NCBI RefSeq assembly: GCF_009497895.1
Contig: NZ_CP033116.1
Coordinates: forward strand, 2,356,001-2,420,000
Source: Halopseudomonas pelagia
GTDB lineage: Bacteria; Pseudomonadota; Gammaproteobacteria; Pseudomonadales; Pseudomonadaceae
Reading direction: 5' to 3'
DNA length: 64,000 nucleotides
Position 1 is the stretch's first letter, and every line of letters begins with the position of its first letter. This document shows, piece by piece, positions 1-64,000 of this stretch. The notes beneath the pieces are model-generated. The model was not told where the DNA came from and ran no database searches. It saw only the letters and a program-made list of their open reading frames with translations. The position numbers and the translations under genes are program-made.

Positions 1-1
1 T

Positions 2-139
2 ACTGCCCAGGTGCGCGAAGGCGAAGTGCTCCAAGGCTTTCTAACCTGTATTCAGGCTTGTGGTGAGCAATTGCAGCAGCATGTACCCGCTACCCACGAG
101 CGCAACGAGCTGCCGAACCGCCTGGTTATGCTCTCCTGA
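2..139 (+). CDS. TPM domain protein, C-terminal fragment
   Basis: Open frame running in from the left edge and stopping at TGA 137-139; only about 45 residues are visible. The tail carries an E-R-N-E-L-P-N-R-L pattern after a helix with G-E-Q-L-Q-Q-H, which resembles the end of TPM-domain (DUF477) proteins; in pseudomonads these are often encoded next to lemA. A strong terminator follows directly, supporting this as a real gene end. The family call rests on recollection of the terminal motif only; the start and the rest of the protein lie outside the window. Confidence 0.5.
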   Translation, partial: TAQVREGEVLQGFLTCIQACGEQLQQHVPATHERNELPNRLVMLS

Positions 140-145
140 TCCAAT

Positions 146-173
146 AGCCAACCCTCCCGGGTTGGCTTGTTTT
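146..173 (+). terminator. Rho-independent terminator
   Basis: Perfect 9-bp stem (AGCCAACCC / GGGTTGGCT) with a 4-nt loop, followed by TGTTTT. It sits 7 nt after the stop codon of the partial TPM-type gene. Confidence 0.85.
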
Positions 174-271
174 CCCCTTGTAAGTACCCGCCTCGATGCT
201 CATCAGTCCAACTGCTCCAGCAAATTGTTGCCTTTGCCGGCATGAACTGTTGCATAAAATGTAACCAAAAC

Positions 272-298
272 TAAAGAAAGCGGTATTTTGGTCGATAC
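272..298 (+). promoter_or_regulatory. Sigma-28 (FliA) type promoter of the chemoreceptor gene
   Basis: TAAA (272-275), exactly 15 nt, then GTCGATAC (291-298), against the FliA consensus TAAA-N15-GCCGATAA. It lies about 85 nt upstream of the ATG of the methyl-accepting chemotaxis protein, a class of gene commonly driven by FliA. The match is read by eye; the start of transcription is not known. Confidence 0.65.
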
Positions 299-381
299 TC
301 CGGTCAGATGCGCCAGGAAATCGGTGATGCTGTCACGGAAATTCTGCAGAGTGCATTGCGTTGGTTACTGGAGTGATAACT

Positions 382-2028
382 ATGTTCGGCTTTTTTCGCA
401 ATATGAGCTTTCGTTGGAAGCTGACTTTACCGCTAGGTATTTTGGTCGGCTTGTTCTTCGCCCTGGGAATGGTGTCGTATATTGCAGTAACCGATCTTAC
501 AGGCCGTTTGAGCCGTTTTTCCGATGAGCTTTTGCCACAGTCGACGACCCTGCTCCAAGCTGATCGTGACTTGTATCAGGCCTTGCTGGCGGAACGAGCA
601 TTGGTAAGCGGACTTGATCCTGATCAGTTCGCGGAAATGACAGCGGAGCACAGCGAGAATATGCAGCAGGCCATTGACCGAGTTAGCGCCTTTGCTAGCA
701 ATACCCGTTCAAGTGAAGGGAAGGCTATGGCGCAGCGGTTCAACGATGCTTTTGCAGAGTGGAAGCGTTCGACAGACGAAGTGGTGAGCTTGGCCCAGAG
801 CGATTACGACGCTGATATGATACGCGCTGAAACCCTGAGTTTTGGACGGTCAGCGCAGCTGTTTAGCAATGCCCGAGAAATGATAGATGAGATGACCCAG
901 CAGATTGATGCGCAGGCCGCCTTGGAGGAGGCTGAAGCTCGCGTCGCGTCGGCTAGGGGCTCGGCCATTGTTACGACCATGACGCTGATCGGATTGGCCG
1001 TGTGTTTGCTGATGATCCTATTTTTCCCCGGTCTGATTGTCCGTCCTATCCAGAACATTCTGCAGCGCATTAGTGATATAGCCGATGGTGAAGGTGATTT
1101 GACCAAGCGGGTGGAGGTCAATTCGACTGATGAAATAGGCCAGTTGGGCACCACTATTAACCAGTTCCTCTCCCAGCTGCAGACGTTGATCCGCGAAGTC
1201 GCTGACTCCACTCTGCAAGTGGCAGCGGCGTCCGAGCAGATGAGTACCATTGCTGCGCATCAGGATCGCCTGGTCAATGAACAGTACAGTGCGATCGATC
1301 AGGTCAGTACCGCCGCGACAGAGATGACCGCGGCCATTCAGGAGGTCGCGGATAACGCCCACAGCACCGCCGAGGCTGCCAGCCAGGCAGACAAGCAGGG
1401 GCACGCTGCCTCCGAGGTCGTGGGCCAGACCATGAATGCGCTGCGCCGGTTGGCGGCAGACGTCGAAGAGGCTGCCGGGGTGATCAATCGTCTGGAGCAG
1501 GACAGCGACAAGATCGGCGGAGTGCTCAGTGTTATCCAGGCGATTGCAGAACAGACCAACCTGCTGGCGTTGAACGCGGCGATTGAAGCGGCGCGCGCCG
1601 GAGAGCAGGGCAGGGGCTTTGCGGTAGTGGCCGATGAAGTACGGGCATTGGCCGCCCGCACACAAGCCTCCACGCGGGATATTCAGGAGATGATTCAGAG
1701 CCTGCAGGCAGGTAGTGGTCAGGCGGTGGCGGTCATGCAGCGCGGTGCAGGGCTTGCCTCGCAAAGCGTGGAACAAGCCGCCGGGGCGGAGCGCTCGTTG
1801 AACGAGACCGCCCAATCGGTAGTACGCATCAATGACATGGCCGCGCAGATAGCGTCGGCCTGTGAGGAGCAAAGCCAAACCACTGAAGAGATCGCACGTA
1901 ATATCAGCGGCATTCGCGATCTGTCCAACCAGGCAGCGCAGAGCTCAGAAGAAAGTCGCCAAGCCAGCGAATCAATGGCCAGACTGGCGGCAGGATTACA
2001 GCAGCAGGTAGGTCGTTTCAGAACCTGA
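382..2028 (+). CDS. Methyl-accepting chemotaxis protein
   Basis: Inner-membrane chemoreceptor of 548 residues that would signal through CheW and CheA. Order of parts: N-terminal membrane helix (about 12-34), a helical periplasmic sensor of roughly 150 residues resembling a four-helix bundle, second membrane helix (about 195-220), HAMP beginning at R-P-I-Q-N, then the signalling domain with the conserved hairpin [19 protein letters not shown]. No C-terminal CheR/CheB-binding pentapeptide is visible. ATG 382 is chosen because GGAG lies 8 nt upstream; a TTG at 361 is in frame but has no such support. The gene stands alone behind a FliA-type promoter. The ligand cannot be predicted. Confidence 0.93.
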
Positions 2029-2065
2029 GTATTGCTCGTGGTCCAGTGCTTTATCGGCCGGCAGA

Positions 2066-2097
2066 GCGTGGTCCTATGTTCGGAGTAGGAACCACGC
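2066..2097. repeat. Inverted repeat between convergent genes
   Basis: GCGTGGTCCTA (2066-2076) pairs with TAGGAACCACGC (2086-2097) with one bulged base, in the short gap between the chemoreceptor and the convergent ectD. There is no T-run, so it may be a processing or REP-like hairpin rather than a classic terminator. Confidence 0.5.
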
Positions 2098-2132
2098 CTC
2101 TGTCGCTGTAGCTTCGCTAGCCGATCCCGAAT

Positions 2133-3092
2133 CTAGCCATGGCCTTGCAGGGGTTCAACGCCCTGGCCGGCCAGCTCGGGGAAGTCATCGTGAATTTCCA
2201 GGGGCTTCACGTTGCGGCGCGCACCCAGGTATTCAGGCCGTTCGCTATTCGCGGCGTAGGGCACGCCCAATGGGTTGTCGACGCTGTTGTAGACGAAGAA
2301 CAGATTGGAGCGTGGCCAGGGCGACATATTGCCGTTTGACGCATGCAGCACATTGCACTCGAATAACAGCAGTGAGCCAGCAGGCCCCTTGGGTGCTTGA
2401 ATACCGCCGCGCTTGCCCAGGTCCGCGAGGACGGTTTCGTCAGGTACACCGGCTTTCTGCGCCTTCAGCGAGCTCTCCCAATTGGCCTCGGGGGTTTCAC
2501 CGACACAGGGCACGAATTGGTGGTGCGAGCCAGGGATGAGCATCAGCGGGCCGTTGAACTCGTTGTTGTCAGTCAGCATTAACGACGCACTGACGGCGCG
2601 CATCCGTGGCATGCCGTCTTCGGCGTGCCAGGTTTCAAAATCCGAATGCCAGTCAAATCCGCTGCCTTGAAAGCCGTACTTGTCGTTGATGCGCGACTGG
2701 TGGATGTACACCTCGCTGCCCAACAACTGGCGGACCATGCCCAGGATTCGCGGGTCGCGGGTCAACTTGCTGAACCGTTCCGACAGCTCATGCATACCGA
2801 ATACCGAGCGAATGGCGCCGCTGGCCGGGTCGGAGATGACCTGTTCGGATTTGAGCATTTCAGGGTCCTGAGCCATTTCCTTCAGCTCTTCAAAGAACGG
2901 CTGCATGCTTTCCTGGGAAAAGAAGCCTTCAAACCAGAGAAAACCATCGCGCTCGTAATGGGACAAAGCCACCTCGTCCAGCGGACCATTCCAGCGATGT
3001 TGATTGCGCGAGTGCACTACGGGGTCGCGGCGCCTTACCGGCGCGTGGTGTTCCGACAGGCGGGTGGGGTATAAATCCAACGATTTCGTCAT
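2133..3092 (-). CDS. ectD: Ectoine hydroxylase (2-oxoglutarate dioxygenase)
   Basis: Cytoplasmic non-haem iron, 2-oxoglutarate-dependent dioxygenase that converts ectoine to 5-hydroxyectoine. The protein is 319 residues, close to the family's usual 300-310. The EctD signature is present: Q-S-R-I-N-D-K followed by W-H-S-D-F-E-T-W-H and G-M-P-R-M-R. Predicted iron ligands are H149, D151 and H250. ATG 3092 has GGAGG 8 nt upstream. No ectA, ectB, ectC or ask gene lies next to it, so ectoine must come from a locus elsewhere or from uptake. Other phytanoyl-CoA dioxygenase relatives are possible, but the extended signature makes EctD much the best call. Confidence 0.9.
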   Translation of the reverse strand: MTKSLDLYPTRLSEHHAPVRRRDPVVHSRNQHRWNGPLDEVALSHYERDGFLWFEGFFSQESMQPFFEELKEMAQDPEMLKSEQVISDPASGAIRSVFGMHELSERFSKLTRDPRILGMVRQLLGSEVYIHQSRINDKYGFQGSGFDWHSDFETWHAEDGMPRMRAVSASLMLTDNNEFNGPLMLIPGSHHQFVPCVGETPEANWESSLKAQKAGVPDETVLADLGKRGGIQAPKGPAGSLLLFECNVLHASNGNMSPWPRSNLFFVYNSVDNPLGVPYAANSERPEYLGARRNVKPLEIHDDFPELAGQGVEPLQGHG

Positions 3093-3471
3093 GCGGGTAA
3101 CCTCCAGGGTTATCTGTTATCTGTCTGTAAGAGCACAGTTCAGCGTCCTGGGCAAAGGTCCAATGATCGCGGGTTGTATTTCCGTCAGAGCGTGGCAGCA
3201 GAGATTGTTCATACAGAGATGAATCAGGTTGCCGGTGCGAGTCTTGCTTTGGTACGCGCTGCGGATGTTCAAGCTGTCGCGGCAACTGCGCCGCCAGATT
3301 GTGTTGCGGAATGACCTTCGCCGTACCCATGCGACATGGGGGGGCTGAAAAAAGTTTCAAGAGTTTTCTTTATGCTCACCACCGCGTCGTTTCTGGGTGT
3401 ACGCTTGGCCCCTGAAATTTGCCGATGCCAGCATTGGCTTCAAGCACAACATTGTTAACAGGATGAGCATC
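3093..3471. other. Intergenic stretch between divergent ectD and dsbA-like gene
   Basis: About 380 bases with no convincing coding frame, RNA gene or strong promoter match. Read on the minus strand, a short direct repeat (AGATAAC twice) lies just upstream of the ectD ribosome binding site. The stretch presumably holds the promoters of both divergent genes; I see no clear salt-responsive or other operator. Confidence 0.4.
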
Positions 3472-4203
3472 ATGGGAGAAGCAAAGCGCCGACGGACCAC
3501 CGGGGAACCAGCACCGCAGCGCGAGAAGCGCAAACACAAACAGTCGCTGCTATGGGGCGGCGGGCTGGTGGTGGTTCTGGCACTTGTCGGGTTAACGGTG
3601 TACCTGGCCACACCCGGTAGCGGCCCGACCACGGCACTGCCAAGCGTGCCGGAAAATACGCCGCCGTTTCCCGCGGAACTGGATCGTTACGGTGTTGAAC
3701 TGGGTGATCCGGATGCGCCTGTAGTGGTGCGCGAATTCGCCGATTATCAATGTCCCGCATGTGCCGCCTTTGCTCGGGTACATGAGCAGTTGCGCACGGA
3801 CTATATAGATACCGGCAAGGTGCGCCTGGTGTTCTTCGAGCTACCGCTGAGTCAGCATCGCAATGCGCTTCCTGCCGCACAGGCAGCCCGTTGCGCGGGG
3901 GATCAGGGTGCCTATTGGGCAATGCATGATCAATTGTTTGCCAGTCAATCCAGCTGGAGTGCGCAGGGTGATCCGCTGAGGATTTTCAACGGTTATGCTC
4001 AGAACCTGGAATTGAACGAAGGACGCTTTGAACGCTGCATGAATACTGAGCAACGCCGCGAGCAGGTAGAAGCCAGTGCAGCGATTGCGCAACAACTGCG
4101 AGTGGCGAGCACGCCTACCGTGCTGGTCGATAACATCCCGCTTACCCGGCCAGGTTGGGAGCAGTTGTCAGGGCTGATTGAACAGCAGCTCGAAGGTCAG
4201 TGA
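3472..4203 (+). CDS. Membrane-anchored DsbA-like thioredoxin-fold protein
   Basis: Thiol-disulfide oxidoreductase-like protein of 243 residues. A basic N-terminus starting M-G-E-A-K-R-R-R is followed by one membrane helix (about 26-47) and a periplasmic DsbA-type thioredoxin domain with a C-P-A-C active site (C94, C97) and a cis-proline motif T-P-T-V near the C-terminus. The orientation (basic end in the cytoplasm) fits the positive-inside rule. ATG 3472 follows AGGA by 8 nt; an in-frame ATG at 3463 is an alternative. It is a lone gene. The domain order resembles BdbD or DsbA-family anchored oxidoreductases; whether it oxidises, isomerises or reduces substrates cannot be told from sequence. 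Confidence 0.82.
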   Translation: MGEAKRRRTTGEPAPQREKRKHKQSLLWGGGLVVVLALVGLTVYLATPGSGPTTALPSVPENTPPFPAELDRYGVELGDPDAPVVVREFADYQCPACAAFARVHEQLRTDYIDTGKVRLVFFELPLSQHRNALPAAQAARCAGDQGAYWAMHDQLFASQSSWSAQGDPLRIFNGYAQNLELNEGRFERCMNTEQRREQVEASAAIAQQLRVASTPTVLVDNIPLTRPGWEQLSGLIEQQLEGQ

Positions 4204-4216
4204 TTCAGTCGGATTG

Positions 4217-4753
4217 TTAGCTCTGGAGCGGATTTTCGGCATCGGGTGATCGCGGTGCCTGGCCAATATGTGAAAGGTCACGGGCGACCATGATCACCTC
4301 ATCGGCGGAGTACAGGTTATTGATGACAGCCTCGACCTTGGCACCCAGCACAGCCGCGTAGAGTCGTTGTGCACTGTTGTCCGCACGGGTTGTTATCAGT
4401 ACATGTTTGAGCGCCGATCCATGCGTCACCAGGATCGAGCGAATATCCTGCAGCGATTCCCTGATCAGCTCTGCGCCAACGCCTTTGCCCTGAAATTCAG
4501 CTGATACGGCGATCTGCTCCAGCTCAAGTACCACTTCGGGGCGAAAGCCGCTTTTCTGGGTCCACAGGCAGTAGCCTAGGCATCGCTCATCTTGGGTCGC
4601 TATGTACGCCACGATGCGCGGGTAGGCCACCAGGTTACATGCCAGCCAGTGATAGGAATTACGCTGTCGGGTAAATGCGTCTTTGTGGATTTGTGCAGCT
4701 GCGACCAGATCATCCTGCTGCATGCGGCGAATAACGCAAGGCTTCTGACGCAT
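4217..4753 (-). CDS. GNAT family N-acetyltransferase
   Basis: Protein of 178 residues with the GNAT acetyl-CoA binding motif A pattern Q-G-K-G-V-G-A-E-L-I (about residues 90-100) preceded by a beta strand E-L-E-Q-I-A-V. It would transfer an acetyl group from acetyl-CoA to an amine; the acceptor is unknown. ATG 4753. The gene stands alone, convergent with the DsbA-like gene and separated from it by 13 nt. Confidence 0.85.
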   Translation of the reverse strand: MRQKPCVIRRMQQDDLVAAAQIHKDAFTRQRNSYHWLACNLVAYPRIVAYIATQDERCLGYCLWTQKSGFRPEVVLELEQIAVSAEFQGKGVGAELIRESLQDIRSILVTHGSALKHVLITTRADNSAQRLYAAVLGAKVEAVINNLYSADEVIMVARDLSHIGQAPRSPDAENPLQS

Positions 4754-4817
4754 GAGGGTGTTCCATATTATCTATCCAGAAACCTGCATGGCTCCAGGGT
4801 ATAAGGTGATATCAAGA

Positions 4818-4842
4818 GGGAAGCGCCGGAGAGGCGCTCCCC
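4818..4842 (-). terminator. Probable terminator of the hibernation factor gene
   Basis: GGGAAGCGCC and GGCGCTCCCC form a 10-bp stem with one mismatch around GGAGA. On the minus strand it lies about 40 nt beyond the stop of the HPF gene and is followed by a weak pyrimidine run. Confidence 0.5.
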
Positions 4843-4848
4843 ATGTGT

Positions 4849-4876
4849 CTAGACTGAAAAGTGCCTAGACTGAAAA
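4849..4876. repeat. Short direct repeat
   Basis: The 12-mer CTAGACTGAAAA occurs twice with a 16-nt period (4849-4860, 4865-4876), between the HPF stop codon and its probable terminator. The significance is unknown; it may be a slippage product. Confidence 0.6.
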
Positions 4877-4882
4877 CGCGAG

Positions 4883-5308
4883 TCAGCTATTGCCGAGTTC
4901 GTGTTGCCGAGCGAGAAATTCTTCCTGCAATAGGGCGTCTTTGACCGCTTTGGGCTCTTCGTCCTGCAAGGGGTCGCTGAGCAGCTTGGCTGGGGTGCCT
5001 TTGGCTTCCAGTTTGCCCATCAGGTGCTCCAGGGCATGGCGCGCCTTGGTGGCGGCGCCGTTAACTGCCTGTTCCAGAGATTCGGCCTTGTGCGTGACAG
5101 ACATGGCCTGATGGCCTTTGGGGCGAAGTTCGATCTGACAACGCTTGTCGTCGGTTCCAGCCTTATGCGCATTCTCGTCGCTAAGGTGTATTTCGACTCG
5201 GGTGAGGTAATCATCGAAGTGATCAAGTTGGTCGGTGACTGTAGCGCTGACCCATTCCTGCAGCCGTGCGCTGCCTTGAATGTGCTTGCTGTTGACCTGT
5301 ACCTGCAT
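4883..5308 (-). CDS. HPF/RaiA-type ribosome hibernation protein
   Basis: Protein of 141 residues. The N-terminal about 100 residues match the HPF/RaiA (sigma-54 modulation protein) fold: opening M-Q-V-Q-V-N-S-K-H-I, a central acidic strand V-E-I-H-L-S-D-E-N and a basic helix ending G-A-A-T-K-A-R-H-A-L-E-H. Family members bind the 30S subunit and hold ribosomes idle in stationary phase. The C-terminal 40 residues form an acidic tail without the long-HPF dimerisation domain. This is not the rpoN-linked copy, since no rpoN is near, so it is likely a second paralogue. ATG 5308 follows AGGA. Confidence 0.8.
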   Translation of the reverse strand: MQVQVNSKHIQGSARLQEWVSATVTDQLDHFDDYLTRVEIHLSDENAHKAGTDDKRCQIELRPKGHQAMSVTHKAESLEQAVNGAATKARHALEHLMGKLEAKGTPAKLLSDPLQDEEPKAVKDALLQEEFLARQHELGNS

Positions 5309-5450
5309 AGGAAATTCCTTATGGTTATTTACCTGCGCTTCAACGCCTTGCGGCGATCAAAGTTCCCACTTGCGAAGGGCCGGCTTGCGCTTCACGCTTG
5401 CGACCCTTCCACTGTTCCAAATTGCGCCTTCAGCCGGCGCTTGGCAAGCC

Positions 5451-5741
5451 TCATTCGTTGATCGGTTGCTCGTCATCTTGAATGGCGTCTTCGTCGGTAT
5501 TCATTTCATCACTTATTTCATCGCCCATTTCATCCAGGCCAACATCGTCATAGGGGTTGGTTGTTTCGGCACCCTCGCGCGTGTTTGGCACCTGGGCGGA
5601 GCCACCGATCTCAGCTTCTGTATCCGCGTCCCGAGTATGCTCCGCTCCGTGATCTGCGGCGTGTTCGTCGGCAAGCGCAGGGGCGGCCATTCCCAGGGCG
5701 CTGAGCGCCAGGGCGGCAGTGAGTAATCTGAAAGTAGGCAT
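5451..5741 (-). CDS. Small acidic secreted protein
   Basis: Predicted exported protein of 96 residues, family not recognised. A signal peptide spans about residues 1-24 (cleavage after A-L-A). The mature part opens with a His-rich stretch (H-A-A-D-H-G-A-E-H) and then becomes strongly acidic with many D and E and almost no hydrophobic core, so it is probably disordered. It has no cysteines. ATG 5741 has AGGAG 8 nt upstream; an in-frame GTG at 5747 is less likely. The clustered His and acidic residues could bind metal or act as a periplasmic buffer, but that is conjecture. Confidence 0.65.
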   Translation of the reverse strand: MPTFRLLTAALALSALGMAAPALADEHAADHGAEHTRDADTEAEIGGSAQVPNTREGAETTNPYDDVGLDEMGDEISDEMNTDEDAIQDDEQPINE

Positions 5742-5928
5742 GGACACTTCTCCTGTTAGGCAGCCTGAAGGGGTAATGATGAGTGCATGTTATGGCAGGC
5801 TGCTAAGTGATAGACAGGCAATCCCCTCGGCTGTTCAGTCTGGCAGTGAAGTTTTAAAAACCAGCGCGCCAACGGCGTATTTTGTTGCTAGAGTTCCTCG
5901 CTATCGACCCATCCTGGCAGAGTAGAAA

Positions 5929-6561
5929 ATGAGTATCGAAACCTGGCTGGCCTTCCTGCTGGCGTGCTGGATCATCAGCTTGTCGCCTGGCGCCGGTGCT
6001 ATCGCGTCGATGTCCAGTGGCCTGAATTACGGCTTCCTGCGTGGCTATTGGACGGCCCTCGGTTTGCAGTTCGGGCTGCTGTTGCAGATCGCCGTCGTGG
6101 CTGCGGGGGTCGGCGCGTTGCTGGCAACCTCGGAGCTGGCGTTCAGATTGATCAAATGGTTTGGGGTCGGCTATTTACTCTTCCTGGCCTGGCGTCAATG
6201 GCGCGCTGCACCCGTGGATATGCATGCAGCCTCTTTGACCAGACCGGTAGGTCGGCCGCTGAGCCTGGTCATGCGCGGCTTTCTGATCAACGCCAGTAAT
6301 CCCAAGGCGGTGGTGTTCATGTTGGCGGTGCTGCCACAATTTCTGGATCTGAGCAGGCCGTTGCTGGGTCAGTATCTGCTGATCGCCATAACCATGGTGG
6401 TGGTTGATCTGATCGTCATGGCGGGTTATACCGGCCTGGCGGCACGTGTACTGGGATTGCTGCGCTCACCACGGCAACAGCGGCTGCTCAACCGTACCTT
6501 TGCCGGGTTGTTTGCTGGCGCAGCAGGGCTTCTGGCCTGCGTCCGTCGGGCTGCCAACTGA
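5929..6561 (+). CDS. LysE/RhtB family amino-acid exporter
   Basis: Inner-membrane protein of 210 residues with about six hydrophobic segments and the LysE-family N-terminal motif L-S-P-G-A-G-A. Family members export amino acids or derivatives such as homoserine, threonine and lysine. The loop motif N-P-K-A-V-V-F is also present. ATG 5929 follows a short leader with no regulator next door. The gene ends 58 nt before the ion channel gene on the same strand, so the two may be co-transcribed. The substrate is not predictable. Confidence 0.88.
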   Translation: MSIETWLAFLLACWIISLSPGAGAIASMSSGLNYGFLRGYWTALGLQFGLLLQIAVVAAGVGALLATSELAFRLIKWFGVGYLLFLAWRQWRAAPVDMHAASLTRPVGRPLSLVMRGFLINASNPKAVVFMLAVLPQFLDLSRPLLGQYLLIAITMVVVDLIVMAGYTGLAARVLGLLRSPRQQRLLNRTFAGLFAGAAGLLACVRRAAN

Positions 6562-6619
6562 ACCCTTCGCCGCCTATTTGAGTCTGACCGCATACCATTT
6601 TCAGGCATGGAGGACACAG

Positions 6620-7597
6620 ATGCTGTTGGTCATTCTGGCGGTCTTTGTTCTACTGCTGACACTGTGGGATGTGTTTATCACGGTGTTCAGTACGCAGGGG
6701 GCAGGGCCGCTGTCCTATCGTTGGGGTAAATGGATCTGGGCAGGTCTGCTGCACCTGCACCGGCGGCGGCCAATCCATCGGGTACTGTCGCTGGCGGGAC
6801 CCTTCGTGCTGCTCAGCAGCATTCTGCTCTGGTACTGTCTGATTGGGCTGGCACTGCTGCTGATCTTCTCGGTGCAGCCCGACTCGGTAGTGCACGGTAG
6901 CTCGAATGCGCCGGCGTCGCTGGAGACGCGCTACTACTTCATTAACACCACCCTGTCCGGACTGGGGTATGGTGACTGGGTGCCGTCGGCGTTTCCATGG
7001 ACGCTGCTGGCAACCCTGGGAACCCTGGCTGGAACGGCGGTGCTGACGGTCTCTCTGTCCTATGTGCTGTCCGTAGTGTCGGCGGCGATTGATCGCAAGA
7101 AGTTGGCGCAGTCGGTTTTTGGCATGGGCACGAGCGTAACGCAGGTTATAGACAACGCCAGATTGAGCGATCCGCGCGATTCGTTGAAAAATCATTTTCT
7201 GACCACTGCGGGAGAAATCGATCACCAGCGACTCAAGCATCTGGCTTATCCGATACTGGCGTATTTTCATTCCACCTCGGTGGATTTTTCTCCAGCGCAT
7301 GCTGTGTTGCTGTTGGCGGATGCCTGCTTTGTGTTGCAGGTAGCTGCGCCAGACCGCCGCGCGCCAATGGGCGTGTTGCAGGTAGTCAATAGCAGTATCC
7401 ACAACTTTGCCCAGCTACACGCTTCCGGGGCGACCGTTAAGCAAGATCCTGACTGCCCGGCACCGTTGCTGGCAGCAGCGGTGAAGCAGGGCGCGGCGAT
7501 CAATAGTGAGGAATTTAAACAGGCACTGGCCCACTACCTGCCATGTCGTGCTCGATTACTTGCGCTGTGCCGGGCAGATGGTTGGCAGGTAGGCTGA
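6620..7597 (+). CDS. Potassium-channel-like membrane protein
   Basis: Protein of 325 residues. The first about 185 contain three or four membrane helices and a pore loop with the selectivity-filter pattern L-G-Y-G-D (115-119), typical of the two-transmembrane ion channel family (PF07885). The remaining cytoplasmic about 140 residues are not a recognisable TrkA-N/RCK domain and carry no Rossmann glycine motif. ATG 6620 is preceded by GGAGG; upstream in-frame starts overlap the LysE gene and lack support. Cation channel activity is inferred from the filter; gating is unknown. Confidence 0.8.
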   Translation: MLLVILAVFVLLLTLWDVFITVFSTQGAGPLSYRWGKWIWAGLLHLHRRRPIHRVLSLAGPFVLLSSILLWYCLIGLALLLIFSVQPDSVVHGSSNAPASLETRYYFINTTLSGLGYGDWVPSAFPWTLLATLGTLAGTAVLTVSLSYVLSVVSAAIDRKKLAQSVFGMGTSVTQVIDNARLSDPRDSLKNHFLTTAGEIDHQRLKHLAYPILAYFHSTSVDFSPAHAVLLLADACFVLQVAAPDRRAPMGVLQVVNSSIHNFAQLHASGATVKQDPDCPAPLLAAAVKQGAAINSEEFKQALAHYLPCRARLLALCRADGWQVG

Positions 7598-7704
7598 GCC
7601 AACACTTGCCATCTCACTGGCGCAGGGGTTTATCGCATTGGTAGGGTTGCCCAATTGGGAGCGCTTCAATAGCATGCTGGAACATCAATCAAGAGGACGT
7701 TTTA

Positions 7705-7992
7705 ATGTCAAATGAAGGTTATCACGAACCCGTTTCCGAGCTGAGCGACGAGACCCGCGATATGCACCGCGCCATCGTATCGCTGATGGAAGAACTGGAA
7801 GCCATGGATTGGTACAACCAGCGCGTCGACGCGTGCAAGGATGCCGACCTCAAGGCCGTGCTCAAGCACAACCGTGACGAAGAGAAAGAACACGCCGCGA
7901 TGACCCTGGAATGGATCCGCCGGCGTGATCCGGTGTTTGATAAAGAGCTACGTGACTGGTTGTTCACCGATAAGGATCTGGCCCACCACTGA
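7705..7992 (+). CDS. EncFtn-type ferritin-like protein, no encapsulin nearby
   Basis: Protein of 95 residues, closely like the encapsulated ferritin (EncFtn) family, which oxidises ferrous iron at a di-iron site built between two subunits. Conserved features by position: E30 and the E60-x-x-H63 pair as di-iron ligands, W36-Y37, E29 and E32 as the entry-site acidic residues, and the D-E-T-R-D-M-H-R-A-I start of helix 1. Classic EncFtn proteins carry a C-terminal tail that docks them in an encapsulin shell. This one ends soon after the F-T-D-K motif and has no such tail, and no encapsulin gene lies within the window. ATG 7705 follows AGAGG. A bacterioferritin gene lies 1 kb away. Function outside a shell is inference. 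Confidence 0.85.
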   Translation: MSNEGYHEPVSELSDETRDMHRAIVSLMEELEAMDWYNQRVDACKDADLKAVLKHNRDEEKEHAAMTLEWIRRRDPVFDKELRDWLFTDKDLAHH

Positions 7993-7998
7993 TCCTGA

Positions 7999-8018
7999 GT
8001 GATGGTTTATTCCATCAC
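7999..8018. repeat. Hairpin at convergent gene junction
   Basis: GTGATGG and CCATCAC form a perfect 7-bp stem around TTTATT. It overlaps the stop codon of the convergent META-domain gene. It could act as a weak two-way terminator; no long T-run follows. Confidence 0.4.
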
Positions 8019-8801
8019 CCTGACCGACTCGATGACCGTGTCCAGCACGTAGGCGATACCCGGCTCATCGGCTCGCGGGTTAGCGACGACAAAGCGTTGC
8101 AGGCGCAGAATATTGCGTGTGCCAGGTTGATGGTCAAACCCTTCGATGCCTTGGTAAAGCAGGGTCCATTCACTGTCCGAGGTTTTCAGACCTTGAGCGT
8201 CGTACGTTAGCTCGCGCACTCGCATACATTGATAATCAGGAATCAACGGGTGTGGACAGGCGACTGTCTGCGCTTGCACCTCCATGAACAGGGTTTCGCC
8301 CTCACTGCCGTAGCGCGTTTGTGGGGTAGCCTTGCCTTGCAATACGAGTTTGCCGGCTTCATCGCTGCTCAAGGTCAGGCTGGGGCTGTGCGGGTGTGCC
8401 TCCAGCGCCATTTCCAACGGGGTTTCCAGATAGGTCTTGATGCTCCCTTCACGGAGCATCAATGGTTCCTCACAGGCCATCATGGTTTGCATCAGATTGC
8501 CGGCAACCAGGTCATCACCCTTGATGCTGTAGGAGCCGCTGAGCCGGTTGCAGGCGCCGGAGACGTTGATCATGTTGTTATCAAAACGCAGTTGCAACGG
8601 CTCGGCATCGCCGCCGAACAGGCCCTGATTGCGATTGCCATGCTGATCTTCTGCTTCCTCCAGAGTCCAATAGTAGGCAGGCAGCAGCGCATCAGCGGAG
8701 ACTGGGGCGGCGTCTGAATCGCCTTTCAGGCTGGCGCAGCCGGAAAGGGCCAGAGTGGTAATCAATGCGCAGGTAATGGCAGCGGGTTTTATGAGAAGCA
8801 T
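8007..8801 (-). CDS. META and DUF4377 domain lipoprotein
   Basis: Lipoprotein of 264 residues. Signal peptide with lipobox L-S-G-C places the lipid-anchored cysteine near residue 22. A META (HslJ-like) domain spans about 45-150, with the G-x-C-N-R-L-S-G-S-Y core and M-x-A-C-E motif. A second domain (about 160-264) with cysteines around C-P-H-P and the ending R-F-V-V-A-N-P resembles DUF4377. META proteins are linked to heat-shock and novobiocin tolerance; the exact role is unknown. No +2 aspartate is seen, so outer-membrane sorting is expected. Confidence 0.82.
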   Translation of the reverse strand: MLLIKPAAITCALITTLALSGCASLKGDSDAAPVSADALLPAYYWTLEEAEDQHGNRNQGLFGGDAEPLQLRFDNNMINVSGACNRLSGSYSIKGDDLVAGNLMQTMMACEEPLMLREGSIKTYLETPLEMALEAHPHSPSLTLSSDEAGKLVLQGKATPQTRYGSEGETLFMEVQAQTVACPHPLIPDYQCMRVRELTYDAQGLKTSDSEWTLLYQGIEGFDHQPGTRNILRLQRFVVANPRADEPGIAYVLDTVIESVRVME

Positions 8802-8954
8802 TGGCTAGAGCCCTGTCCTTGGAGGTAAGGGGCAGGATTATAGTACTGAAATACATTGGTTGACAGGCGGCGACTTCGACCCATAAAGCAGGCAGTGGTC
8901 TGCAGGCTGCGCGGGCCAGCCAGAAGGCCCACCCGCATCAGCCGCAGAGCAAGA

Positions 8955-9419
8955 TCACATTTGTGATTGCAGGAAATTTTCCAGACCGACTTTATCGATA
9001 AGACCTTTCTGGGTTTCCAGCCAGTCGACGTGCTCTTCCTCGGACTCAAGAATGCTTTCGCACAGCTCTCGGCTGCCGTAATCCGCGACGCTTTCGCAAT
9101 AGGCGATGGCCTCGCGCAGATCCGGTATGGCTTTCATTTCCAGCTTCAGATCGCAGTCGATGATTTCCGGTACGGTCTCGCCGATCATCAGCTTGCCCAG
9201 ATCCTGAAGATTCGGCAGACCTTCGAGAAACAGGATGCGCTTGACCAGCATGTCGGCGTGCTTCATTTCATCGATGGACTCGTGATACTCGTGATCGCCC
9301 ATCTTGTTCAAGCCCCAGTCCTGCAGCATGCGCGCGTGCAAAAAGTACTGGTTGATGGCTACCAGTTCATTGCCCAGGATGATGTTCAGGTGCTGAATGA
9401 CCTTTTTGTCGCCTTTCAT
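8955..9419 (-). CDS. bfr: Bacterioferritin
   Basis: Iron-storage subunit of 154 residues that assembles into a 24-mer shell with haem at two-fold interfaces. All ferroxidase ligands are present (E18, E51, H54, E94, E127, H130) and so is the haem ligand M52, making this the catalytic, haem-binding type. ATG 9419 follows GAGG. The gene is a single unit; its reductive partner Bfd is encoded about 7.5 kb away at 16983-17186. The 217-nt gap upstream shows no clear Fur site. Confidence 0.95.
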
Positions 9420-9637
9420 GACTGCTTCCTCGCGTTAATCAAGTGTTGAGTTTGGTCATCGCTGACAGGGCTGTCAAATGGCTGATGGGGTAAATCGTTG
9501 AAATACCTGGAGTAATGATTTTGATCCGCATTTGTCGATTTGTCCGGGTCTGGAACGACTGATAGGCAGGTAGCGTGTATCAATGCGCAGACCTGGGTTT
9601 TCTACCCCGACAATGGTACTGAACAGTGGAGAATTTT

Positions 9638-9991
9638 ATGCTTTATGTAGATGGGTTTGTGGTCGCGGTGCCTACCGCGAATAAAGAGAAATATCGCCAG
9701 CATGCGGCTGACGCGGCGGTGGTTTTCAAGGACCATGGCGCATTGAGCCTGGTTGAATGCTGGGGCGATGACGTGCCTGATGGCGAGGTGACCTCCTTCC
9801 CGATGGCGGTCAAATTGCGTGATGACGAAACGGTGGTTTTTTCCTGGATCACCTGGCCGTCTCGAGAGGTGCGCGATATGGGTATGGAGAAAGTCATGGC
9901 TGACCCGCGCCTGGACATGGAAAACAACCCCATGCCGTTTGATGGCAAACGCATGATCTACGGTGGGTTTCAGATGATCGTCGACGCCTGA
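9638..9991 (+). CDS. DUF1428 family protein
   Basis: Protein of 117 residues beginning M-L-Y-V-D-G-F and carrying the DUF1428 hallmarks W-G-D-D-V-P and F-P-x-A-V-K followed by F-S-W-I-x-W-P-S-R. It is a dimeric alpha-beta barrel family with no known reaction. ATG 9638 follows GGAG by 6 nt; an in-frame GTG at 9626 is less likely. It is convergent with the YCII/ECF42 gene set, separated by a strong hairpin. Confidence 0.88.
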   Translation: MLYVDGFVVAVPTANKEKYRQHAADAAVVFKDHGALSLVECWGDDVPDGEVTSFPMAVKLRDDETVVFSWITWPSREVRDMGMEKVMADPRLDMENNPMPFDGKRMIYGGFQMIVDA

Positions 9992-10000
9992 TGGGGTGAT

Positions 10001-10037
10001 TCAGGCTGGCGTTGCCGTTGGGCAACAGCCAGCCTGA
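10001..10037. terminator. Two-way hairpin between DUF1428 and yciI genes
   Basis: TCAGGCTGGC-GTTGCC pairs with GGCAAC-a-GCCAGCCTGA: 16 base pairs with one bulged A and a 4-nt loop. It sits in the 50-nt gap between convergent genes and probably ends transcription from both sides, though T-runs are weak. Confidence 0.7.
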
Positions 10038-10042
10038 TTCCA

Positions 10043-10411
10043 TCAAACGCTCTGGTCTTTCGGCGGCAATTCCCGGACCGGTCGCACCTCTACACTACCA
10101 AGCCTGGCAGGAGGGATGTGGCTGGCCAGCTGCAGTGCTTCGTTCAAGTCTCGCGCTTCGAGCATGTAGAAACCGGCTAGTTGCTCTTTGGTTTCGGCGA
10201 AGGGCCCATCGGAAATAATGGCTTCACCATCACGTACCCGTACGGTGGTCGCGTTGCTGACCGGCTGCAGCGCTTGGCCAGCCAGGTAGTGGCCTTTCTC
10301 CGTTAGATTCTCGACGCAGCGAATGCATTGCTGGTTCAGATCATGCCACTCCTGTTCCGTCATCGCGTTGATCAGGCTTTCCTGATAATAAACCAGTGCC
10401 AGGTATTTCAT
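10043..10411 (-). CDS. YCII/DGPF domain protein
   Basis: Protein of 122 residues starting M-K-Y-L-A-L-V-Y-Y and containing the D-G-P-F motif followed by A-E-T-K-E-Q-L-A-G-F, diagnostic of the YCII-related (DGPF) family that accompanies ECF42 sigma factors. It is the last gene of a three-gene set (ECF42 sigma, YCII-VOC fusion, this gene) on the minus strand, 43 nt after the fusion gene. ATG 10411 has GGGAG at a good distance; upstream in-frame starts lack support. The biochemical role is unknown. Confidence 0.88.
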   Translation of the reverse strand: MKYLALVYYQESLINAMTEQEWHDLNQQCIRCVENLTEKGHYLAGQALQPVSNATTVRVRDGEAIISDGPFAETKEQLAGFYMLEARDLNEALQLASHIPPARLGSVEVRPVRELPPKDQSV

Positions 10412-10454
10412 CGTCATCTCCCTTTTCCATGCCAAGTTCTATGCCAAGCCGGGT

Positions 10455-11318
10455 TTATGCTGAAGCAGCAGTTGTTTGCGTGCAGTTCTCGATGGGCGCC
10501 ACCCCGGCATTCAGCATCCAGCCAGTCCCGAAGCGGTCGGTCAGCATGCCAAAACCCTCAGCCCAGAAGGTTCTTTCGAAGGGCATGTGCACCGAGCCGC
10601 CGGCGGCCAATTGGTCAAATACCATGCGTGCGTCTTGCGCCTTTTCGTATTGCAGCTGCACGCAATATCCCTGAGGTGGCTGGTAGCAGTCACCCATCAT
10701 GTCTGCGGCCATGATGATGTAGCGGCCGATCTGTATCTCGGAATGGATGATCAACTCCTGGCACTCGGGTGGAACCTCGCTGGCTGCAGGTGTTTCGGCG
10801 TGGGTCAGCATGGCGAGCACCCGCGCATCCAGCACCTCGGAGTACCAGTTCATTGCCTCGCGGCAATTGCCGTTGAACACCAGATGCATGCTGACGCTAC
10901 TGGGTCTGCGGGCCATGCTGGCAGCCATCTGCCGATGTTGATCGAGACCGGCGCCGGGCACAAAATCCTCCAGATCGAAATAGCGTCGTAGTTCCAGTGT
11001 GACGTTACCGTTGTTATCCATGCGCGGCCATTTGCAGGCCCACTCGATGGCTTCTTCTCGCGAATCGACATCAAGAATGCTGTAGCCGGCCAGCAACTCG
11101 CGGGTCTCTGTAAAGGGCCCGTCAGTGACCGTTGGGACGCCATTACGAAAGGTGATGCGACAACCTTCGGAGCTGGGACTCAGGCCATTGCCGTCGACGA
11201 AGACCCCAGCGTCGAGCATTTGCTGGTTGTAACTTGCCATTGTCGCGAGCATCTCATTGCTCGGCATTTCACCGCGCTCCGTCCGGTCATCGGCTTTGCG
11301 CATCAACATGTATTTCAT
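10455..11318 (-). CDS. Fusion of YCII/DGPF domain and PhnB-like VOC domain
   Basis: Protein of 287 residues made of two families that are usually separate. Residues 1-115 are a YCII/DGPF domain (M-K-Y-M-L-M start, D-G-P-F-T-E-T-R-E-L-L-A-G-Y). Residues about 140-280 are a vicinal-oxygen-chelate domain of the PhnB type, with F-N-G-N-C-R-E-A-M-N-W-Y and the ending F-W-A-E-x-F-G-M-L-T-D-R-F-G. It lies between the ECF42 sigma gene and a second YCII gene, and is probably part of the sigma factor's regulon. The single frame is clean across the junction, so this is a true fusion and not a sequencing join. Confidence 0.85.
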   Translation of the reverse strand: MKYMLMRKADDRTERGEMPSNEMLATMASYNQQMLDAGVFVDGNGLSPSSEGCRITFRNGVPTVTDGPFTETRELLAGYSILDVDSREEAIEWACKWPRMDNNGNVTLELRRYFDLEDFVPGAGLDQHRQMAASMARRPSSVSMHLVFNGNCREAMNWYSEVLDARVLAMLTHAETPAASEVPPECQELIIHSEIQIGRYIIMAADMMGDCYQPPQGYCVQLQYEKAQDARMVFDQLAAGGSVHMPFERTFWAEGFGMLTDRFGTGWMLNAGVAPIENCTQTTAASA

Positions 11319-11396
11319 GTCCTTCTCTCCATAAGCTGAACGTTAATGGGTGCTATATGGATGAGTCGGGGAGCAAAGCACGAAATCGACAGCAAT

Positions 11397-12653
11397 CTAA
11401 CCTTTTTGCGATTTATCTGTTTGAGTCGATGCCAGCGCCAACGCATCGAGCCGGCGCTGCAGAAAGCGTTGTTCCGGCCCGAGCTGGGCCAGTTGCAGCG
11501 CTTGTTGGTAAGCCTCGCGCGCTGCTGATAGCTGACCTGAACGGCGCAAAAGCTCGGCGCGCGCAGCGGGCAACAAATGGTAGTTCTGCAGTGCTGGGGC
11601 ATCAGTGAGCACGTCCAGTAAAGCCAGACCTGCTTGCGGGCCATCGCGCATGGCCACTGCCACGGCGCGGTTCAGCGCGATGACCGGGGAGGGATTGCGT
11701 TGCAGCAAAACGTCATACAGGCCGATTATTTGGCTCCAGTCAGTATTGGCGGTACTGCTGGCCTCGGCGTGTACCGCAGCGATGGCTGCCTGGAGCGTGT
11801 AGATCCCCGCAGGCGGGCGCTGTAACGCCGCTTCCAGCCAGCGGACGCCTTCGCTGATCTGAGTCTGGTGCCAGAGGCTGCGGTCCTGATCCTCCAATGT
11901 GATCAGTTCACCCTGGGTTGATTGCCGGGCATCGCGGCGCGAATCCTGCAGCAACATCAGCGCCAGCAATCCGTAGACTTCGGTATCAGGCAGCAAGTTG
12001 GCCATCAGGGTGCCGAGCCGGATAGCTTCTCTGGCCATGTCGATGTTGACCACGTGTTCGCCGCTGGTGCTTGAATAACCCTCGTTGAACACCAGATAGA
12101 TGACCTGCAATACGCTGTGTAAACGTTGCGGCAGCGCCTTGCGTTCGGGCACGTCATAGGGAATGCCGGCTTCGCGGATCTTGCGCTTGGCCCTGACGAT
12201 CCGCTGCGCCACGGTCGCCGGTTGCTGGAGCAGTGACCGTGCGACCTGCTCGGTGCTCAAACCGCACATTTCCCGCAGGGTCATGGCCAGTTGGGTTTCG
12301 ATTGCCAACGCAGGATGGCAACAGGTGAAAATCAGCCGCAGCTGATCGTCGGCGATGCTGTCTTCGTTCAGCTCGTGGGTGGGGATGTCATCCAGGTCGA
12401 GGCGCTGCAAATGTTGGCTGGCCGTCTGCCGGCGGCGGATCTGATCTATCCCTTTGTGCTTGCCAGTACTGACCAGCCAAGCGCGTGGGTTGTCGGGCAC
12501 GCCCTGCAGTGGCCATTGCTGTAATGCGGCGGCGAAGGCGTCCTGCATGGCTTCTTCGGCCAGCTCGAAATCGCCCAGGAGTCGAATCAGGGTAGCCAGG
12601 ACCCGCCGCGACTCGCGGTGATAAACTAGATCGACTTGCTTGCTAACCGACAT
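11397..12653 (-). CDS. ECF42-type RNA polymerase sigma factor with C-terminal TPR-like extension
   Basis: Protein of 418 residues. Sigma-70 region 2 lies at about 10-75 (R-L-L-G-D-F-E-L-A-E-E-A-M-Q-D-A-F, then N-P-R-A-W-L) and region 4 at about 120-175 (A-M-T-L-R-E-M-C-G-L-S-T-E-Q-V-A). A long helical C-terminal half (about 190-410) contains the F-N-E-G-Y motif and TPR-like helices. This architecture and the adjacent YCII/DGPF genes define group ECF42, where the extension replaces an anti-sigma factor as control element. ATG 12653 (M-S-V-S-K-Q) gives the usual family length; the ribosome site is weak and longer in-frame starts exist. Confidence 0.87.
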   Translation of the reverse strand: MSVSKQVDLVYHRESRRVLATLIRLLGDFELAEEAMQDAFAAALQQWPLQGVPDNPRAWLVSTGKHKGIDQIRRRQTASQHLQRLDLDDIPTHELNEDSIADDQLRLIFTCCHPALAIETQLAMTLREMCGLSTEQVARSLLQQPATVAQRIVRAKRKIREAGIPYDVPERKALPQRLHSVLQVIYLVFNEGYSSTSGEHVVNIDMAREAIRLGTLMANLLPDTEVYGLLALMLLQDSRRDARQSTQGELITLEDQDRSLWHQTQISEGVRWLEAALQRPPAGIYTLQAAIAAVHAEASSTANTDWSQIIGLYDVLLQRNPSPVIALNRAVAVAMRDGPQAGLALLDVLTDAPALQNYHLLPAARAELLRRSGQLSAAREAYQQALQLAQLGPEQRFLQRRLDALALASTQTDKSQKG

Positions 12654-12842
12654 GGGAGTATCTGCAGCTTGATTGAAAGGCAGGCAATGCTTGCGCTGAT
12701 GTTTACGCCGTAATTCGCCCCAGTCAAGCGGTTCTAACCACAGGTCGTTCGTCAAGACACAGCGGGTGATACCGGATATGGCGGTTATCATTCAGGTCCG
12801 AAAACCGCCAGCTTTTACGCTGCGTGCATGTAGACTTGGCCC

Positions 12843-14342
12843 ATGGATATTTCAGCGAACGATTGCTATCAGGCTGTTGTGGCGCGTGACGAACGTTACG
12901 ACGGGCGGTTCTTTACCTGTGTCACCAGCACGGGGATTTACTGCCGCCCGGTCTGCCCTGCGCGCACACCGCGTTTTGCCAACTGCCGCTTTGTAGCCAC
13001 TGCGGCTGCCGCCCAGGAGGCGGGGTTTCGGCCTTGCTTGCGCTGCCGTCCGGAGAGTTCGCCTTCATCTGCCGCCTGGGCCGGCACCTCCGCCGTGGTG
13101 TCGCGCGCCTTGGCACTGATCGAAGCCGGAGCACTGGATAGCGGCAGCCTGGAATCCTTGGCCGAACGGGTAGGGCTGGGTACCAGACAGTTGCGCCGGC
13201 TATTCATCAAGCACCTGGGCGCGGCGCCGAGTACCGTAGCGCAAACCCGGCGGCTGTTGCTGGCCAAGCAACTGCTTCACCAAACCCCTCTGCCGATGAG
13301 CGACGTAGCACTGGCTAGCGGGTTCGCCAGCATAAGGCGTTTCAACGAAGCCTTCAGTCAGCTATATAGCCGCTCACCGAGCAGCTTGAGGCGCGAGAGC
13401 AACAACGCTCCAGAGCATTCGGACATCGTGCTTTTGTTACCCTACCGGCCGCCCTACGACTGGGACGCAATGCTGGATTTCCTCCAACGCCGGGCGATTC
13501 CTGGTATGGAGCAGGTAGTGGCTGGCGTCTATCAGCGTACGATCCGCATCGGTTCGGATGTGGGCGCAGTGTCCGTCGAGCATGTCCCGGCACGCAATGC
13601 TCTGCGCGTCAGAATAGGTTTTTCCCGATTGCAGTCGTTACCGTTGATCATAGACCGGTTACGCCGCATGTTTGATCTGAAGGCTGATCCCGAGGTGATC
13701 CAGCGTGCCCTGTCGCATGATCCGGCATTGGCGCTGATGCTGGCAGCCAGACCGGGTTTGCGGGTGGCCGGCGCCTGGGATGCATTTGAAGTTGCCGTGC
13801 GTGCGATCCTAGGCCAGCAAGTGACGGTCGCCGCTGGCGTAACGCTGGTCAGCCGCCTGGTAGCCCAGCTGGGAGAGCCGTTGGTGGCTCCGACCACTAG
13901 CGGATTAACGCGGTATTTCCCAGCGCCGGACGCGTTTGATACGGAGCAGATTGTCGGCCTCGGCATGCCCCGGGCGCGAGCAACCGCCTTGGCAAAGCTG
14001 GCTCAAGCTTGTCTTGCCGAGCCCGGTTTGCTCGAACGTCAGCGCGACCTGCCACATACGCTAGAGCGACTATGCGCCTTACCGGGTATCGGTGATTGGA
14101 CGGCTAACTACATTGCCATGCGGGCCATGCAGGAGAGCGATGCTTTTCTTGCCTCTGATGTGGCTCTGCAGCGAGCGATGGCTGGCGACGAGGGGCGACC
14201 TGACGCCAAACAACTGCTTGCTTTGGCCGAGCAGTGGCGACCCTGGCGAGCCTATGCGGTGATGCACCTTTGGGCTGCCGACGGTCTTGACGATGGTATG
14301 CGTAAGTCACTTGAGGAGAATAAAGATGCGCTTCCTGCTTGA
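12843..14342 (+). CDS. Ada-AlkA fusion: methyl-sensing regulator and 3-methyladenine glycosylase
   Basis: Protein of 499 residues joining three parts: the Ada N-terminal zinc domain that takes methyl groups from DNA phosphotriesters (zinc cysteines C34, C38, C65, C68), an AraC-type helix-turn-helix pair (about 85-185) and an AlkA DNA glycosylase (about 200-490) with the helix-hairpin-helix L-P-G-I-G-D-W-T-A-N-Y and a catalytic aspartate in A-S-D-V-A-L. It would both switch on the adaptive response and excise alkylated bases. It overlaps ogt by 17 nt, so the operon carries the direct-reversal activity too. The start has a poor ribosome site but gives a full Ada domain. Confidence 0.93.
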   Translation: MDISANDCYQAVVARDERYDGRFFTCVTSTGIYCRPVCPARTPRFANCRFVATAAAAQEAGFRPCLRCRPESSPSSAAWAGTSAVVSRALALIEAGALDSGSLESLAERVGLGTRQLRRLFIKHLGAAPSTVAQTRRLLLAKQLLHQTPLPMSDVALASGFASIRRFNEAFSQLYSRSPSSLRRESNNAPEHSDIVLLLPYRPPYDWDAMLDFLQRRAIPGMEQVVAGVYQRTIRIGSDVGAVSVEHVPARNALRVRIGFSRLQSLPLIIDRLRRMFDLKADPEVIQRALSHDPALALMLAARPGLRVAGAWDAFEVAVRAILGQQVTVAAGVTLVSRLVAQLGEPLVAPTTSGLTRYFPAPDAFDTEQIVGLGMPRARATALAKLAQACLAEPGLLERQRDLPHTLERLCALPGIGDWTANYIAMRAMQESDAFLASDVALQRAMAGDEGRPDAKQLLALAEQWRPWRAYAVMHLWAADGLDDGMRKSLEENKDALPA

Positions 14343-14862
14343 TACTTTTGCCACACCGGTGGGCCAACTGTTTCTGGTCACAGATGAACAGGGCAGGCTG
14401 CGCGCGCTGGATTTTGAGGACTACCACGCACGACTCATCCGGCTGCTCGATAAACACTACGGCGATTATCAGCTGGAACCTGGACCCGGTTCCACGCCCG
14501 AACCACTCAGGCAGGCTTTAAGTGCGTATTTCGCCGGGGATCTGAGCGCGCTGGATTGCATACAGACCGAAACCGCAGGCACTGCCTTTCAGCGCGCAGT
14601 GTGGCAGGCCCTGAGGGATATTCCCGCAGGGCACACACGCAGCTACGGTCAGTTGGCCGTGGCTATTGGCCGACCCTCTGCAAGCCGCGCAGTGGGTTTG
14701 GCCAATGGCTCCAATCCGGTGGCGTTAGTGGTGCCCTGTCATCGGGTGATTGGCGCCAGCGGCAAGCTGACCGGATACGGTGGCGGTTTGTGGCGCAAGC
14801 ACTGGTTGCTTGAGCACGAGGCCCGACACAGCGGTGCTACTGCTGCCTTTGCCTTGGTTTGA
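14326..14862 (+). CDS. ogt: Methylated-DNA-protein cysteine methyltransferase
   Basis: Protein of 178 residues that removes methyl from O6-methylguanine in a suicidal transfer to its own cysteine. The active-site motif V-P-C-H-R-V-I-G has C138 as acceptor; upstream T-x-F-Q-R-A-V-W and R-S-Y-G-Q-L motifs fit the family. ATG 14326 lies inside the end of the Ada-AlkA gene, preceded by GAGGAG, indicating translational coupling. Equivalent to the C-terminal half of E. coli Ada, so the split Ada function is restored by this gene pair. Confidence 0.94.
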   Translation: MRFLLDTFATPVGQLFLVTDEQGRLRALDFEDYHARLIRLLDKHYGDYQLEPGPGSTPEPLRQALSAYFAGDLSALDCIQTETAGTAFQRAVWQALRDIPAGHTRSYGQLAVAIGRPSASRAVGLANGSNPVALVVPCHRVIGASGKLTGYGGGLWRKHWLLEHEARHSGATAAFALV

Positions 14863-14915
14863 ACAAAGTTTTAAACAAAGGTTTAACCCAGGTTCAACCC
14901 AGCGTGAGCCTGACG

Positions 14916-15851
14916 CTAGCTGGTCTTTTGTGCGCCGCTTTGCTCCGCTTCATCAGGCGCAGCGTGAAAACGTGTGTCAGCCAATTCGTGGTGATTGGGC
15001 CGCGGACGCTTGCGGTGCTGCTGCAATCCAATCAGGAGCAGCGGTACGACAATCATCGCGCTGCCGGCCAGAAACCAGATATCCGGCACTTCGGCGAAGA
15101 ACACCCAGCCAATGATCACAGCCCAGATCAGGCCAGTGTATTCCGCGCTGGTGACCTGGTTGGCATCCACATGCTTGTAGGCGAGCAACACACAGACGTT
15201 GTAGCCGAGAATAAACAAGGATGAACCGGCCGCGCTGATAAGCACCGCCTGACTCCATGGCGCCGCTTCCCAAAGCATCAATCCCAGACACATTGGTGTG
15301 ATCATCAAGTAGTTGAGAAACAGCTTGTGCATGGTGGACTGCTGCCGGGGCAGTTTGCGTACCAGCACGGCGTTGATCGCCAAGGCCGCCGCAGATCCCA
15401 GAGCGGCCAGCGCCGCCCAGCTGAAGTCGACTGGCCGGAGGATCACCAGAATGCCGGCAAAGCCGCTGATCACCGCGGCCAGACTGAGCTTGGTCAGGCG
15501 CTCGCCAAAAAACATCACCGAGAGCAGCATCACCATGATCGGTGCCGCATAGAAAACCGCATTGGCGGTAGCCAGGGGCAGGGCGATCAAGGCGTAGACC
15601 ATGCACACGATACCGACCAGATGCACATGGCCGCGGATGAAATGCAGCCGGCCGCCGGCGAACAGATTGCCGGTATCCAACTGCCGCCAGAACGGCAACA
15701 GCAATGCCAGGGTAATCACACAGCGCAAGAAGGCGTACTGAAAGACCGGTGCATCCGCCTGCAGAAACTTGATGAACACATCGGAGATCAAAGCCAGGGC
15801 GTTGCCGATCACCAGCAACAGAATGGCACTGTTGACGGTTTTTCCTGACAT
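14916..15851 (-). CDS. EamA/DMT family transporter
   Basis: Inner-membrane protein of 311 residues with ten hydrophobic segments in two EamA repeats (about 8-140 and 150-285), as in drug/metabolite exporters. The tail (285-311) is charged and cytoplasmic. ATG 15851 has GGAGG 5 nt upstream; an in-frame GTG at 15863 is possible. It is divergent from the LysR regulator at 15963, with a palindrome in between, suggesting that regulator controls it. The substrate is unknown. Confidence 0.87.
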   Translation of the reverse strand: MSGKTVNSAILLLVIGNALALISDVFIKFLQADAPVFQYAFLRCVITLALLLPFWRQLDTGNLFAGGRLHFIRGHVHLVGIVCMVYALIALPLATANAVFYAAPIMVMLLSVMFFGERLTKLSLAAVISGFAGILVILRPVDFSWAALAALGSAAALAINAVLVRKLPRQQSTMHKLFLNYLMITPMCLGLMLWEAAPWSQAVLISAAGSSLFILGYNVCVLLAYKHVDANQVTSAEYTGLIWAVIIGWVFFAEVPDIWFLAGSAMIVVPLLLIGLQQHRKRPRPNHHELADTRFHAAPDEAEQSGAQKTS

Positions 15852-15925
15852 GACGGCCTCCACATGACTGATTGACGAGGCGAGAGTGTAAAGAGTGGGG
15901 GCTATCCGTGAAAATGATATTTGGC

Positions 15926-15952
15926 TAGTATCTATTAGAAATATAGATACTA
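15926..15952. promoter_or_regulatory. Palindromic operator candidate for the LysR regulator
   Basis: TAGTATCTAT and ATAGATACTA are perfect 10-base arms around 7 bases, located in the gap between the divergent EamA and LysR genes and ending 10 nt before the lysR-type start codon. Size and AT-rich dyad fit a LysR-family site that would cover the regulator's own translation start region. Binding is inferred. Confidence 0.6.
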
Positions 15953-15962
15953 AAGATGAGTC

Positions 15963-16919
15963 ATGAAATTACCTCCCCTTAAAGCGCTGCCGGTATTTGA
16001 AGCGGTGGCGCGGCTCAATAGCTTTTCCCTGGCTGCCGAAGAATTAGCGGTAGGGCAGAGCGCGGTCAGCCATCAGATCAAGTTGCTGGAAACCTACCTG
16101 GGTGAGCCTTTGTTTATTCGCACGGGACGATACCTGGCGCTCACCGACGAAGGGCGGCAATACTTCGATGCGGTCAGTACCGCACTGCTGCAGATCGAGC
16201 GCGCCAGTGAGCAGTTGCTGGGCCACGAAACGGCGCGGCTGCGCTTGTCGGTATTCAGTTCTTTTGCCGTACGCTGGCTGGTACCCCGGCTGCCGGTATT
16301 GCAGAAGCAGTGGCCACAGCTTGATCTGTCATTGGAGATGAGTGGCGGGAATCCGCAATTGTCTGATCGGGTTGCGGATTGTTTTATTACCGTCAGGCCT
16401 GATTCTTCGGCATTCAGCTATGAGTTGCTCTACACCGAACGGCTGTTCCCGGTATGCAGCCAGCAATACTGGCAGACATTATGCCGCGAGCAGGAGATTG
16501 ACCCGGGGCTGCATTTGTCGCCAGGGGCGTCAATGCACCCGGCGCTGCTGGCGGCATATCCGCTGCTGTCTACACATAGTATCTACAATCGCGCCGGTGG
16601 AGATTGGGCGGCCTGGTTCGACGCGGGCGGCGAACCCTTACCCAAGGGCAGTCGTTTGCAGCACTTCAGCCATATGCTGTTGGCGCTGGAGGCGGCGCGC
16701 TATCATCAGGGCATAGCACTGACTAATGACTATATGCTGAGTAACCGCGCGGATTCGGCGGATTTTGTGCGCTTGCCTTGTCACCATCTGATGACCGGAG
16801 ACCAGTTTTTCTTCGCCTGGAAAACCAGTCGGCGACATGAGCCGGGGATTCAGATATTGCGTCGCTGGTTGCTTGATCAGAGCATAGAGTCTGGACTCAG
16901 GCATGCAGCGCAGGCCTGA
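15963..16919 (+). CDS. LysR family transcriptional regulator
   Basis: Protein of 318 residues, opening with a winged helix-turn-helix (about 5-65: F-E-A-V-A-R-L-N-S-F-S-L-A-A-E-E-L, then S-A-V-S-H-Q-I-K-L-L-E) followed by a substrate-binding-type effector domain (about 92-310). The N-terminus P-P-L-K-A-L-P-V-F-E-A-V-A-R resembles the GcvA subgroup. Divergent transcription from the EamA exporter and an intervening dyad point to local control of that exporter. The effector is unknown. Confidence 0.92.
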   Translation: MKLPPLKALPVFEAVARLNSFSLAAEELAVGQSAVSHQIKLLETYLGEPLFIRTGRYLALTDEGRQYFDAVSTALLQIERASEQLLGHETARLRLSVFSSFAVRWLVPRLPVLQKQWPQLDLSLEMSGGNPQLSDRVADCFITVRPDSSAFSYELLYTERLFPVCSQQYWQTLCREQEIDPGLHLSPGASMHPALLAAYPLLSTHSIYNRAGGDWAAWFDAGGEPLPKGSRLQHFSHMLLALEAARYHQGIALTNDYMLSNRADSADFVRLPCHHLMTGDQFFFAWKTSRRHEPGIQILRRWLLDQSIESGLRHAAQA

Positions 16920-16982
16920 GTTAGGCGTTAGTTAAAAACTGAATTTGATGGGGCTTGGATCAGAAAATAAGCGGGGCGTTTA

Positions 16983-17186
16983 TCAGGCGGCGACGAACTG
17001 ACCGCTGAATGCATTGGCGGCAGCCAGCACGGATTCGTTCAACAGCGACTTGCAATCGCGTGCGCACTTGCCGCACTGGTTGGCTACATCAAGAGTATTG
17101 CGTAGATCGCGCATGCTGCATGCACCTTCGGCAACGGCGTTACGAATTTGTTTGTCTGATACACCTTTGCAAAGACATACATACAT
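16983..17186 (-). CDS. bfd: Bacterioferritin-associated ferredoxin
   Basis: Small [2Fe-2S] protein of 67 residues that docks on bacterioferritin and passes electrons to release stored iron. The four cluster cysteines are C4, C6, C38 and C41 in the Bfd pattern C-x-C ... C-x-x-C; Q-C-G-K-C is visible. ATG 17186 starts M-Y-V-C-L-C, as usual for Bfd; upstream in-frame starts would add a foreign N-terminus. A Fur-box-like sequence lies 40 nt upstream, fitting expression under iron shortage. Confidence 0.93.
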   Translation of the reverse strand: MYVCLCKGVSDKQIRNAVAEGACSMRDLRNTLDVANQCGKCARDCKSLLNESVLAAANAFSGQFVAA

Positions 17187-17224
17187 GGCGTTGACCCTGG
17201 GGCAAATGACTATGCTCTGCATGC

Positions 17225-17247
17225 TAATGTGAATGAGAATGCTTGTC
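17225..17247 (-). promoter_or_regulatory. Fur-box-like site upstream of bfd
   Basis: Read on the minus strand the sequence contains GCATTCTCATT followed by CACATTA, matching much of the Fur consensus of repeated NATWAT units. Its position just upstream of bfd, a classic Fur target, raises the likelihood. Match judged by eye only. Confidence 0.45.
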
Positions 17248-20200
17248 AAACAGATTTCTGTGCCTTTTGCTCAAGGCGTTTTTCCTGCCATTGCAGCACC
17301 ATAATGGTCAATGCCGGAAGCATCGTCAGGGTGACCAGCGTGGCGCCGATAATGCCCGCCATGACGATCACGCCGACACCGCGGTACAGCTCGCTTCCCG
17401 CACCGGGCAGGAACACCAGTGGCGCCAGACCACAAATGGTGGTGATGGTGGAGATCGCGATTGGACGCAGGCGCGAAGCCACCGCTTCATTGACCGCATC
17501 GACAGCATTCATGCCGTCTTCCAGACCATTGCGGATAGCCCGATCGACGATCAGTATCGGATTGTTGACCACGGTACCCATCAGGATCAGGAAGCCGAGC
17601 ATCGAGATCATGTCAAAAGGCTGGGTGAAGCCATTCATCCCCATTTGCTGCATTACCCAACCCGTGAGGTTGAGCAGGGCCAGTCCGGCAATACCGCCCG
17701 CGATACCCAGCGGGATAGTGGTCATGATCAGCAGCGGGTAGCCCCAGTGACTGAAGATCGCGACCATCAACAGATAGACAATGATCAGTGCCACCAGGTA
17801 GTTGCTGGCCAGGGATTCACGCGTCGCGTCCAGTTGGTCGGCCGCACCGGAAATGGTCAGGTTTACCCCGGTGGGCACTTCGCCGTTATCGCGCAGGTAT
17901 TCAACTACATCGCGGCGGACGATCTCCACGCCTGTCTCCAATGGCACCGAGCGGGGCGGGATGATGTTCAAGGTAATGGTACGGCGGCCATCCTTGCGCC
18001 TCACCGTGCTGGTGTCGACGCTCTCTTCAGTACGGGTCAGCTCGGATAACAACAGCGTTTCGCCGGCGGGTGTGTAGACCGCAATGTTGTCCAGTGTCTC
18101 CAGCGTCGCGCCTGGGCCTTGCTGGTTGTACAGGTACATATCGATCTTGTCGTCAGCCAGGAAAAACTCGTTAACAAAGGCGCCATCGGTGAGGGCCGCG
18201 ATGGAAAAGCCCACGTCTTCGGTGTTCATGCCGACTTCCGCTGCGCGCTCCCAGTCAGGCCGAACCTGTAACAACGGCTGCGCCAGCGAGAGGCTGGGCG
18301 GCTGGGATTGCAGGCCGGGGTCGTCGAACACTTCTCCTGCGCGGTTGTAGGCGGTCTGCGCGACGCTGTAAAGCGTGGCCAGGTCCGGGCCGGATATATC
18401 CAGGTTGACGCTGCGCGTTCCGCCGTCGTTGCTGCTGATGATGGACCCGCGTGCAGCGAAGGCGCGCATGCCAGGATAGGTTTCATATTTGCGTTCCAGA
18501 GCCGCCATCAGATCATTGATCTGCGACGGATCCTTGGGCTCGGTAATGATTCTCAGGCTTTGCGCATTCACGCCCAGGTTCATGTATTTCATCGCTGGTA
18601 CGTCGGTATCACCGTTCTCGTAAGCGGCGGGATCGTCATCCAGGAATGGCAGAAAATAGGCCTGTATTTCTTCTGCATAGGCTTCCATCGTCGCCAGGTT
18701 GTAGCCGGGCGGGGCGTTCATGGAGGCGAAGGTCTTCGGCTCCTCGCCCTCTGGCAGATACTCAGCCGGTGGCGTCAGAAAGACAATGATCGACAGGCTG
18801 ACAATCAGCGTGACGGCCAGGCAGCCGATACGCCGGGTGGCGGTGGCCACCAACCAGTCCAGGCGCCGCACTACCGCCGCATGCAAGCGCGCGCCGACAC
18901 TGACCGGGTCGGATTTCTGTTTGAAATCCAGCCGCGCGCTGATGGTTGGAATGACGGTAATCGCCACCAGCATCGAGGCCAGAATGGAGGCGGCGATGGC
19001 GATGGCGACGTCGGAATACAGCTGACCGGCCTCTTCGGCAATAAAGGCCACCGGAAGAAAGACCATAATGGTGGTCAGGGTTGAGGCCAGGACCGCGGGC
19101 CAGACTTTTTTTACCCCACTAATGGCGGCCTTGAGTCGATCCAATCCCCGGCGGCGCTCCAGTTCGATGCTCTCCAGCACGACGATACTGTTATCCAGCG
19201 TCATGCCGATAGCAAAAGCAACGCCCGCCAAGGAGATAACGTTAATGGTGCGCCCGGCCAATGCCAGCCCGAGGAAGGCGGCGATGGTGCAGATGGGAAT
19301 GCCGATCACGCCCACTGCGGTAGCGCGAAACGAGCGCATGAACAGATACATGATCAGCGTCGAAAGCAGGGCCCCAAGCAGCAGGTTTTTCCAGACGTTG
19401 ATGATCGAGGCCTGCACATAGACTACGTCATCGGCGGTCAAGCGTAGTTGCATGCCCTCCGGGTTTAGCAGCTCTTGGTTGATCAGCTCGATCTCGGCCT
19501 GCATGTCCTCCTTGATACGGATGACATTCGAGCCACTTTCCCGACGAACCGCCAGACTGATTACCGGGCTGCCGTTGTAATAGGAGCGATCACGGATACG
19601 GAAATGATCCAGCTCCACTTCAGCCACGTCGCGCAGCCGCGTAAGGCTGTCTTCGCGGCGGGTCAGAATCATGTTTTCCAGATCTGCAAGATCATCAAAC
19701 CGGCCCACCGTACGCAGCAGGTAGCTGCGTTTGCCGCTATCGATCTCGCCGCCGGAGATATCCTGATTGCGCTCGCCGATGGCCTCGCGCACGTCATTCA
19801 GACTCAGGCCGCGGGCGGACAGTCGCTCGGGGTCAATACGGATCTGGACCTGACGCGCGGCCCCACCACGAACCTCGACCTGGGCCACGCCGGCAACACT
19901 GGACATGCGCGTGCGTACATTGTCTTCGATGTAGTCACGCATCATGTCCATATCCAGCCCACGTGGATTATTCTCCAGCGGCGAGACGGTGAAATACATG
20001 AAAGCGTTGGAAGAGAAGGAGGTTGCGCTGACGCGCGGCTCATCCACATTCTCCGGGTAGGAGGGCACCTGAGTGAGAGCATTGTTGACGCGTATCAGGG
20101 TCTCGGTGATATCCACGCCAAAGGGAAAGTCCAGCTCGATTTCCGCCGAGCCGGTAGTGGCGGTGGACGTGATCTCTTCCAGGTAGGGAATGTTGCGCAG

Positions 20201-20404
20201 GAATTCTTCCTGCTCGATAAGAATTTCCTTTTCGATATCCTGCGGCGTCGCCCCCGGCCAACTTGTCTCGATGGTAATGGTGCGGGTTTCCAGGTCCGGA
20301 ATCATCTGCACCGGAATCCGCAGTGCAGCAATCACGCCCAGCACGCAAACAATCAATACCGTGACGGTAACCAGGATGCCGTGCCGGACAATATGTTCAA
20401 ACAT
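17246..20404 (-). CDS. RND efflux permease (AcrB/HAE1-like)
   Basis: Inner-membrane proton-driven pump of 1052 residues with the standard RND layout: membrane helix at about 8-30, a large periplasmic loop, helices 2-6 (about 335-475), helix 7 near 530, a second periplasmic loop, and helices 8-12 (about 870-1035). In helix 4 the proton-relay motif reads G-M-T-L-D-N-S-I-V-V-L-E, so the first aspartate is kept and the second is asparagine, as in a number of non-AcrB RND pumps. Its adaptor gene ends 5 nt upstream. No outer-membrane channel gene is present, so a shared TolC/OprM-type channel is likely. The substrate is unknown. Confidence 0.92.
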   Translation of the reverse strand: MFEHIVRHGILVTVTVLIVCVLGVIAALRIPVQMIPDLETRTITIETSWPGATPQDIEKEILIEQEEFLRNIPYLEEITSTATTGSAEIELDFPFGVDITETLIRVNNALTQVPSYPENVDEPRVSATSFSSNAFMYFTVSPLENNPRGLDMDMMRDYIEDNVRTRMSSVAGVAQVEVRGGAARQVQIRIDPERLSARGLSLNDVREAIGERNQDISGGEIDSGKRSYLLRTVGRFDDLADLENMILTRREDSLTRLRDVAEVELDHFRIRDRSYYNGSPVISLAVRRESGSNVIRIKEDMQAEIELINQELLNPEGMQLRLTADDVVYVQASIINVWKNLLLGALLSTLIMYLFMRSFRATAVGVIGIPICTIAAFLGLALAGRTINVISLAGVAFAIGMTLDNSIVVLESIELERRRGLDRLKAAISGVKKVWPAVLASTLTTIMVFLPVAFIAEEAGQLYSDVAIAIAASILASMLVAITVIPTISARLDFKQKSDPVSVGARLHAAVVRRLDWLVATATRRIGCLAVTLIVSLSIIVFLTPPAEYLPEGEEPKTFASMNAPPGYNLATMEAYAEEIQAYFLPFLDDDPAAYENGDTDVPAMKYMNLGVNAQSLRIITEPKDPSQINDLMAALERKYETYPGMRAFAARGSIISSNDGGTRSVNLDISGPDLATLYSVAQTAYNRAGEVFDDPGLQSQPPSLSLAQPLLQVRPDWERAAEVGMNTEDVGFSIAALTDGAFVNEFFLADDKIDMYLYNQQGPGATLETLDNIAVYTPAGETLLLSELTRTEESVDTSTVRRKDGRRTITLNIIPPRSVPLETGVEIVRRDVVEYLRDNGEVPTGVNLTISGAADQLDATRESLASNYLVALIIVYLLMVAIFSHWGYPLLIMTTIPLGIAGGIAGLALLNLTGWVMQQMGMNGFTQPFDMISMLGFLILMGTVVNNPILIVDRAIRNGLEDGMNAVDAVNEAVASRLRPIAISTITTICGLAPLVFLPGAGSELYRGVGVIVMAGIIGATLVTLTMLPALTIMVLQWQEKRLEQKAQKSV

Positions 20405-20409
20405 TCGGC

Positions 20410-21537
20410 TTACTCGCTTTCCGTGGCGGTAATCTTCACGGCCTGGCCGTCTCTGAGCGTTTCATTGCCGCGGGTGACCACGGTCTGCCCTTCCTCCAGG
20501 CCAGAACGGATTTCCACCTGGCCGGCAAAGCTCAGGCCGGTCTCTACCTGGAGTTCGCGCACGGTCGGATTCTCGCCTTCCTCCGCACTCGCATCCGCGA
20601 CGACCCAGACGCTGACGCGACCGTCAGGGTAACGTCGCAATGCGTCACGATTGACAACAATACCGCGGCGTTTCTCAGCCAGCCTCAAGGTCGCGTGGGC
20701 TGACATGCCGGGGATCAGCAGTGGCTGATCCGCGTCTTCAATCTGGGTACGCAACAAGAAGGTGCGTGCATCGCTGCTGCTCAAAGGCACCTTATTGATT
20801 ACCTTGCCGGTGAAGCTGCGTTGCGGATGCGCGTCGAAGCGGATGTTCAGGGTCGCGCTGTCTTCGACCAGAGGGTAGAAGCGCTGGGCTAATTGAAAAT
20901 CGATACGTAACTGTTCAGTGGATACCAGCTCCAGCAGGTCAGTACCCGGCGTCACCCATTCACCGACCTCTACCAGCTTGCGACTGAGAGTACCGTCAAA
21001 GGGTACCGTGATCTTATGGCGTTGCAGTTCTGCTTGGCGTTGGCGCACTTGAGCATCGGCTACCTGGACCGAGGCGGCATCCACGCGCGCCTGAGACTCC
21101 AGCCCGCGGACCTCGCTGGCGGCAATTGCGTTGCGCGACACCAATGTCTGGGCTTCGTCAAAGCGCCGCTGGCTGTCGGCCTGAGCTTCCCGTGCACTGC
21201 GGGCCGAGGCGCGGGCGCCGTCCAGAGCAATTTCCGCCAGTTCGCTGTCCAGCTCGATAAGCAAGTCTCCCGCGCCGACCTGGTCACCGGCTTCCACGTG
21301 GATCCGTTGCACCAGACCGGCCACTTGCGATGAGAGTAAGGCGATCTGTGAAGCCGAGACGCTGCCGCTGATGGGCACTTCGTTGACCAACTGTTGTTCG
21401 CGTGCTTCGCCCACTTCAACGATCACTGCGTTGTTGGCATGAACCAAGCCAACTTTCAGGGAAAGTGCGGAAAACAGAAGGGCGCACAGCAGTTGGCGCT
21501 GCCGGGACATGGAGTGCAGGAAAGGTGAGTTCATCAT
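20410..21537 (-). CDS. RND periplasmic adaptor (membrane fusion protein)
   Basis: Protein of 375 residues. A cleavable signal peptide (about 1-33, ending V-H-A) precedes a lipoyl/barrel-sandwich half-motif (A-S-Q-I-A-L-L-S-S-Q-V-A-G), an alpha hairpin rich in A, R, Q and E (about 100-165), the second lipoyl half (P-F-D-G-T-L-S-R) and a beta-barrel domain. There is no lipobox cysteine. It connects the following RND permease to an outer-membrane channel. The pair is an operon with 5 nt between genes. Two adjacent ATG codons (21537, 21534) are possible starts. Confidence 0.9.
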   Translation of the reverse strand: MMNSPFLHSMSRQRQLLCALLFSALSLKVGLVHANNAVIVEVGEAREQQLVNEVPISGSVSASQIALLSSQVAGLVQRIHVEAGDQVGAGDLLIELDSELAEIALDGARASARSAREAQADSQRRFDEAQTLVSRNAIAASEVRGLESQARVDAASVQVADAQVRQRQAELQRHKITVPFDGTLSRKLVEVGEWVTPGTDLLELVSTEQLRIDFQLAQRFYPLVEDSATLNIRFDAHPQRSFTGKVINKVPLSSSDARTFLLRTQIEDADQPLLIPGMSAHATLRLAEKRRGIVVNRDALRRYPDGRVSVWVVADASAEEGENPTVRELQVETGLSFAGQVEIRSGLEEGQTVVTRGNETLRDGQAVKITATESE

Positions 21538-21732
21538 TGCTCAAGCGGCCGGAAAATAGATTGAATACAGCATACACAGGCCTTTCTTCAGTGCAACGCA
21601 CTGGGCGCGCGGCATCGCAAGGCATTGCTACAAAAGATGTATGGCCTTGAGCGGTGGCAGGGAACGAATCGGGCTCGCCTGTCTCTATTTACATGGACAC
21701 GGAACACTAAAACCGCAATTGAGGATGTACCC

Positions 21733-21975
21733 ATGGAACCGGCACTGAAAGACATTGGCACACTGTTTGAACAATTGGGTTTACCCGCAGATGAAGCGAG
21801 TATCGATGAGTTTATTGCTAGCCACTACCCACTGCCCGACGAGGTAAAACTGTCGGAAGCTCCGTTCTGGAGTGATAGCCAGGCGGCGTTCCTGAAGGCA
21901 GAGATTCTTGAAGACGCAGAGTGGGCACCGATTGTTGATGAGCTGAATGTAAGACTGCACGCCAACAAGGCCTGA
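21733..21975 (+). CDS. DUF2789 family protein
   Basis: Protein of 80 residues with the DUF2789 pattern: L-F-x-Q-L-G-L-P in helix 1, F-I-A-S-H-Y-P-L-P, and A-P-F-W followed by Q-A-A-F-L. Small, soluble and acidic, with no known function. ATG 21733 follows GAGG; longer in-frame starts back to 21625 add an unrelated N-terminus. It stands alone and ends at a long perfect terminator stem. Confidence 0.88.
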   Translation: MEPALKDIGTLFEQLGLPADEASIDEFIASHYPLPDEVKLSEAPFWSDSQAAFLKAEILEDAEWAPIVDELNVRLHANKA

Positions 21976-21982
21976 GACAGCT

Positions 21983-22022
21983 AGCGCCTTGCGGGCTTGC
22001 AAGCCCGCAAGGCGCTGTGTTT
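21983..22022 (+). terminator. Long perfect palindrome, terminator of DUF2789 gene
   Basis: A 34-nt sequence from AGCGCCTTGC to GCAAGGCGCT (21983-22016) is perfectly self-complementary over 17 base pairs, followed by GTGTTTT. It starts 8 nt after the stop codon. Confidence 0.85.
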
Positions 22023-22153
22023 TGCTAGGATATTGGGGTTAACGGTACATCAGGACATGAATGTACACGATTTGTATAAGCACTGAGTCCGCGCTGGAGC
22101 CATAATTGACGGGTTATCAAGATCTGCGGACCACCGCAAAAGGATTCCGTCAT

Positions 22154-24301
22154 ATGACTGCAGTAGAAACACAGCGACCCCAGCTTAGCTCGTCATACCT
22201 TCCCCGTTCACCCGCATTGGACGGCAGCGATCCAGAAGCCAAGCGCGCGGAGATGGCTGAGTATTTCACCAGCGTATTTGATCGATACGAATCTCTTTTT
22301 GACCTGTTGGCCAATGATGCGGCTTTCTACGACAAGCCCATAGCGCTGCGTCATCCGTTGATTTTCTACTTCGGTCACACGGCAACTTTTTATACCAACA
22401 AACTGGTATTGGCCAAACTGCTTCCCGAGCGCATCGACCCGCGGCTTGAATCCATCTGCGCGGTCGGCGTGGATGAGATGAGCTGGGACGACCTCGACGA
22501 CACTCACTACGAATGGCCCAGTGTGGGTGAGGTACGCGCCTATCGACAGAAAGTGCGTGCTGCGGTGCTCAAGGTGATCAATAGCCTGCCATTGCACCTG
22601 CCAATTCAGTGGGAGGGCACTTGGTGGCCGATAATCATGTGTATTGAACATGAGCTGATTCATCTGGAAACCAGCACCGTGCTGATACGTCAGCACAAGC
22701 TCGATTATGTTCGCTCCCTACCCGAATGGTCTCGATGCAAGTCTTCTTGCGCCGTTCACAGCGCTGCCCCGGCAAACCAGCTGTTGTCTTTGCCTGCCGG
22801 TCAGGTGACTCTGGGCAAGGCGCGCAATGCGGACCGTTATGGCTGGGATAACGAATACGGTCACCGGCAAGTGGATGTCGAAGCGTTCCAGGCCAGCCGC
22901 TATCTAGTCAGCAACGCCGAGTTTCTGCAGTTCGTCGAGGCCGGCGGGTACGCCGATGACGAGGTTTGGGACGAAGAGGGGCTCAAGTGGCGTGATTTCA
23001 CCGCTGCGCAACATCCAGCGTTCTGGGTTTGGCGCGATGCCTGGCATTTGCGCCTGATGAGCGAAGAAGTCAACATGCCTTGGGACTGGCCAGTAGAGGT
23101 CAATTGTCTGGAGGCCAGCGCGTTCTGCCGCTGGAAAGCACGTGAGACGGGTGAGCCGATCCGTTTGCCTAGCGAGGATGAGTGGTATCGGCTATATGAT
23201 CACGCCGGGGTGCAGGAAATATCGGCAGCCCCTGCCAGTGCCAATCTTCAGCTGGACCACTTTGCCTCCCCATGCCCGGTCACCGAATTCGCCCACGGCG
23301 ACTTTTACGATGTGGTGGGCAATGTCTGGCAATGGACCCACACGCCTATCTATCCCTTCGACGGCTTTCAGGTGCACCCGTTGTACGATGATTTCACCAC
23401 CCCGACCTTCGACAATCAGCATAATCTGATCAAGGGCGGGTCCTGGGCCTCCTGCGGCAACGAAACCCGGCGCAGTGCGCGCTATGCTTTCCGTCGTCAT
23501 TTTTTCCAACATGCGGGGTTCCGTTACGTGTCTTCCGATGCTCAGGCTCAAGAGCCGAATGCCTATTACGAAAGTGACCGGCAGATGTCCGAATATGCCG
23601 AGTTTCATTACGGCGACAGCTACTTCAATGTCTCGAATTTCCCCAAGGCGATGGCTGAGCTGGCGATTGCTGCAATGGGTGATCAACCGGCTGAAACCGC
23701 GCTTGATCTGGGCTGCGCCTCTGGACGTGCGACCTTCGAGTTGGCCAGGCATTTTACCCATGTGACCGGTATCGACTTTTCCGCGCGCTTTGTCGGCCAG
23801 GGGGCAGAGATGGCGGAGCAGGGCATATTACGTTATACGCTGACGGACGAGGGCGAGCTGGTTTCCTACAAGTCCAGCAGTCTGGCTGACCTGCGACTGG
23901 CCGAGTACGCGTCAAAGGTGGCGTTCTACCAGGGTGATGCGTGCAATCTCAAGCCGCAGTTCAGCGGCTACGATCTTGTTCTGGCGGTCAATCTGATTGA
24001 CCGGCTGTATGACCCCGCCAGTTTTCTCGAGACCGTGCATGAACGGTTGAATCTGGGTGGCAAACTGGTATTGGCTTCACCCTACACCTGGCTTGAGGAG
24101 CACACCCCGCGCGCGCAATGGGTGGGTGGGTTCAAGAAAGACGGTGAGAATTACACCACCCTGGACGGGTTACAGGATCTGCTCGGCAAACACTTCCGGC
24201 CAGTAGGCGAGCCGCAAAAAGTTGAATTTGTCATCCGTGAGACTCGGCATAAATTCCAACATAGCTATTCTGAAGCCAGCGTATGGGAACGTATCCTGTG
24301 A
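22154..24301 (+). CDS. ovoA: Ovothiol synthase OvoA (5-histidylcysteine sulfoxide synthase and methyltransferase)
   Basis: Protein of 715 residues catalysing the oxidative joining of cysteine to carbon 5 of histidine, and also the final N-methylation, in ovothiol A synthesis. An N-terminal DinB-like domain holds the iron histidines (H75 in F-G-H-T-A-T-F-Y, and H166/H170 in E-H-E-L-I-H). A formylglycine-synthase-like domain follows (about 205-475, with G-G-S-W-A-S-C-G-N-E-T-R-R). A SAM methyltransferase ends the protein (about 535-715, motif L-D-L-G-C-A-S-G-R). The third domain separates OvoA from the ergothioneine enzyme EgtB. ATG 22154 follows AAAAGGA. The lyase partner starts 12 nt downstream. 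Confidence 0.93.
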   Translation: MTAVETQRPQLSSSYLPRSPALDGSDPEAKRAEMAEYFTSVFDRYESLFDLLANDAAFYDKPIALRHPLIFYFGHTATFYTNKLVLAKLLPERIDPRLESICAVGVDEMSWDDLDDTHYEWPSVGEVRAYRQKVRAAVLKVINSLPLHLPIQWEGTWWPIIMCIEHELIHLETSTVLIRQHKLDYVRSLPEWSRCKSSCAVHSAAPANQLLSLPAGQVTLGKARNADRYGWDNEYGHRQVDVEAFQASRYLVSNAEFLQFVEAGGYADDEVWDEEGLKWRDFTAAQHPAFWVWRDAWHLRLMSEEVNMPWDWPVEVNCLEASAFCRWKARETGEPIRLPSEDEWYRLYDHAGVQEISAAPASANLQLDHFASPCPVTEFAHGDFYDVVGNVWQWTHTPIYPFDGFQVHPLYDDFTTPTFDNQHNLIKGGSWASCGNETRRSARYAFRRHFFQHAGFRYVSSDAQAQEPNAYYESDRQMSEYAEFHYGDSYFNVSNFPKAMAELAIAAMGDQPAETALDLGCASGRATFELARHFTHVTGIDFSARFVGQGAEMAEQGILRYTLTDEGELVSYKSSSLADLRLAEYASKVAFYQGDACNLKPQFSGYDLVLAVNLIDRLYDPASFLETVHERLNLGGKLVLASPYTWLEEHTPRAQWVGGFKKDGENYTTLDGLQDLLGKHFRPVGEPQKVEFVIRETRHKFQHSYSEASVWERIL

Positions 24302-24312
24302 CCGGGCTTTAG

Positions 24313-25527
24313 ATGAGGGATAACGGATTGGGTATTGATTTTGACCAGTTGATCTCCCGCGAGCACACCGAATCCGTCAAGTTCGATGCGCGAGAATCGG
24401 TATTTGGCACTGATCAGGTGATTCCGCTGTGGGTAGCGGATATGGATTTCGCAGCGCCGCAAGCCATCACCCGCGCGCTTGAGGAACGAGCCCGGCATCC
24501 GGTCTACGGCTATAGCCTGTTTCCGGAATCCCTCTACCAGTCGATGATCGACTGGTTCGCTTCCCGGCATGGCTGGCATATCGAACGTGATTGGATTTTG
24601 CTGGCGCCGGGCGTGGTGCCTTCGCTGCACGCCGCTGCCATGGCATTCGCTGCTGAGGGCGAAGGGATCATTATTCAGCCGCCGGTGTATCCGCCGTTTT
24701 TCAGTTCGGTAAAAAAAACCGGGCGCCGGGTGATTGAAAACCCGCTGCAGTGGGTTGACGGTGAATACCGGATGGATCTGGAGCATCTGTCTGCGTGTGC
24801 ACGGCAGGGCGCCAGGATGCTGGTTCTGTGCTCGCCCCATAATCCCGTTGGGCGAGTCTGGCGACGCGAAGAGCTAGAGGGTTTATTGGAGATCACGCGG
24901 CAACACGATCTGCTGGTGGTCTCTGATGATATCCATTGCGATCTGGTGTTTGATGGCCATCGCCAACAGATGCTCGCCAGTATGGCGACGCGCGAGGATC
25001 GCATCATCACCGCGTTGGCACCCAGCAAGACCTTCAATATCCCGGGCATGGGTCTTTCTGCGCTGGTGATTGCGGATGCCGGCCAACGCCAGGCAATCAA
25101 GCGGGTGTTCGATTCCCTGCATATGCTGCAGGCCAATCCGTTCAGTATTGTCGCATTCGAAGCGGCCTATCGGCATGGCGGCCCCTGGCTGGATGCGCTG
25201 CTGCCGTATCTGCAGTCGAACATGCAGTTTGTCCGGCAGTATTTGCAGCAGCATGTGCCACAGATCCGCTGCGCCCAGGCTCAGGGTACTTACCTGTTGT
25301 GGCTGGATTGTCGCGCGCTGGGGATGACCGATGGGCAGCTCAAGGCCTTCTTTATTCAAAAAGCCGGGGTCGGGCTGAACCCGGGTATCAGCTTTGGGGT
25401 TGCGGGCAGTGGCTATATGCGGATCAATATCGGCACCCGGCGCGCGTTGTTGCAGCAGGCTCTCGAACAGATCCGCGACGCTGTTCAGGTGCATGTGGCC
25501 ACCGCGCTCGGCCGTGAGTCGCGTTAG
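24313..25527 (+). CDS. ovoB: PLP-dependent C-S lyase, probable OvoB
   Basis: Protein of 404 residues of the MalY/PatB aminotransferase fold. The PLP lysine is K239 in A-P-S-K-T-F-N, and the cofactor-binding S-P-H-N-P-V-G and S-D-D-I-H-C-D motifs are present. In ovothiol synthesis a PLP lyase cleaves the 5-histidylcysteine sulfoxide made by OvoA to give 5-thiohistidine. Placement 12 nt after ovoA makes that role much more likely than general cystathionine beta-lyase. ATG 24313 gives the usual family N-terminus. It is convergent with the ABC transporter gene. Confidence 0.85.
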   Translation: MRDNGLGIDFDQLISREHTESVKFDARESVFGTDQVIPLWVADMDFAAPQAITRALEERARHPVYGYSLFPESLYQSMIDWFASRHGWHIERDWILLAPGVVPSLHAAAMAFAAEGEGIIIQPPVYPPFFSSVKKTGRRVIENPLQWVDGEYRMDLEHLSACARQGARMLVLCSPHNPVGRVWRREELEGLLEITRQHDLLVVSDDIHCDLVFDGHRQQMLASMATREDRIITALAPSKTFNIPGMGLSALVIADAGQRQAIKRVFDSLHMLQANPFSIVAFEAAYRHGGPWLDALLPYLQSNMQFVRQYLQQHVPQIRCAQAQGTYLLWLDCRALGMTDGQLKAFFIQKAGVGLNPGISFGVAGSGYMRINIGTRRALLQQALEQIRDAVQVHVATALGRESR

Positions 25528-25546
25528 AGTATCGAGTCGCTGGATC

Positions 25547-27319
25547 TCAGTCAGTACGCTGGCCCAGCCCAAACTGCAACTCGGCCAGGCGCGCATATAG
25601 CGGGCTGCTTTGTATCAGTTGCTGGTGAGTGCCTAGCGCCACCAGCTTGCCATGCTCAATCACCGCGATACGATCGGCATGCTGAACAGTGGCTAACCGG
25701 TGCGCGATCACCAGGGTGGTGCGGCCGTGCATTAACGCGGGTAGCGCTTGCTGAATCAGGTGCTCGCTCTGGGCATCCAGCGCACTGGTCGCCTCATCCA
25801 GCAGCAGTATCGGCGCGTCGGTGAGCAGTGCCCGGGCGATGGCCAGGCGTTGCTTCTGGCCACCAGACAAGCCCAGGCCGGCATCGCCCAGCGGCGTATC
25901 GTAGCCCTGCGGCATGGCGTTGATAAACTCTTCGGCATGCGCTGCACGCGCGGCATTGATGACTGCCTGCATATCGGCTTCAGGACGCCCGTAGCGGATA
26001 TTGTCGGCCACACTGCCGTAGAACAGGGCCGGATTTTGTGACACCAGCGCAAAGCAGCGACGCAGATCGACCGGGTCCAGTTGACGGATGTCGCAGCCTT
26101 CCAGGGTAATCCGCCCTGAGCTGGGATCGAAGAAACGCAGTAACAGGTCGAGCAGAGTCGACTTGCCCGCCCCTGAGGGTCCGACTAGAGCCAGCGTTTC
26201 CCCCGCGTAAACCTGCAAATCCAGGCCGTCGATGGCATAAACGTCAGGCCGCATGGGGTAGGCAAACCGCACCTGCTCAAATGCAAGGTTGCCGCTGACT
26301 CGGGCGGGCAGTTGCAGCAAGCCGCTCACGGGCGCGGTAATTTCCCGCTGGGTCTGAAGCAGCTCGACGATGCGCGCACCCGCGCCAGCAGCACGCTGCA
26401 ACTCGCCGATCACCTCGCTCAGCGCGGCGGCGGAGACGCCGACGATCAAGCTGTAGAAGACGAAGGCGGCCAGTTCGCCGCCGCTGATACGCCCGGCGAT
26501 CACGTCCATGCCGCCAACCCAGAGCATCACGCCGATGGCGCCGAGCACCAGCACAATCACCACAAAGGTCAGCCAGGCACGCTGGCGAATCCGCTGTCGC
26601 GCGACCTCGAAGGCCTGCTCGACTACGCTGGAAAAACGCCGGCGGTCCTGCTCCTGATGGTTATAGGCCTGCACTGTCTTGATCTGGCCGAGAATCTCAC
26701 CTACGTAGCTGCCAACGTCCGCAACGCGATCCTGACTTAGCCTGGAGAGGCTTCTGACCCGTCGGCCGAAGAACAGGATTGGCGCAATCACCAGGGGAAT
26801 TGCCAGCATGACGATACTGGTCAGCTTGGGATTGGTGACGAATAACAGAACAATACCGCCCAGCAGCATTAAAGCGTTACGCAGGGCGATGGATACGGTC
26901 GAGCCGATAACGGATTGCAGCACTGTGGTGTCGGCGGTAAGCCGTGACTGGATCTCCAGACCGCGGTTGCTTTCATAGAATCCCGGATGCAGTTCGATCA
27001 GATGATCGAACACTTGCCGCCGTATGTCCGCCACCACTCGTTCGCCAATCCACGACACCAGGTAGAAACGCGCAAAGGTGCCAACTGCCAGGGCAATCAC
27101 CAGCACCGCAAAAAAGCCAACTGACTGATTGAGCAGTTCCGGCGACCGAGTGGCGAAGCCTTGATCAACCAGCAAGCGCAGCCCCTGACCCAGTGACAGG
27201 GTGATTGCCGCAGTGAAGGTCAACGCCAGCATGGCTCCGGCTACTTGCCAGCGGTAAGGGGCTATAAAGCGCAGCGTCAGTGACAGAGCCTGGCGATGCG
27301 TAGCTGCTATAGTCTTCAT
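25547..27319 (-). CDS. ABC exporter, fused permease and ATPase
   Basis: Half-transporter of 590 residues with six membrane helices (about 1-310) and a C-terminal ATPase carrying Walker A (G-P-S-G-A-G-K-S-T), the signature L-S-G-G-Q-K-Q-R and Walker B (I-L-L-L-D-E-A-T-S-A-L-D). It belongs to the MsbA/BmrA-type exporters working as a homodimer. ATG 27319 is preferred because it opens directly into the usual family N-terminus; ATG 27370 has a better ribosome site (GGGA, 7 nt) and would add 17 residues. It is divergent from the NSS transporter. The substrate is unknown. Confidence 0.88.
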   Translation of the reverse strand: MKTIAATHRQALSLTLRFIAPYRWQVAGAMLALTFTAAITLSLGQGLRLLVDQGFATRSPELLNQSVGFFAVLVIALAVGTFARFYLVSWIGERVVADIRRQVFDHLIELHPGFYESNRGLEIQSRLTADTTVLQSVIGSTVSIALRNALMLLGGIVLLFVTNPKLTSIVMLAIPLVIAPILFFGRRVRSLSRLSQDRVADVGSYVGEILGQIKTVQAYNHQEQDRRRFSSVVEQAFEVARQRIRQRAWLTFVVIVLVLGAIGVMLWVGGMDVIAGRISGGELAAFVFYSLIVGVSAAALSEVIGELQRAAGAGARIVELLQTQREITAPVSGLLQLPARVSGNLAFEQVRFAYPMRPDVYAIDGLDLQVYAGETLALVGPSGAGKSTLLDLLLRFFDPSSGRITLEGCDIRQLDPVDLRRCFALVSQNPALFYGSVADNIRYGRPEADMQAVINAARAAHAEEFINAMPQGYDTPLGDAGLGLSGGQKQRLAIARALLTDAPILLLDEATSALDAQSEHLIQQALPALMHGRTTLVIAHRLATVQHADRIAVIEHGKLVALGTHQQLIQSSPLYARLAELQFGLGQRTD

Positions 27320-27405
27320 TGAGGGCCCAGTCGAGATTCGATAATAGCTATGGTACCCTTGCGCGCTCATTTTTTTCCCGTTAATTGCCTGCTGGAACCC
27401 TACTG

Positions 27406-28848
27406 ATGAGCTCTCGAAACATCTGGACCCACAAGGGGACCTTTCTTCTCGCCGCGGTTGGTTCTGCGGTCGGCCTCGGCAACCTGTGGCGCTTCCCGTA
27501 TCTGACTGGTGAAAACGGCGGCGGAGCCTTTATTCTGGTCTACGCGATGACCATTGCCATTGTCGGGATTCCCATTCTGATCGCCGAAACCCTGATTGGC
27601 CGCGCCAGCCGCCGCAGCCCGATCATGGGGATGAAACACCTTACCGAAAGCCAAGGCTTGAACAATGCCTGGCGCAGCATCGGCTGGATGGGCGCCGCAG
27701 CCGCGTTCATTATTCTGAGCTTCTATTCGGTGATTGCCGGCTGGGCAGTGCACTACACCGGGCTGATGTTCAGCGGTTCTCTGGCGGGTGCGGACGCGGC
27801 AGCCATCGGCGCGTCGTTTGACAACCTGTTGGCATCGCCGGGATTGCTGTTGATGTATCACACGTTGTTTATTGTCGGCTCCGGGTTGATCGTCGGCATG
27901 GGTATTCACAAAGGCATCGAAGGCAGTTTGCGTTTTCTGATGCCTTCATTGTTTCTGATTCTGCTGGTCGTGCTGGTGTATTCACTCATGGTCGGCGATG
28001 CGGCGGCAGCGCTTAGCTTCCTGTTTACCTTCAACCTGCAGGATCTGAGCCTGGAAGGCTGGTTGGAAGCAATGGGGCAATCGTTCTTTACGCTGAGTCT
28101 GGGTATGGGCGCGATTATGGCGTATGGCGCTTATATGTCTGGCGAGGCTTCACTGACGCGTACCGCGTTTGCTATTGCGCTGGTGGATACTGTGGTGGCG
28201 CTGATGGCCGGGGTGGCGATCTTTGCCCTGGTCTTCGGCAGCGGGCTGGAAGCTGCACAGGGCCCTGGCTTGATGTTCGTTACCTTGCCCATCGCTTTTG
28301 CCCAGTTGCCGGGTGGCTCGATTCTGGGCGGGGTGTTTTTCGTATTGGTGATTGGCGCGGCCTTAACGTCGGCCATATCACTGGTGGAGCCTGTGGCAGC
28401 CTGGTTGGTCGAGCGTTTTGGTTTCAGCCGTCCGAAAGCGGTGGCACTGATGGTGGGACTCTGCTGGTTGCTGGGGTTGGTAACAGTATTCAGCTTCAAT
28501 CTGTGGTCGGAAGGGACCATTACCCATCAGCTGTTCGACCGCTCACCCTTTGACGTGCTGGAATTCATAACCAATATTCTGATGCCGCTGGGCGGTCTGT
28601 TGATCGCACTGTTTGCCGGCTGGGCGTTAAGCCGAGATGCGGTACTAGGGGAAATGGGCACTAACGCCGGTTGGTTTAGTATCTGGCAGTTCCTGGTGCG
28701 CTTTATCGCCCCCACGGCTGTGGCGTTTGTGTTTCTGCGCACCATTCCGCAAATCGAAGGCAACGTACGCCCGGCGGTGCTGGCGGTGTTGATGATCGTT
28801 GCGTTCAGCGTCGGCAGAAGGTTGTTGGCACGGCGCAACATCGGCTGA
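27406..28848 (+). CDS. Sodium-dependent transporter, NSS family
   Basis: Protein of 480 residues with about twelve membrane segments and the neurotransmitter:sodium symporter signature near the N-terminus (A-V-G-S-A-V-G-L-G-N-L-W-R-F-P-Y), which lines the sodium and substrate sites. Further motifs G-M-G-A-I-M-A-Y and S-L-V-E-P fit LeuT-like bacterial members. Likely substrates are amino acids or related amines. ATG 27406 is used; a start at 27385 is in frame. Divergent from the ABC exporter with an 86-nt gap. Confidence 0.92.
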   Translation: MSSRNIWTHKGTFLLAAVGSAVGLGNLWRFPYLTGENGGGAFILVYAMTIAIVGIPILIAETLIGRASRRSPIMGMKHLTESQGLNNAWRSIGWMGAAAAFIILSFYSVIAGWAVHYTGLMFSGSLAGADAAAIGASFDNLLASPGLLLMYHTLFIVGSGLIVGMGIHKGIEGSLRFLMPSLFLILLVVLVYSLMVGDAAAALSFLFTFNLQDLSLEGWLEAMGQSFFTLSLGMGAIMAYGAYMSGEASLTRTAFAIALVDTVVALMAGVAIFALVFGSGLEAAQGPGLMFVTLPIAFAQLPGGSILGGVFFVLVIGAALTSAISLVEPVAAWLVERFGFSRPKAVALMVGLCWLLGLVTVFSFNLWSEGTITHQLFDRSPFDVLEFITNILMPLGGLLIALFAGWALSRDAVLGEMGTNAGWFSIWQFLVRFIAPTAVAFVFLRTIPQIEGNVRPAVLAVLMIVAFSVGRRLLARRNIG

Positions 28849-28874
28849 AGCGAAGAACAGGAGCGGGGTGCCTT

Positions 28875-30236
28875 TCAGCTCTGCTCTATCGAGACGGTCA
28901 GGCGGGATGTGTGTGCGGCTAGCGCAACCTGGTTACGACCAGCCCGTTTGGCCTCATACATGGCCTGATCGGCGATGTTGACCAAATCTTCCGGGGCCAG
29001 GCTGTCGAAAGGGTAGGTCGCCACACCGACGCTGGCGGAAATCTGCACCAGCGTGTCCAGAACACTGAAGGGCCGACACAGGTCGGTGGTGATCTTTTTC
29101 GCCACCGCCATCACCTGTTCGGGAGCGCTGATTTCGTTCAGCGCAACAGTGAATTCGTCGCCGCCCATGCGCGCAACCGTGTCGGACTCGCGGACGCAAT
29201 CCTTGATGCGTTGTGCCACCAGGCGCAGGAGCACGTCGCCGGCCTCATGGCCCATGCTGTCATTCACCTCTTTAAACCCGTCCAGGTCAATAAACATCAC
29301 TGCAATGGACAGCTTGGCCCTTTCGGCATGACGCAGATCCTGCTGCAGCCGATCCATAAACAGGCGACGGTTGGGCAGGTCGGTGAGGATGTCGAAATTG
29401 GCCTGGTGCCAGCTCTGGTCTTCCGCCGCTTTGCGCAGCGTGATATCCCTGGCGATGCCTACCACGGCTTCGACCATTTCAGGTTGATCGGCTTCTTTAA
29501 CCAATACTGGTGAGAGGATATATTCCAATTGCTGGCCAGCACCGAGGGTGTAGGAAAATTCACCTCGATAGCTTTCGCCGCTGCTGACCACCTGCAGCAG
29601 GTTGCGCTGCAGGCTGGCGGCGAAGTCAAACCCCAGATCAAAGCAGGTTTTGCCGATTATCTGGTAGTGCGGGCGGTCGAACAAATCGGCGGTCGCTGCA
29701 TTAACGTATAAAAACCGACCCTCGGGATCGAGTACGAAAGTCTGGTCGGTGGACGCGCTGAGGATGGTTTTCAGCAGGCGAGTGTCCATGTCTTTTTCGT
29801 TGGTGTAGCTGGCCAGCGATTCGTCCAGCGACTGGTCGATTGCCTCGTTGAAACGAAGAATGTCGTCCAGGCAGTTGGGGGCGTTGGCGGGGTCGATTTC
29901 CTTCATCCACAGGCGCAGCACATTGACGCGCAGGGCGCGATATTCCGATACGGCTTCATTGATGGTAAAACCAGCGGTCAGACGGTCAACGCCGTGCTCT
30001 TCTGCAGCGGTGTCTGCGTCGGGATCAAAGGGGGCCTGGCCCTTGGAACGGGCAATTTGCTGAGCTTCGGTTTGCGGCTTGTCCAGATCGGTAGCGATGG
30101 CCATCAGCATTTCGCGGGCGTGATCGCGACGGCCTTTCTTGTCGAGGTTGTTGGCTGAGTCGATACTCAGCGCAAACTTGTCCCACTCCAGGAGCAGTAT
30201 CTCGATATTGCCGCGAATAAAATCAGCCAGCTTCAC
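28875..30236 (-). CDS. PAS-GGDEF diguanylate cyclase with RsbR-like N-terminal domain
   Basis: Soluble protein of 453 residues. Residues about 1-150 form a helical domain resembling the RsbRD N-terminal sensor, about 155-275 a PAS domain (F-V-L-D-P-E-G-R-F-L-Y-V-N) with its PAC motif, and about 280-445 a GGDEF domain with an intact R-M-G-G-D-E-F active site, so it should make cyclic di-GMP. There is no EAL domain and no membrane helix. Start codon is GTG 30236 with GAGG 7 nt upstream. The ankyrin protein gene lies upstream on the same strand, 229 nt away. Confidence 0.9.
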   Translation of the reverse strand: MKLADFIRGNIEILLLEWDKFALSIDSANNLDKKGRRDHAREMLMAIATDLDKPQTEAQQIARSKGQAPFDPDADTAAEEHGVDRLTAGFTINEAVSEYRALRVNVLRLWMKEIDPANAPNCLDDILRFNEAIDQSLDESLASYTNEKDMDTRLLKTILSASTDQTFVLDPEGRFLYVNAATADLFDRPHYQIIGKTCFDLGFDFAASLQRNLLQVVSSGESYRGEFSYTLGAGQQLEYILSPVLVKEADQPEMVEAVVGIARDITLRKAAEDQSWHQANFDILTDLPNRRLFMDRLQQDLRHAERAKLSIAVMFIDLDGFKEVNDSMGHEAGDVLLRLVAQRIKDCVRESDTVARMGGDEFTVALNEISAPEQVMAVAKKITTDLCRPFSVLDTLVQISASVGVATYPFDSLAPEDLVNIADQAMYEAKRAGRNQVALAAHTSRLTVSIEQS

Positions 30237-30465
30237 CCGTTAACCTCACATGCGTAATCTGATCAGACAAGCATGCTGGTAATCCTAGTTCTGCTGAACT
30301 AAGTGACAAGTATGCCGCATACCCGACACAGGAATTCATTACGTCAAGTGCTGGCAATATATCACCGTTTTGCCTTAAGAAAAGCATTGCCAGTGGCTGA
30401 CGCGGGTATTGCCCATTCACCGCTAAAGGCGATAACTGCGGGGAGTTTGCCAGTAATCGGCAGCC

Positions 30466-30981
30466 TCAATCGTTGGGCTGGAGCAAAGCGACTATGTCAG
30501 TGGCGCCCATCGCCCGGGCGAGATCCAGAGCGGTTTTGCCCTCATCGTCGCTAACGCGGGTGTTGGCACCGGCATCCAGCAATTGATTGAAGATATCGAG
30601 CTGGTTGAACATGGCAGCAAACATCAGCGCGGTTTTACCTCCTGGCGGGCGAAAGTTGACGTCAGCTCCGTCAAGGATCAAGGCGTCGATCAGCGCTCTT
30701 TCGCCCTTGAAAACTACTCCAGCCAGTGGCGTCTGCCCGCGATCATTGGCCAGGTCTGGATCTGCTCCGTGTTTCAGAAGTAACGCCGACGTCTCCAGGT
30801 GACCGTGGTAGCTGGCCAGCATCAGCAGACTATCACCCTTGTGATTTCTCAGATTGGCGGGTAGCCCCGCTTGCAGTAATGGCGCCAATCCCTGGCTGTT
30901 TCCGTCCCGAGCAAAATCAAAGATCTTTTCGGCAAAAGCGAGTACTTCATCATCAAGTACGCCGGGAGGGTCAGTCTGCAT
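30466..30981 (-). CDS. Ankyrin repeat protein
   Basis: Cytoplasmic protein of 171 residues made of about four ankyrin repeats (about 35-168), with repeated G-A-x-x-x and T-x-L-x-x-A elements such as D-G-A-D-V-N-F-R and G-K-T-A-L-M-F-A. No signal peptide. Proteins of this type in pseudomonads are sometimes linked to catalase (AnkB), but no catalase is near. ATG 30981 follows AAGG. The partner bound by the repeats is unknown. The 229 nt on its downstream side hold no recognisable feature. Confidence 0.9.
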   Translation of the reverse strand: MQTDPPGVLDDEVLAFAEKIFDFARDGNSQGLAPLLQAGLPANLRNHKGDSLLMLASYHGHLETSALLLKHGADPDLANDRGQTPLAGVVFKGERALIDALILDGADVNFRPPGGKTALMFAAMFNQLDIFNQLLDAGANTRVSDDEGKTALDLARAMGATDIVALLQPND

Positions 30982-31237
30982 AAATTACCTTCTTGGATGT
31001 AGTCGCTGTTCTTATGTAGAAGCTTGATATGGCCGTTCAGACTGGCGCAGGTCAATTGCGCAGTCTCTGTGCTATGGCTCGCCAAGCTGATTTTGGTTCC
31101 CTTGCAGCACTCCTGACTCCACGCATCGGGCTTCTGCGGCAACAGTCTGTTGCCAGCAGCGGCGGGGCTTTTCTGGCATCATGAGCGTCTATGTTCTGCT
31201 ATCTTCCGAGCAGATCGCCCGTTATTTCGGATATTAC

Positions 31238-32413
31238 ATGCCTCTCAAAATACTGCTCATTCTGGGTGGTCTCAGCGCTTTCGGCCCACTGGCGATTGAC
31301 CTCTATCTGCCTGCCTTTCCGGCCATGGCTACCGCCTTTGGCACCGATATCGAGCACATTCAGCTCAGCATGTCAGTGTATTTTCTTGGATTGGCTTCAG
31401 GCCAACTCTTCTACGGCCCTGTCGCCGACCGTTATGGCCGCCGCAAGCCGCTGATGTTTGGCATTGCGCTGTTCTGCCTGGCCTCGCTGGCCTGTGCTTT
31501 GGCACCCACGCTCGAATGGCTCTTGGTGGGCCGCTTTGGTCAGGCGCTAGGTGGCTGCGCTGGCATGGTGGTGACGCGTGCGGTAGTGCGTGACCTATGC
31601 AAGCCGATTGATGCTGCGAAGGCTTTCTCGCAGTTGATGTTGGTTATGGGCGTAGCACCGATTCTGGCGCCCTTGGCCGGCGGTTGGCTGCTCAAACTCG
31701 GCGGTTGGCCGTCGATCTTTCTGTTTCTGACGGTGTTCTCCGGGCTGTTTGCCTTCGCGGTTTATTTCGGCTTGCGTGAGACGTTGTCTGTGCATGAACG
31801 GCCGGCGCTATCCACCGCGTGGGGTCGCTATATGCGCTTATTGCGCGAACCGGTGTTCATGTACCACGCGTTGACTGGCGGCATTGCCATCGCTGGCATG
31901 TTTGCTTACATCGCTGGCTCGCCCTTCATCATTATCGAACTCTATGGCATTGCCCCGGAGCATTTCGGCTGGTTCTTCGGTGCCAACGCCGCGGGTTTTA
32001 TTCTGTTCGCCCAGTTCAACAGCAGGATGCTGCGCCGTCGGCCGCCGGTGAAACTGCTGCAACGCACCACGCTGATCTATCTGCTGTGCACCTGCTGGCT
32101 ACTGGGTACGGCGCTATGGCAGCCTGAATCGCTATGGCCGCTTATGCTCCCGCTGTTTGGTAGCGTCGCGGTGATCGCGCTGGTATTACCCAACTCGTCG
32201 GCCTGTGCGATGGCCGGGCATGGGCATCAGGCAGGGGTAGCGTCGGCGCTGATGGGTACCATGCAGTTTGTGATTGCGGGCATTACTTCCGCATTGGTTG
32301 GGCTGCTGCACAACGGCACCGCCTTACCCATGGCGGGCGTAATGGCTACTTGTGGCGTTCTGGTGGTGTTGATGGCGCGGCAGGCCCGGCGCGCTGGCGG
32401 TCTGCATTTCTGA
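31238..32413 (+). CDS. Bcr/CflA family multidrug MFS transporter
   Basis: Protein of 391 residues with twelve membrane segments. Bcr/CflA hallmarks are the opening G-P-L-A-I-D-L-Y-L-P-A-F-P, the loop motif G-P-V-A-D-R-Y-G-R-R-K-P and R-A-V-V-R-D in helix 4. Predicted proton-coupled drug exporter. ATG 31238 fits the family length; ATG 31181 in the same frame would add 19 residues without hydrophobic meaning. It is convergent with selB; the 36-nt gap shows no clear terminator. The 256 nt upstream of the gene hold no recognised feature. Confidence 0.9.
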   Translation: MPLKILLILGGLSAFGPLAIDLYLPAFPAMATAFGTDIEHIQLSMSVYFLGLASGQLFYGPVADRYGRRKPLMFGIALFCLASLACALAPTLEWLLVGRFGQALGGCAGMVVTRAVVRDLCKPIDAAKAFSQLMLVMGVAPILAPLAGGWLLKLGGWPSIFLFLTVFSGLFAFAVYFGLRETLSVHERPALSTAWGRYMRLLREPVFMYHALTGGIAIAGMFAYIAGSPFIIIELYGIAPEHFGWFFGANAAGFILFAQFNSRMLRRRPPVKLLQRTTLIYLLCTCWLLGTALWQPESLWPLMLPLFGSVAVIALVLPNSSACAMAGHGHQAGVASALMGTMQFVIAGITSALVGLLHNGTALPMAGVMATCGVLVVLMARQARRAGGLHF

Positions 32414-32449
32414 ACCTGCCTACGGCCTGGATTTTCCAGGGCGCTGAAT

Positions 32450-34309
32450 TCAAGCGAGCCGTCGATAGTGTCCGCTTTGTCGGGTCAGGCCGGCTTTGTC
32501 GAAGTACTCCAGAACCGCGACGCTGTGATTGCGACCAATGCCGCTGTGATCGCGGAAGCTGGCCGTGCTGAACTGCCCGTCACACTGTTGCCTTGCCAAC
32601 TCGCCAGCGACGCTGAGCAGGTGATCAACGCTTTCCGGAAGCAGGTAGCGATTGCGTCCCACGCACGCCAGTAACCCCAGGGCGCTTAGTTTATCCAGCC
32701 TGGTCAGTAGCCCGGCCTTGTCCAGGTTAAAATCAGCCATCAGCTCGCCGATAATAGGCGGGCGTGGGGCGCAGGCGCGAAAGGCAGGCTGCAGCTGTTC
32801 GAACCACTCCAGACTTTGCGTATCGGCTTGGGGTTGATGGCCCGGCAAGTGCAGGTTGGGACCGTTTTGCTGCAGCATGTGCCGGTCGAGGGCATGACGA
32901 ATCACCGCGCTCAGCAGTCGACTCCTGGTAGGCAACACCAGATGTCTTGTGAGGCGCGGGCGGGTCATGCCGGCCTGATCGGGATGCTGAAGATGATGCT
33001 CAGCTAACGCTGCCAGCAGATGCTGCAAACACTGATCGAAATCAGCTCGCCTGCACAGCCAGCCAGCCACGCGAAGAATTTCTGTATGTCTCGCTCGCCC
33101 AGGCTCGATAGTCAGGTGGCGGGCACGCATGAAGCGGCGCAGATCTACGCCGTCGGCCAGCACGGCCAGCAAGTTCTGCAGAGCCTGGTCAGCATCGGGA
33201 GCATCCATGGCCACCAGGGCTGCGAGACGTTCCGGCCGTTGCCGGCCCTTGGTCTCGGCAAAAGGATCGAGCACCTGGCCGCTACCAAGCAACTTGCGGC
33301 TGGCCGGGTCGCGGATGATAAACCGCTCGCCGTAACGGCAACATACAGGTCGGTCCAGAATCCACTGTCCGTAGTGCTGATCTGCGGTTAATGGCTCCCC
33401 CCTCAACGGAACACAGCGGGCGTTGATTACCGCATTACCCATATGCAACTGCAGAGTGCCTCGATTGGGCAGGCGGGAGATCAGCTGCATGCGTGCGTCC
33501 AGGCAAGTGCTCGGCGCGAAAATGGCTGCGTCGAGTAATTGGCTGCCACGGGTCAGGTCCGCGCCCGTCATATCGCCCACCAGATTCAACGCGCAGCGCT
33601 GGCCTGCATGGGCGGCACTAGCTGCCCGACCGTGCACCTGTATGCTGCGGATCCGCAAGGAGGCGCCGTTGTCAGACAGGCGTAGAACGTCACCGGTCTG
33701 AACACGCCCGCTCAGCAGGGTGCCAGTCACGATATCGCCTGCGCCGGGCTGGCTGAAATGGCGGTCAATGCTCATCCGTGCCGGCCCTTGATTATCCGCC
33801 GCGGAAAAGCTCTCGACCCAGCTGTTGAGCTGCTCGACAAGCGCAGCTATCCCATCGCCGCTCAGACTGTCGATCAAAAAGCTCGGTGGATTATGAACAG
33901 CTAGGTCGGCCAGAAGCTGCAAGGTCTCCTGCTGTACTCGCAAGGCGCGCTCGTTAGTGACGCTGGCGCATTTGCTGATGACCACCAGGATTGGTCGGCC
34001 GCCGAGCAATTTGAGGACTTGCAGATGCTCCAGCGTTTGCGGCATAACGCCGTCATCCGCAGCGACCACCAGCATCACCGCGTCGACACATCCCATGCCG
34101 GCGAGCAGGGTGCGCATGAATTTTTCGTGACCGGGTACATCCACCAGATCAATCGTCTTGCCGTCAGCGCAGGCCATCCAGGCGTAGCCCAGCTCGATAC
34201 TCATGCCGCGGCGCTGTTCCTCGGCGGTACGGTCAGTATGCTGGCCGGTTAGCGCTTTGATCAGCGCCGTCTTGCCGTGGTCAACGTGGCCAGCCGTGGC
34301 GATGATCAT
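32450..34309 (-). CDS. selB: Selenocysteine-specific elongation factor SelB
   Basis: Protein of 619 residues that carries selenocysteinyl-tRNA to UGA codons marked by a SECIS hairpin. The N-terminal GTPase has G1 motif G-H-V-D-H-G-K-T (7-14), D-V-P-G-H-E-K-F, and a T/S-K-C type G4. EF-Tu-like barrels follow (about 165-340), then a winged-helix array at the C-terminus (about 370-619) that reads the SECIS. Start ATG overlaps the selA stop by 4 nt, so the two are coupled. It is encoded downstream of a UGA-containing gene that is probably its client. Confidence 0.95.
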
Positions 34310-35715
34310 GTGAAAGGCCGCGCCTGGAGCTGGTCGATCAGCAGCTGTTCTTCGTCCAGGCAGCGCAGGTCGAGCAATAACCGGCCGTCGTGCAGTCGAC
34401 CAATGACGGGTACCGGCAGCTTCATCAAGGCACTTTGCAGACGTTGTAGTTGTTTGTTAGCGCCGCGCTTTCCGGCCGTCGGCTGCAGGGCAATGGCGCT
34501 ACTTGGTAGCCTTTCCACCGGCAAGGAGCCACTGCCAATCTGGCCCATAACGTCGATTACCGACGCCTGCGCGACATCGCCTGCCCAGGCTTGAAATAAC
34601 GGCAACAGCCTGTTCACTTGCTGGCGGATGTCGTGCTGCGGCCGGCTTAACCAGCGCAGGCTCGGCAGGCGCGCGGCGAGATTTTCCGGGTGTGCATAGA
34701 GCTTGAGCACCGCTTCCAGTGCGGCCAGGGTAACCTTGTCGCAGCGCAGGGCGCGCTTGAGCGGGTTCTTTTTCAGTTTGTCTATCAATGCCCGTTTGCC
34801 AACGATAATGCCGGCCTGCGGTCCGCCCAGCAGTTTGTCGCCGCTGAAGGTGATCAGGTCAGCGCCATTGGCGATGCTGTCCATCGGCGTGGGCTCGTAG
34901 GGCAGGCCCCACTGGCGCATATCGATCAGGCTGCCACTGCCCAGATCTATGGCGTAGGGCAACCCCTGTTCATGCGCGACCTGGGCAATTTGCGCCTCCG
35001 GCACGCTGGCGGTAAAGCCCTGGATGGCGTAGTTGCTGGCATGGATGGTCATCAGTAGGCCGGTTTTCGAGCTGATCGCTTCTGCGTAGTCGCGCAGGTG
35101 CGTGCGGTTGGTCGTGCCTACTTCATGCAGCTTGGCCTGGGCGCGGCGCATGATATCCGGTACGCGAAAGGCGCCGCCGATTTCCACCAGCTCGCCACGG
35201 GACACCAGTACCTCCTTTCCCTTTGCCAGCGTATTGAGCGTCAGCAGTACAGCGGCAGCATTGTTGTTGACCACGGTGGCGGCTTCGGCGCCGGTCAGGC
35301 GGCATAGCCAGTCCTCGACGTGGCTGTCACGATCACCGCGTTTGCCCTTGGCCAAATCGAATTCGAGATTGCTTGCCCCTCGGGCCACATCGCACATGGC
35401 GCTGATGGCTTCTTCCGGCAATGGCGCGCGGCCCAGGTTGGTGTGCAGAACGGTGCCGGTGAGATTGAACACCTTGCGCAGGGAGGGGGCGAGCAGGGCG
35501 TGCAACTGTTGCTGTACACGTTCGACAAACTGATCGGGGTCGCAAGGTTCACTGTTGGCTCTGAGCCGGCTCAGCTCATCGCTGATGATCTGCTTGGTCA
35601 GTGAGCGGCCGTGGTGCTTGGTCAATTCGTGGATGATTGGCCAGTTCAATATCTGGTCCACGGAGGGCAGGGTACGACGCACATCGGAGGATGTGGGCAG
35701 GTCGGTATTCAGCAC
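34306..35715 (-). CDS. selA: L-seryl-tRNA(Sec) selenium transferase
   Basis: PLP enzyme of 469 residues that turns seryl-tRNA(Sec) into selenocysteinyl-tRNA(Sec) using selenophosphate. The PLP lysine is K294 in [13 protein letters not shown]. The family motif [14 protein letters not shown] is at 84-97, and the helical N-terminal tRNA-binding part is complete. Start is GTG 35715 with GAGG about 10 nt upstream; no ATG gives a full protein. It lies 225 nt after the UGA-containing gene on the same strand, with a large inverted repeat in the gap. Confidence 0.95.
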
Positions 35716-35785
35716 GGAACACTAGCCTCGTGAGGGATGATGCTAAGCATGAGGGTTGATAAACGCCGGAGCTGATAAGGGCGAG

Positions 35786-35878
35786 TGGGGCACTCTGCTA
35801 CAAGACCGTCAATGCCAGGGATGGCATTGATGAGCTACACGGACGTACTTGCCGCGTGTCTTGTAGCAGAGTGCCCCA
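35786..35878. repeat. ERIC/REP-like nested inverted repeat between the UGSC gene and selA
   Basis: Outer arms at 35786-35806 and 35858-35878 are perfectly complementary over 21 bases (TGGGGCACTCTGCTACAAGA and onward). Inside lies a second perfect 8-bp stem, TCAATGCC (35809-35816) with GGCATTGA (35823-35830), and a weaker one around ACACG and CGTGT. The whole could fold into a branched RNA on either strand. The layout resembles dispersed intergenic palindromes of pseudomonads; no second copy was noticed in this window. It may damp or process the transcript between the selenoprotein genes and selAB. Confidence 0.75.
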
Positions 35879-35940
35879 TTTGCCCAGAGCACCAATCTTG
35901 ACGATCAAACCTTATGCACGGGCCGCAAGGCCCGTCACCA

Positions 35941-36471
35941 TCACGAGTCTTGCAGCGTTAACGCCTCCAGAATACTCTCGAAAGCGTTGTCGGCCAGTGC
36001 GCGCAATTCGTCATCGGTACGGTCCTGAATCGGGTGAGGAACAAACACCATTTTCGGGTCCATGCCCAATGCCTTGGACTGCAACGCTGCCGCTTCAACA
36101 AATTCGCTGGAAGCTATGCCTACGCCGGGGATCTGCCGGCCTTCCAAGTCGCCTATATCATGCATACAGCACGAGGTACAGGAGCCTCAGTCAGCCAGGC
36201 CTTCCACCAGCAGATCACACTCACTGGCGATCTGTTGTTTCAGATCCGTGGGGGCAATACGTGCGAAAGTAGGTTTGCGATAGCGTTTTACCTCGATGCC
36301 GCGCTCGCTGAGCAACTCATCCAGACGATCCAGCAGCACGTTGCCACGTGCCTTGGAAATATCCAGCAAGCCGACAGTCAGCCCCTCCAGTGTGGCGGGT
36401 CTGGCCGTCAACGCGCGGCTAGCTGCCGAGCGTTCAGCGGTCGGGTCGAGCAATACGGTCGGCGATATCAT
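35941..36471 (-). CDS. UGSC-type selenoprotein read through an in-frame UGA
   Basis: One frame of 176 residues in which codon 95 (36187-36189) is UGA; conventional gene finding splits it into two pieces (36187-36471 and 35941-36165). The predicted residue is selenocysteine in U95-G-S-C98-T-S-C101-C102-M-H-D. The frame continues for 81 further sensible codons, including V-F-V-P-H-P-I-Q and a helical end, to a normal stop. U-x-x-C is a redox-type motif. Proteins with this motif are, as I recall, grouped as UGSC family (seleno)proteins related to parts of glycine and proline reductase subunits. ATG 36471 has a strong AAGGAGG and overlaps the upstream gene's stop by 4 nt. selA and selB follow downstream. 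Substrate and reaction are unknown. Confidence 0.88.
36158..36189 (-). promoter_or_regulatory. Candidate bacterial SECIS element with Sec UGA codon
   Basis: On the transcript, taking the U of UGA (36189) as 1, bases 16-21 pair with 27-32: U-A, C-G, G-U, U-A, G-C, C-G. This makes a 6-bp stem (36158-36174) with the 5-nt loop UGUAU at 22-26. The loop starts 18 nt after the UGA and has a G at its second position. The described bacterial SECIS pattern (small loop, G in the first two loop bases, loop 16-37 nt after UGA) is met. Folding was done by eye. Confidence 0.7.
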
Positions 36472-37904
36472 GCCGTTACCTCCTTGCTAACCGGGGTGGA
36501 GCCAGTAGGGCCGGAAGCGGCCCAACCAGCGATAACGGCGGAAAACAGACCAGCCGGGCCACCGGCCCTGACGATCAGCAATCCACCAGGTCGAAACTTG
36601 GGTAGATCGGCGCCGGCCAAATTTTCCGGCATGCCTTCGGTAATGTCTTGAGCGCCCATCACCAGATCCTTGCCCGGCAGAGTCAGAAGGCGAGCTAGCT
36701 CTTCGTGCAGACGCGCCTTGCTCCAGCCGGCATCGGTAAATACCCTGCAGTGTTCGGGCGATACTACCAGGATGGCGTCGCCGTGCATGACCAGCTTGTA
36801 GTGATCGACCGCGCGCAGTGAAAGGGCAAAACTGCGCGCCAGGGATTCGGGTGTGCGGGATTTCTGATCGACGATCGCCTGCACGCCCTCGGCGGCAAAT
36901 AGCGTGACCACCGATTGGTCCTTGGTAAAGCCGCGCTCCACGGCCAGAGAATCCCACTCGCTGTCTTCAGCTTCGGCAAAGCAGAAGCTGTATTTGCCAG
37001 GGGTACCCATGGTTGCGCGGTCAATCTCGCCGGGTCGGCCACCGCCGACATTGCGCACGACCAACTGCAGTGCGCGGCCAATACTGGCGTTGGCGCGGTT
37101 GCCCTGACCCAGGCAATTGACACCGGAGTTCATGCCGATACGTTTGGCTGCTGGACCGTTTACCAGCACCAGTGGGCCGGCAAACATGGTGGTGCAGAGC
37201 AAACCGTGCATGCCGAACTCGTCAATCAACGCAGCCTCGACGGCAGCCAGCACCACGGGCATATATTCAGGTTTGCAGCCGGCCATGACCGCATTGATCG
37301 CGACTTTTTCCACGGTGCAGGGCACCAGGTCCGGCGGCATCAACCCGAGCACTTCGTCGGCTTTGCGCTCGGTGCCCTGCAACATGCGGTACACGCGCTC
37401 GGGTGTGGGTGGCACAACGGGCAGACCGTCGCTCCAACCACGCTCATGACAGGCTTCTATCGGATCTTCACTCTCGCCGATTTCCACCTCACGAGACTGA
37501 AAGGTAACGGCGCCAAAGCGGATTGCCAGCTTCTCTGCCATGCCCGGATCCTGGGTTTTCGACCCGCAGCCGGGGCGGGAAGGGGGCAGGTCCGAGCCAA
37601 GACCAGGCATGCCGGTCAGTTGCTCCCAATCCTCGCGGAACCAGCCATAGGTGCGGCTCTGTTCCTGGCCGTTGGCGCGATGAATAAGGGTAGGGACGAT
37701 TTCACAGTCCAGCTGCCAGGACCACTCCAGCGTGTCGTCCTGGATCTGTTGGCCGGCGCCCACGTTGAAATCGGCGGTGTCCTGCACAATAACCGTGAGC
37801 GGTTGATCGCCGCTGGCCAATTGAGCCAGTACGGGTTCGATCAAGGCGCAGGTCGGGCAGGCGCGCTTGAGGATGACAATGAGTCCATCAGGTAGTGTTT
37901 GCAT
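36468..37904 (-). CDS. Thioredoxin-fold protein with large uncharacterised domain, UGSC partner
   Basis: Protein of 478 residues. Residues 1-98 look like a thioredoxin fold with C16-P-T-C19 in the active-site place and a cis-proline V-P-T at 70-72. A linker has P-G-C113-G-S. The remaining about 360 residues form a domain I cannot name, with W-S-D-G-L-P-V-V-P-P-T-P near 157-168, several possibly conserved cysteines (C196, C210, C237, C264) and a glycine-rich end. No signal peptide or membrane helix. Its TGA overlaps the ATG of the selenoprotein gene, so the products are likely made together. A plausible role is to exchange thiols with the Sec site, or to be the catalytic body that the selenoprotein serves. 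Both are inference. Confidence 0.8.
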   Translation of the reverse strand: MQTLPDGLIVILKRACPTCALIEPVLAQLASGDQPLTVIVQDTADFNVGAGQQIQDDTLEWSWQLDCEIVPTLIHRANGQEQSRTYGWFREDWEQLTGMPGLGSDLPPSRPGCGSKTQDPGMAEKLAIRFGAVTFQSREVEIGESEDPIEACHERGWSDGLPVVPPTPERVYRMLQGTERKADEVLGLMPPDLVPCTVEKVAINAVMAGCKPEYMPVVLAAVEAALIDEFGMHGLLCTTMFAGPLVLVNGPAAKRIGMNSGVNCLGQGNRANASIGRALQLVVRNVGGGRPGEIDRATMGTPGKYSFCFAEAEDSEWDSLAVERGFTKDQSVVTLFAAEGVQAIVDQKSRTPESLARSFALSLRAVDHYKLVMHGDAILVVSPEHCRVFTDAGWSKARLHEELARLLTLPGKDLVMGAQDITEGMPENLAGADLPKFRPGGLLIVRAGGPAGLFSAVIAGWAASGPTGSTPVSKEVTA

Positions 37905-38048
37905 AATTGAGTTGTAGCAGTTTGAGCGCTACAGGCAAGCACTATCATTGGGTTTGATGGTGCTCGCCCACTGTCGTATATCGAGACGGGTATCTGCCTT
38001 ACCTTGCGCTGACTAAGGTGTCTCACGGTGGTATTTCCGCTGGGCGCT

Positions 38049-39488
38049 TCAGCTGGCTATTGCGGTCAGCTGTGGCCTTCCGCTGGTACCACCATGCTCC
38101 AGCAGTGCAGACAGGCGCACGTCAGCTCCAATCACATAGCGCAATTGCCCATTCTCGGAAAACACCGGAGCTGAGAGGGTAAAACAAAAGGCATCGGTAG
38201 CCGAGGAGCGGTAAACCGGACTGATCTGCGGGGTGAGCTGATCTTTGACCTTGCGAAACCAGCTTCTGCTCGACCAATTGCTACCCTTCATGCTCTTGGC
38301 GCTGCTGGATTCAAGATCTGGCGCCAGAATGTTTTCGCTGACCTGCATGCCATCTGCACCCACCAGGTACATCAATTCAAAGCGGCCATCCTGTACCAGG
38401 CAGCTACGCATCAGTTGCTCGGCTGCCCCGATGCCTGAGCAGATCGCGGGTTCCTTCGCCAATGCGACCACGCGCTCGCGAATTTGTTGGTGGACTGCTA
38501 GCTGAAATTCGCCCAGCCCCTCCAGCAGACGGTCACTCTCCAACCGGACCGCATCACTGTGTTCGCGGACCTGGGTAGCGCTTTGCTTCAGGTCACCGGC
38601 AACGTCAGCGACTTTTTGCACGTCGGCGCTGACCGAGCGTACGGCCGCGCCGATCTGCTCTGTACCACTGGCCATGCCAGCCACGCGTTGATCCAGTTGG
38701 GCCATGGATTCGGTCGCATGGCTGAGCCCCTGATCAACCCGTAAAATGCCTTCGCGGCCGTCGGAGATGGCCTGGTGCATGCTGTCCCCGGCTTGATGAA
38801 GTCTTTGCATGCCGCCGCGCAGGCCATTGATGATCTGCCCGACCTGATCCGTTGCCTGGGTGGTGTGGCCCGCCAAACGTCGTACCTCGTCGGCGACCAC
38901 CGCAAAACCACGGCCTTGTTCACCGGCGCGGGCCGCTTCAATAGCCGCATTGAGCGCCAACAGATTGGTCTGCTGAGAGATGTTGGCGATCATCGCGATC
39001 ACCTGGTTGACCTCTTCAAGCTGCTTGCTCAGGGTCTGGATTTCCGCTGCTAGCGATTGTTCGGTTGCCTGTATGGTGTCGACCTGGCCGAGCACCAGTT
39101 GGCTGTCGGTTTCGCAAGCCTGCAACTGGGTGGATACGCTGCTGGCCAGATTCGCCACGGCAGTCGCGCCCGGCACCAGTTCCGACTCCAGGCTCGCACT
39201 GATTTCCTCGATCGCACTGGCGATCATCTCCGAGGATTCGGCCAATTGGTCGCCCTGAGTTTCTGTTGCTCTGGCAATGCTCGCCAGTTTCGGCGCATGC
39301 GCAGCTATCCCCACGGCCGCGTGCAGGCTGAGCGTAATGCGCTGCTGCAGTTTGCCGGTCAATCGACCGATTCTGCCAAGCAGGCCGGCTTGTTCCGGCA
39401 CGGTGACACTCAGATCCAGGTGATCGAACAGCCTGTCCAGCTGCTCGGCTCCGTTTCTATCCTTGCGGGAGAAGTTGAAAAGACTCAT
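38049..39488 (-). CDS. Cytoplasmic chemoreceptor with C-terminal Cache-like sensor
   Basis: Protein of 479 residues with no membrane helix. The signalling domain comes first: coiled coil from about 80, hairpin tip [19 protein letters not shown] near 172-190, coiled coil to about 330. The C-terminal about 130 residues ([13 protein letters not shown], then S-W-F-R-K-V-K and [10 protein letters not shown]) resemble a PDC/Cache sensor, a fold usually found outside the membrane. It should signal to CheA or a Che-like kinase from the cytosol. ATG 39488. The unit is monocistronic. The ligand is unknown. Confidence 0.85.
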
Positions 39489-39712
39489 GACAGGTTCCTT
39501 GGCAGAGTTAGGCTATCAATCTGATATCAGTCTTTGCTGCCAAGCAAATAGAGTGCCACGCTCTAGCCTGCGGATTCGCCCGCCTGGAGGCCATTGCATG
39601 CATTGATTTGGTGCGGGGGGGCTTATGGGAGAACGCAATGGTGCGTCGGCAATCCCAGCTAGTGCATCTGGAGTGGCGGGCGCGGACCGGTCAGTCGGTT
39701 GCGCAATAAAAA
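39489..39712. other. Intergenic stretch between the chemoreceptor and fabB
   Basis: No open frame with coding character, RNA gene or repeat was recognised here. It should hold the promoter of the chemoreceptor gene; no clear FliA-type match was seen. Confidence 0.3.
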
Positions 39713-39733
39713 ACGGGCGCCGTTAGCGCCCGT
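39713..39733 (-). terminator. Rho-independent terminator of fabA-fabB
   Basis: ACGGGCGC and GCGCCCGT form a perfect 8-bp stem around CGTTA. On the minus strand it is followed by a T-run (CCCGTTTTTTATT), 24 nt after the fabB stop. Confidence 0.88.
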
Positions 39734-39756
39734 CTTGTGCTGCAGTGTCGATGCTG

Positions 39757-40974
39757 TCAGGCGCCAGTCCAGCGCTTGAGTACCAGGGTGGCGTTGGTGC
39801 CGCCAAAGCCGAAGCTGTTGGACATCATCAGGTTTGCAGCTTCATCGGCGCGTTCGAGCAGAATCGGCAGGCCGGCGGCATTCTCGTCCAGCTCGTCGAT
39901 ATTCGCCGAAGCGGTGAGGAAGTTGTCGCGCATCATCAGCAGGCAGTAGATGGCTTCCTGTACGCCAGCAGCGCCTAGTGAGTGCCCCGAGAGGCTCTTG
40001 GTCGAGCTGATCTTCGGTGCCTTGTCACCAAACACTTCACGGATCGCCTTGAGTTCTGCGACGTCGCCTACCGGTGTGGAGGTGCCGTGAGTGTTGAGGT
40101 AATCGATAGTGCCATCAACGGTAGCCAGGGCTTGCTGCATGCAGCGCACTGCGCCTTCACCGCTGGGTGCGACCATATCGTAGCCATCGGAGGTAGCGCC
40201 GTAGCCAACCACTTCGGCATAGATCTTCGCGCCGCGAGCCAGGGCATGTTCCAGTTCTTCAACCACCACCATACCGCCGCCACCCGCGATGACGAAACCG
40301 TCACGCTTGGTGTCATAAGCGCGCGAGGCTTTCTCGGGGGTATCGTTGTACTGGGTGGAGAGGGCGCCCATCGCATCGAACAGCATCGACTGCGACCAAT
40401 GTTCTTCCTCACCGCCGCCAGCAAAGACCATGTCCTGTTTGCCGAGTTGAATCTGCTCCATGGCACTGCCGATGCAATGCGCACTGGTGGCACAGGCGGA
40501 GGAAATCGAGTAGTTGATGCCCTTGATCTTGAATGGCGTGGCCAGACAGGCGGAAACGGTGCTGCCCATGGTGCGCGGCACGCGATATGGCCCGATCTTC
40601 TTGACGCCTTTTTCACGCAGGATGTCGATCGCTTCCATCTGATTCAAGGTGGAGGCGCCGCCGCTACCAGCAATCAGGCCGATGCGGGGGTGGCTGATGT
40701 CTTCCGCGCTCAAGCCGGCATCGGCAATCGCCTGCTGCATGGAGAGGTAAGCGAAACCTGCGGCATCGCCCATGAAGCGCTTGACCTTGCGGTCAATGGC
40801 GGCTTCCAGATCGATATCGACGGTGCCGGAAACGTGACTGCGCAGCCCCATTTCAGCATATGAAGGGTTATGACGAATCCCCGATTTGCCAGCTTTGAGG
40901 CTGGCGGTGACCGATTCCAGGTCCTGGCCCAGGCAGGAAATGATGCCCATACCGGTAATAACGACGCGACGCAT
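39757..40974 (-). CDS. fabB: 3-oxoacyl-ACP synthase I
   Basis: Condensing enzyme of 405 residues that elongates acyl-ACP and is needed for unsaturated fatty acid synthesis. The nucleophile is C161 in [10 protein letters not shown]; catalytic histidines lie in [11 protein letters not shown] and [11 protein letters not shown]. It follows fabA by 11 nt in an operon that ends at a good terminator. ATG 40974 has GAGG 9 nt upstream. Confidence 0.96.
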
Positions 40975-40985
40975 GGTGAGTATCC

Positions 40986-41501
40986 TCAGAAGCTATCGGT
41001 AGATGTAAACAGACCTACCCGCAAACCTTCGGCGGTGTAGATTTCACGCCCATCGACGGCCATGCTGCCTTCGGCGATGCCGAGGGTCAGAGAGCGGTTG
41101 ATGGTGCGTTTGATATGGATGGTATAAGTGACTTTTTTCGCAGTGGGCAGTACCTGGCCGAAGAACTTCACTTCGCCGGAGCCCAGTGCGCGGCCTTTGC
41201 CTTCATAGCCGAGCCAACCGAGGTGGAAACCCACCAGCTGCCACATGGCATCCAGACCCAGGCAGCCAGGCATGACCGGGTCGCCCTCAAAATGGCAAGC
41301 AAAAAACCAGAGATCAGGATTGATATCCAGTTCGGCGACGATCTCGCCCTTGCCGTATCTACCGCCGGTTTCGCTGATGTGGGTGATGCGGTCGATCATC
41401 AGCATGTTGGGGGCGGGCAATTGTGCGTTTCCGGGCCCGAACAATTCGCCACGGCTGCATTTAAGCAACTCTTCCCGGGTGTACGCATTCTGTTTAGACA
41501 T
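40986..41501 (-). CDS. fabA: 3-hydroxydecanoyl-ACP dehydratase/isomerase
   Basis: Protein of 171 residues that dehydrates 3-hydroxydecanoyl-ACP and isomerises the product to the cis-3 form, the branch point to unsaturated fatty acids. Active-site H70 (F-A-C-H-F) and D84 (C-L-G-L-D) are in place. ATG 41501 has AGGAG upstream. First gene of the fabA-fabB operon; in pseudomonads this pair is repressed by DesT/FabR-type regulators. Confidence 0.97.
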
Positions 41502-41555
41502 GTTGGCTCCTGCTCAACCCCGTTCGGTGGGGTGCGATTAATTCGGCTCTGCGGT

Positions 41556-41583
41556 GCTTACGGTTTTATCCGCCAGCGTAAGC
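41556..41583. promoter_or_regulatory. Inverted repeat upstream of fabA
   Basis: GCTTACG (41556-41562) and CGTAAGC (41577-41583) are perfect 7-base arms 14 bases apart, about 55 nt upstream of the fabA start codon. It could be an operator for a fatty-acid regulator, but the spacing does not match the compact FabR/DesT palindromes I know. Confidence 0.35.
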
Positions 41584-41710
41584 TCAGACAGCCCGTACCG
41601 GTTCAGAGTCACAACCGGGACCGGACTGGCGAGTCAGGCGTTGAGGATACCTGCGATGGGAGCCGAGGACAAAGTTTCTCTGCCCCCGACTAACGGCGGG
41701 TTGCGCTGAA

Positions 41711-43261
41711 TCAATCCAGCTCGCCATATTGCGCCTGGAACTGATCACGCAGTTCGCGCTTGAGCACTTTGCCAATCGCGCTGCGCGGCAGCTCATCGGT
41801 GAGAATCATGCGGTTGAGTCGTTGGGTCTTGCCAACCCGCTCATTGAACCACTGGCAGATGGCCGGTGCGTCAGTGCTCACGCCAGGTCGCAGTACCGCA
41901 TAACCTACCGGCGTCTCGCCCCAGCTGCGTGATTGCACACCGATAACGGTCACTTCCAGCAGGTCAGGATGCTTGCGCAACTCCTGCTCCAGATCGCTGG
42001 GATAGATGTTGAAGCCACCACTGATAATCATGTCCTTGCGTCGGTCCATCAGCGTCAGGAAGCCTTCTTCATCGAAGCGGCCGACATCGCCCGTGCGAAT
42101 AAAGCGCTTGCCTTCGGCGTCGTACCACTCCGCTTCGGCGGTCTTTTCCGGCTTGTTCAGATAACCGGTCATCATCGCCGGGGAGTGGCCGACCACTTCA
42201 CCTATCTCGCCGAAGGGCAGTTCCAGGCCCTCTTCGTCGATCACGCGCATATCGTGATTTTCCAGCGGCTTACCGACAGTGGCGAGCTTGTCTGGAAACT
42301 GGTGCGCAGCGAGCATGCAGGAGCCACCGCCTTCGGTCATGCCGTAGAACTCGATCAGGCCGCCCGGCCAGCGCTTGAGAATATCCGCCTTGAGCTCTGC
42401 GTGGAAAGGCGCACTGGTGCTGAACTTCATATGGAAGGAAGACAGGTCATATTGATCAAAATCTTCGCGCGCCATGATTCGCTGGTACTGAACCGGCACC
42501 AGCATGGTGTGAGTTGCTGACAGCTGCTCGGCGAGTTTCAGATACTTGGCCGCGTCGAATTTGGCCATCAATACCACGGTACCGCCCAGGCCGATCGATG
42601 GCAGGAAGGAAACCAGCGTGGTATTGGAGTACAGCGGGGTAGAAATCAACGTCACGCATTGCGGGCCATAATCGAACACGATGCCGCGTTGAATGTGCGA
42701 CCAGCGCATGCCGTGCGATTGCACGATGCCCTTGGGCTCGCCGGTGGTGCCGGAGGAATAGATGATATTGAACGGCATCTCCGGGGTGATGGTCACCGGA
42801 GCAGGCGTGGCGTCAGCGAGCCAGTGGGTAAAACTCTGATCAGCACGGCTGTCATCCATGCTCATCAGCTTGATCTGATGTTGTTCGGCGGTTTTGCCCA
42901 GTGCCTGATCCACGGCCTGATCGACAAACACCAGCTTGGCTGCCGAGTCGCGGATCATGGTTACCAGACCTTCCGGCGTGGAGGAGGGTGCCAGTGGCGC
43001 GACAACCACACCTGCGCGCAGAGCGCCGATATACAGCAAGGCATAGGGGATCGAATTGCTGCCACAGATGGCGATGCTGTCGCCGGGCTGGAAGCCGTCG
43101 CGTTGCAGTGCTGCCGCCACTTGGTCGACCTTTTTGTTCAACGCCGCGTAGTCAAGCTGCTGATCATCCTGAATCAGCGCAGGATGGCTGCCTCGGGTCT
43201 TGGCGTGCAGGGCGATGAGGTCAGGCAGTACGCTAAAAGGCGTTTCAAGGGTGATGGTCAT
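41711..43261 (-). CDS. AMP-binding acyl-CoA synthetase family protein
   Basis: Protein of 516 residues that should activate a carboxylic acid as acyl-AMP and then a CoA thioester. ATP-binding motif Y-S-S-G-T-T-G-E-P-K-G at about 155-165, Y-G-M-T-E-G-G-G, T-G-D-V-G-R-F-D-E-E-G-F, and the C-terminal lysine motif R-S-A-I-G-K-V-L-K-R. The active-site lysine is present. It is in the class I adenylate-forming family, nearer to 4-coumarate/medium-chain ligases than to FadD. ATG 43261 gives the usual N-terminus; in-frame extension to 43474 looks non-coding. Lies 209 nt upstream of fabA on the same strand. The substrate is unknown. Confidence 0.87.
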   Translation of the reverse strand: MTITLETPFSVLPDLIALHAKTRGSHPALIQDDQQLDYAALNKKVDQVAAALQRDGFQPGDSIAICGSNSIPYALLYIGALRAGVVVAPLAPSSTPEGLVTMIRDSAAKLVFVDQAVDQALGKTAEQHQIKLMSMDDSRADQSFTHWLADATPAPVTITPEMPFNIIYSSGTTGEPKGIVQSHGMRWSHIQRGIVFDYGPQCVTLISTPLYSNTTLVSFLPSIGLGGTVVLMAKFDAAKYLKLAEQLSATHTMLVPVQYQRIMAREDFDQYDLSSFHMKFSTSAPFHAELKADILKRWPGGLIEFYGMTEGGGSCMLAAHQFPDKLATVGKPLENHDMRVIDEEGLELPFGEIGEVVGHSPAMMTGYLNKPEKTAEAEWYDAEGKRFIRTGDVGRFDEEGFLTLMDRRKDMIISGGFNIYPSDLEQELRKHPDLLEVTVIGVQSRSWGETPVGYAVLRPGVSTDAPAICQWFNERVGKTQRLNRMILTDELPRSAIGKVLKRELRDQFQAQYGELD

Positions 43262-43355
43262 GGTGACGATACTCGCAGGCTGTTGATGACAGCTGCGTAG
43301 TATCGCCGCTCGGTGCAGCCTTGCACAGGAGTGAAATAGTGGTGGATCAGCGCGG

Positions 43356-45290
43356 TCAATGATCGGCTTTTCTCGCCTGCAACTGGTCATCCACCGCTTT
43401 TTGCAATGCCTGGCGCGACAGTGGTTTGCTGAGGAAACCCTGCATGCCAGCGTCGACACATTGTTGCCGGTCATCAGGCATGGCGCTGGCAGTCAAGGCG
43501 ATGCAACTGATGGGGGCGTGTTGCTGCCTTTGGCAATGCTGCAAGTATTGGCGATAGACGGTAAGGCCGTCGATATCAGGTAGCTGAAGATCCATCAGGA
43601 TTACCGAGAAGGCTTGATCGTCCATGGTCAGATAGCTCAGCGCGGCCTGTCCGCTATCCGCGGTGATGACGCGATAACCCAGGCTGTGCAGCATGCCCTC
43701 GATGACCATCTGGTTCACCGGATTGTCTTCCACCAGCAGTATCGGTAGCTCTCCAATCATTGCGGTTGGCGGGATGGCAGTGTCGGGCGTCTCGGCCAGC
43801 GTGTCGGTCAAGGGCAAGGTCATTGTCAGGGTAAAGCATGAGCCTTGACCTTCAATGCTTTGCGCCTCCAGGCTACCGCCCATTTTCAGCGCAAAGGTCC
43901 GTGCAATGGACAGACCGAGACCGGTGCCGCCGAAGCGTCGGGAGGTGCTGCTGTCAGCTTGCTGAAAGGCCTGAAACATGCTTTCCAGCCGTTCAGGCGC
44001 GATGCCGATGCCGCTGTCGCGAATCTCGCAGCGCAGCCGGATATTGCGCGCATCGGTATCTGCCAGCCAACTGGCATCGATCTCGATGCGACCCTGCTCA
44101 GTGAATTTAAGCGCGTTACCGATCAGGTTGACCAGTATCTGCCGGATCCGGGTCGGGTCGCCGATCACCGTGGGCGATACGGGATTGCCCTGGGTGTGTG
44201 TGATCAGGGAGAGGCCCTTTTGCGCGGCGGTGTGCTCGAACACGGTCACGGAATGATTGATCAGATCGGGCAGGTTGAAGGCTATTTCTTCCAGGTCCAG
44301 CACGCCGCGTTCGATACGAGAGAAGTCCAGGATGTCGTTGATGACCCTCAGCAGGTGATCGGTAGATTCGCCGGCAATCTGCACATACTCGGCCTGCTCA
44401 TTGTTCAGCTCGGTGGTGTCCAGTAGCTGCAACATGCCCAGCACGCCGTTCATGGGTGTGCGTAGCTCGTGGCTCATCATGGCGAGAAAATACGATTTTG
44501 CCCGGTTGGCGGCTTCGGCCTCTTCCTTTGCTGTATTCATCTGATCCAGCGCTTGCTGTTGCTCAAACGCCGACTGCTGTAACGCGCCTGCGAGGGTGTT
44601 GATGTTATGCATCAACTTGCCCATTTCGTGCTGCTGATCTTCGGTCAAGCGAGTGTCCAAATGCCCATCCTGCAGCGCTTGAACCGCTTGGCTCATGCGT
44701 GCCAGCGGACTTGACAGGGCGCTGGCGAGCCGCAGCGCCAGTATCAGCGCTGCCATGATCACCAGCGCTGCAAGCAGCAGGGCGCCGAGCAGAATTTCAT
44801 CCTGTCGATCATCGAAGGCTTCGCGGCTCAGACCCACCCGCACCTGCCCGAGATAGCGGGACGCCTCGTCGCCTTGCATCGTGGGGGCATCCAGCAGGTA
44901 GAGCTCATTGCGTAATGGAATGCTTTGGCGCTGAATGTCGGCCGCGAAGTATTGCAAAGGGGCGGGCTGTGCTTGTTGTGCTTCGGACTGCAAATCCAGC
45001 ATCAGTGTGCCGGCTTGGTCATATACCTCCACGCTGCGCACATGCGGCGTGTCCAGAGTGCCTTTGATCAAGCTTTCGAGTGTCTTCAGGTTGCCGCTGA
45101 TCACGCCGTATTCAGCGGTAGGTGCCAGTTGCTTCGCGATCAGCGCACCGGTGTCCTGTAACTGACGACTCACGTCATCCAGGCGTGCGCTGACAAAATA
45201 GGCGAAGACCACCAAACCCAACATCAGCGCGGGGGCCAGGGCGATCAGAATCAGCCGGTTGTGAATGCTGCCGGTGTTCCTTGGGCTCAT
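43356..45290 (-). CDS. Hybrid sensor histidine kinase/response regulator
   Basis: Membrane protein of 644 residues. Helix 1 at 12-34, a periplasmic sensor (about 35-165), helix 2 at 168-190, HAMP (about 190-240), HisKA with phosphorylated H274 in S-H-E-L-R-T-P-M-N-G, an ATPase domain (N, G1, G2 boxes; F-G-G-T-G-L-G-L-S) to about 510, and a receiver domain with its aspartate in L-M-D-L-Q-L-P-D-I-D-G. No Hpt domain or output domain is present, so the phosphate must go to a partner. Its start overlaps the binding-protein gene by 4 nt, making that protein the likely input. Confidence 0.92.
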   Translation of the reverse strand: MSPRNTGSIHNRLILIALAPALMLGLVVFAYFVSARLDDVSRQLQDTGALIAKQLAPTAEYGVISGNLKTLESLIKGTLDTPHVRSVEVYDQAGTLMLDLQSEAQQAQPAPLQYFAADIQRQSIPLRNELYLLDAPTMQGDEASRYLGQVRVGLSREAFDDRQDEILLGALLLAALVIMAALILALRLASALSSPLARMSQAVQALQDGHLDTRLTEDQQHEMGKLMHNINTLAGALQQSAFEQQQALDQMNTAKEEAEAANRAKSYFLAMMSHELRTPMNGVLGMLQLLDTTELNNEQAEYVQIAGESTDHLLRVINDILDFSRIERGVLDLEEIAFNLPDLINHSVTVFEHTAAQKGLSLITHTQGNPVSPTVIGDPTRIRQILVNLIGNALKFTEQGRIEIDASWLADTDARNIRLRCEIRDSGIGIAPERLESMFQAFQQADSSTSRRFGGTGLGLSIARTFALKMGGSLEAQSIEGQGSCFTLTMTLPLTDTLAETPDTAIPPTAMIGELPILLVEDNPVNQMVIEGMLHSLGYRVITADSGQAALSYLTMDDQAFSVILMDLQLPDIDGLTVYRQYLQHCQRQQHAPISCIALTASAMPDDRQQCVDAGMQGFLSKPLSRQALQKAVDDQLQARKADH

Positions 45291-46171
45291 TGGCCCACCT
45301 CCTGTTGTCTCAACTGGCTGCTCAGAGCATCGTCATCCGGCGGCGGGAAGCCGAGAGAGCGGGCAACCTGAGCGTTACTGAGAACGGAAAAATATCGTGG
45401 GTAGCTGATCACGCCGCCGCGCCAGGGCGCATCGAGTAAATCATCGACGCTCTGCGCCATCTGCTCAGGTGTGCTGTAGGTGGTACTCAGGCTGCCGGCA
45501 TTGATAAAAGGGGCGCTTGGGCCGATCAGCACTTTGTTACGGGTGTAGCTGCTGAGCAAAATGGTCTTCAGATTGTCCGCGTTGTAGATATTCGGATCGT
45601 CCAGGGCAACCAGCACGTCGCTGCGATCAAGCAGATCGATCATCTGCCTGCCAAGTTGCGCCTGTTTGTTGAGAGGCATACTGACCAGGTTCAGCCCGAG
45701 AGCTGCAGCGGATTGCTCCCATTCAGCCAGTTGTGCTTGATGCTGCGGTGTAAACAGCGCACCGATATTTTCTATTCTGGGTATCAGTAGTTGCGCCAGT
45801 CGCAGTTGCCTGGACGGTGCAGGGTTGGCCAGCAATATCTGCACCGACTTTGCCGGGGACGATTTCCCAAGATCGGGCAGACTGCTGCGGCTGATATAGG
45901 TAGCGATGGTTGGCGTATCAAGCTTCTGGTTGAGCCGCCATTGCAGGCTGCGACTGCCCATGGTTATGAGGCGGGAGGCATCGGGGGCAGAGCTTGAACT
46001 GGCAAGGCTGTGGACCAATACGTCATCGTAGCGGCGCTGTTCGCGCAGACGTTCGACGAACTCTTCGGTCAGGCTGCTAGGCTCGGGAATGACCACCAGC
46101 AGGGTGTCGGCACGGGCGACTGCGCAGACCAGCATGCAGCAACCAATCAGCAGCAGGCGAAGGCGATTCAT
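45287..46171 (-). CDS. Periplasmic binding protein (ABC_sub_bind type) coupled to hybrid kinase
   Basis: Protein of 294 residues with a signal peptide (about 1-21, cleavage after A-R-A). The body has the type I periplasmic-binding layout with repeated Rossmann-like halves and motifs such as N-I-G-A-L-F-T-P and D-V-L-V-A-L-D-D-P-N-I-Y-N, as in the ABC_sub_bind family (PF04392). No ABC permease or ATPase gene is nearby. Instead it is sandwiched between a TonB receptor and a hybrid kinase it overlaps by 4 nt, so it probably senses a solute for that kinase. ATG 46171 puts the signal peptide at the start; ATG 46210 is in frame. Confidence 0.8.
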   Translation of the reverse strand: MNRLRLLLIGCCMLVCAVARADTLLVVIPEPSSLTEEFVERLREQRRYDDVLVHSLASSSSAPDASRLITMGSRSLQWRLNQKLDTPTIATYISRSSLPDLGKSSPAKSVQILLANPAPSRQLRLAQLLIPRIENIGALFTPQHQAQLAEWEQSAAALGLNLVSMPLNKQAQLGRQMIDLLDRSDVLVALDDPNIYNADNLKTILLSSYTRNKVLIGPSAPFINAGSLSTTYSTPEQMAQSVDDLLDAPWRGGVISYPRYFSVLSNAQVARSLGFPPPDDDALSSQLRQQEVGQ

Positions 46172-46271
46172 CGCCCAGGTGCCTTGGTGATTGGTCTCTT
46201 CATGCGACATTCCCTGTCTAGTGCTCTATCTATACGCAACAGCGATCGCTGCTGCGGATTGCTATGGTGCC

Positions 46272-48467
46272 TCAGAAATTGAGCTCGGCACTAAGATAAT
46301 AATGGCTGGGGCTATTAAACTGATTTTCCGGCCAGGTCAGGCCCTCGTCATCCAGGCGGTACTGCCAGGTCAATGCCAGGTTGAGACTGCTTGAGTTGCT
46401 TAAATCAAAGCGCTTGGCAATGCGACTGTCAAGCCGCTCGAAGCGACGCTCATTGAGCATGTCGGCGCCGTAGTAAATCAGGCTGCTTTCAATCTTGCCT
46501 GGCCATTGTCGCAGCCAGGCCGCAGAGCCACTGTTACGGGCTGTCAGGCGCTGGTCGAGCCTGTTGGAGGCTACGAAATCGACGTATGCATAGGTCAGTC
46601 GCAAACGGTCGTCGTTCGTCAGTTTCCAGTCGAGTTGGGATTCAGCACCGGTGAAGCGCGAAAAGCTGCTGTTGTCGGGTACGAAATTCACGATCTGCAA
46701 AGGCTGGCTGATCATGTTACGAATTTCGTCATAAAAGCCTTTTATGTCGATGGACAGACCCAGTTGATGGAAGTAACCATTGTAGCCAACCTCGTATGAA
46801 CGCATCTCTTCCTGTTTGAGGTTGCCGGGGCCTTTCGCGACTGCGTAATACTGATTGCTGCCTGAAACGGGGCCGCTGAGGTTGTCGGCGGTGTAGGTCC
46901 ATTGGGCGTTGTTTTCATACATGTCAGGTGAGCGCACGGCTTCGGAGTACACTGCTCGCAGGCTGTGGGTGGGTTGGATAAAAAAATGCGCGGCGATCCT
47001 GGGCGAGAGGGAGAAGCCACTCAGTTTATCTTCTTCGGCCATTACACCAGCATGTAATAGCCAGCGGTGGTGAGGCCGATATTCAATGTTGCCGAATAGC
47101 TGGCCTATGTGATTATTGACCTGCCCGCCGAACAACGTGTCGGAGTCTGCCTGGTCGTATCGCATGCTGCCGCCGAACACGGTCCGCAGGTTATCGGCGA
47201 GCTGCATGGTGTTCTGTATCTCTACTTCATATCGCGTTTCACGGAGGTTTTCATTCAAGTCCCAGCACGCCGGCTCGCCATTGCGCGCGGCGGCGTGTTC
47301 AGCCACTACGCCCTCGATCACCGGCCAGTACTCTTCAGGCATGTTGTCGCGAGTCATCAGATAGTTTTTCGCAAATACCGGATCACCCCACACGCCGTTC
47401 TTATCGGTCAAAATGTCGTTGATCCGCCGTGGGAAAACACTCCCGAGCTGATAAAGCTCGCGCAACTCTGGCGAAAACACTATTGGTGAATCGCATGCAC
47501 GCCAGTCAGCCAGGCGCTCCATATGTTGCACATAGGTTTTGATGTCAAGACGATGGTCAGCCGACAAATCGTTTTTCCAGTGAAGCTGCGCAAAGTAGTC
47601 GCGCGACGTCATATCCGAATCAGGGTTGTGTGACAGTATCGTCTGGTCATAAAGAAATGGGCTGTCTTCTACCCCTTCGGCCAGTACCGAATAGTCATTT
47701 GCACGTTGGCTGGTTCCCTCTTTTGCGCCGAATTGCCAGCTCAGACTCTGGCTGGCTGATAAAGTGGTGTCACCGAGCATATTGAAGGCGTTGAGACGTC
47801 TGCCGTCGCGAAAGTCATTGCCCTCATCATCGGAGTCAAAACCGCTGTCCTCCTTGCCAAATACGCTGAGGCGGGCCAGGCTGTTGCCGAATTTGAAGCC
47901 CTGACTGCCATACAGATCCTTTACGCCGCGGTCACCTTGGGTGATTTTCAGGCGTGTACCCTGGGCCAATTCCGGGCGCGTGGAAATAATATTGATCACG
48001 CCCATCAGCGCGTTGGCGCCATAGGTGACGGTATTCGGCCCGCGAAACACTTCGATGCGCTCGATGTCTTCAATCGCCAGGGGAATGTCAGTCCAGTCCA
48101 CGGTGGCCAAACCGGGGCGATACACCGATCTGCCATCGACCAGCACCTGCATGCGACGCGCTTCAGTCGTGTTGGTGCCATGGTAGTTCACGTTGGCACT
48201 ATGTCCGGAGAGGTAGCCCACCTTCATACCCGGCACCAGGCGCAGTATCTCGGGAATGTCCCGGGCTCCGCTGGCGCGGATCAAGTCGCGATCGATAACG
48301 GTCATGCTGCCCGGCACTTCAGCCGGCGACTGCTTGAGTCGGGTGGCGCTGAGTACCGAAGGCAGTTCGGTGTCGCCAAGGGTCAAATCATCCATTGCAG
48401 TAGCAGGAGTGCTGGCGAGCATGCATAGCAGCGGCAATAAAGGATACTTCAAATGTGATGCCATCAT
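46272..48467 (-). CDS. TonB-dependent outer-membrane receptor
   Basis: Protein of 731 residues with signal peptide (1-24, A-T-A), a plug domain (about 38-155, with V-L-V-D-G-R-S-V-Y and Y-G-A-N-A-L-M-G-V-I-N-I-I) and a 22-strand barrel ending in the C-terminal phenylalanine typical of outer-membrane proteins. It lacks the N-terminal signalling extension of FecA-type transducers. It is the first gene of a three-gene operon with a binding protein and a hybrid kinase. The ligand is not predictable: siderophore, cobalamin and other metal complexes are all possible. Confidence 0.9.
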   Translation of the reverse strand: MMASHLKYPLLPLLCMLASTPATAMDDLTLGDTELPSVLSATRLKQSPAEVPGSMTVIDRDLIRASGARDIPEILRLVPGMKVGYLSGHSANVNYHGTNTTEARRMQVLVDGRSVYRPGLATVDWTDIPLAIEDIERIEVFRGPNTVTYGANALMGVINIISTRPELAQGTRLKITQGDRGVKDLYGSQGFKFGNSLARLSVFGKEDSGFDSDDEGNDFRDGRRLNAFNMLGDTTLSASQSLSWQFGAKEGTSQRANDYSVLAEGVEDSPFLYDQTILSHNPDSDMTSRDYFAQLHWKNDLSADHRLDIKTYVQHMERLADWRACDSPIVFSPELRELYQLGSVFPRRINDILTDKNGVWGDPVFAKNYLMTRDNMPEEYWPVIEGVVAEHAAARNGEPACWDLNENLRETRYEVEIQNTMQLADNLRTVFGGSMRYDQADSDTLFGGQVNNHIGQLFGNIEYRPHHRWLLHAGVMAEEDKLSGFSLSPRIAAHFFIQPTHSLRAVYSEAVRSPDMYENNAQWTYTADNLSGPVSGSNQYYAVAKGPGNLKQEEMRSYEVGYNGYFHQLGLSIDIKGFYDEIRNMISQPLQIVNFVPDNSSFSRFTGAESQLDWKLTNDDRLRLTYAYVDFVASNRLDQRLTARNSGSAAWLRQWPGKIESSLIYYGADMLNERRFERLDSRIAKRFDLSNSSSLNLALTWQYRLDDEGLTWPENQFNSPSHYYLSAELNF

Positions 48468-48613
48468 TTTGCGACCATTCAGGTTCTTGTCGGCCCATCT
48501 TACCCAGAGGCGGCTTTTTTACCACCTTTGGGCAACTGATTTATCGGCAGCGCCCCATTTAGCCTTAGCACGATTTATACTGCGCCTATCAATCACTGTT
48601 CCAAGGATCTCAG

Positions 48614-49660
48614 ATGACCGATTACAAGACGCCTGTCTGCATACTGGGTGGCGGTAGTTTCGGCACGACGCTGGCAGGACTGATGGCTGCAGAAGGTGTA
48701 CCTGTCACCCTGTGGCTGCGGGATGAAAAGGTAGCCGAGGAAATCAACCGACTGCACGAGAATCGTCGCTACATGCCGGGTTTCAAGCTTGATCCGCGGC
48801 TGACGGTGAGCACTGATATGCAAATGGCAGTGGCTAATGCCGAACTGGTGTTTCTAGCCATTCCCAGCAGCGCTTTTCGCTCGGTGCTCAAGGACATCGG
48901 ACCGGCTCTGGCCGGCAAGGGCGTGATCAGTACCACCAAGGGTATCGAACAGCCAGGCTTCCTGATGATGAGCGATATCGCCGCTGAAGAAGCGCCAGAG
49001 GCCCGCGTTGCTGTGCTCTCCGGTCCCAATCTGGCCAAGGAGATGGCGGCCGGTGAGTTGACCGCCACTGTGGTAGCGAGCGATGACCAGGCGCTCTGTG
49101 CCCAGGTGCAGGGCGTGCTGGGCAGCAAGCGCTTGCGCGTGTACGCCAGTCAGGATCGATACGGCGTAGAGCTGGGCGGCGCATTGAAAAACGTCTATGC
49201 GATCATTTCCGGCATGGCAGCCGCGATGGGTATGGGCGAGAACACCCGGAGCATGTTGATTACCCGTTCGTTGGCGGAAATGAGTCGCTTCGCCGTGCAT
49301 ATGGGTGCCAATCCGCTGACCTTCCTGGGCCTGGCCGGTGTGGGCGATCTGATTGTGACCTGTATGTCGCCGTTGTCGCGTAATTACCAGGTGGGATTTG
49401 CGCTGGGGCAGGGTAAAACACTGGAGGAGGCGGTTGCCCAGTTGGGGCAAGTGGCCGAAGGCGTTAATACGTTGCGAGTACTGCGGCAGAAGTCCGAGGA
49501 AGAGGGTGTTTACATGCCGCTGGTAGCGGGCTTGCATGCAATCCTGTTCGAACAGCAGCCGCTGGCGGCGGTTATCAGTCGCCTGATGAGCGCTGAACAG
49601 AAGCACGATGTGGAGTTTGCCGCATTCATGTCCACTACAGCGGTGCAGGAGAAACCTTGA
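48614..49660 (+). CDS. gpsA: Glycerol-3-phosphate dehydrogenase (NAD(P)+)
   Basis: Protein of 348 residues that reduces dihydroxyacetone phosphate to sn-glycerol-3-phosphate for phospholipid synthesis. Nucleotide-binding G-G-G-S-F-G-T-T lies at about 12-19, the catalytic-lysine region G-G-A-L-K-N-V-Y-A near 190-200, and the family motif [12 protein letters not shown] follows. ATG 48614 has AAGGA upstream. First gene of a tight gpsA-DUF4389-sixA operon. Confidence 0.96.
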
Positions 49661-49974
49661 TGAGTAAACTGAATCAATCCGTCGGCTCGGCCGATTTCTG
49701 GCTGCGCCTGCTCTATACCTTGCTCTTGGCGCTCGCCTGGCAGGTTACGGAGTTGCTGTTGATAGCGGTAGTGATACTCCAGATCGGCTACCGAGTGTTC
49801 ACTGCCAAGGCTGACCCCAGGTTGGCTGAGTTCGGCAGTAGCTTGTCGGCGTACGCCGCGCAGATCGGCCGCTACGTTACCGGCGCGTCGGAGCAGAAAC
49901 CCTGGCCGTTCATGGAATGGCCAACGGACAACACGGCGGCACCTGTCTCTGAAGCGCCCGCCGAGAAAATATGA
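49660..49974 (+). CDS. DUF4389 membrane protein
   Basis: Small protein of 104 residues with one long or two short hydrophobic segments (about 14-48), of the DUF4389 type. The ATG shares a base with the gpsA stop codon (TGATG), with GGAG upstream. Conserved place between gpsA and sixA in pseudomonads suggests a link to membrane lipid or stress functions, but no role is known. Confidence 0.82.
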   Translation: MSKLNQSVGSADFWLRLLYTLLLALAWQVTELLLIAVVILQIGYRVFTAKADPRLAEFGSSLSAYAAQIGRYVTGASEQKPWPFMEWPTDNTAAPVSEAPAEKI

Positions 49975-50441
49975 AGATCTGGATTCTGCGCCATGGTCAG
50001 GCGGAAGGGTTGGCGCCCAGCGATGAGTTGCGAGCATTGACCGACGAAGGTCGTGAAGAGGTGCAGGTGATGGCGGCGCAATTGGCCGGCCAATCCCTGG
50101 ATGCCGTTCTGGCCAGCCCTTACCTGCGCGCCCAGCAAACAGCTCAGATTGTGCAGCAGCAGACACAACTGCGCCGTGGCGTGGCCACAGTGGCTTGGCT
50201 GACTCCGGATGATGACCCGCGCCGGGTGCTGGATTTCCTTGCTGAGCGCGCGGAACAGAACTTGTTGCTGGTTAGCCACCAACCCTTGGTCAGCCAGTTG
50301 ATCAGCCTGCTGGTCGAGGGTAATCGGGCAGGGCACTACCCAATGCCAACCGCCGGACTGGCGTGCATCGAACTGGACCTCCCCGCTGCCGGTCTGGGTC
50401 AACTGCGGCTCCTGACCAGCCCGGCCGATCTGCTTAACTGA
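49971..50441 (+). CDS. sixA: Phosphohistidine phosphatase SixA
   Basis: Protein of 156 residues of the histidine phosphatase branch. The catalytic R-H-G motif is at residues 7-9 (I-L-R-H-G-Q-A) and the second histidine in L-V-S-H-Q-P-L. SixA dephosphorylates phosphohistidines, for example on phosphotransferase and phosphorelay proteins. The ATG overlaps the stop of the DUF4389 gene by 4 nt. Confidence 0.9.
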   Translation: MKIWILRHGQAEGLAPSDELRALTDEGREEVQVMAAQLAGQSLDAVLASPYLRAQQTAQIVQQQTQLRRGVATVAWLTPDDDPRRVLDFLAERAEQNLLLVSHQPLVSQLISLLVEGNRAGHYPMPTAGLACIELDLPAAGLGQLRLLTSPADLLN

Positions 50442-50613
50442 TCACGCAACCAGTACACGGGGCGGCCGATATGCCCTTTATTGCGTGCTTCTTCTATCTT
50501 GTCGAGGGGGTGGCTAGATGGGATAGTGTTCATTCATACGGGTGAGCAACGTTACCAGTAGGTATTGCAGTGCAGCTTATCTCATAAAAAACAATCAGAA
50601 CCGAGGTGCCGTC

Positions 50614-52296
50614 ATGGGAGATCAGGTCAGGCTGACCGTGTCATCTGCGCTGGAAGCCTTCTACCAGCGAGAGGCAAAGCATCCGGAGAAAATCTATCTG
50701 GTCCAGCCCTTGCCCGACGGGCAGGTCGAAGAGATCAGTTGGGGGCAGGCTGGTGAGCAGGCTCGACGGGTGGCGGCTTACCTGCGCAGCCTGGATTTTC
50801 CCGAGCGCAGTCATATCGCCCTGGTCTCGAAGAACTGCGCGCACTGGATAATCGCTGACCTGGCGATCTGGATGGCAGGGCATGTCTCCGTTCCGCTGTA
50901 CCCGAACCTGACCGCCGACTCGGCGCGCCAGATTCTTGAACACTCGGAAGCGCGAGCGGTGTTCATCGGGAAGCTCGATGATTGGCAAAGCATGCGTCCT
51001 GGCATGCCGCCAAACTTGCCCATGCTCGGGTTGCCGCTGGCGCCAGAAGACCCGCAGTTGCTCGGTTGGCAGTCTTTGCTGCAAGCCAATGAGCCCATGC
51101 AAGGCGAGCCGCTACCTGATCCAGAGCAACTGGCAACGATCATCTATACCTCCGGCACTACCGGGATGCCCAAGGGCGTCATGCTCAGTTTCGCCAGCAT
51201 GTATTTTTCTGCTAACAACTGCCTGCGTTTGTTCAATATCAGCGACGCCGACCGGTTGATGTCCTATCTCCCGCTATGTCACGTTGCCGAACGCCAGTTT
51301 GTCGAGGTGGCTTCGCTGTTGGCGGGGGAGACCGTGTTTTTCGCCGATACCCTGGCGAGCTTCCAGCGTGATATGCAGCGCGCTCGACCCACGGTGTTTT
51401 TTGGCGTGCCGCGTATCTGGGTCAAATTCCATATGGGGGTTATCAGTAAAATTCCCGCAGCTTTGTTGGATAAGCTGTTGAAAATACCGGTAATTGGTCG
51501 AGTGATGGCGCGTAAGGTGCTGACTGGTTTGGGGCTTGATCAGATTCGTTATGCGGTATGCGGTGCCGCGCCAGTGGCCGACACCACGCTGGCCTGGTAC
51601 AGGCGTCTTGGCTTGAGCATCGCCGAGGTGTACGGCATGACCGAGAACTGTGGTTACTCGCACCTGGGGCGGCCCAGCCGGGTCAAGCCAGGTTGGATCG
51701 GGTTGCCCAATCCTGGCGTGGAAAGTCGTCTTTCGCCAGAAGGCGAGCTGCAGGTACGTAGCAATGCAACCATGCTGGGCTATTTTAAAGAGCCGGAGAA
51801 AACCGCAGAAACGCTTACCGAAGACGGTTTCCTGCGCACCGGTGACGTAGGCGAGATCGATAACGAAGGCTTTCTTCGCCTGACCGGGCGTATCAAGGAT
51901 ATTTTCAAGACTTCCAAAGGCAAGTATGTGGCGCCGGCGCCGATCGAAAACTTGCTCGCTGCGCACAGTCGCGTAGAGCAGGTCTGTGTGGTCGGGAATA
52001 ACCTCGGTCAACCCTTGGCGTTGGTGCAACTGTCAGAGGCTGGTCAGCAGGAAGCGCAAGGCAGTCGTGAACAGCTTTCTAAAGATTTCAGCGAGTTACT
52101 GGATAATGTTAATGCGAAAGTCGAGCGTCATGAGCAGCTCAGTTGCCTGGTGATCGTGGAAGATGATTGGACAATCGAGAATGGTTTTATGACGCCGACC
52201 CTGAAGATCAAGCGCAATGTCGTGGAAGCGACCTACCAGGACCAGTTCGAATTATGGTCGGTGAGTGGGCACCGGGTGCTCTGGCAAGGCCAGTAA
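50614..52296 (+). CDS. Long-chain acyl-CoA synthetase family protein
   Basis: Protein of 560 residues, AMP-binding family of the long-chain (FAA1/FadD15-like) type. The ATP motif is Y-T-S-G-T-T-G-M-P-K-G near 175-185; Y-G-M-T-E-N-C-G-Y, T-G-D-V-G-E-I-D, and the long-chain hallmark G-R-I-K-D-I-F-K-T-S-K-G-K-Y-V-A-P are present. It should activate fatty acids to acyl-CoA or acyl-AMP. ATG 50614 has GAGG upstream; an in-frame start at 50542 lacks support. A hotdog thioesterase gene starts 28 nt downstream and may form an operon with it. Confidence 0.9.
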   Translation: MGDQVRLTVSSALEAFYQREAKHPEKIYLVQPLPDGQVEEISWGQAGEQARRVAAYLRSLDFPERSHIALVSKNCAHWIIADLAIWMAGHVSVPLYPNLTADSARQILEHSEARAVFIGKLDDWQSMRPGMPPNLPMLGLPLAPEDPQLLGWQSLLQANEPMQGEPLPDPEQLATIIYTSGTTGMPKGVMLSFASMYFSANNCLRLFNISDADRLMSYLPLCHVAERQFVEVASLLAGETVFFADTLASFQRDMQRARPTVFFGVPRIWVKFHMGVISKIPAALLDKLLKIPVIGRVMARKVLTGLGLDQIRYAVCGAAPVADTTLAWYRRLGLSIAEVYGMTENCGYSHLGRPSRVKPGWIGLPNPGVESRLSPEGELQVRSNATMLGYFKEPEKTAETLTEDGFLRTGDVGEIDNEGFLRLTGRIKDIFKTSKGKYVAPAPIENLLAAHSRVEQVCVVGNNLGQPLALVQLSEAGQQEAQGSREQLSKDFSELLDNVNAKVERHEQLSCLVIVEDDWTIENGFMTPTLKIKRNVVEATYQDQFELWSVSGHRVLWQGQ

Positions 52297-52324
52297 GCTA
52301 ACGCATCAGTATCTAGGAGGAAGA

Positions 52325-52750
52325 ATGGCTGCTATCTGGCACCAGAAAGTCGATCTTGAAGAACTCAACAAGCCGGGCGAGCATATCAACTCGCTGCTCG
52401 ATATCCGCTTTGAGGACGTGGGTGATGATTGGATCACCGCCAGTATGCCAGTGGACGCACGCACCCATCAGCCCTACGGCATATTGCATGGGGGTGCCTC
52501 GGTGGTGTTGGCAGAGTCGCTCGGCAGTACCGCATCCTATCTGTGCATCGACAACAGCACATCGTATTGCGTGGGTCTGGAAGTCAATGCCAATCATCTC
52601 AAGGCGGTACGCAGTGGCCGTGTGACAGCCCTGGCCAAGCCGATCCATCTGGGGCGTACCACTCACGTATGGGACATTCGGCTGCACAATGCTGCGGACC
52701 AACTGACCTGTATTGCTCGGTTGACGATGGCTGTGGTGCCGGTCAGATAA
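52325..52750 (+). CDS. PaaI-type hotdog thioesterase
   Basis: Protein of 141 residues with the hotdog-fold catalytic region G-I-L-H-G-G-A-S-V-V-L-A-E (about 58-70), where H-G-G and the glutamate are the working residues, as in EntH/MenI-type acyl-CoA thioesterases. It probably hydrolyses aryl- or acyl-CoA esters. ATG 52325 has a strong AGGAGG. Located just after an acyl-CoA synthetase, which suggests paired loading and release of CoA thioesters. Confidence 0.9.
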   Translation: MAAIWHQKVDLEELNKPGEHINSLLDIRFEDVGDDWITASMPVDARTHQPYGILHGGASVVLAESLGSTASYLCIDNSTSYCVGLEVNANHLKAVRSGRVTALAKPIHLGRTTHVWDIRLHNAADQLTCIARLTMAVVPVR

Positions 52751-52874
52751 GACCTTATGCCAGGTCATTCATGGGCTCTGCATTACTTGTCTCGCATTCA
52801 GTGGTGGCATAGATTGCCCGCCGGTACTGCGGTCCAGGCTGCGATTTTCTGTATCCCACCCATAGGATTCTGTC

Positions 52875-53738
52875 ATGAGCGTGAGTAGTCACGAAGTTCG
52901 ATTTTCCCTGCCGTCACTAGAGGTTGCTGCCAAGGTCTGGGGTAACCCTGACGGCTTGCCAGTGATCGGTTTGCATGGATGGCTGGATAACGCTGCCACC
53001 TTTGACCGGATCGCGCCGTTGCTGAATGATGTACATCTGGTAGCGCTCGACCTACCGGGTCACGGGTTGTCCGGGCACATGCCGGCGGCGGGCTACAGCC
53101 TGTGGCAGCAAGCCGCGACCGTGTTGCAGGTGGCCGAGAATCTGGGCTGGAAACGCTTTGCGCTGCTTGGCCATTCCATGGGCGCGATTATCAGTGGGGT
53201 GCTGGCCGGCAGCCTGCCTGAGCGGATCATGGGTGCCTGCCTGATCGATGGCCTGCTGCCATTTACCTCCGAAGCCGAGGATGCACCCAAACAGATGGCG
53301 CGTTTCTTCGCTGCCAGCCTGGCACTGGAGAGCAAGCGCAAACCGGTTTACGACAGTGTCGACAACGCCATTCAAGCGCGGGCCAAGGGCAGTAATACGG
53401 ATATCAGCCATGAGGCGGTGAAGATACTTGTGGAGCGCGGGTTGATGCCGGACAACGGCGGCTGGACCTGGCGCACCGATCCGCAGCTCATGCTGCCTTC
53501 ACCCATGCGCTTCACCAGCAACCATGCTGTGGCGTTTATTGAGGCCATCACCTCGCCGACCTGCCTGGTACTGGCCAACCAGGGCGTAATGCATAAACAC
53601 CCTCAAGTGCTGGACCGTATCGAACGCTTTCAGAATATCGAGTTGCATCAATTGGACGGGGGGCATCACCTGCATCTTGAGGAACCAGCTGCGGAAGTCG
53701 CAACGATATTTGACAGTTTTTTCAGAAAGCTGACTTGA
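52875..53738 (+). CDS. Alpha/beta hydrolase
   Basis: Protein of 287 residues with the alpha/beta-hydrolase nucleophile elbow G-H-S101-M-G, oxyanion motif H-G-W-L-D-N near 34-39, D-L-P-G-H-G-L-S, and a catalytic histidine in D-G-G-H-H-L-H. It lacks a signal peptide, so it acts in the cytosol. It resembles esterase/MhpC-like proteins; the substrate is unknown. Same strand as the thioesterase but 124 nt downstream. Confidence 0.88.
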   Translation: MSVSSHEVRFSLPSLEVAAKVWGNPDGLPVIGLHGWLDNAATFDRIAPLLNDVHLVALDLPGHGLSGHMPAAGYSLWQQAATVLQVAENLGWKRFALLGHSMGAIISGVLAGSLPERIMGACLIDGLLPFTSEAEDAPKQMARFFAASLALESKRKPVYDSVDNAIQARAKGSNTDISHEAVKILVERGLMPDNGGWTWRTDPQLMLPSPMRFTSNHAVAFIEAITSPTCLVLANQGVMHKHPQVLDRIERFQNIELHQLDGGHHLHLEEPAAEVATIFDSFFRKLT

Positions 53739-53890
53739 CCCTGGACCGTCAGACGCAAATGATCAATACCAACAGCGGCTTGGTCTACAGTATCCATCAG
53801 CGGCGAGGGGAGAGCGCCTTACCAATATAATGCTGCTGAGTAGTGTATGGTCCCATGTGCCCCGTTCTGAGGGTGCCAACAGGAGATTGA

Positions 53891-54715
53891 ATGCCCTTTT
53901 TTCTACCCACCCTCGGTTTTGCTGGCCTTTTGCTTTGTGTGCTGGCCCGGCCCGCGGCCGCAGATGAACTGTCAGAGCGCCTTGTGCTGAGCGCCTTTCC
54001 TGGTGCAACGCTGGTGGATTCTTCCAACGAAGCGGCTGTCGACCATGCGGTGGTGATGGGCAGTATTCGGCGCATCAACAATCAGCTACGCGCGGAGCGT
54101 GAAGTAAGAACCACGGGCGAGCTGATCCGTGCCACCTATCGGATACCCGACCCACATGATCGCCATGAAGCATTTGAACATGCCAAGGAGCAATTGTTGG
54201 CTCAGCCAGGCAGCATGCTGTTTTTCTGCCAGGGCCGGGAGTGTGGCAGTAGCAGCTTGTGGGCGAATCAGGTGTTGAACAATTCGACCTTGTATGGCCC
54301 GGAAGATAACCAGGCCTATCTGGTCATGCAGTTGGATAGCGAACCACAACGATTTGTCAGCTTGTATGCGATTACCCGCGGCAATCGGCGGGTATATCTG
54401 CATGTCGAACAGTTCACTCCTGAACAGCCGGTGGCTGAAACGCTCTACCCCACGCCGGCTACCATGCTCAAATTGTTGCATGCGGAGGGCCAACTGGTGA
54501 TTCCGGCAAACCATGCCGCGGATCCGGAAACAGCGCAGGCCTGGGTCAATCTGATCAACCGCATGCTGCGTTCCGATACCCGTCTGCGGATATCGGTCAA
54601 CGGTGATCAGGCGCCTGCGGTAACCCGGCAACTGGTGGAGCTGGGAATACGTAGCCAGCGCCTGGAAGTGGGCGAAGCACTTCCCTTAGGCGCCATTTTG
54701 ATCATCAAGCTCTGA
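53891..54715 (+). CDS. DUF4892 domain periplasmic protein
   Basis: Protein of 274 residues with a signal peptide (about 1-24, ending A-A-A) and a DUF4892-type body. An L-F-F-C-Q-G-R-E-C-G motif (about 113-122) and a C-terminal half with an OmpA-like flavour (I-S-V-N-G-D-Q, V-E-L-G-I-R-S-Q-R) are seen. The two cysteines in F-C-Q-G-R-E-C could form a disulfide. Exported, function unknown. ATG 53891 follows AGGAGA. Convergent with the penicillin acylase gene. Confidence 0.82.
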   Translation: MPFFLPTLGFAGLLLCVLARPAAADELSERLVLSAFPGATLVDSSNEAAVDHAVVMGSIRRINNQLRAEREVRTTGELIRATYRIPDPHDRHEAFEHAKEQLLAQPGSMLFFCQGRECGSSSLWANQVLNNSTLYGPEDNQAYLVMQLDSEPQRFVSLYAITRGNRRVYLHVEQFTPEQPVAETLYPTPATMLKLLHAEGQLVIPANHAADPETAQAWVNLINRMLRSDTRLRISVNGDQAPAVTRQLVELGIRSQRLEVGEALPLGAILIIKL

Positions 54716-54730
54716 CCCATAAACGCCGCC

Positions 54731-57166
54731 TCATCGCGGCCGTAGAGTGATCTGATCCGGCAAAGCCTGGATCGCCTGCCAGTCGAACAGCTGACTGCGA
54801 TACCGCCCCTGATTGAATAGCTCGTTCTGGTCACGATAATGCGGGTCTAACGGATTGCCAGACTGGCCCATCGGATTGATGCCCAAACTGCGATCCAGGT
54901 CCGCCAGATCAATCAGGCGGCGGGTCGAAGGCCCCGCTTTGATCTGGTAGCTCCCCACACCTGTATCGAAGGTCATGCTGTTAAGGCTTTCTGGCCCGCC
55001 GTCAACGGCGGCAACCCGGCTGTCGAAAAACCGCCCCACCGGCAGGCGCTCGCTCAACGCATGTTCATGCTGCAGGCGGGTAACTCGGCTCCAGCTCCAG
55101 CTGTCTGGCTCGATGCCCAGCTCGTCTGTCAGCGACTCGATTGTCTTAACCCAGGCTTGTTCAATGGCCGCTTGGCGACCGTCCATAATTGGTTGGAGTC
55201 GGTTATCCCACCAGGGCGAGGAGGCCTTCCAGTACAGGCTGTACAGGCTTTTTTCGGCCAGATCAGTATTGCGGAAAACGTCAAACTGCTCGCCCAGTTC
55301 ATCGGCAAACAGCGCTTGCATCAGATGGTCCTGCCAGCGCTGAAACAGCGTTGCGCCAACCTGCTCACGGGTGAAGGTGCCATTCCATTCGCTGAGTATC
55401 TCCGCCGCTCGGGCCGCCGGTGCACGCAGGTCCTTGCTTAACAACTGATGATCCAGCAAGGGCAGCGCATCATCCAGCATCGCCAATGCCTGCGGCTTGC
55501 GCGTATCCAGCTGCATGTCCTTGAACTGCGACAGGTCGAACTGCTCTTCGTTGTTCAACAACTCTGCCAGACGTTCGGCGCGCTCGCTGGGGGCGTAATA
55601 GCCCGGCATGATGCGTCGTCGGCCGGCTTCGGTATAGGGATTGTTGGCACTGAAAATATGCCCTGAAGAAGGGTTGATAATGCGCGGATTGGCGCTGAAC
55701 GGTTGATAGCCGAGAAAATCGTCCCGGCCACTGGAACCGCTGAGCAGCGAGTAGCTGTTGTTGCTGTTAGGCCAGCGCTTGAGCCGGCCGATCGCCCACA
55801 TGGCGATATTGTCTTCGACGTCGGCATAAATCAGGTTGAGCCCGGGAGAGCTGTGGAGCGCTGCAGCCTGTTCAAACTCATCCATGCTCTTGGCGCGGGC
55901 CAGTCCATAAAACGACTGCGCGGCGTCATTGTCGGTGTTGAGGAAACTCCAGAACAGGCTGACCGGCGGCCGCGCTGCGGTTTCAGCGTCCAATGCGACC
56001 CCCGGTGCTGGATCGTTGATGATCGGTCCATGCCGCGAACTGCGCATGCGCAGCAGGCGATCTTCTTGCCCGCGAACCTTGATAACTTCTTCATGGATGG
56101 TCAGATCCTGCCAGCCGCTGTCGCCCGCGCGTACTTGATCGGGATTGTCAGGGTTGACCCGCTCGCGGTAGAAATCCACTTCGTCATTCATCAGCATCGT
56201 CAGCCCCCAGGCGTGCCGACGCGTCTGGCCCAGCAAAGGGAAGGGGATGCCGGCAAGAAAATGGCCGTAGACTTCGTGTTCAGGGGTACGCAGGTGCGCT
56301 TCAAACCACACCGCAGGCGCGGAGTAACCTATATGCGGATCGTTGGCCAACAGCGGCGAACCGCTCAGGCTACGCTTGCCATTGACCGTCCAGGCGTTGC
56401 TGCCGAGAAACTGCCCTGCAGGCACTTGCTGCTCGGCTTTGACGATCTGCTTCAGCAACGGGTCGAGCAGGCCGGTTACTCCGCTGTCTACGGCCCTGCG
56501 CGGCGGCATGCTATCCGGCCAGCTGGGGACCAGATCGCGGGCGTGGCGCTCGCCGAGATTGCCCCTTATGTTATCCATTAGCGCATCGGTCTTGAACGCC
56601 TCGGCAAAGGAATAGGCCATATAGCCCATGACATGCGCGATGTCGGCGGCATCAAAATAGTCAGGTTGAGTCAGCAGCAAGCGGTATTCCAGGGGTGTTT
56701 TTCCGCTCTCTATGTAGTAGTTGATACCGGCTTGATAAGCTTGGATCAGTTTGACGTGCGGCTCTTCGGATTGCTGTTCCAGCCGTTCGGCATATTGCCG
56801 AGCAAAGCGGCCTATGCCCAGAGAGCGAAAAAACCGGTCGGTTTCAAAGGTATCCTGGCCATAGAGTTCGGACAGGCGCCCGGCGCCTATGCGCCGCAGC
56901 ATGTCCATCTGGAATAGCCGGTCCTGGGCATGCAGATAACCCAGCGCGAGGTAGCCGTCGTGATCATTGCGCGCGTCAATATGTGGTACGCCCCAGGCGT
57001 CGTAGAAGACTGAAACGGGCTTTTGCAGCCCTGGCAGATCGAGCTGCCCATCACGTTGTGGTTCTGCGTTATAGAGGGCCCAGGCTCCCAATGTACCCAG
57101 CACAGCCACCAGCAGCAACACAGCAAAAGCCCACTTCAAAGAAATCAGCACACGGGTATTGATCAC
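54731..57166 (-). CDS. Penicillin acylase family (Ntn hydrolase) protein
   Basis: Periplasmic N-terminal nucleophile hydrolase of 811 residues. A signal peptide or anchor lies at about 8-32, the alpha chain follows, and the self-processing site is G255 / S256 in F-L-G-S-N-A-W, making S256 the nucleophile of the beta chain. Family members cleave amide bonds of penicillins or of acyl-homoserine lactone signals; which applies here is open. GTG 57166 is preferred (AAGG 6 nt upstream); in-frame ATGs at 57202 and beyond would lengthen the N-terminus. Its 5' end faces the divergent patatin gene. Confidence 0.88.
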   Translation of the reverse strand: MINTRVLISLKWAFAVLLLVAVLGTLGAWALYNAEPQRDGQLDLPGLQKPVSVFYDAWGVPHIDARNDHDGYLALGYLHAQDRLFQMDMLRRIGAGRLSELYGQDTFETDRFFRSLGIGRFARQYAERLEQQSEEPHVKLIQAYQAGINYYIESGKTPLEYRLLLTQPDYFDAADIAHVMGYMAYSFAEAFKTDALMDNIRGNLGERHARDLVPSWPDSMPPRRAVDSGVTGLLDPLLKQIVKAEQQVPAGQFLGSNAWTVNGKRSLSGSPLLANDPHIGYSAPAVWFEAHLRTPEHEVYGHFLAGIPFPLLGQTRRHAWGLTMLMNDEVDFYRERVNPDNPDQVRAGDSGWQDLTIHEEVIKVRGQEDRLLRMRSSRHGPIINDPAPGVALDAETAARPPVSLFWSFLNTDNDAAQSFYGLARAKSMDEFEQAAALHSSPGLNLIYADVEDNIAMWAIGRLKRWPNSNNSYSLLSGSSGRDDFLGYQPFSANPRIINPSSGHIFSANNPYTEAGRRRIMPGYYAPSERAERLAELLNNEEQFDLSQFKDMQLDTRKPQALAMLDDALPLLDHQLLSKDLRAPAARAAEILSEWNGTFTREQVGATLFQRWQDHLMQALFADELGEQFDVFRNTDLAEKSLYSLYWKASSPWWDNRLQPIMDGRQAAIEQAWVKTIESLTDELGIEPDSWSWSRVTRLQHEHALSERLPVGRFFDSRVAAVDGGPESLNSMTFDTGVGSYQIKAGPSTRRLIDLADLDRSLGINPMGQSGNPLDPHYRDQNELFNQGRYRSQLFDWQAIQALPDQITLRPR

Positions 57167-57256
57167 GGGTAACCTTAACGCTATTGGAAGATGTCCGCGC
57201 ATGATGCTCAGACAGTCATCCGCCGTCAATCGAGATTATTTTGCAGGGGGGGAAGC

Positions 57257-58276
57257 ATGTCCCAACGGGTTGCATTGGTATTGGGAAGTGGTGGCGCCAG
57301 AGGTTATGCGCATATTGGCGTGATCGAAGAAATCGAACGTCGGGGTTACAAGATTGACTGCATCGCCGGTTGCTCTATGGGTGCCGTGGTCGGCGGAATT
57401 TATGCGGCTGGCGGGCTAGAGGCCTACCGCGAATGGGTATCGGGATTGGCCTATCTGGATGTATTGCGTTTGTTGGATGTGGGCTTCGGCAATCTGGGTG
57501 CGATTCGCGGTGAGCGGGTTTTCGGGCGTATCCGCGAAATCATTGGCGAAGTGAATATCGAAGACCTGCCGATTCCCTTTACCGCAGTGGCCACTGATCT
57601 GACCAATCAACAGGAAGTCTGGTTTCAGCAGGGTTGCCTGCATCAGGCCATGCGCGCCTCGGCTGCGATACCCAGCCTGTTCTCGCCCGTGCGCCAGGGC
57701 GGCCGGGTGCTGGTCGACGGTGGGCTGCTGAACCCCTTGCCGATTGTGCCGGTGGTGTCGGCCCATTGTGATCTGATCATGGCAGTAAACCTGAACGCGA
57801 CCCATTGTGCGGGCTATACCTTGCCGGTGATTGAGCGTCCAGCCCCTATCCGTCGTCAATGGGATCAATGGACCGACACTCTTAACGTGCGCAACTGGCT
57901 GACTCGTCGGGAAATAGACGAGCAGGGCGCATTGTCCGATCAAATAGCCTTGTCTGCGGATGAGACGCCAGAAACCCCTTCAGCGGCTTCCGAGAAGCTG
58001 CCGCAGATCGACCGTCATGAGCCGGAACCACCGACCAAAGTGGCTGAGGTCCCTGTGGGCCCTGCGAGCTTGCTGGAACTGGTGAACCTCTCCTTTGAAG
58101 CAATGCAGGCCTCGCTGACCCAATACAAGATTGCCGGCTACCCGCCCGACGTGTTGATAGAAGTGCCCAAGCGTCTTTGCCGCTTCTTCGAGTTTCACAA
58201 GGCGCCGGAACTGATCGAGTTGGGCCGAATGGTTGCCAGCGATACGCTTGATCGACATGAAGGGCTCAAGCGCTGA
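57257..58276 (+). CDS. Patatin-like phospholipase (RssA/NTE type)
   Basis: Protein of 339 residues. Oxyanion loop G-S-G-G-A-R-G (10-16), nucleophile in G-C-S40-M-G, and D154-G-G complete the patatin Ser-Asp dyad. The N-terminal domain spans about 1-200; the C-terminal part is more variable with a P/E-rich stretch. Predicted esterase or phospholipase A acting on membrane lipids from the cytosol. ATG 57257 follows a run of G (GGGGGGGAAGC). It ends 51 nt before selD on the same strand. Confidence 0.88.
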   Translation: MSQRVALVLGSGGARGYAHIGVIEEIERRGYKIDCIAGCSMGAVVGGIYAAGGLEAYREWVSGLAYLDVLRLLDVGFGNLGAIRGERVFGRIREIIGEVNIEDLPIPFTAVATDLTNQQEVWFQQGCLHQAMRASAAIPSLFSPVRQGGRVLVDGGLLNPLPIVPVVSAHCDLIMAVNLNATHCAGYTLPVIERPAPIRRQWDQWTDTLNVRNWLTRREIDEQGALSDQIALSADETPETPSAASEKLPQIDRHEPEPPTKVAEVPVGPASLLELVNLSFEAMQASLTQYKIAGYPPDVLIEVPKRLCRFFEFHKAPELIELGRMVASDTLDRHEGLKR

Positions 58277-58327
58277 AGGCAGGCAGCATGCTAAAATCCC
58301 CGGCTTATGTCATAGCGGGAGAGCGGG

Positions 58328-59365
58328 ATGAGTAAAGATATACGTCTGACCGAGTACAGCCATGGTGCCGGTTGTGGCTGCAAGATTTCGCCAAAGGTGC
58401 TTGATGAAATTCTCGCTGTCGGTCAGCCAGGTCCCGATTTTCCGCAGTTGTGGGTGGGTAATGCGAGTCGTGACGATGCGGCGGTTTTTGGTCTGGATGC
58501 CGAGCAGGGCATTGTCAGCACAACTGATTTCTTTATGCCGATTGTTGATGATGCTTTCGATTTTGGCAGAATCGCCGCGACCAATGCGATCAGTGATATC
58601 TATGCCATGGGCGGCAGCCCGATGATGGCCATCGCGATTCTCGGCTGGCCAATCAATCTGCTGCCGGCCGAGCTGGCTGGTCAGGTCATTGCCGGAGCGC
58701 GCTCGGTGTGCACTGCCGCCGGCATGCCGCTGGCTGGCGGGCACTCGATTGACGCGCCCGAGCCGATATTTGGCCTTGCAGTGACCGGCCAACTGAAACG
58801 CAGCCACCTCAAACGCAACGATAGCGCACGACCTGGTGCTCGGCTGTTTCTGACCAAGCCCTTGGGTATAGGCATCCTTACCACCGCGGAGAAGCAGAAA
58901 AAACTGCGCCCGGAAGACGCCGGCGTGGCACGCGATCTGATGTGCCAGTTGAACAGTGTCGGGGCGCGCTTTGCGACGCTTGAGGGCGTGCAGGCGATGA
59001 CCGACGTTACCGGTTTCGGTCTGCTCGGCCATCTGGTGGAGATGGCCGAGGGTTCCGGAGTCAAGGCGCGGATCGAAGAACGCCTGGTGCCACGTTTGGC
59101 CAGTGCCGACTATTACCTTGGCCAGGGCTGTGTGCCGGGCGGCTCGGGGCGCAATTTCGATAGTTACGGTGCCAAGGTCGCGGACATGCCGCAGGCATGG
59201 CGCAACCTGCTCTGTGACCCGCAAACCAGTGGCGGACTCCTGGTGGCGGTAGATCCTCAGGCGGAAGCGGAGTTTCTGGCCATGGCCGCCGCAGAGGGCT
59301 ATCAACTGCAGGCGATTGGCGAATGTTTGGCGGCGGACGCGGGTCCCTGCGTCGAGGTCGTTTGA
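58328..59365 (+). CDS. selD: Selenophosphate synthetase
   Basis: Protein of 345 residues that makes selenophosphate from selenide and ATP, the selenium donor for both SelA and MnmH. The active-site cysteine and lysine are C16 and K19 in H-G-A-G-C-G-C-K; here the first is Cys, not Sec. Glycine-rich N-terminal ATP motif and [10 protein letters not shown] are present. Its stop shares a base with the mnmH start codon, so the two are coupled. The selA-selB pair lies 23 kb away on the other strand. Confidence 0.96.
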
Positions 59366-60483
59366 TGCGCGAAAACATTGAGGATTATCGGCAGCTGTTT
59401 CTCAACACGGTGCCGTTGATGGATGTCCGGGCTCCAGTGGAGTTTGACAAGGGCGCCTTTCCAGCTGCGATCAATCGTCCGTTGATGAACGATGATGAGC
59501 GCAAGCAGGTGGGTACCTGCTATAAGCATTCCGGCCAGCAGGCGGCGATCGACCTGGGTAACCGCCTGGTCTGCGGCGATATCAAGGAGCAGCGTATTGC
59601 CCAATGGGCAGATTTCGCACGCAAGCACCCAGACGGCTACCTGTATTGCTTTCGCGGCGGGCTGCGTTCACAGATCGTCCAGCAGTGGCTGGCCGAGGCA
59701 GGCATTGACTATCCGCGGGTAGTCGGCGGCTATAAAGCCATGCGTCGCTATCTGATTGATAGTCTGGAAGCGACGCTACAGAATTGCCCCCTGTACATAG
59801 TGGCGGGACTGACCGGCACCGGCAAAACCGAAGTGATTCATGCTCTGAGTAACAGTTTGGATCTGGAAGGGCATGCGCATCATCGTGGCTCGAGTTTTGG
59901 CCGCCATGCCACCGCGCAACCGGTGCAGATCGATTTCGAGAATGCCTTGGCCATCGAAGCGTTACGCGTGAGAGAAGCGGGGCATGGGCAGCTGGTGCTT
60001 GAGGACGAAGGGCGAATGGTCGGCAGTTGTACAGTACCCCTGGATCTGTACCAGACCATGCAGACCGCGCCTTTGATCTGGCTGGAGGACAGCTTCGACA
60101 ATCGCGTCGGGCGGATTCTCGGCGACTATGTGATCGATATGCATGCCGAATTTGCCATGCTGCATCCAGATCAGCCCGAAATCGCGTTCAATGCCTTCTC
60201 AGAACACCTGAGCGGCGGCCTTTTGCGCATCCGCAAGCGATTGGGCGGTGAGCGCTACCAAATCCTTCAGACGATCATGCAACAGGCGCTTGATGTCCAG
60301 CAGGCGACTGGCGACGTACAGGCGCACCGCGGATGGATCGAGGGCTTGCTGACCCACTATTATGACCCGATGTACGCCTACCAGCGTTCCGGCAAGGACG
60401 AACGGGTCGTGTTCCGCGGTGATCAGCCGGCGGTGGTCGAATTTCTGCAACAACAAGCCATAGATAATCAGTATAAAGCGTGA
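59365..60483 (+). CDS. mnmH: tRNA 2-selenouridine synthase
   Basis: Protein of 372 residues (also called SelU, YbbB) that replaces sulfur by selenium in 2-thiouridine at the wobble position of tRNA. Rhodanese domain with C95 in [10 protein letters not shown], followed by a P-loop (G-L-T-G-T-G-K-T, 148-155) in the C-terminal domain. ATG 59365 overlaps the selD stop as TGATG; an in-frame start at 59323 is within selD and unlikely. Uses SelD product, so the organism has both the Sec and the selenouridine branches. Confidence 0.95.
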
Positions 60484-60570
60484 ACAACATAGCTGATTCA
60501 GTCGGATTGTGACGTTTGCTGCTGGTACTATCCTGCCAGTTCAATCAATTCTGTCAGGAGTCGAGACACT

Positions 60571-61332
60571 ATGAGCACTACATTTGCCGGTAAAGTTGCA
60601 TTGGTCACCGGGGGCGCTGCCGGTATTGGCCAGGTCACCGCAGAGGCTTTTGCTGCTCAGGGGGCCAAAGTAGTGGTGTCCGATATCAGCGAGGCCGCAG
60701 GTCAGGCCGTGGTCGCAGGTATCAAGGCCAAGGGTGGTGAAGCAGTATTTGTGGCGTGCAACGTGGCCAAGGCTGATGAAGTCAAGGCGTTGATGGACGC
60801 AGTAATCGCCCACTACGGCCGCCTGGATTGTGCATTCAACAATGCGGGTATCGAGATCGAGCAGGACAAGCTGGCCGACGGCAATGAAGATGTGTTCGAT
60901 GCCATCATGGATGTCAACGTCAAGGGTGTGTGGCAGTGCATGCGTTTCGAAATTCCCCTGATGCTCAAGCAGGGCGGCGGCGCTATCGTCAATACTGCTT
61001 CAGTAGCGGCCTTGGGCGCAGCGCCAAAAATGAGCATCTACGCTGCCAGCAAGCACGCGGTGCTGGGTTTGACCCGCTCGGCAGCAGTGGAATATGCGAA
61101 GAAATCGATTCGCGTCAATGCAGTATGCCCGGCCGTGATCGACACCGAAATGTTCCGCCGCGCCGCTGCCATTGATCCGCGCAAAGCCGAGTTCGCTGCC
61201 GCAATGCATCCGGTAGGGCGTATTGGAAAAGCGGAAGAAATTGCTGCTGCGGTGCTCTATCTGTGTTCCGAAGGCGCCGGCTTCACCACCGGTATCGCCT
61301 TGCCCGTAGACGGCGGGGCCACCTGCATCTAG
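60571..61332 (+). CDS. Short-chain dehydrogenase/reductase
   Basis: NAD(P)-dependent oxidoreductase of 253 residues with classical SDR features: T-G-G-A-A-G-I-G (13-20), N-N-A-G (90-93), and catalytic S144, Y157 and K161 (Y-A-A-S-K). An aspartate at the end of the second strand (V-V-V-S-D) suggests NAD(H) preference. ATG 60571 has AGGAG upstream. The substrate is unknown; neighbours give no pathway. Confidence 0.92.
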   Translation: MSTTFAGKVALVTGGAAGIGQVTAEAFAAQGAKVVVSDISEAAGQAVVAGIKAKGGEAVFVACNVAKADEVKALMDAVIAHYGRLDCAFNNAGIEIEQDKLADGNEDVFDAIMDVNVKGVWQCMRFEIPLMLKQGGGAIVNTASVAALGAAPKMSIYAASKHAVLGLTRSAAVEYAKKSIRVNAVCPAVIDTEMFRRAAAIDPRKAEFAAAMHPVGRIGKAEEIAAAVLYLCSEGAGFTTGIALPVDGGATCI

Positions 61333-61336
61333 AACC

Positions 61337-61408
61337 AGCGGCAAGCTTCAAGCCACAAGCGCAAAGCAGCTACGTGGATAGTCAGGGTTTTTCTTGCAGC
61401 TTGCCGCT
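61337..61408. repeat. Dispersed-type inverted repeat (AAGCTTCAAGC type)
   Basis: AGCGGCAAGCT (61337-61347) and AGCTTGCCGCT (61398-61408) are perfect 11-base arms 50 bases apart, with CTTCAAGCC-like sequence between. Similar GCTTGAAGC/GCAAGC-rich palindromes are scattered between genes in many pseudomonads. It starts 5 nt after the SDR stop codon and ends near the end of the convergent smr gene. Confidence 0.6.
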
Positions 61409-61411
61409 GCC

Positions 61412-61984
61412 TTACTCGTCCCGGCCTTCCATCATTACCCGTTTGAGCAGGATATATACCGAGCCGGTCCCGCCGTGGCGGGGTATGCAAGAGGTGAAGC
61501 CGAGTACCTGGCTGTGTTGGCGCAGCCAGGTATTCACGTGGCTCTTGATGATCGGGCTGCGTCCATCCTTGCGTTGCGCCTTGCCGTGCGTGACGCGTAC
61601 GCAGCGCACCTCCATCTTGTTCGCTTCTGCGAGAAAGGCCCAGAGCAATTCCCGAGCCTTTTCCACTGTCAGGCCGTGCAGGTCAATCGAACCTTCAAAG
61701 GGGATCTGGCCGCTTTTCAATTTGCGTAACTGACTTTCCTGCACACCGTTTGCCGCCCAACTCAGTTCCTCTTCGGGCAGCACATCAATCACGAACTGGT
61801 CCGACATACCATCCACGCGAACGCGATTGGTCGGCTGCACGGCGCCCTGGCGCAGGGTCTTGATTCGCGTGCGGTCGGTGCGGGCTTTGCCGGTGTCGGC
61901 CTGGTCTACCTTGATGCGCCTGGCCCCTTGGGTAGCCTGGCGGAAAAGTTCCAGATCGTCCGGTTCGCTGGGGTCTTGGCTCAT
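61412..61984 (-). CDS. Smr domain protein
   Basis: Protein of 190 residues. The C-terminal Smr (MutS2-type) domain shows [16 protein letters not shown] and [12 protein letters not shown]; such domains are DNA or RNA nucleases or stalled-ribosome factors (SmrB-like). The N-terminal about 100 residues are basic and include the [12 protein letters not shown] pattern common in the YdaL/Smr family. ATG 61984 is taken; ATG 61993 is a close alternative. Divergent from prmB. Confidence 0.88.
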
Positions 61985-62105
61985 CGTAGTCATTCTGCGT
62001 GATAAAAAGGCAAGTGTATCAGTAGTTTCCAAGCCCATGCAGGTTAGAATATGCGCTTGTCAGCAACCCGCTATCGAGCCGTATAAGCCCTCTGGAGGCA
62101 TTGTC

Positions 62106-63023
62106 ATGACCGAGCACACCGCCCTCACCACCATCCGCGACCTGGTGCGCTGGGGTGTCAGCCGCTTTCATGAAGACGGGGTGTTTTTTGGCCACGGTTC
62201 GGATAACGCCTGGGACGAAGCCCGGCTGCTGGTATTGCATGCGCTGTATCTGCCATGGGAAACGCCCGAAGAGTACATGGGCTGCAAAGTAACCGAGAGC
62301 GAGCGTCAGTTGACCCTGGCGCTGCTGCAACGGCGGATAGAACAGCGCATTCCGGCGGCATACCTGACCGGGCAGGCCAGGTTTGCCGGTCTGGACTTTA
62401 TCGTTGATGAGCGCGTATTGGTGCCGCGTTCGCCGATAGCCGAGCTGATCGCCCAACGCTTCCAGCCCTGGCTTGAGACGGAACCGACACGGATCCTGGA
62501 TCTGTGCACGGGCAGTGGCTGCATCGGTATCGCCTGCGCTTATGCCTTCCCCGAAGCTGAAGTGCTGCTCGCCGATCTGTCCGCCGATGCGTTGGCGGTC
62601 GCCGAGCTGAATATCGATGCCCATCAATTACAGAGCCGCGTAGAAGCACGCTGGTCGGATGGTTTTGAAGGCATGCCCGGCGAGCGATTTGACCTGATCG
62701 TCAGTAACCCGCCCTATGTCGATGCCGAAGATATGGCCGAGTTACCTGACGAGTACATGCACGAGCCGGAAATGGGCCTGGCAGCCGGTCTGGATGGCCT
62801 GGACCTGGTGCGCAGGATGCTCGCGCAGGCTGCAGATCATTTGACCGAGCAGGGCTTACTGGTGATAGAGGTCGGCAATAGCATGGTGCATGTGATGGCG
62901 GAGTGGCCTGACGTGGATTTCGAATGGGTGAAATTCAGCCAGGGCGGGCATGGGGTCTTTATACTCAGCGCCAGGCAATGTCGGGAATATCAGGGCCTGT
63001 TTGCATCTCACCTCAGCTCATGA
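62106..63023 (+). CDS. prmB: Ribosomal protein L3 N5-glutamine methyltransferase
   Basis: SAM-dependent enzyme of 305 residues that methylates a glutamine of ribosomal protein L3. SAM motif I is [11 protein letters not shown] (131-141) and the catalytic N-P-P-Y sits at 201-204. The N-terminal helical domain is the PrmB type rather than PrmC. ATG 62106 has GGAGG upstream; a long in-frame extension overlaps smr and is ignored. The last 11 bases overlap the end of the convergent gene. Confidence 0.92.
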
Positions 63024-63798
63024 CCACCCAGAGCAGCATCAGCGCTTGGAATATCGCGAACACGATCAGACAGCCGATGGCGAAGCGCTGATTCATTTCA
63101 TTGTTCTTGAAATTATCGATTACCCGCTGGAACTGCGAAAGCTGCGCCTGCTGCTTGCGGTTCAACTGTTCCTGCTCGCGCAACTGGTTGAGAATGTCGC
63201 TGATTTGGATCGCGGCTACTTTTTCAGTATTCCAGCTACTGATCAAGCTACTGACTCGGTTGGCCTGGGCGCGTCCTGCAGTGCGCTCCTCGTTTGAATA
63301 GCTCAGATCAAATCCGGCACGCAGAAGCAACTTTTCCCGAATCAGCCGGCTTTCTTCGCTGCTGACTTCCTCCGCGTGCAACATGATCGGTGTGATCGAG
63401 TAGTCGCCGCAACTGCGCTGGCACCACTCGATAAGCTGGGCCAGTAAATAGCCGCCCAGGCCGCGCTGAGCAGGTTGCATGCGTACGTGCTCAAGTGGGC
63501 CAAAGCGCACGCGGCGGTTCTTGTGGTCAACCAGCACTTCCATCAGGTTGATATCATCGGTTTTGTTTTCACCGTCGGTATTGACCCTGAGACGGAATAA
63601 CTCCAGATGAGCCGCACGTTCCTGGATAAGCGTGACCCTGGCCAAGCGTTCGGCATGGGCGATCTGCCGGCCTTTATAGATGGGTTTGAGCTGTATCCAG
63701 TAAACGTCGGTAGGCCGGGCGCGGGCGAAAGGGTCGCGCGGCGCAGTAACGATTTTCTGCTCGTTGTTGTCCTGCTCTGAAGAGGTGACTTGATTCAT
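63013..63798 (-). CDS. GNAT-like protein with coiled coil and C-terminal membrane helix
   Basis: Protein of 261 residues, function unknown. The middle (about 70-165) looks GNAT-like: [26 protein letters not shown] matches the acetyl-CoA loop R-G-x-G-x-x-L. A Q-rich coiled coil follows (about 205-235), and one hydrophobic helix ends the protein (about 241-260), giving a tail-anchored layout facing the cytosol. ATG 63798 has GGA upstream. Its 3' end overlaps prmB by 11 nt. Confidence 0.72.
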
Positions 63799-63883
63799 CG
63801 GCATTCCGAACAACAGTGGGCAATGGGTTATGAGGATATTTATCGGCCGTTAATCGGGATTCTGCAATGAAAATCTGCCTTGG

Positions 63884-64000
63884 TCACCACCAGCTACTTG
63901 CTGCTTGCCAGATCAGGCGCAGGGCCAATAGCGTTAACAGCAGGTTGAAGATCATGCCGAAGCGCTGGTCACTGATGCGCTTGAGCAGGTGCAAACCCGC
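63884..64000 (-). CDS. TSUP (TauE/SafE) permease, C-terminal fragment
   Basis: Frame entering from the right edge, 38 residues then TGA. The piece I-S-D-Q-R-F-G-M-I-F-N-L-L-L-T-L-L-A-L-R-L-I-W ends a membrane helix with the pattern typical of the last segment of TauE/SafE sulfite/anion exporter family permeases. Most of the gene lies beyond the window, so the call is tentative. Confidence 0.55.
   Translation of the reverse strand, partial: AGLHLLKRISDQRFGMIFNLLLTLLALRLIWQAASSWW

Follow-up and report, generated by a model that had tools for sequence, protein, structure and literature searches.

A UGA-containing UGSC gene in Halopseudomonas pelagia: very probable selenocysteine insertion, a fixed thioredoxin-domain partner and a possible link to glycine and proline reductases

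Two adjacent open reading frames lie on the minus strand of the 64,000-nucleotide stretch of Halopseudomonas pelagia DNA analysed here (the window), just upstream of the genes for selenocysteine (Sec) synthesis and insertion. Are they two genes, the pieces of a pseudogene, or a single selenoprotein gene, and if the last, what chemistry would it serve? An earlier note, made from the letters of the window, had described two fragments in one frame separated by a lone UGA at codon 95. The list of reading frames and their translations bears this out: frames 36187-36471 (94 residues) and 35941-36165 (74 residues) share one frame, interrupted between them by one TGA only, and read-through gives the context ...LVEGLAD-U-GSCTSCCMHDI...

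35941..36471, minus strand: UGSC selenoprotein gene, 176 residues; Sec95 is TGA 36187-36189, the stop is TGA 35941-35943

By its sequence this gene is a member of the UGSC family and differs from it in nothing essential. In profile searches it scored 149.2 bits against Pfam PF24696, 'UGSC family' (cut-off 25), and 153.8 bits against NCBIfam NF041046, 'UGSC family (seleno)protein' (cut-off 125), with both matches spanning the TGA; a homologue in H. pelagia is 95% identical. The description of the gene as hidden or undescribed is not borne out, as UGSC has already been published as a family of selenoproteins and has these Pfam and NCBIfam models. A 2008 ocean survey reported 255 Sec-containing and 21 Cys-containing UGSC sequences with a UxxC motif and placed the family among its commonest selenoprotein families (PMC2398784), and UGSC accounts for 8.2% of selenoprotein genes in another study (PMC9402790). 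In agreement with the earlier note, by which UGSC-type proteins have no known reaction, the available text of five papers lists the family and gives none (PMC13188914, PMC9312934, PMC7539508, PMC5029168, PMC9402790). Searches for 'UGSC family' and for Halopseudomonas together with selenocysteine found no literature.

Two separate genes, or a pseudogene with a real stop, would yield products that end at residue 94 or begin at the downstream ATG 36165. Gene calling with table 11 does return two pieces, and many database proteins of 97-99 residues span about half of the UGSC query and may end at the UGA. At the start of the upstream piece an AAGGAGG ribosome site, called strong in the earlier note, was seen by eye 7 nt 5' of the ATG at 36471, and this ATG shares 4 bp (ATGA) with the stop of the preceding gene. 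Conservation beyond the UGA speaks against a split gene. Among the 37 genomes grouped with the window genome (the genus, below), 27 carry UGSC, each with exactly one internal TGA, and the search of the family found it in none of 261 further genomes (27 of 298 overall). Over these 27 genes (351 pairs) pN/pS is 0.218 for the 78 codons 5' of the UGA and 0.157 for the 75 codons 3' of it; on these sequence comparisons, purifying selection is acting on both sides of the UGA in Halopseudomonas.

The same codon was followed in a wider set of loci. After 18 of the loci L009-L135 were left out (6 from the selD and formate dehydrogenase searches, 12 distant or fused relatives), TGA occupied the Sec position in all 109 loci that passed the motif score; 80 of these are the best 80 of 584 confirmed relatives, chosen by peptide patterns that exclude the Sec codon. 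The ATG at 36165, where by the earlier note a start in homologues would have refuted the selenoprotein reading, is not conserved, the codon there being ATG in just 67 of the 109 loci, ACG in 20 and others in 22. The earlier note had also proposed a search for homologues with Sec or Cys at position 95, and both kinds exist: besides the 109 TGA loci, genome G787 (100% complete) encodes a Cys form, C-GSCTSC, together with a thioredoxin (Trx) partner, and has no selB match over the cut-off. A second genome, G337, has a Cys form of the type C-G-L-C. In G915, which has no selB over the cut-off, the UGSC-like gene (L192, L195) encodes Cys in place of Sec and has a TGA at another site; it is perhaps decaying. 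Where the UGA form occurs, selB is present in five further genomes (G332, G314, G091, G783 and G980). The exception is G135 (97% complete), in which no selB exceeds the cut-off although a fused gene of UGA type lies on a contig of 3.1 kb (L016); a foreign contig or missing assembly may explain it. In 13 aligned database proteins the Sec position is Trp in three, Cys in two and Arg in two, the remainder being cut or shifted there. The Trp and Arg proteins (P0002, P0003, P0005, P0007, P0074) may reflect genuine substitutions, or the TGA may have been altered in sequencing or gene calling.

Downstream of the UGA the transcript could form a hairpin of the kind that directs Sec insertion.

36142..36189, minus strand: SECIS-like element; the TGA, then arms 36175-36169 and 36163-36157 with the apical loop UGUAU

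The 7-bp stem begins at the 12th nucleotide past the UGA. In 60 sequences (58 distinct) its pairing holds in 96.8% of 406 cells, versus 1.7-53.4% for slid partners. Two-sided changes occur at pairs 15-33 and 21-27 (8 cells, a number reached by 0 of 500 shuffles), pair 18-30 is found as GU, GC and AU, and RNAalifold retains five of the seven pairs. Further pair types, one of five measures, do not exceed the shuffles, all 500 of which reach the observed number. Folded alone, the 48-mer of the window has a z of -2.1 (10 of 200 shuffles fold equally well), and the outermost pair of its own stem is mismatched; an Rfam scan of the 64-kb window gave 0 matches. Taken together, TGA conservation, selection, the hairpin, the Cys versions and the non-conserved ATG 36165 make Sec insertion at UGA 95 close to certain at the level of sequence, and the gene apparently broken by a stop is very probably an intact Sec-containing subunit. 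The two-gene or pseudogene reading was dropped on the UGA conservation, the hairpin and the pN/pS after the UGA; the Cys homologue speaks against it as well, and we regard it as extremely improbable.

The position of the gene agrees with this picture, as the earlier note had seen: selA and selB both follow UGSC on the same strand of the window.

34306-35715, minus strand: selA, L-seryl-tRNA(Sec) selenium transferase (TIGR00474, 586.9 bits)
32450-34309, minus strand: selB, selenocysteine-specific elongation factor (TIGR00475, 355.4 bits)
58343-59263, plus strand: selD, selenophosphate synthetase, matched part (TIGR00476, 430.6 bits; contig 2414343-2415263)
35779..35885, minus strand: inverted repeat between UGSC and selA, with 28-nt arms that are 93% complementary and 51 nt apart

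With a tRNA-Sec outside the window (C1:2028498-2028588, scoring 72.8 bits where the gathering score is 47), the genome has the Sec machinery of tRNA-Sec, selA, selB and selD; ARAGORN found 0 tRNAs in the window itself. The claim of a selenoprotein is thus upheld by the family models, tRNA-Sec, selA, selB, selD, the SECIS-like hairpin, the codon conservation and the Cys homologue alike. The inverted repeat is a putative terminator or regulatory element. Among ten loci viewed, a similar element with different arm sequences occurs in L028 and, as far as the sequence reaches, in L031; several other members of the genus have no repeat of this type, or shorter gaps.

By the sequences compared, UGSC travels with selB in Halopseudomonas. 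In 26 of the 27 genus genomes with UGSC, selB lies at most 1.7 kb downstream on the same strand, three of them having a gap of less than 100 bp, too short to contain selA; in the remaining genome, G433, the locus ends 81 nt past the gene, apparently at a contig end. Over the cut-off, selB occurs in 28 of the 37 genus genomes, namely the 27 with UGSC and G569 (79% complete), in which UGSC was not found. Formate dehydrogenase exceeds its cut-off in five of the 37. In three of these (G536, G548 and G540) the gene contains one TGA, and these three carry two selB copies each; the window genome yielded no formate dehydrogenase above the cut-off. Among the named loci, the best 80 of 584, 56 extend over 5 kb downstream, and selA and selB both lie on that side in 19 of the 56.

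The most constant neighbor is the gene directly upstream.

36468..37904, minus strand: partner gene, 478 residues; N-terminal Trx domain (1-99, C16-P-T-C19) and C-terminal domain (about 115-478)

Coupling of the selenoprotein to a thioredoxin-fold protein had been noted earlier, and the present data sharpen it: a Trx domain, a Trx fold with CxxC, is joined to a large domain matched by no Pfam or NCBIfam model. The partner stands directly upstream of UGSC in 79 of 80 loci (the best 80 of 584 relatives), with the 4-bp overlap in 60 of these 79, and a homologue in H. salina is 92% identical. On this gene order, UGSC and the 478-residue partner are a fixed genetic pair, and we infer that the two proteins are physically in contact. 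Searched as part of the partner, the large domain gave no credible fold match; a likeness of the partner to class I fumarase is not credible (best Foldseek row E 3e-3, probability 0.63, TM 0.21). C210 is invariant among aligned partners. A role of the partner cysteines in Fe-S or pyruvoyl chemistry was rejected, as the fused relatives described below have Ala at C210 (seen by eye). Locus L126 has two partner-like genes (2622-4028 and 6384-7829) with one UGSC gene, the first being 30% identical to the partner of the window.

Single-sequence searches of the PDB with UGSC or the partner found no relatives at E up to 1, and the UGSC profile gave one weak match (E 0.78). In the structural model of UGSC (pLDDT 91.2) strands and helices alternate in five units, a predicted Rossmann-like fold with Sec95 at a helix start, and the Foldseek and VIA matches of the model are generic Rossmann- and flavodoxin-like folds. 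GrdB/PrdB are not among the listed fold matches, an absence that carries no weight. On the topology of this model, a prediction and not a solved structure, the Trx fold suggested for UGSC in 2008 was rejected.

Fused relatives allow a further comparison. In the gammaproteobacterial genome G332, 16 of 16 copies join the UGSC domain and the partner's large domain, without Trx, in a single protein (L015, L019-L026, L156, L157, L166-L170), all with an in-frame TGA and all of UxxC type (UGSC, USTC, USSC, UNGC, USLC, UDGC, UHGC); the hairpin has a z of -2 or below in only seven of the 16. To our knowledge, a 16-copy expansion of one selenoprotein family is unusual. The 2008 survey also shows, in Figure S1A, a fusion of UGSC with a conserved 'Unknown_1' domain (PMC2398784), which is possibly the large domain of the partner; in the window, by comparison, there are two separate genes, and a Trx domain is added on the partner.

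By hhalign, UGSC matches the 17 fused relatives at 99.9% (E 3.2e-34), the 17 fused relatives alone match 11 PF07355 (GrdB/PrdB) proteins at 82.9% (E 1e-6), and 20 UGSC relatives match the same proteins at 93.8% (E 2.9e-8), Sec on Sec. Controls gave at most 0.4% for 17 unrelated families, at most 1.0% for 60 column shuffles, and 0.1% each for reversed profiles and the Trx domain. Masking one column of UxxC left the 20-relative link at 89.2% or 85.4% and masking both the U and C columns left 0.7%; for the 17 fused relatives the values were 54.4%, 49.6% and 15.9%. The combined profile of UGSC and its relatives reached 42.1% against PF07355 proteins, a narrow UGSC profile gave 0.1% against PrdB-like proteins, and the window protein has no direct PF07355 match. 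Profile comparison through the fused relatives suggests a link of UGSC to GrdB/PrdB and is not decisive. In it the pattern strand-U-x-x-C-helix-LE.xGIPtV-VPhP is aligned on Sec, and both groups form paralogous sets, with eight predicted GrdB paralogues in one organism (PMC10838667) and 16 copies of the fused UGSC group in G332. UGSC differs from GrdB/PrdB in having no direct Pfam match to them and a partner with its own Trx domain. In papers that name both, PMC2398784 and PMC9312934 among them, the passages on UGSC draw no connection between the two.

GrdB/PrdB serve mainly anaerobes. PF07355 gave no match at E 1e-10 in the window genome and none in 299 genomes of the phylum, with no signal in any; it was found in nine of 35 genomes with UGSC loci, drawn from 36 of the 80 loci. 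Sec-containing PF07355 (PrdB/GrdB-like) proteins were collected at L171-L181, and in seven such regions viewed by eye no GrdE/PrdA or UGSC-partner gene was recognised.

With slightly better than even confidence, we favor a selenolate reductase resembling GrdB/PrdB that acts on a small organic substrate and is returned to its reduced state by the partner's Trx domain. SelA, SelB, SelD and tRNA-Sec would insert Sec at UGA 95 through the downstream hairpin. UGSC would be the catalytic half of a two-subunit enzyme, and the product of the upstream gene the other half, its large domain binding the substrate. As in glycine and proline reductase, the Sec95 selenolate would attack the substrate and reductively break a bond between carbon and a heteroatom, or a similar one. 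A selenenyl-sulfide would then form between Sec95 and Cys98, and C16-x-x-C19 of the partner would reduce it with electrons from the thioredoxin reductase of the cell. Of this scheme, the sequences show Sec in UxxC, a constant partner with a redox Trx domain and the rarity of Cys versions. Cleavage of C-F bonds has been proposed for selenoproteins of the GrdB type (PMC10838667). The fused copies of G332 lack the Trx domain; TrxR-like flavoproteins with CxxC are encoded in two of the G332 regions holding fused copies, both below the TRX_reduct cut-off.

Another arrangement known from glycine reductase would make UGSC a small carrier like GrdA: the partner would catalyse, and Sec95 would take over a selenium-bound substrate fragment and pass it on. 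Such a carrier would fit the pairing of a small Sec subunit with a large one that looks catalytic, but the motif of GrdA is CxxU and that of UGSC UxxC, the profile similarity was found on the GrdB/PrdB side (GrdA being outside the comparison), and in G332, where Sec and large domains form one protein, there is no free carrier. We consider this improbable.

Unlikely, though less so, is a Sec-based thiol:disulfide oxidoreductase or peroxidase, in which the partner Trx would recycle Sec95 and the large domain would be a scaffold or target. The UxxC redox motif and the Trx domain of the partner fit it, and most ocean-survey selenoproteins are thiol oxidoreductase homologues or have a Trx fold, which was expected for UGSC too (PMC2398784). 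The predicted model, however, is not of that fold. Moreover, Cys seldom replaces Sec in UGSC, as the 255 to 21 count of the survey and the 109 TGA loci indicate, whereas it far outnumbers Sec in several big survey families (Trx-like 1, 321 Sec and 7,880 Cys; Prx, 253 and 7,348); not all families are Cys-rich, witness Trx-like 3 (212 Sec and 183 Cys) and SelW-like (427 and 56) (PMC2398784). The large, constantly linked partner domain and the 16 paralogues in one genome suggest substrate diversity, which also speaks against this function. Genes that resemble katG, seen by eye near the UGSC unit in three Halopseudomonas loci, would be in keeping with a peroxidase; they lie within a few kb of it (L061, L063 and L149).

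The neighborhood was searched for clues to the substrate of the favored reductase. Parts of ABC and TTT transporters, AMP-ligases, CoA-transferases and SDRs recur near UGSC units and are never constant. Family scans identified a Liv-type binding protein and an AMP-ligase beside one unit (L058), and single neighbors of others as an SDR (L091), a TctC receptor (L082) and a family III CoA-transferase (L076). These neighbors hint at the catabolism of small acids, by routes that are CoA-linked or act on carboxylic acids, without fixing a single substrate. The genes flanking the unit vary among Halopseudomonas strains, and since operon neighbors other than the partner vary, they indicate no substrate. 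Upstream of the pair in the window, family scans gave the following.

38049-39488, minus strand: chemotaxis receptor (MCPsignal)
41711-43474, minus strand: AMP-binding ligase

Similar receptor and ligase genes occur in L056 and L148; the remaining Halopseudomonas loci that were viewed showed none.

The UGSC family itself has been known since 2008; the fixed partner pair, the Rossmann-like model, the GrdB/PrdB profile link and the co-occurrence with selB are added here. In Halopseudomonas, a genus with cultured strains, UGSC has a fixed partner and adjoins selA-selB, and its function is testable there. Deleting selA or selB in a cultured strain may mainly affect a single enzyme, and thus the role of UGSC would be directly testable. 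Tentatively, UGSC and its partner may represent a large, overlooked group of enzymes that cleave bonds reductively by means of Sec and are related in evolution to glycine and proline reductase. One form would carry its own Trx domain; the other, fused and often with a signal peptide, would have diversified into paralogues specific for different substrates, 16 of them in a single genome. If so, the Sec reductase chemistry of anaerobic amino-acid fermentation would be widespread in the aerobic degradation of organic matter.
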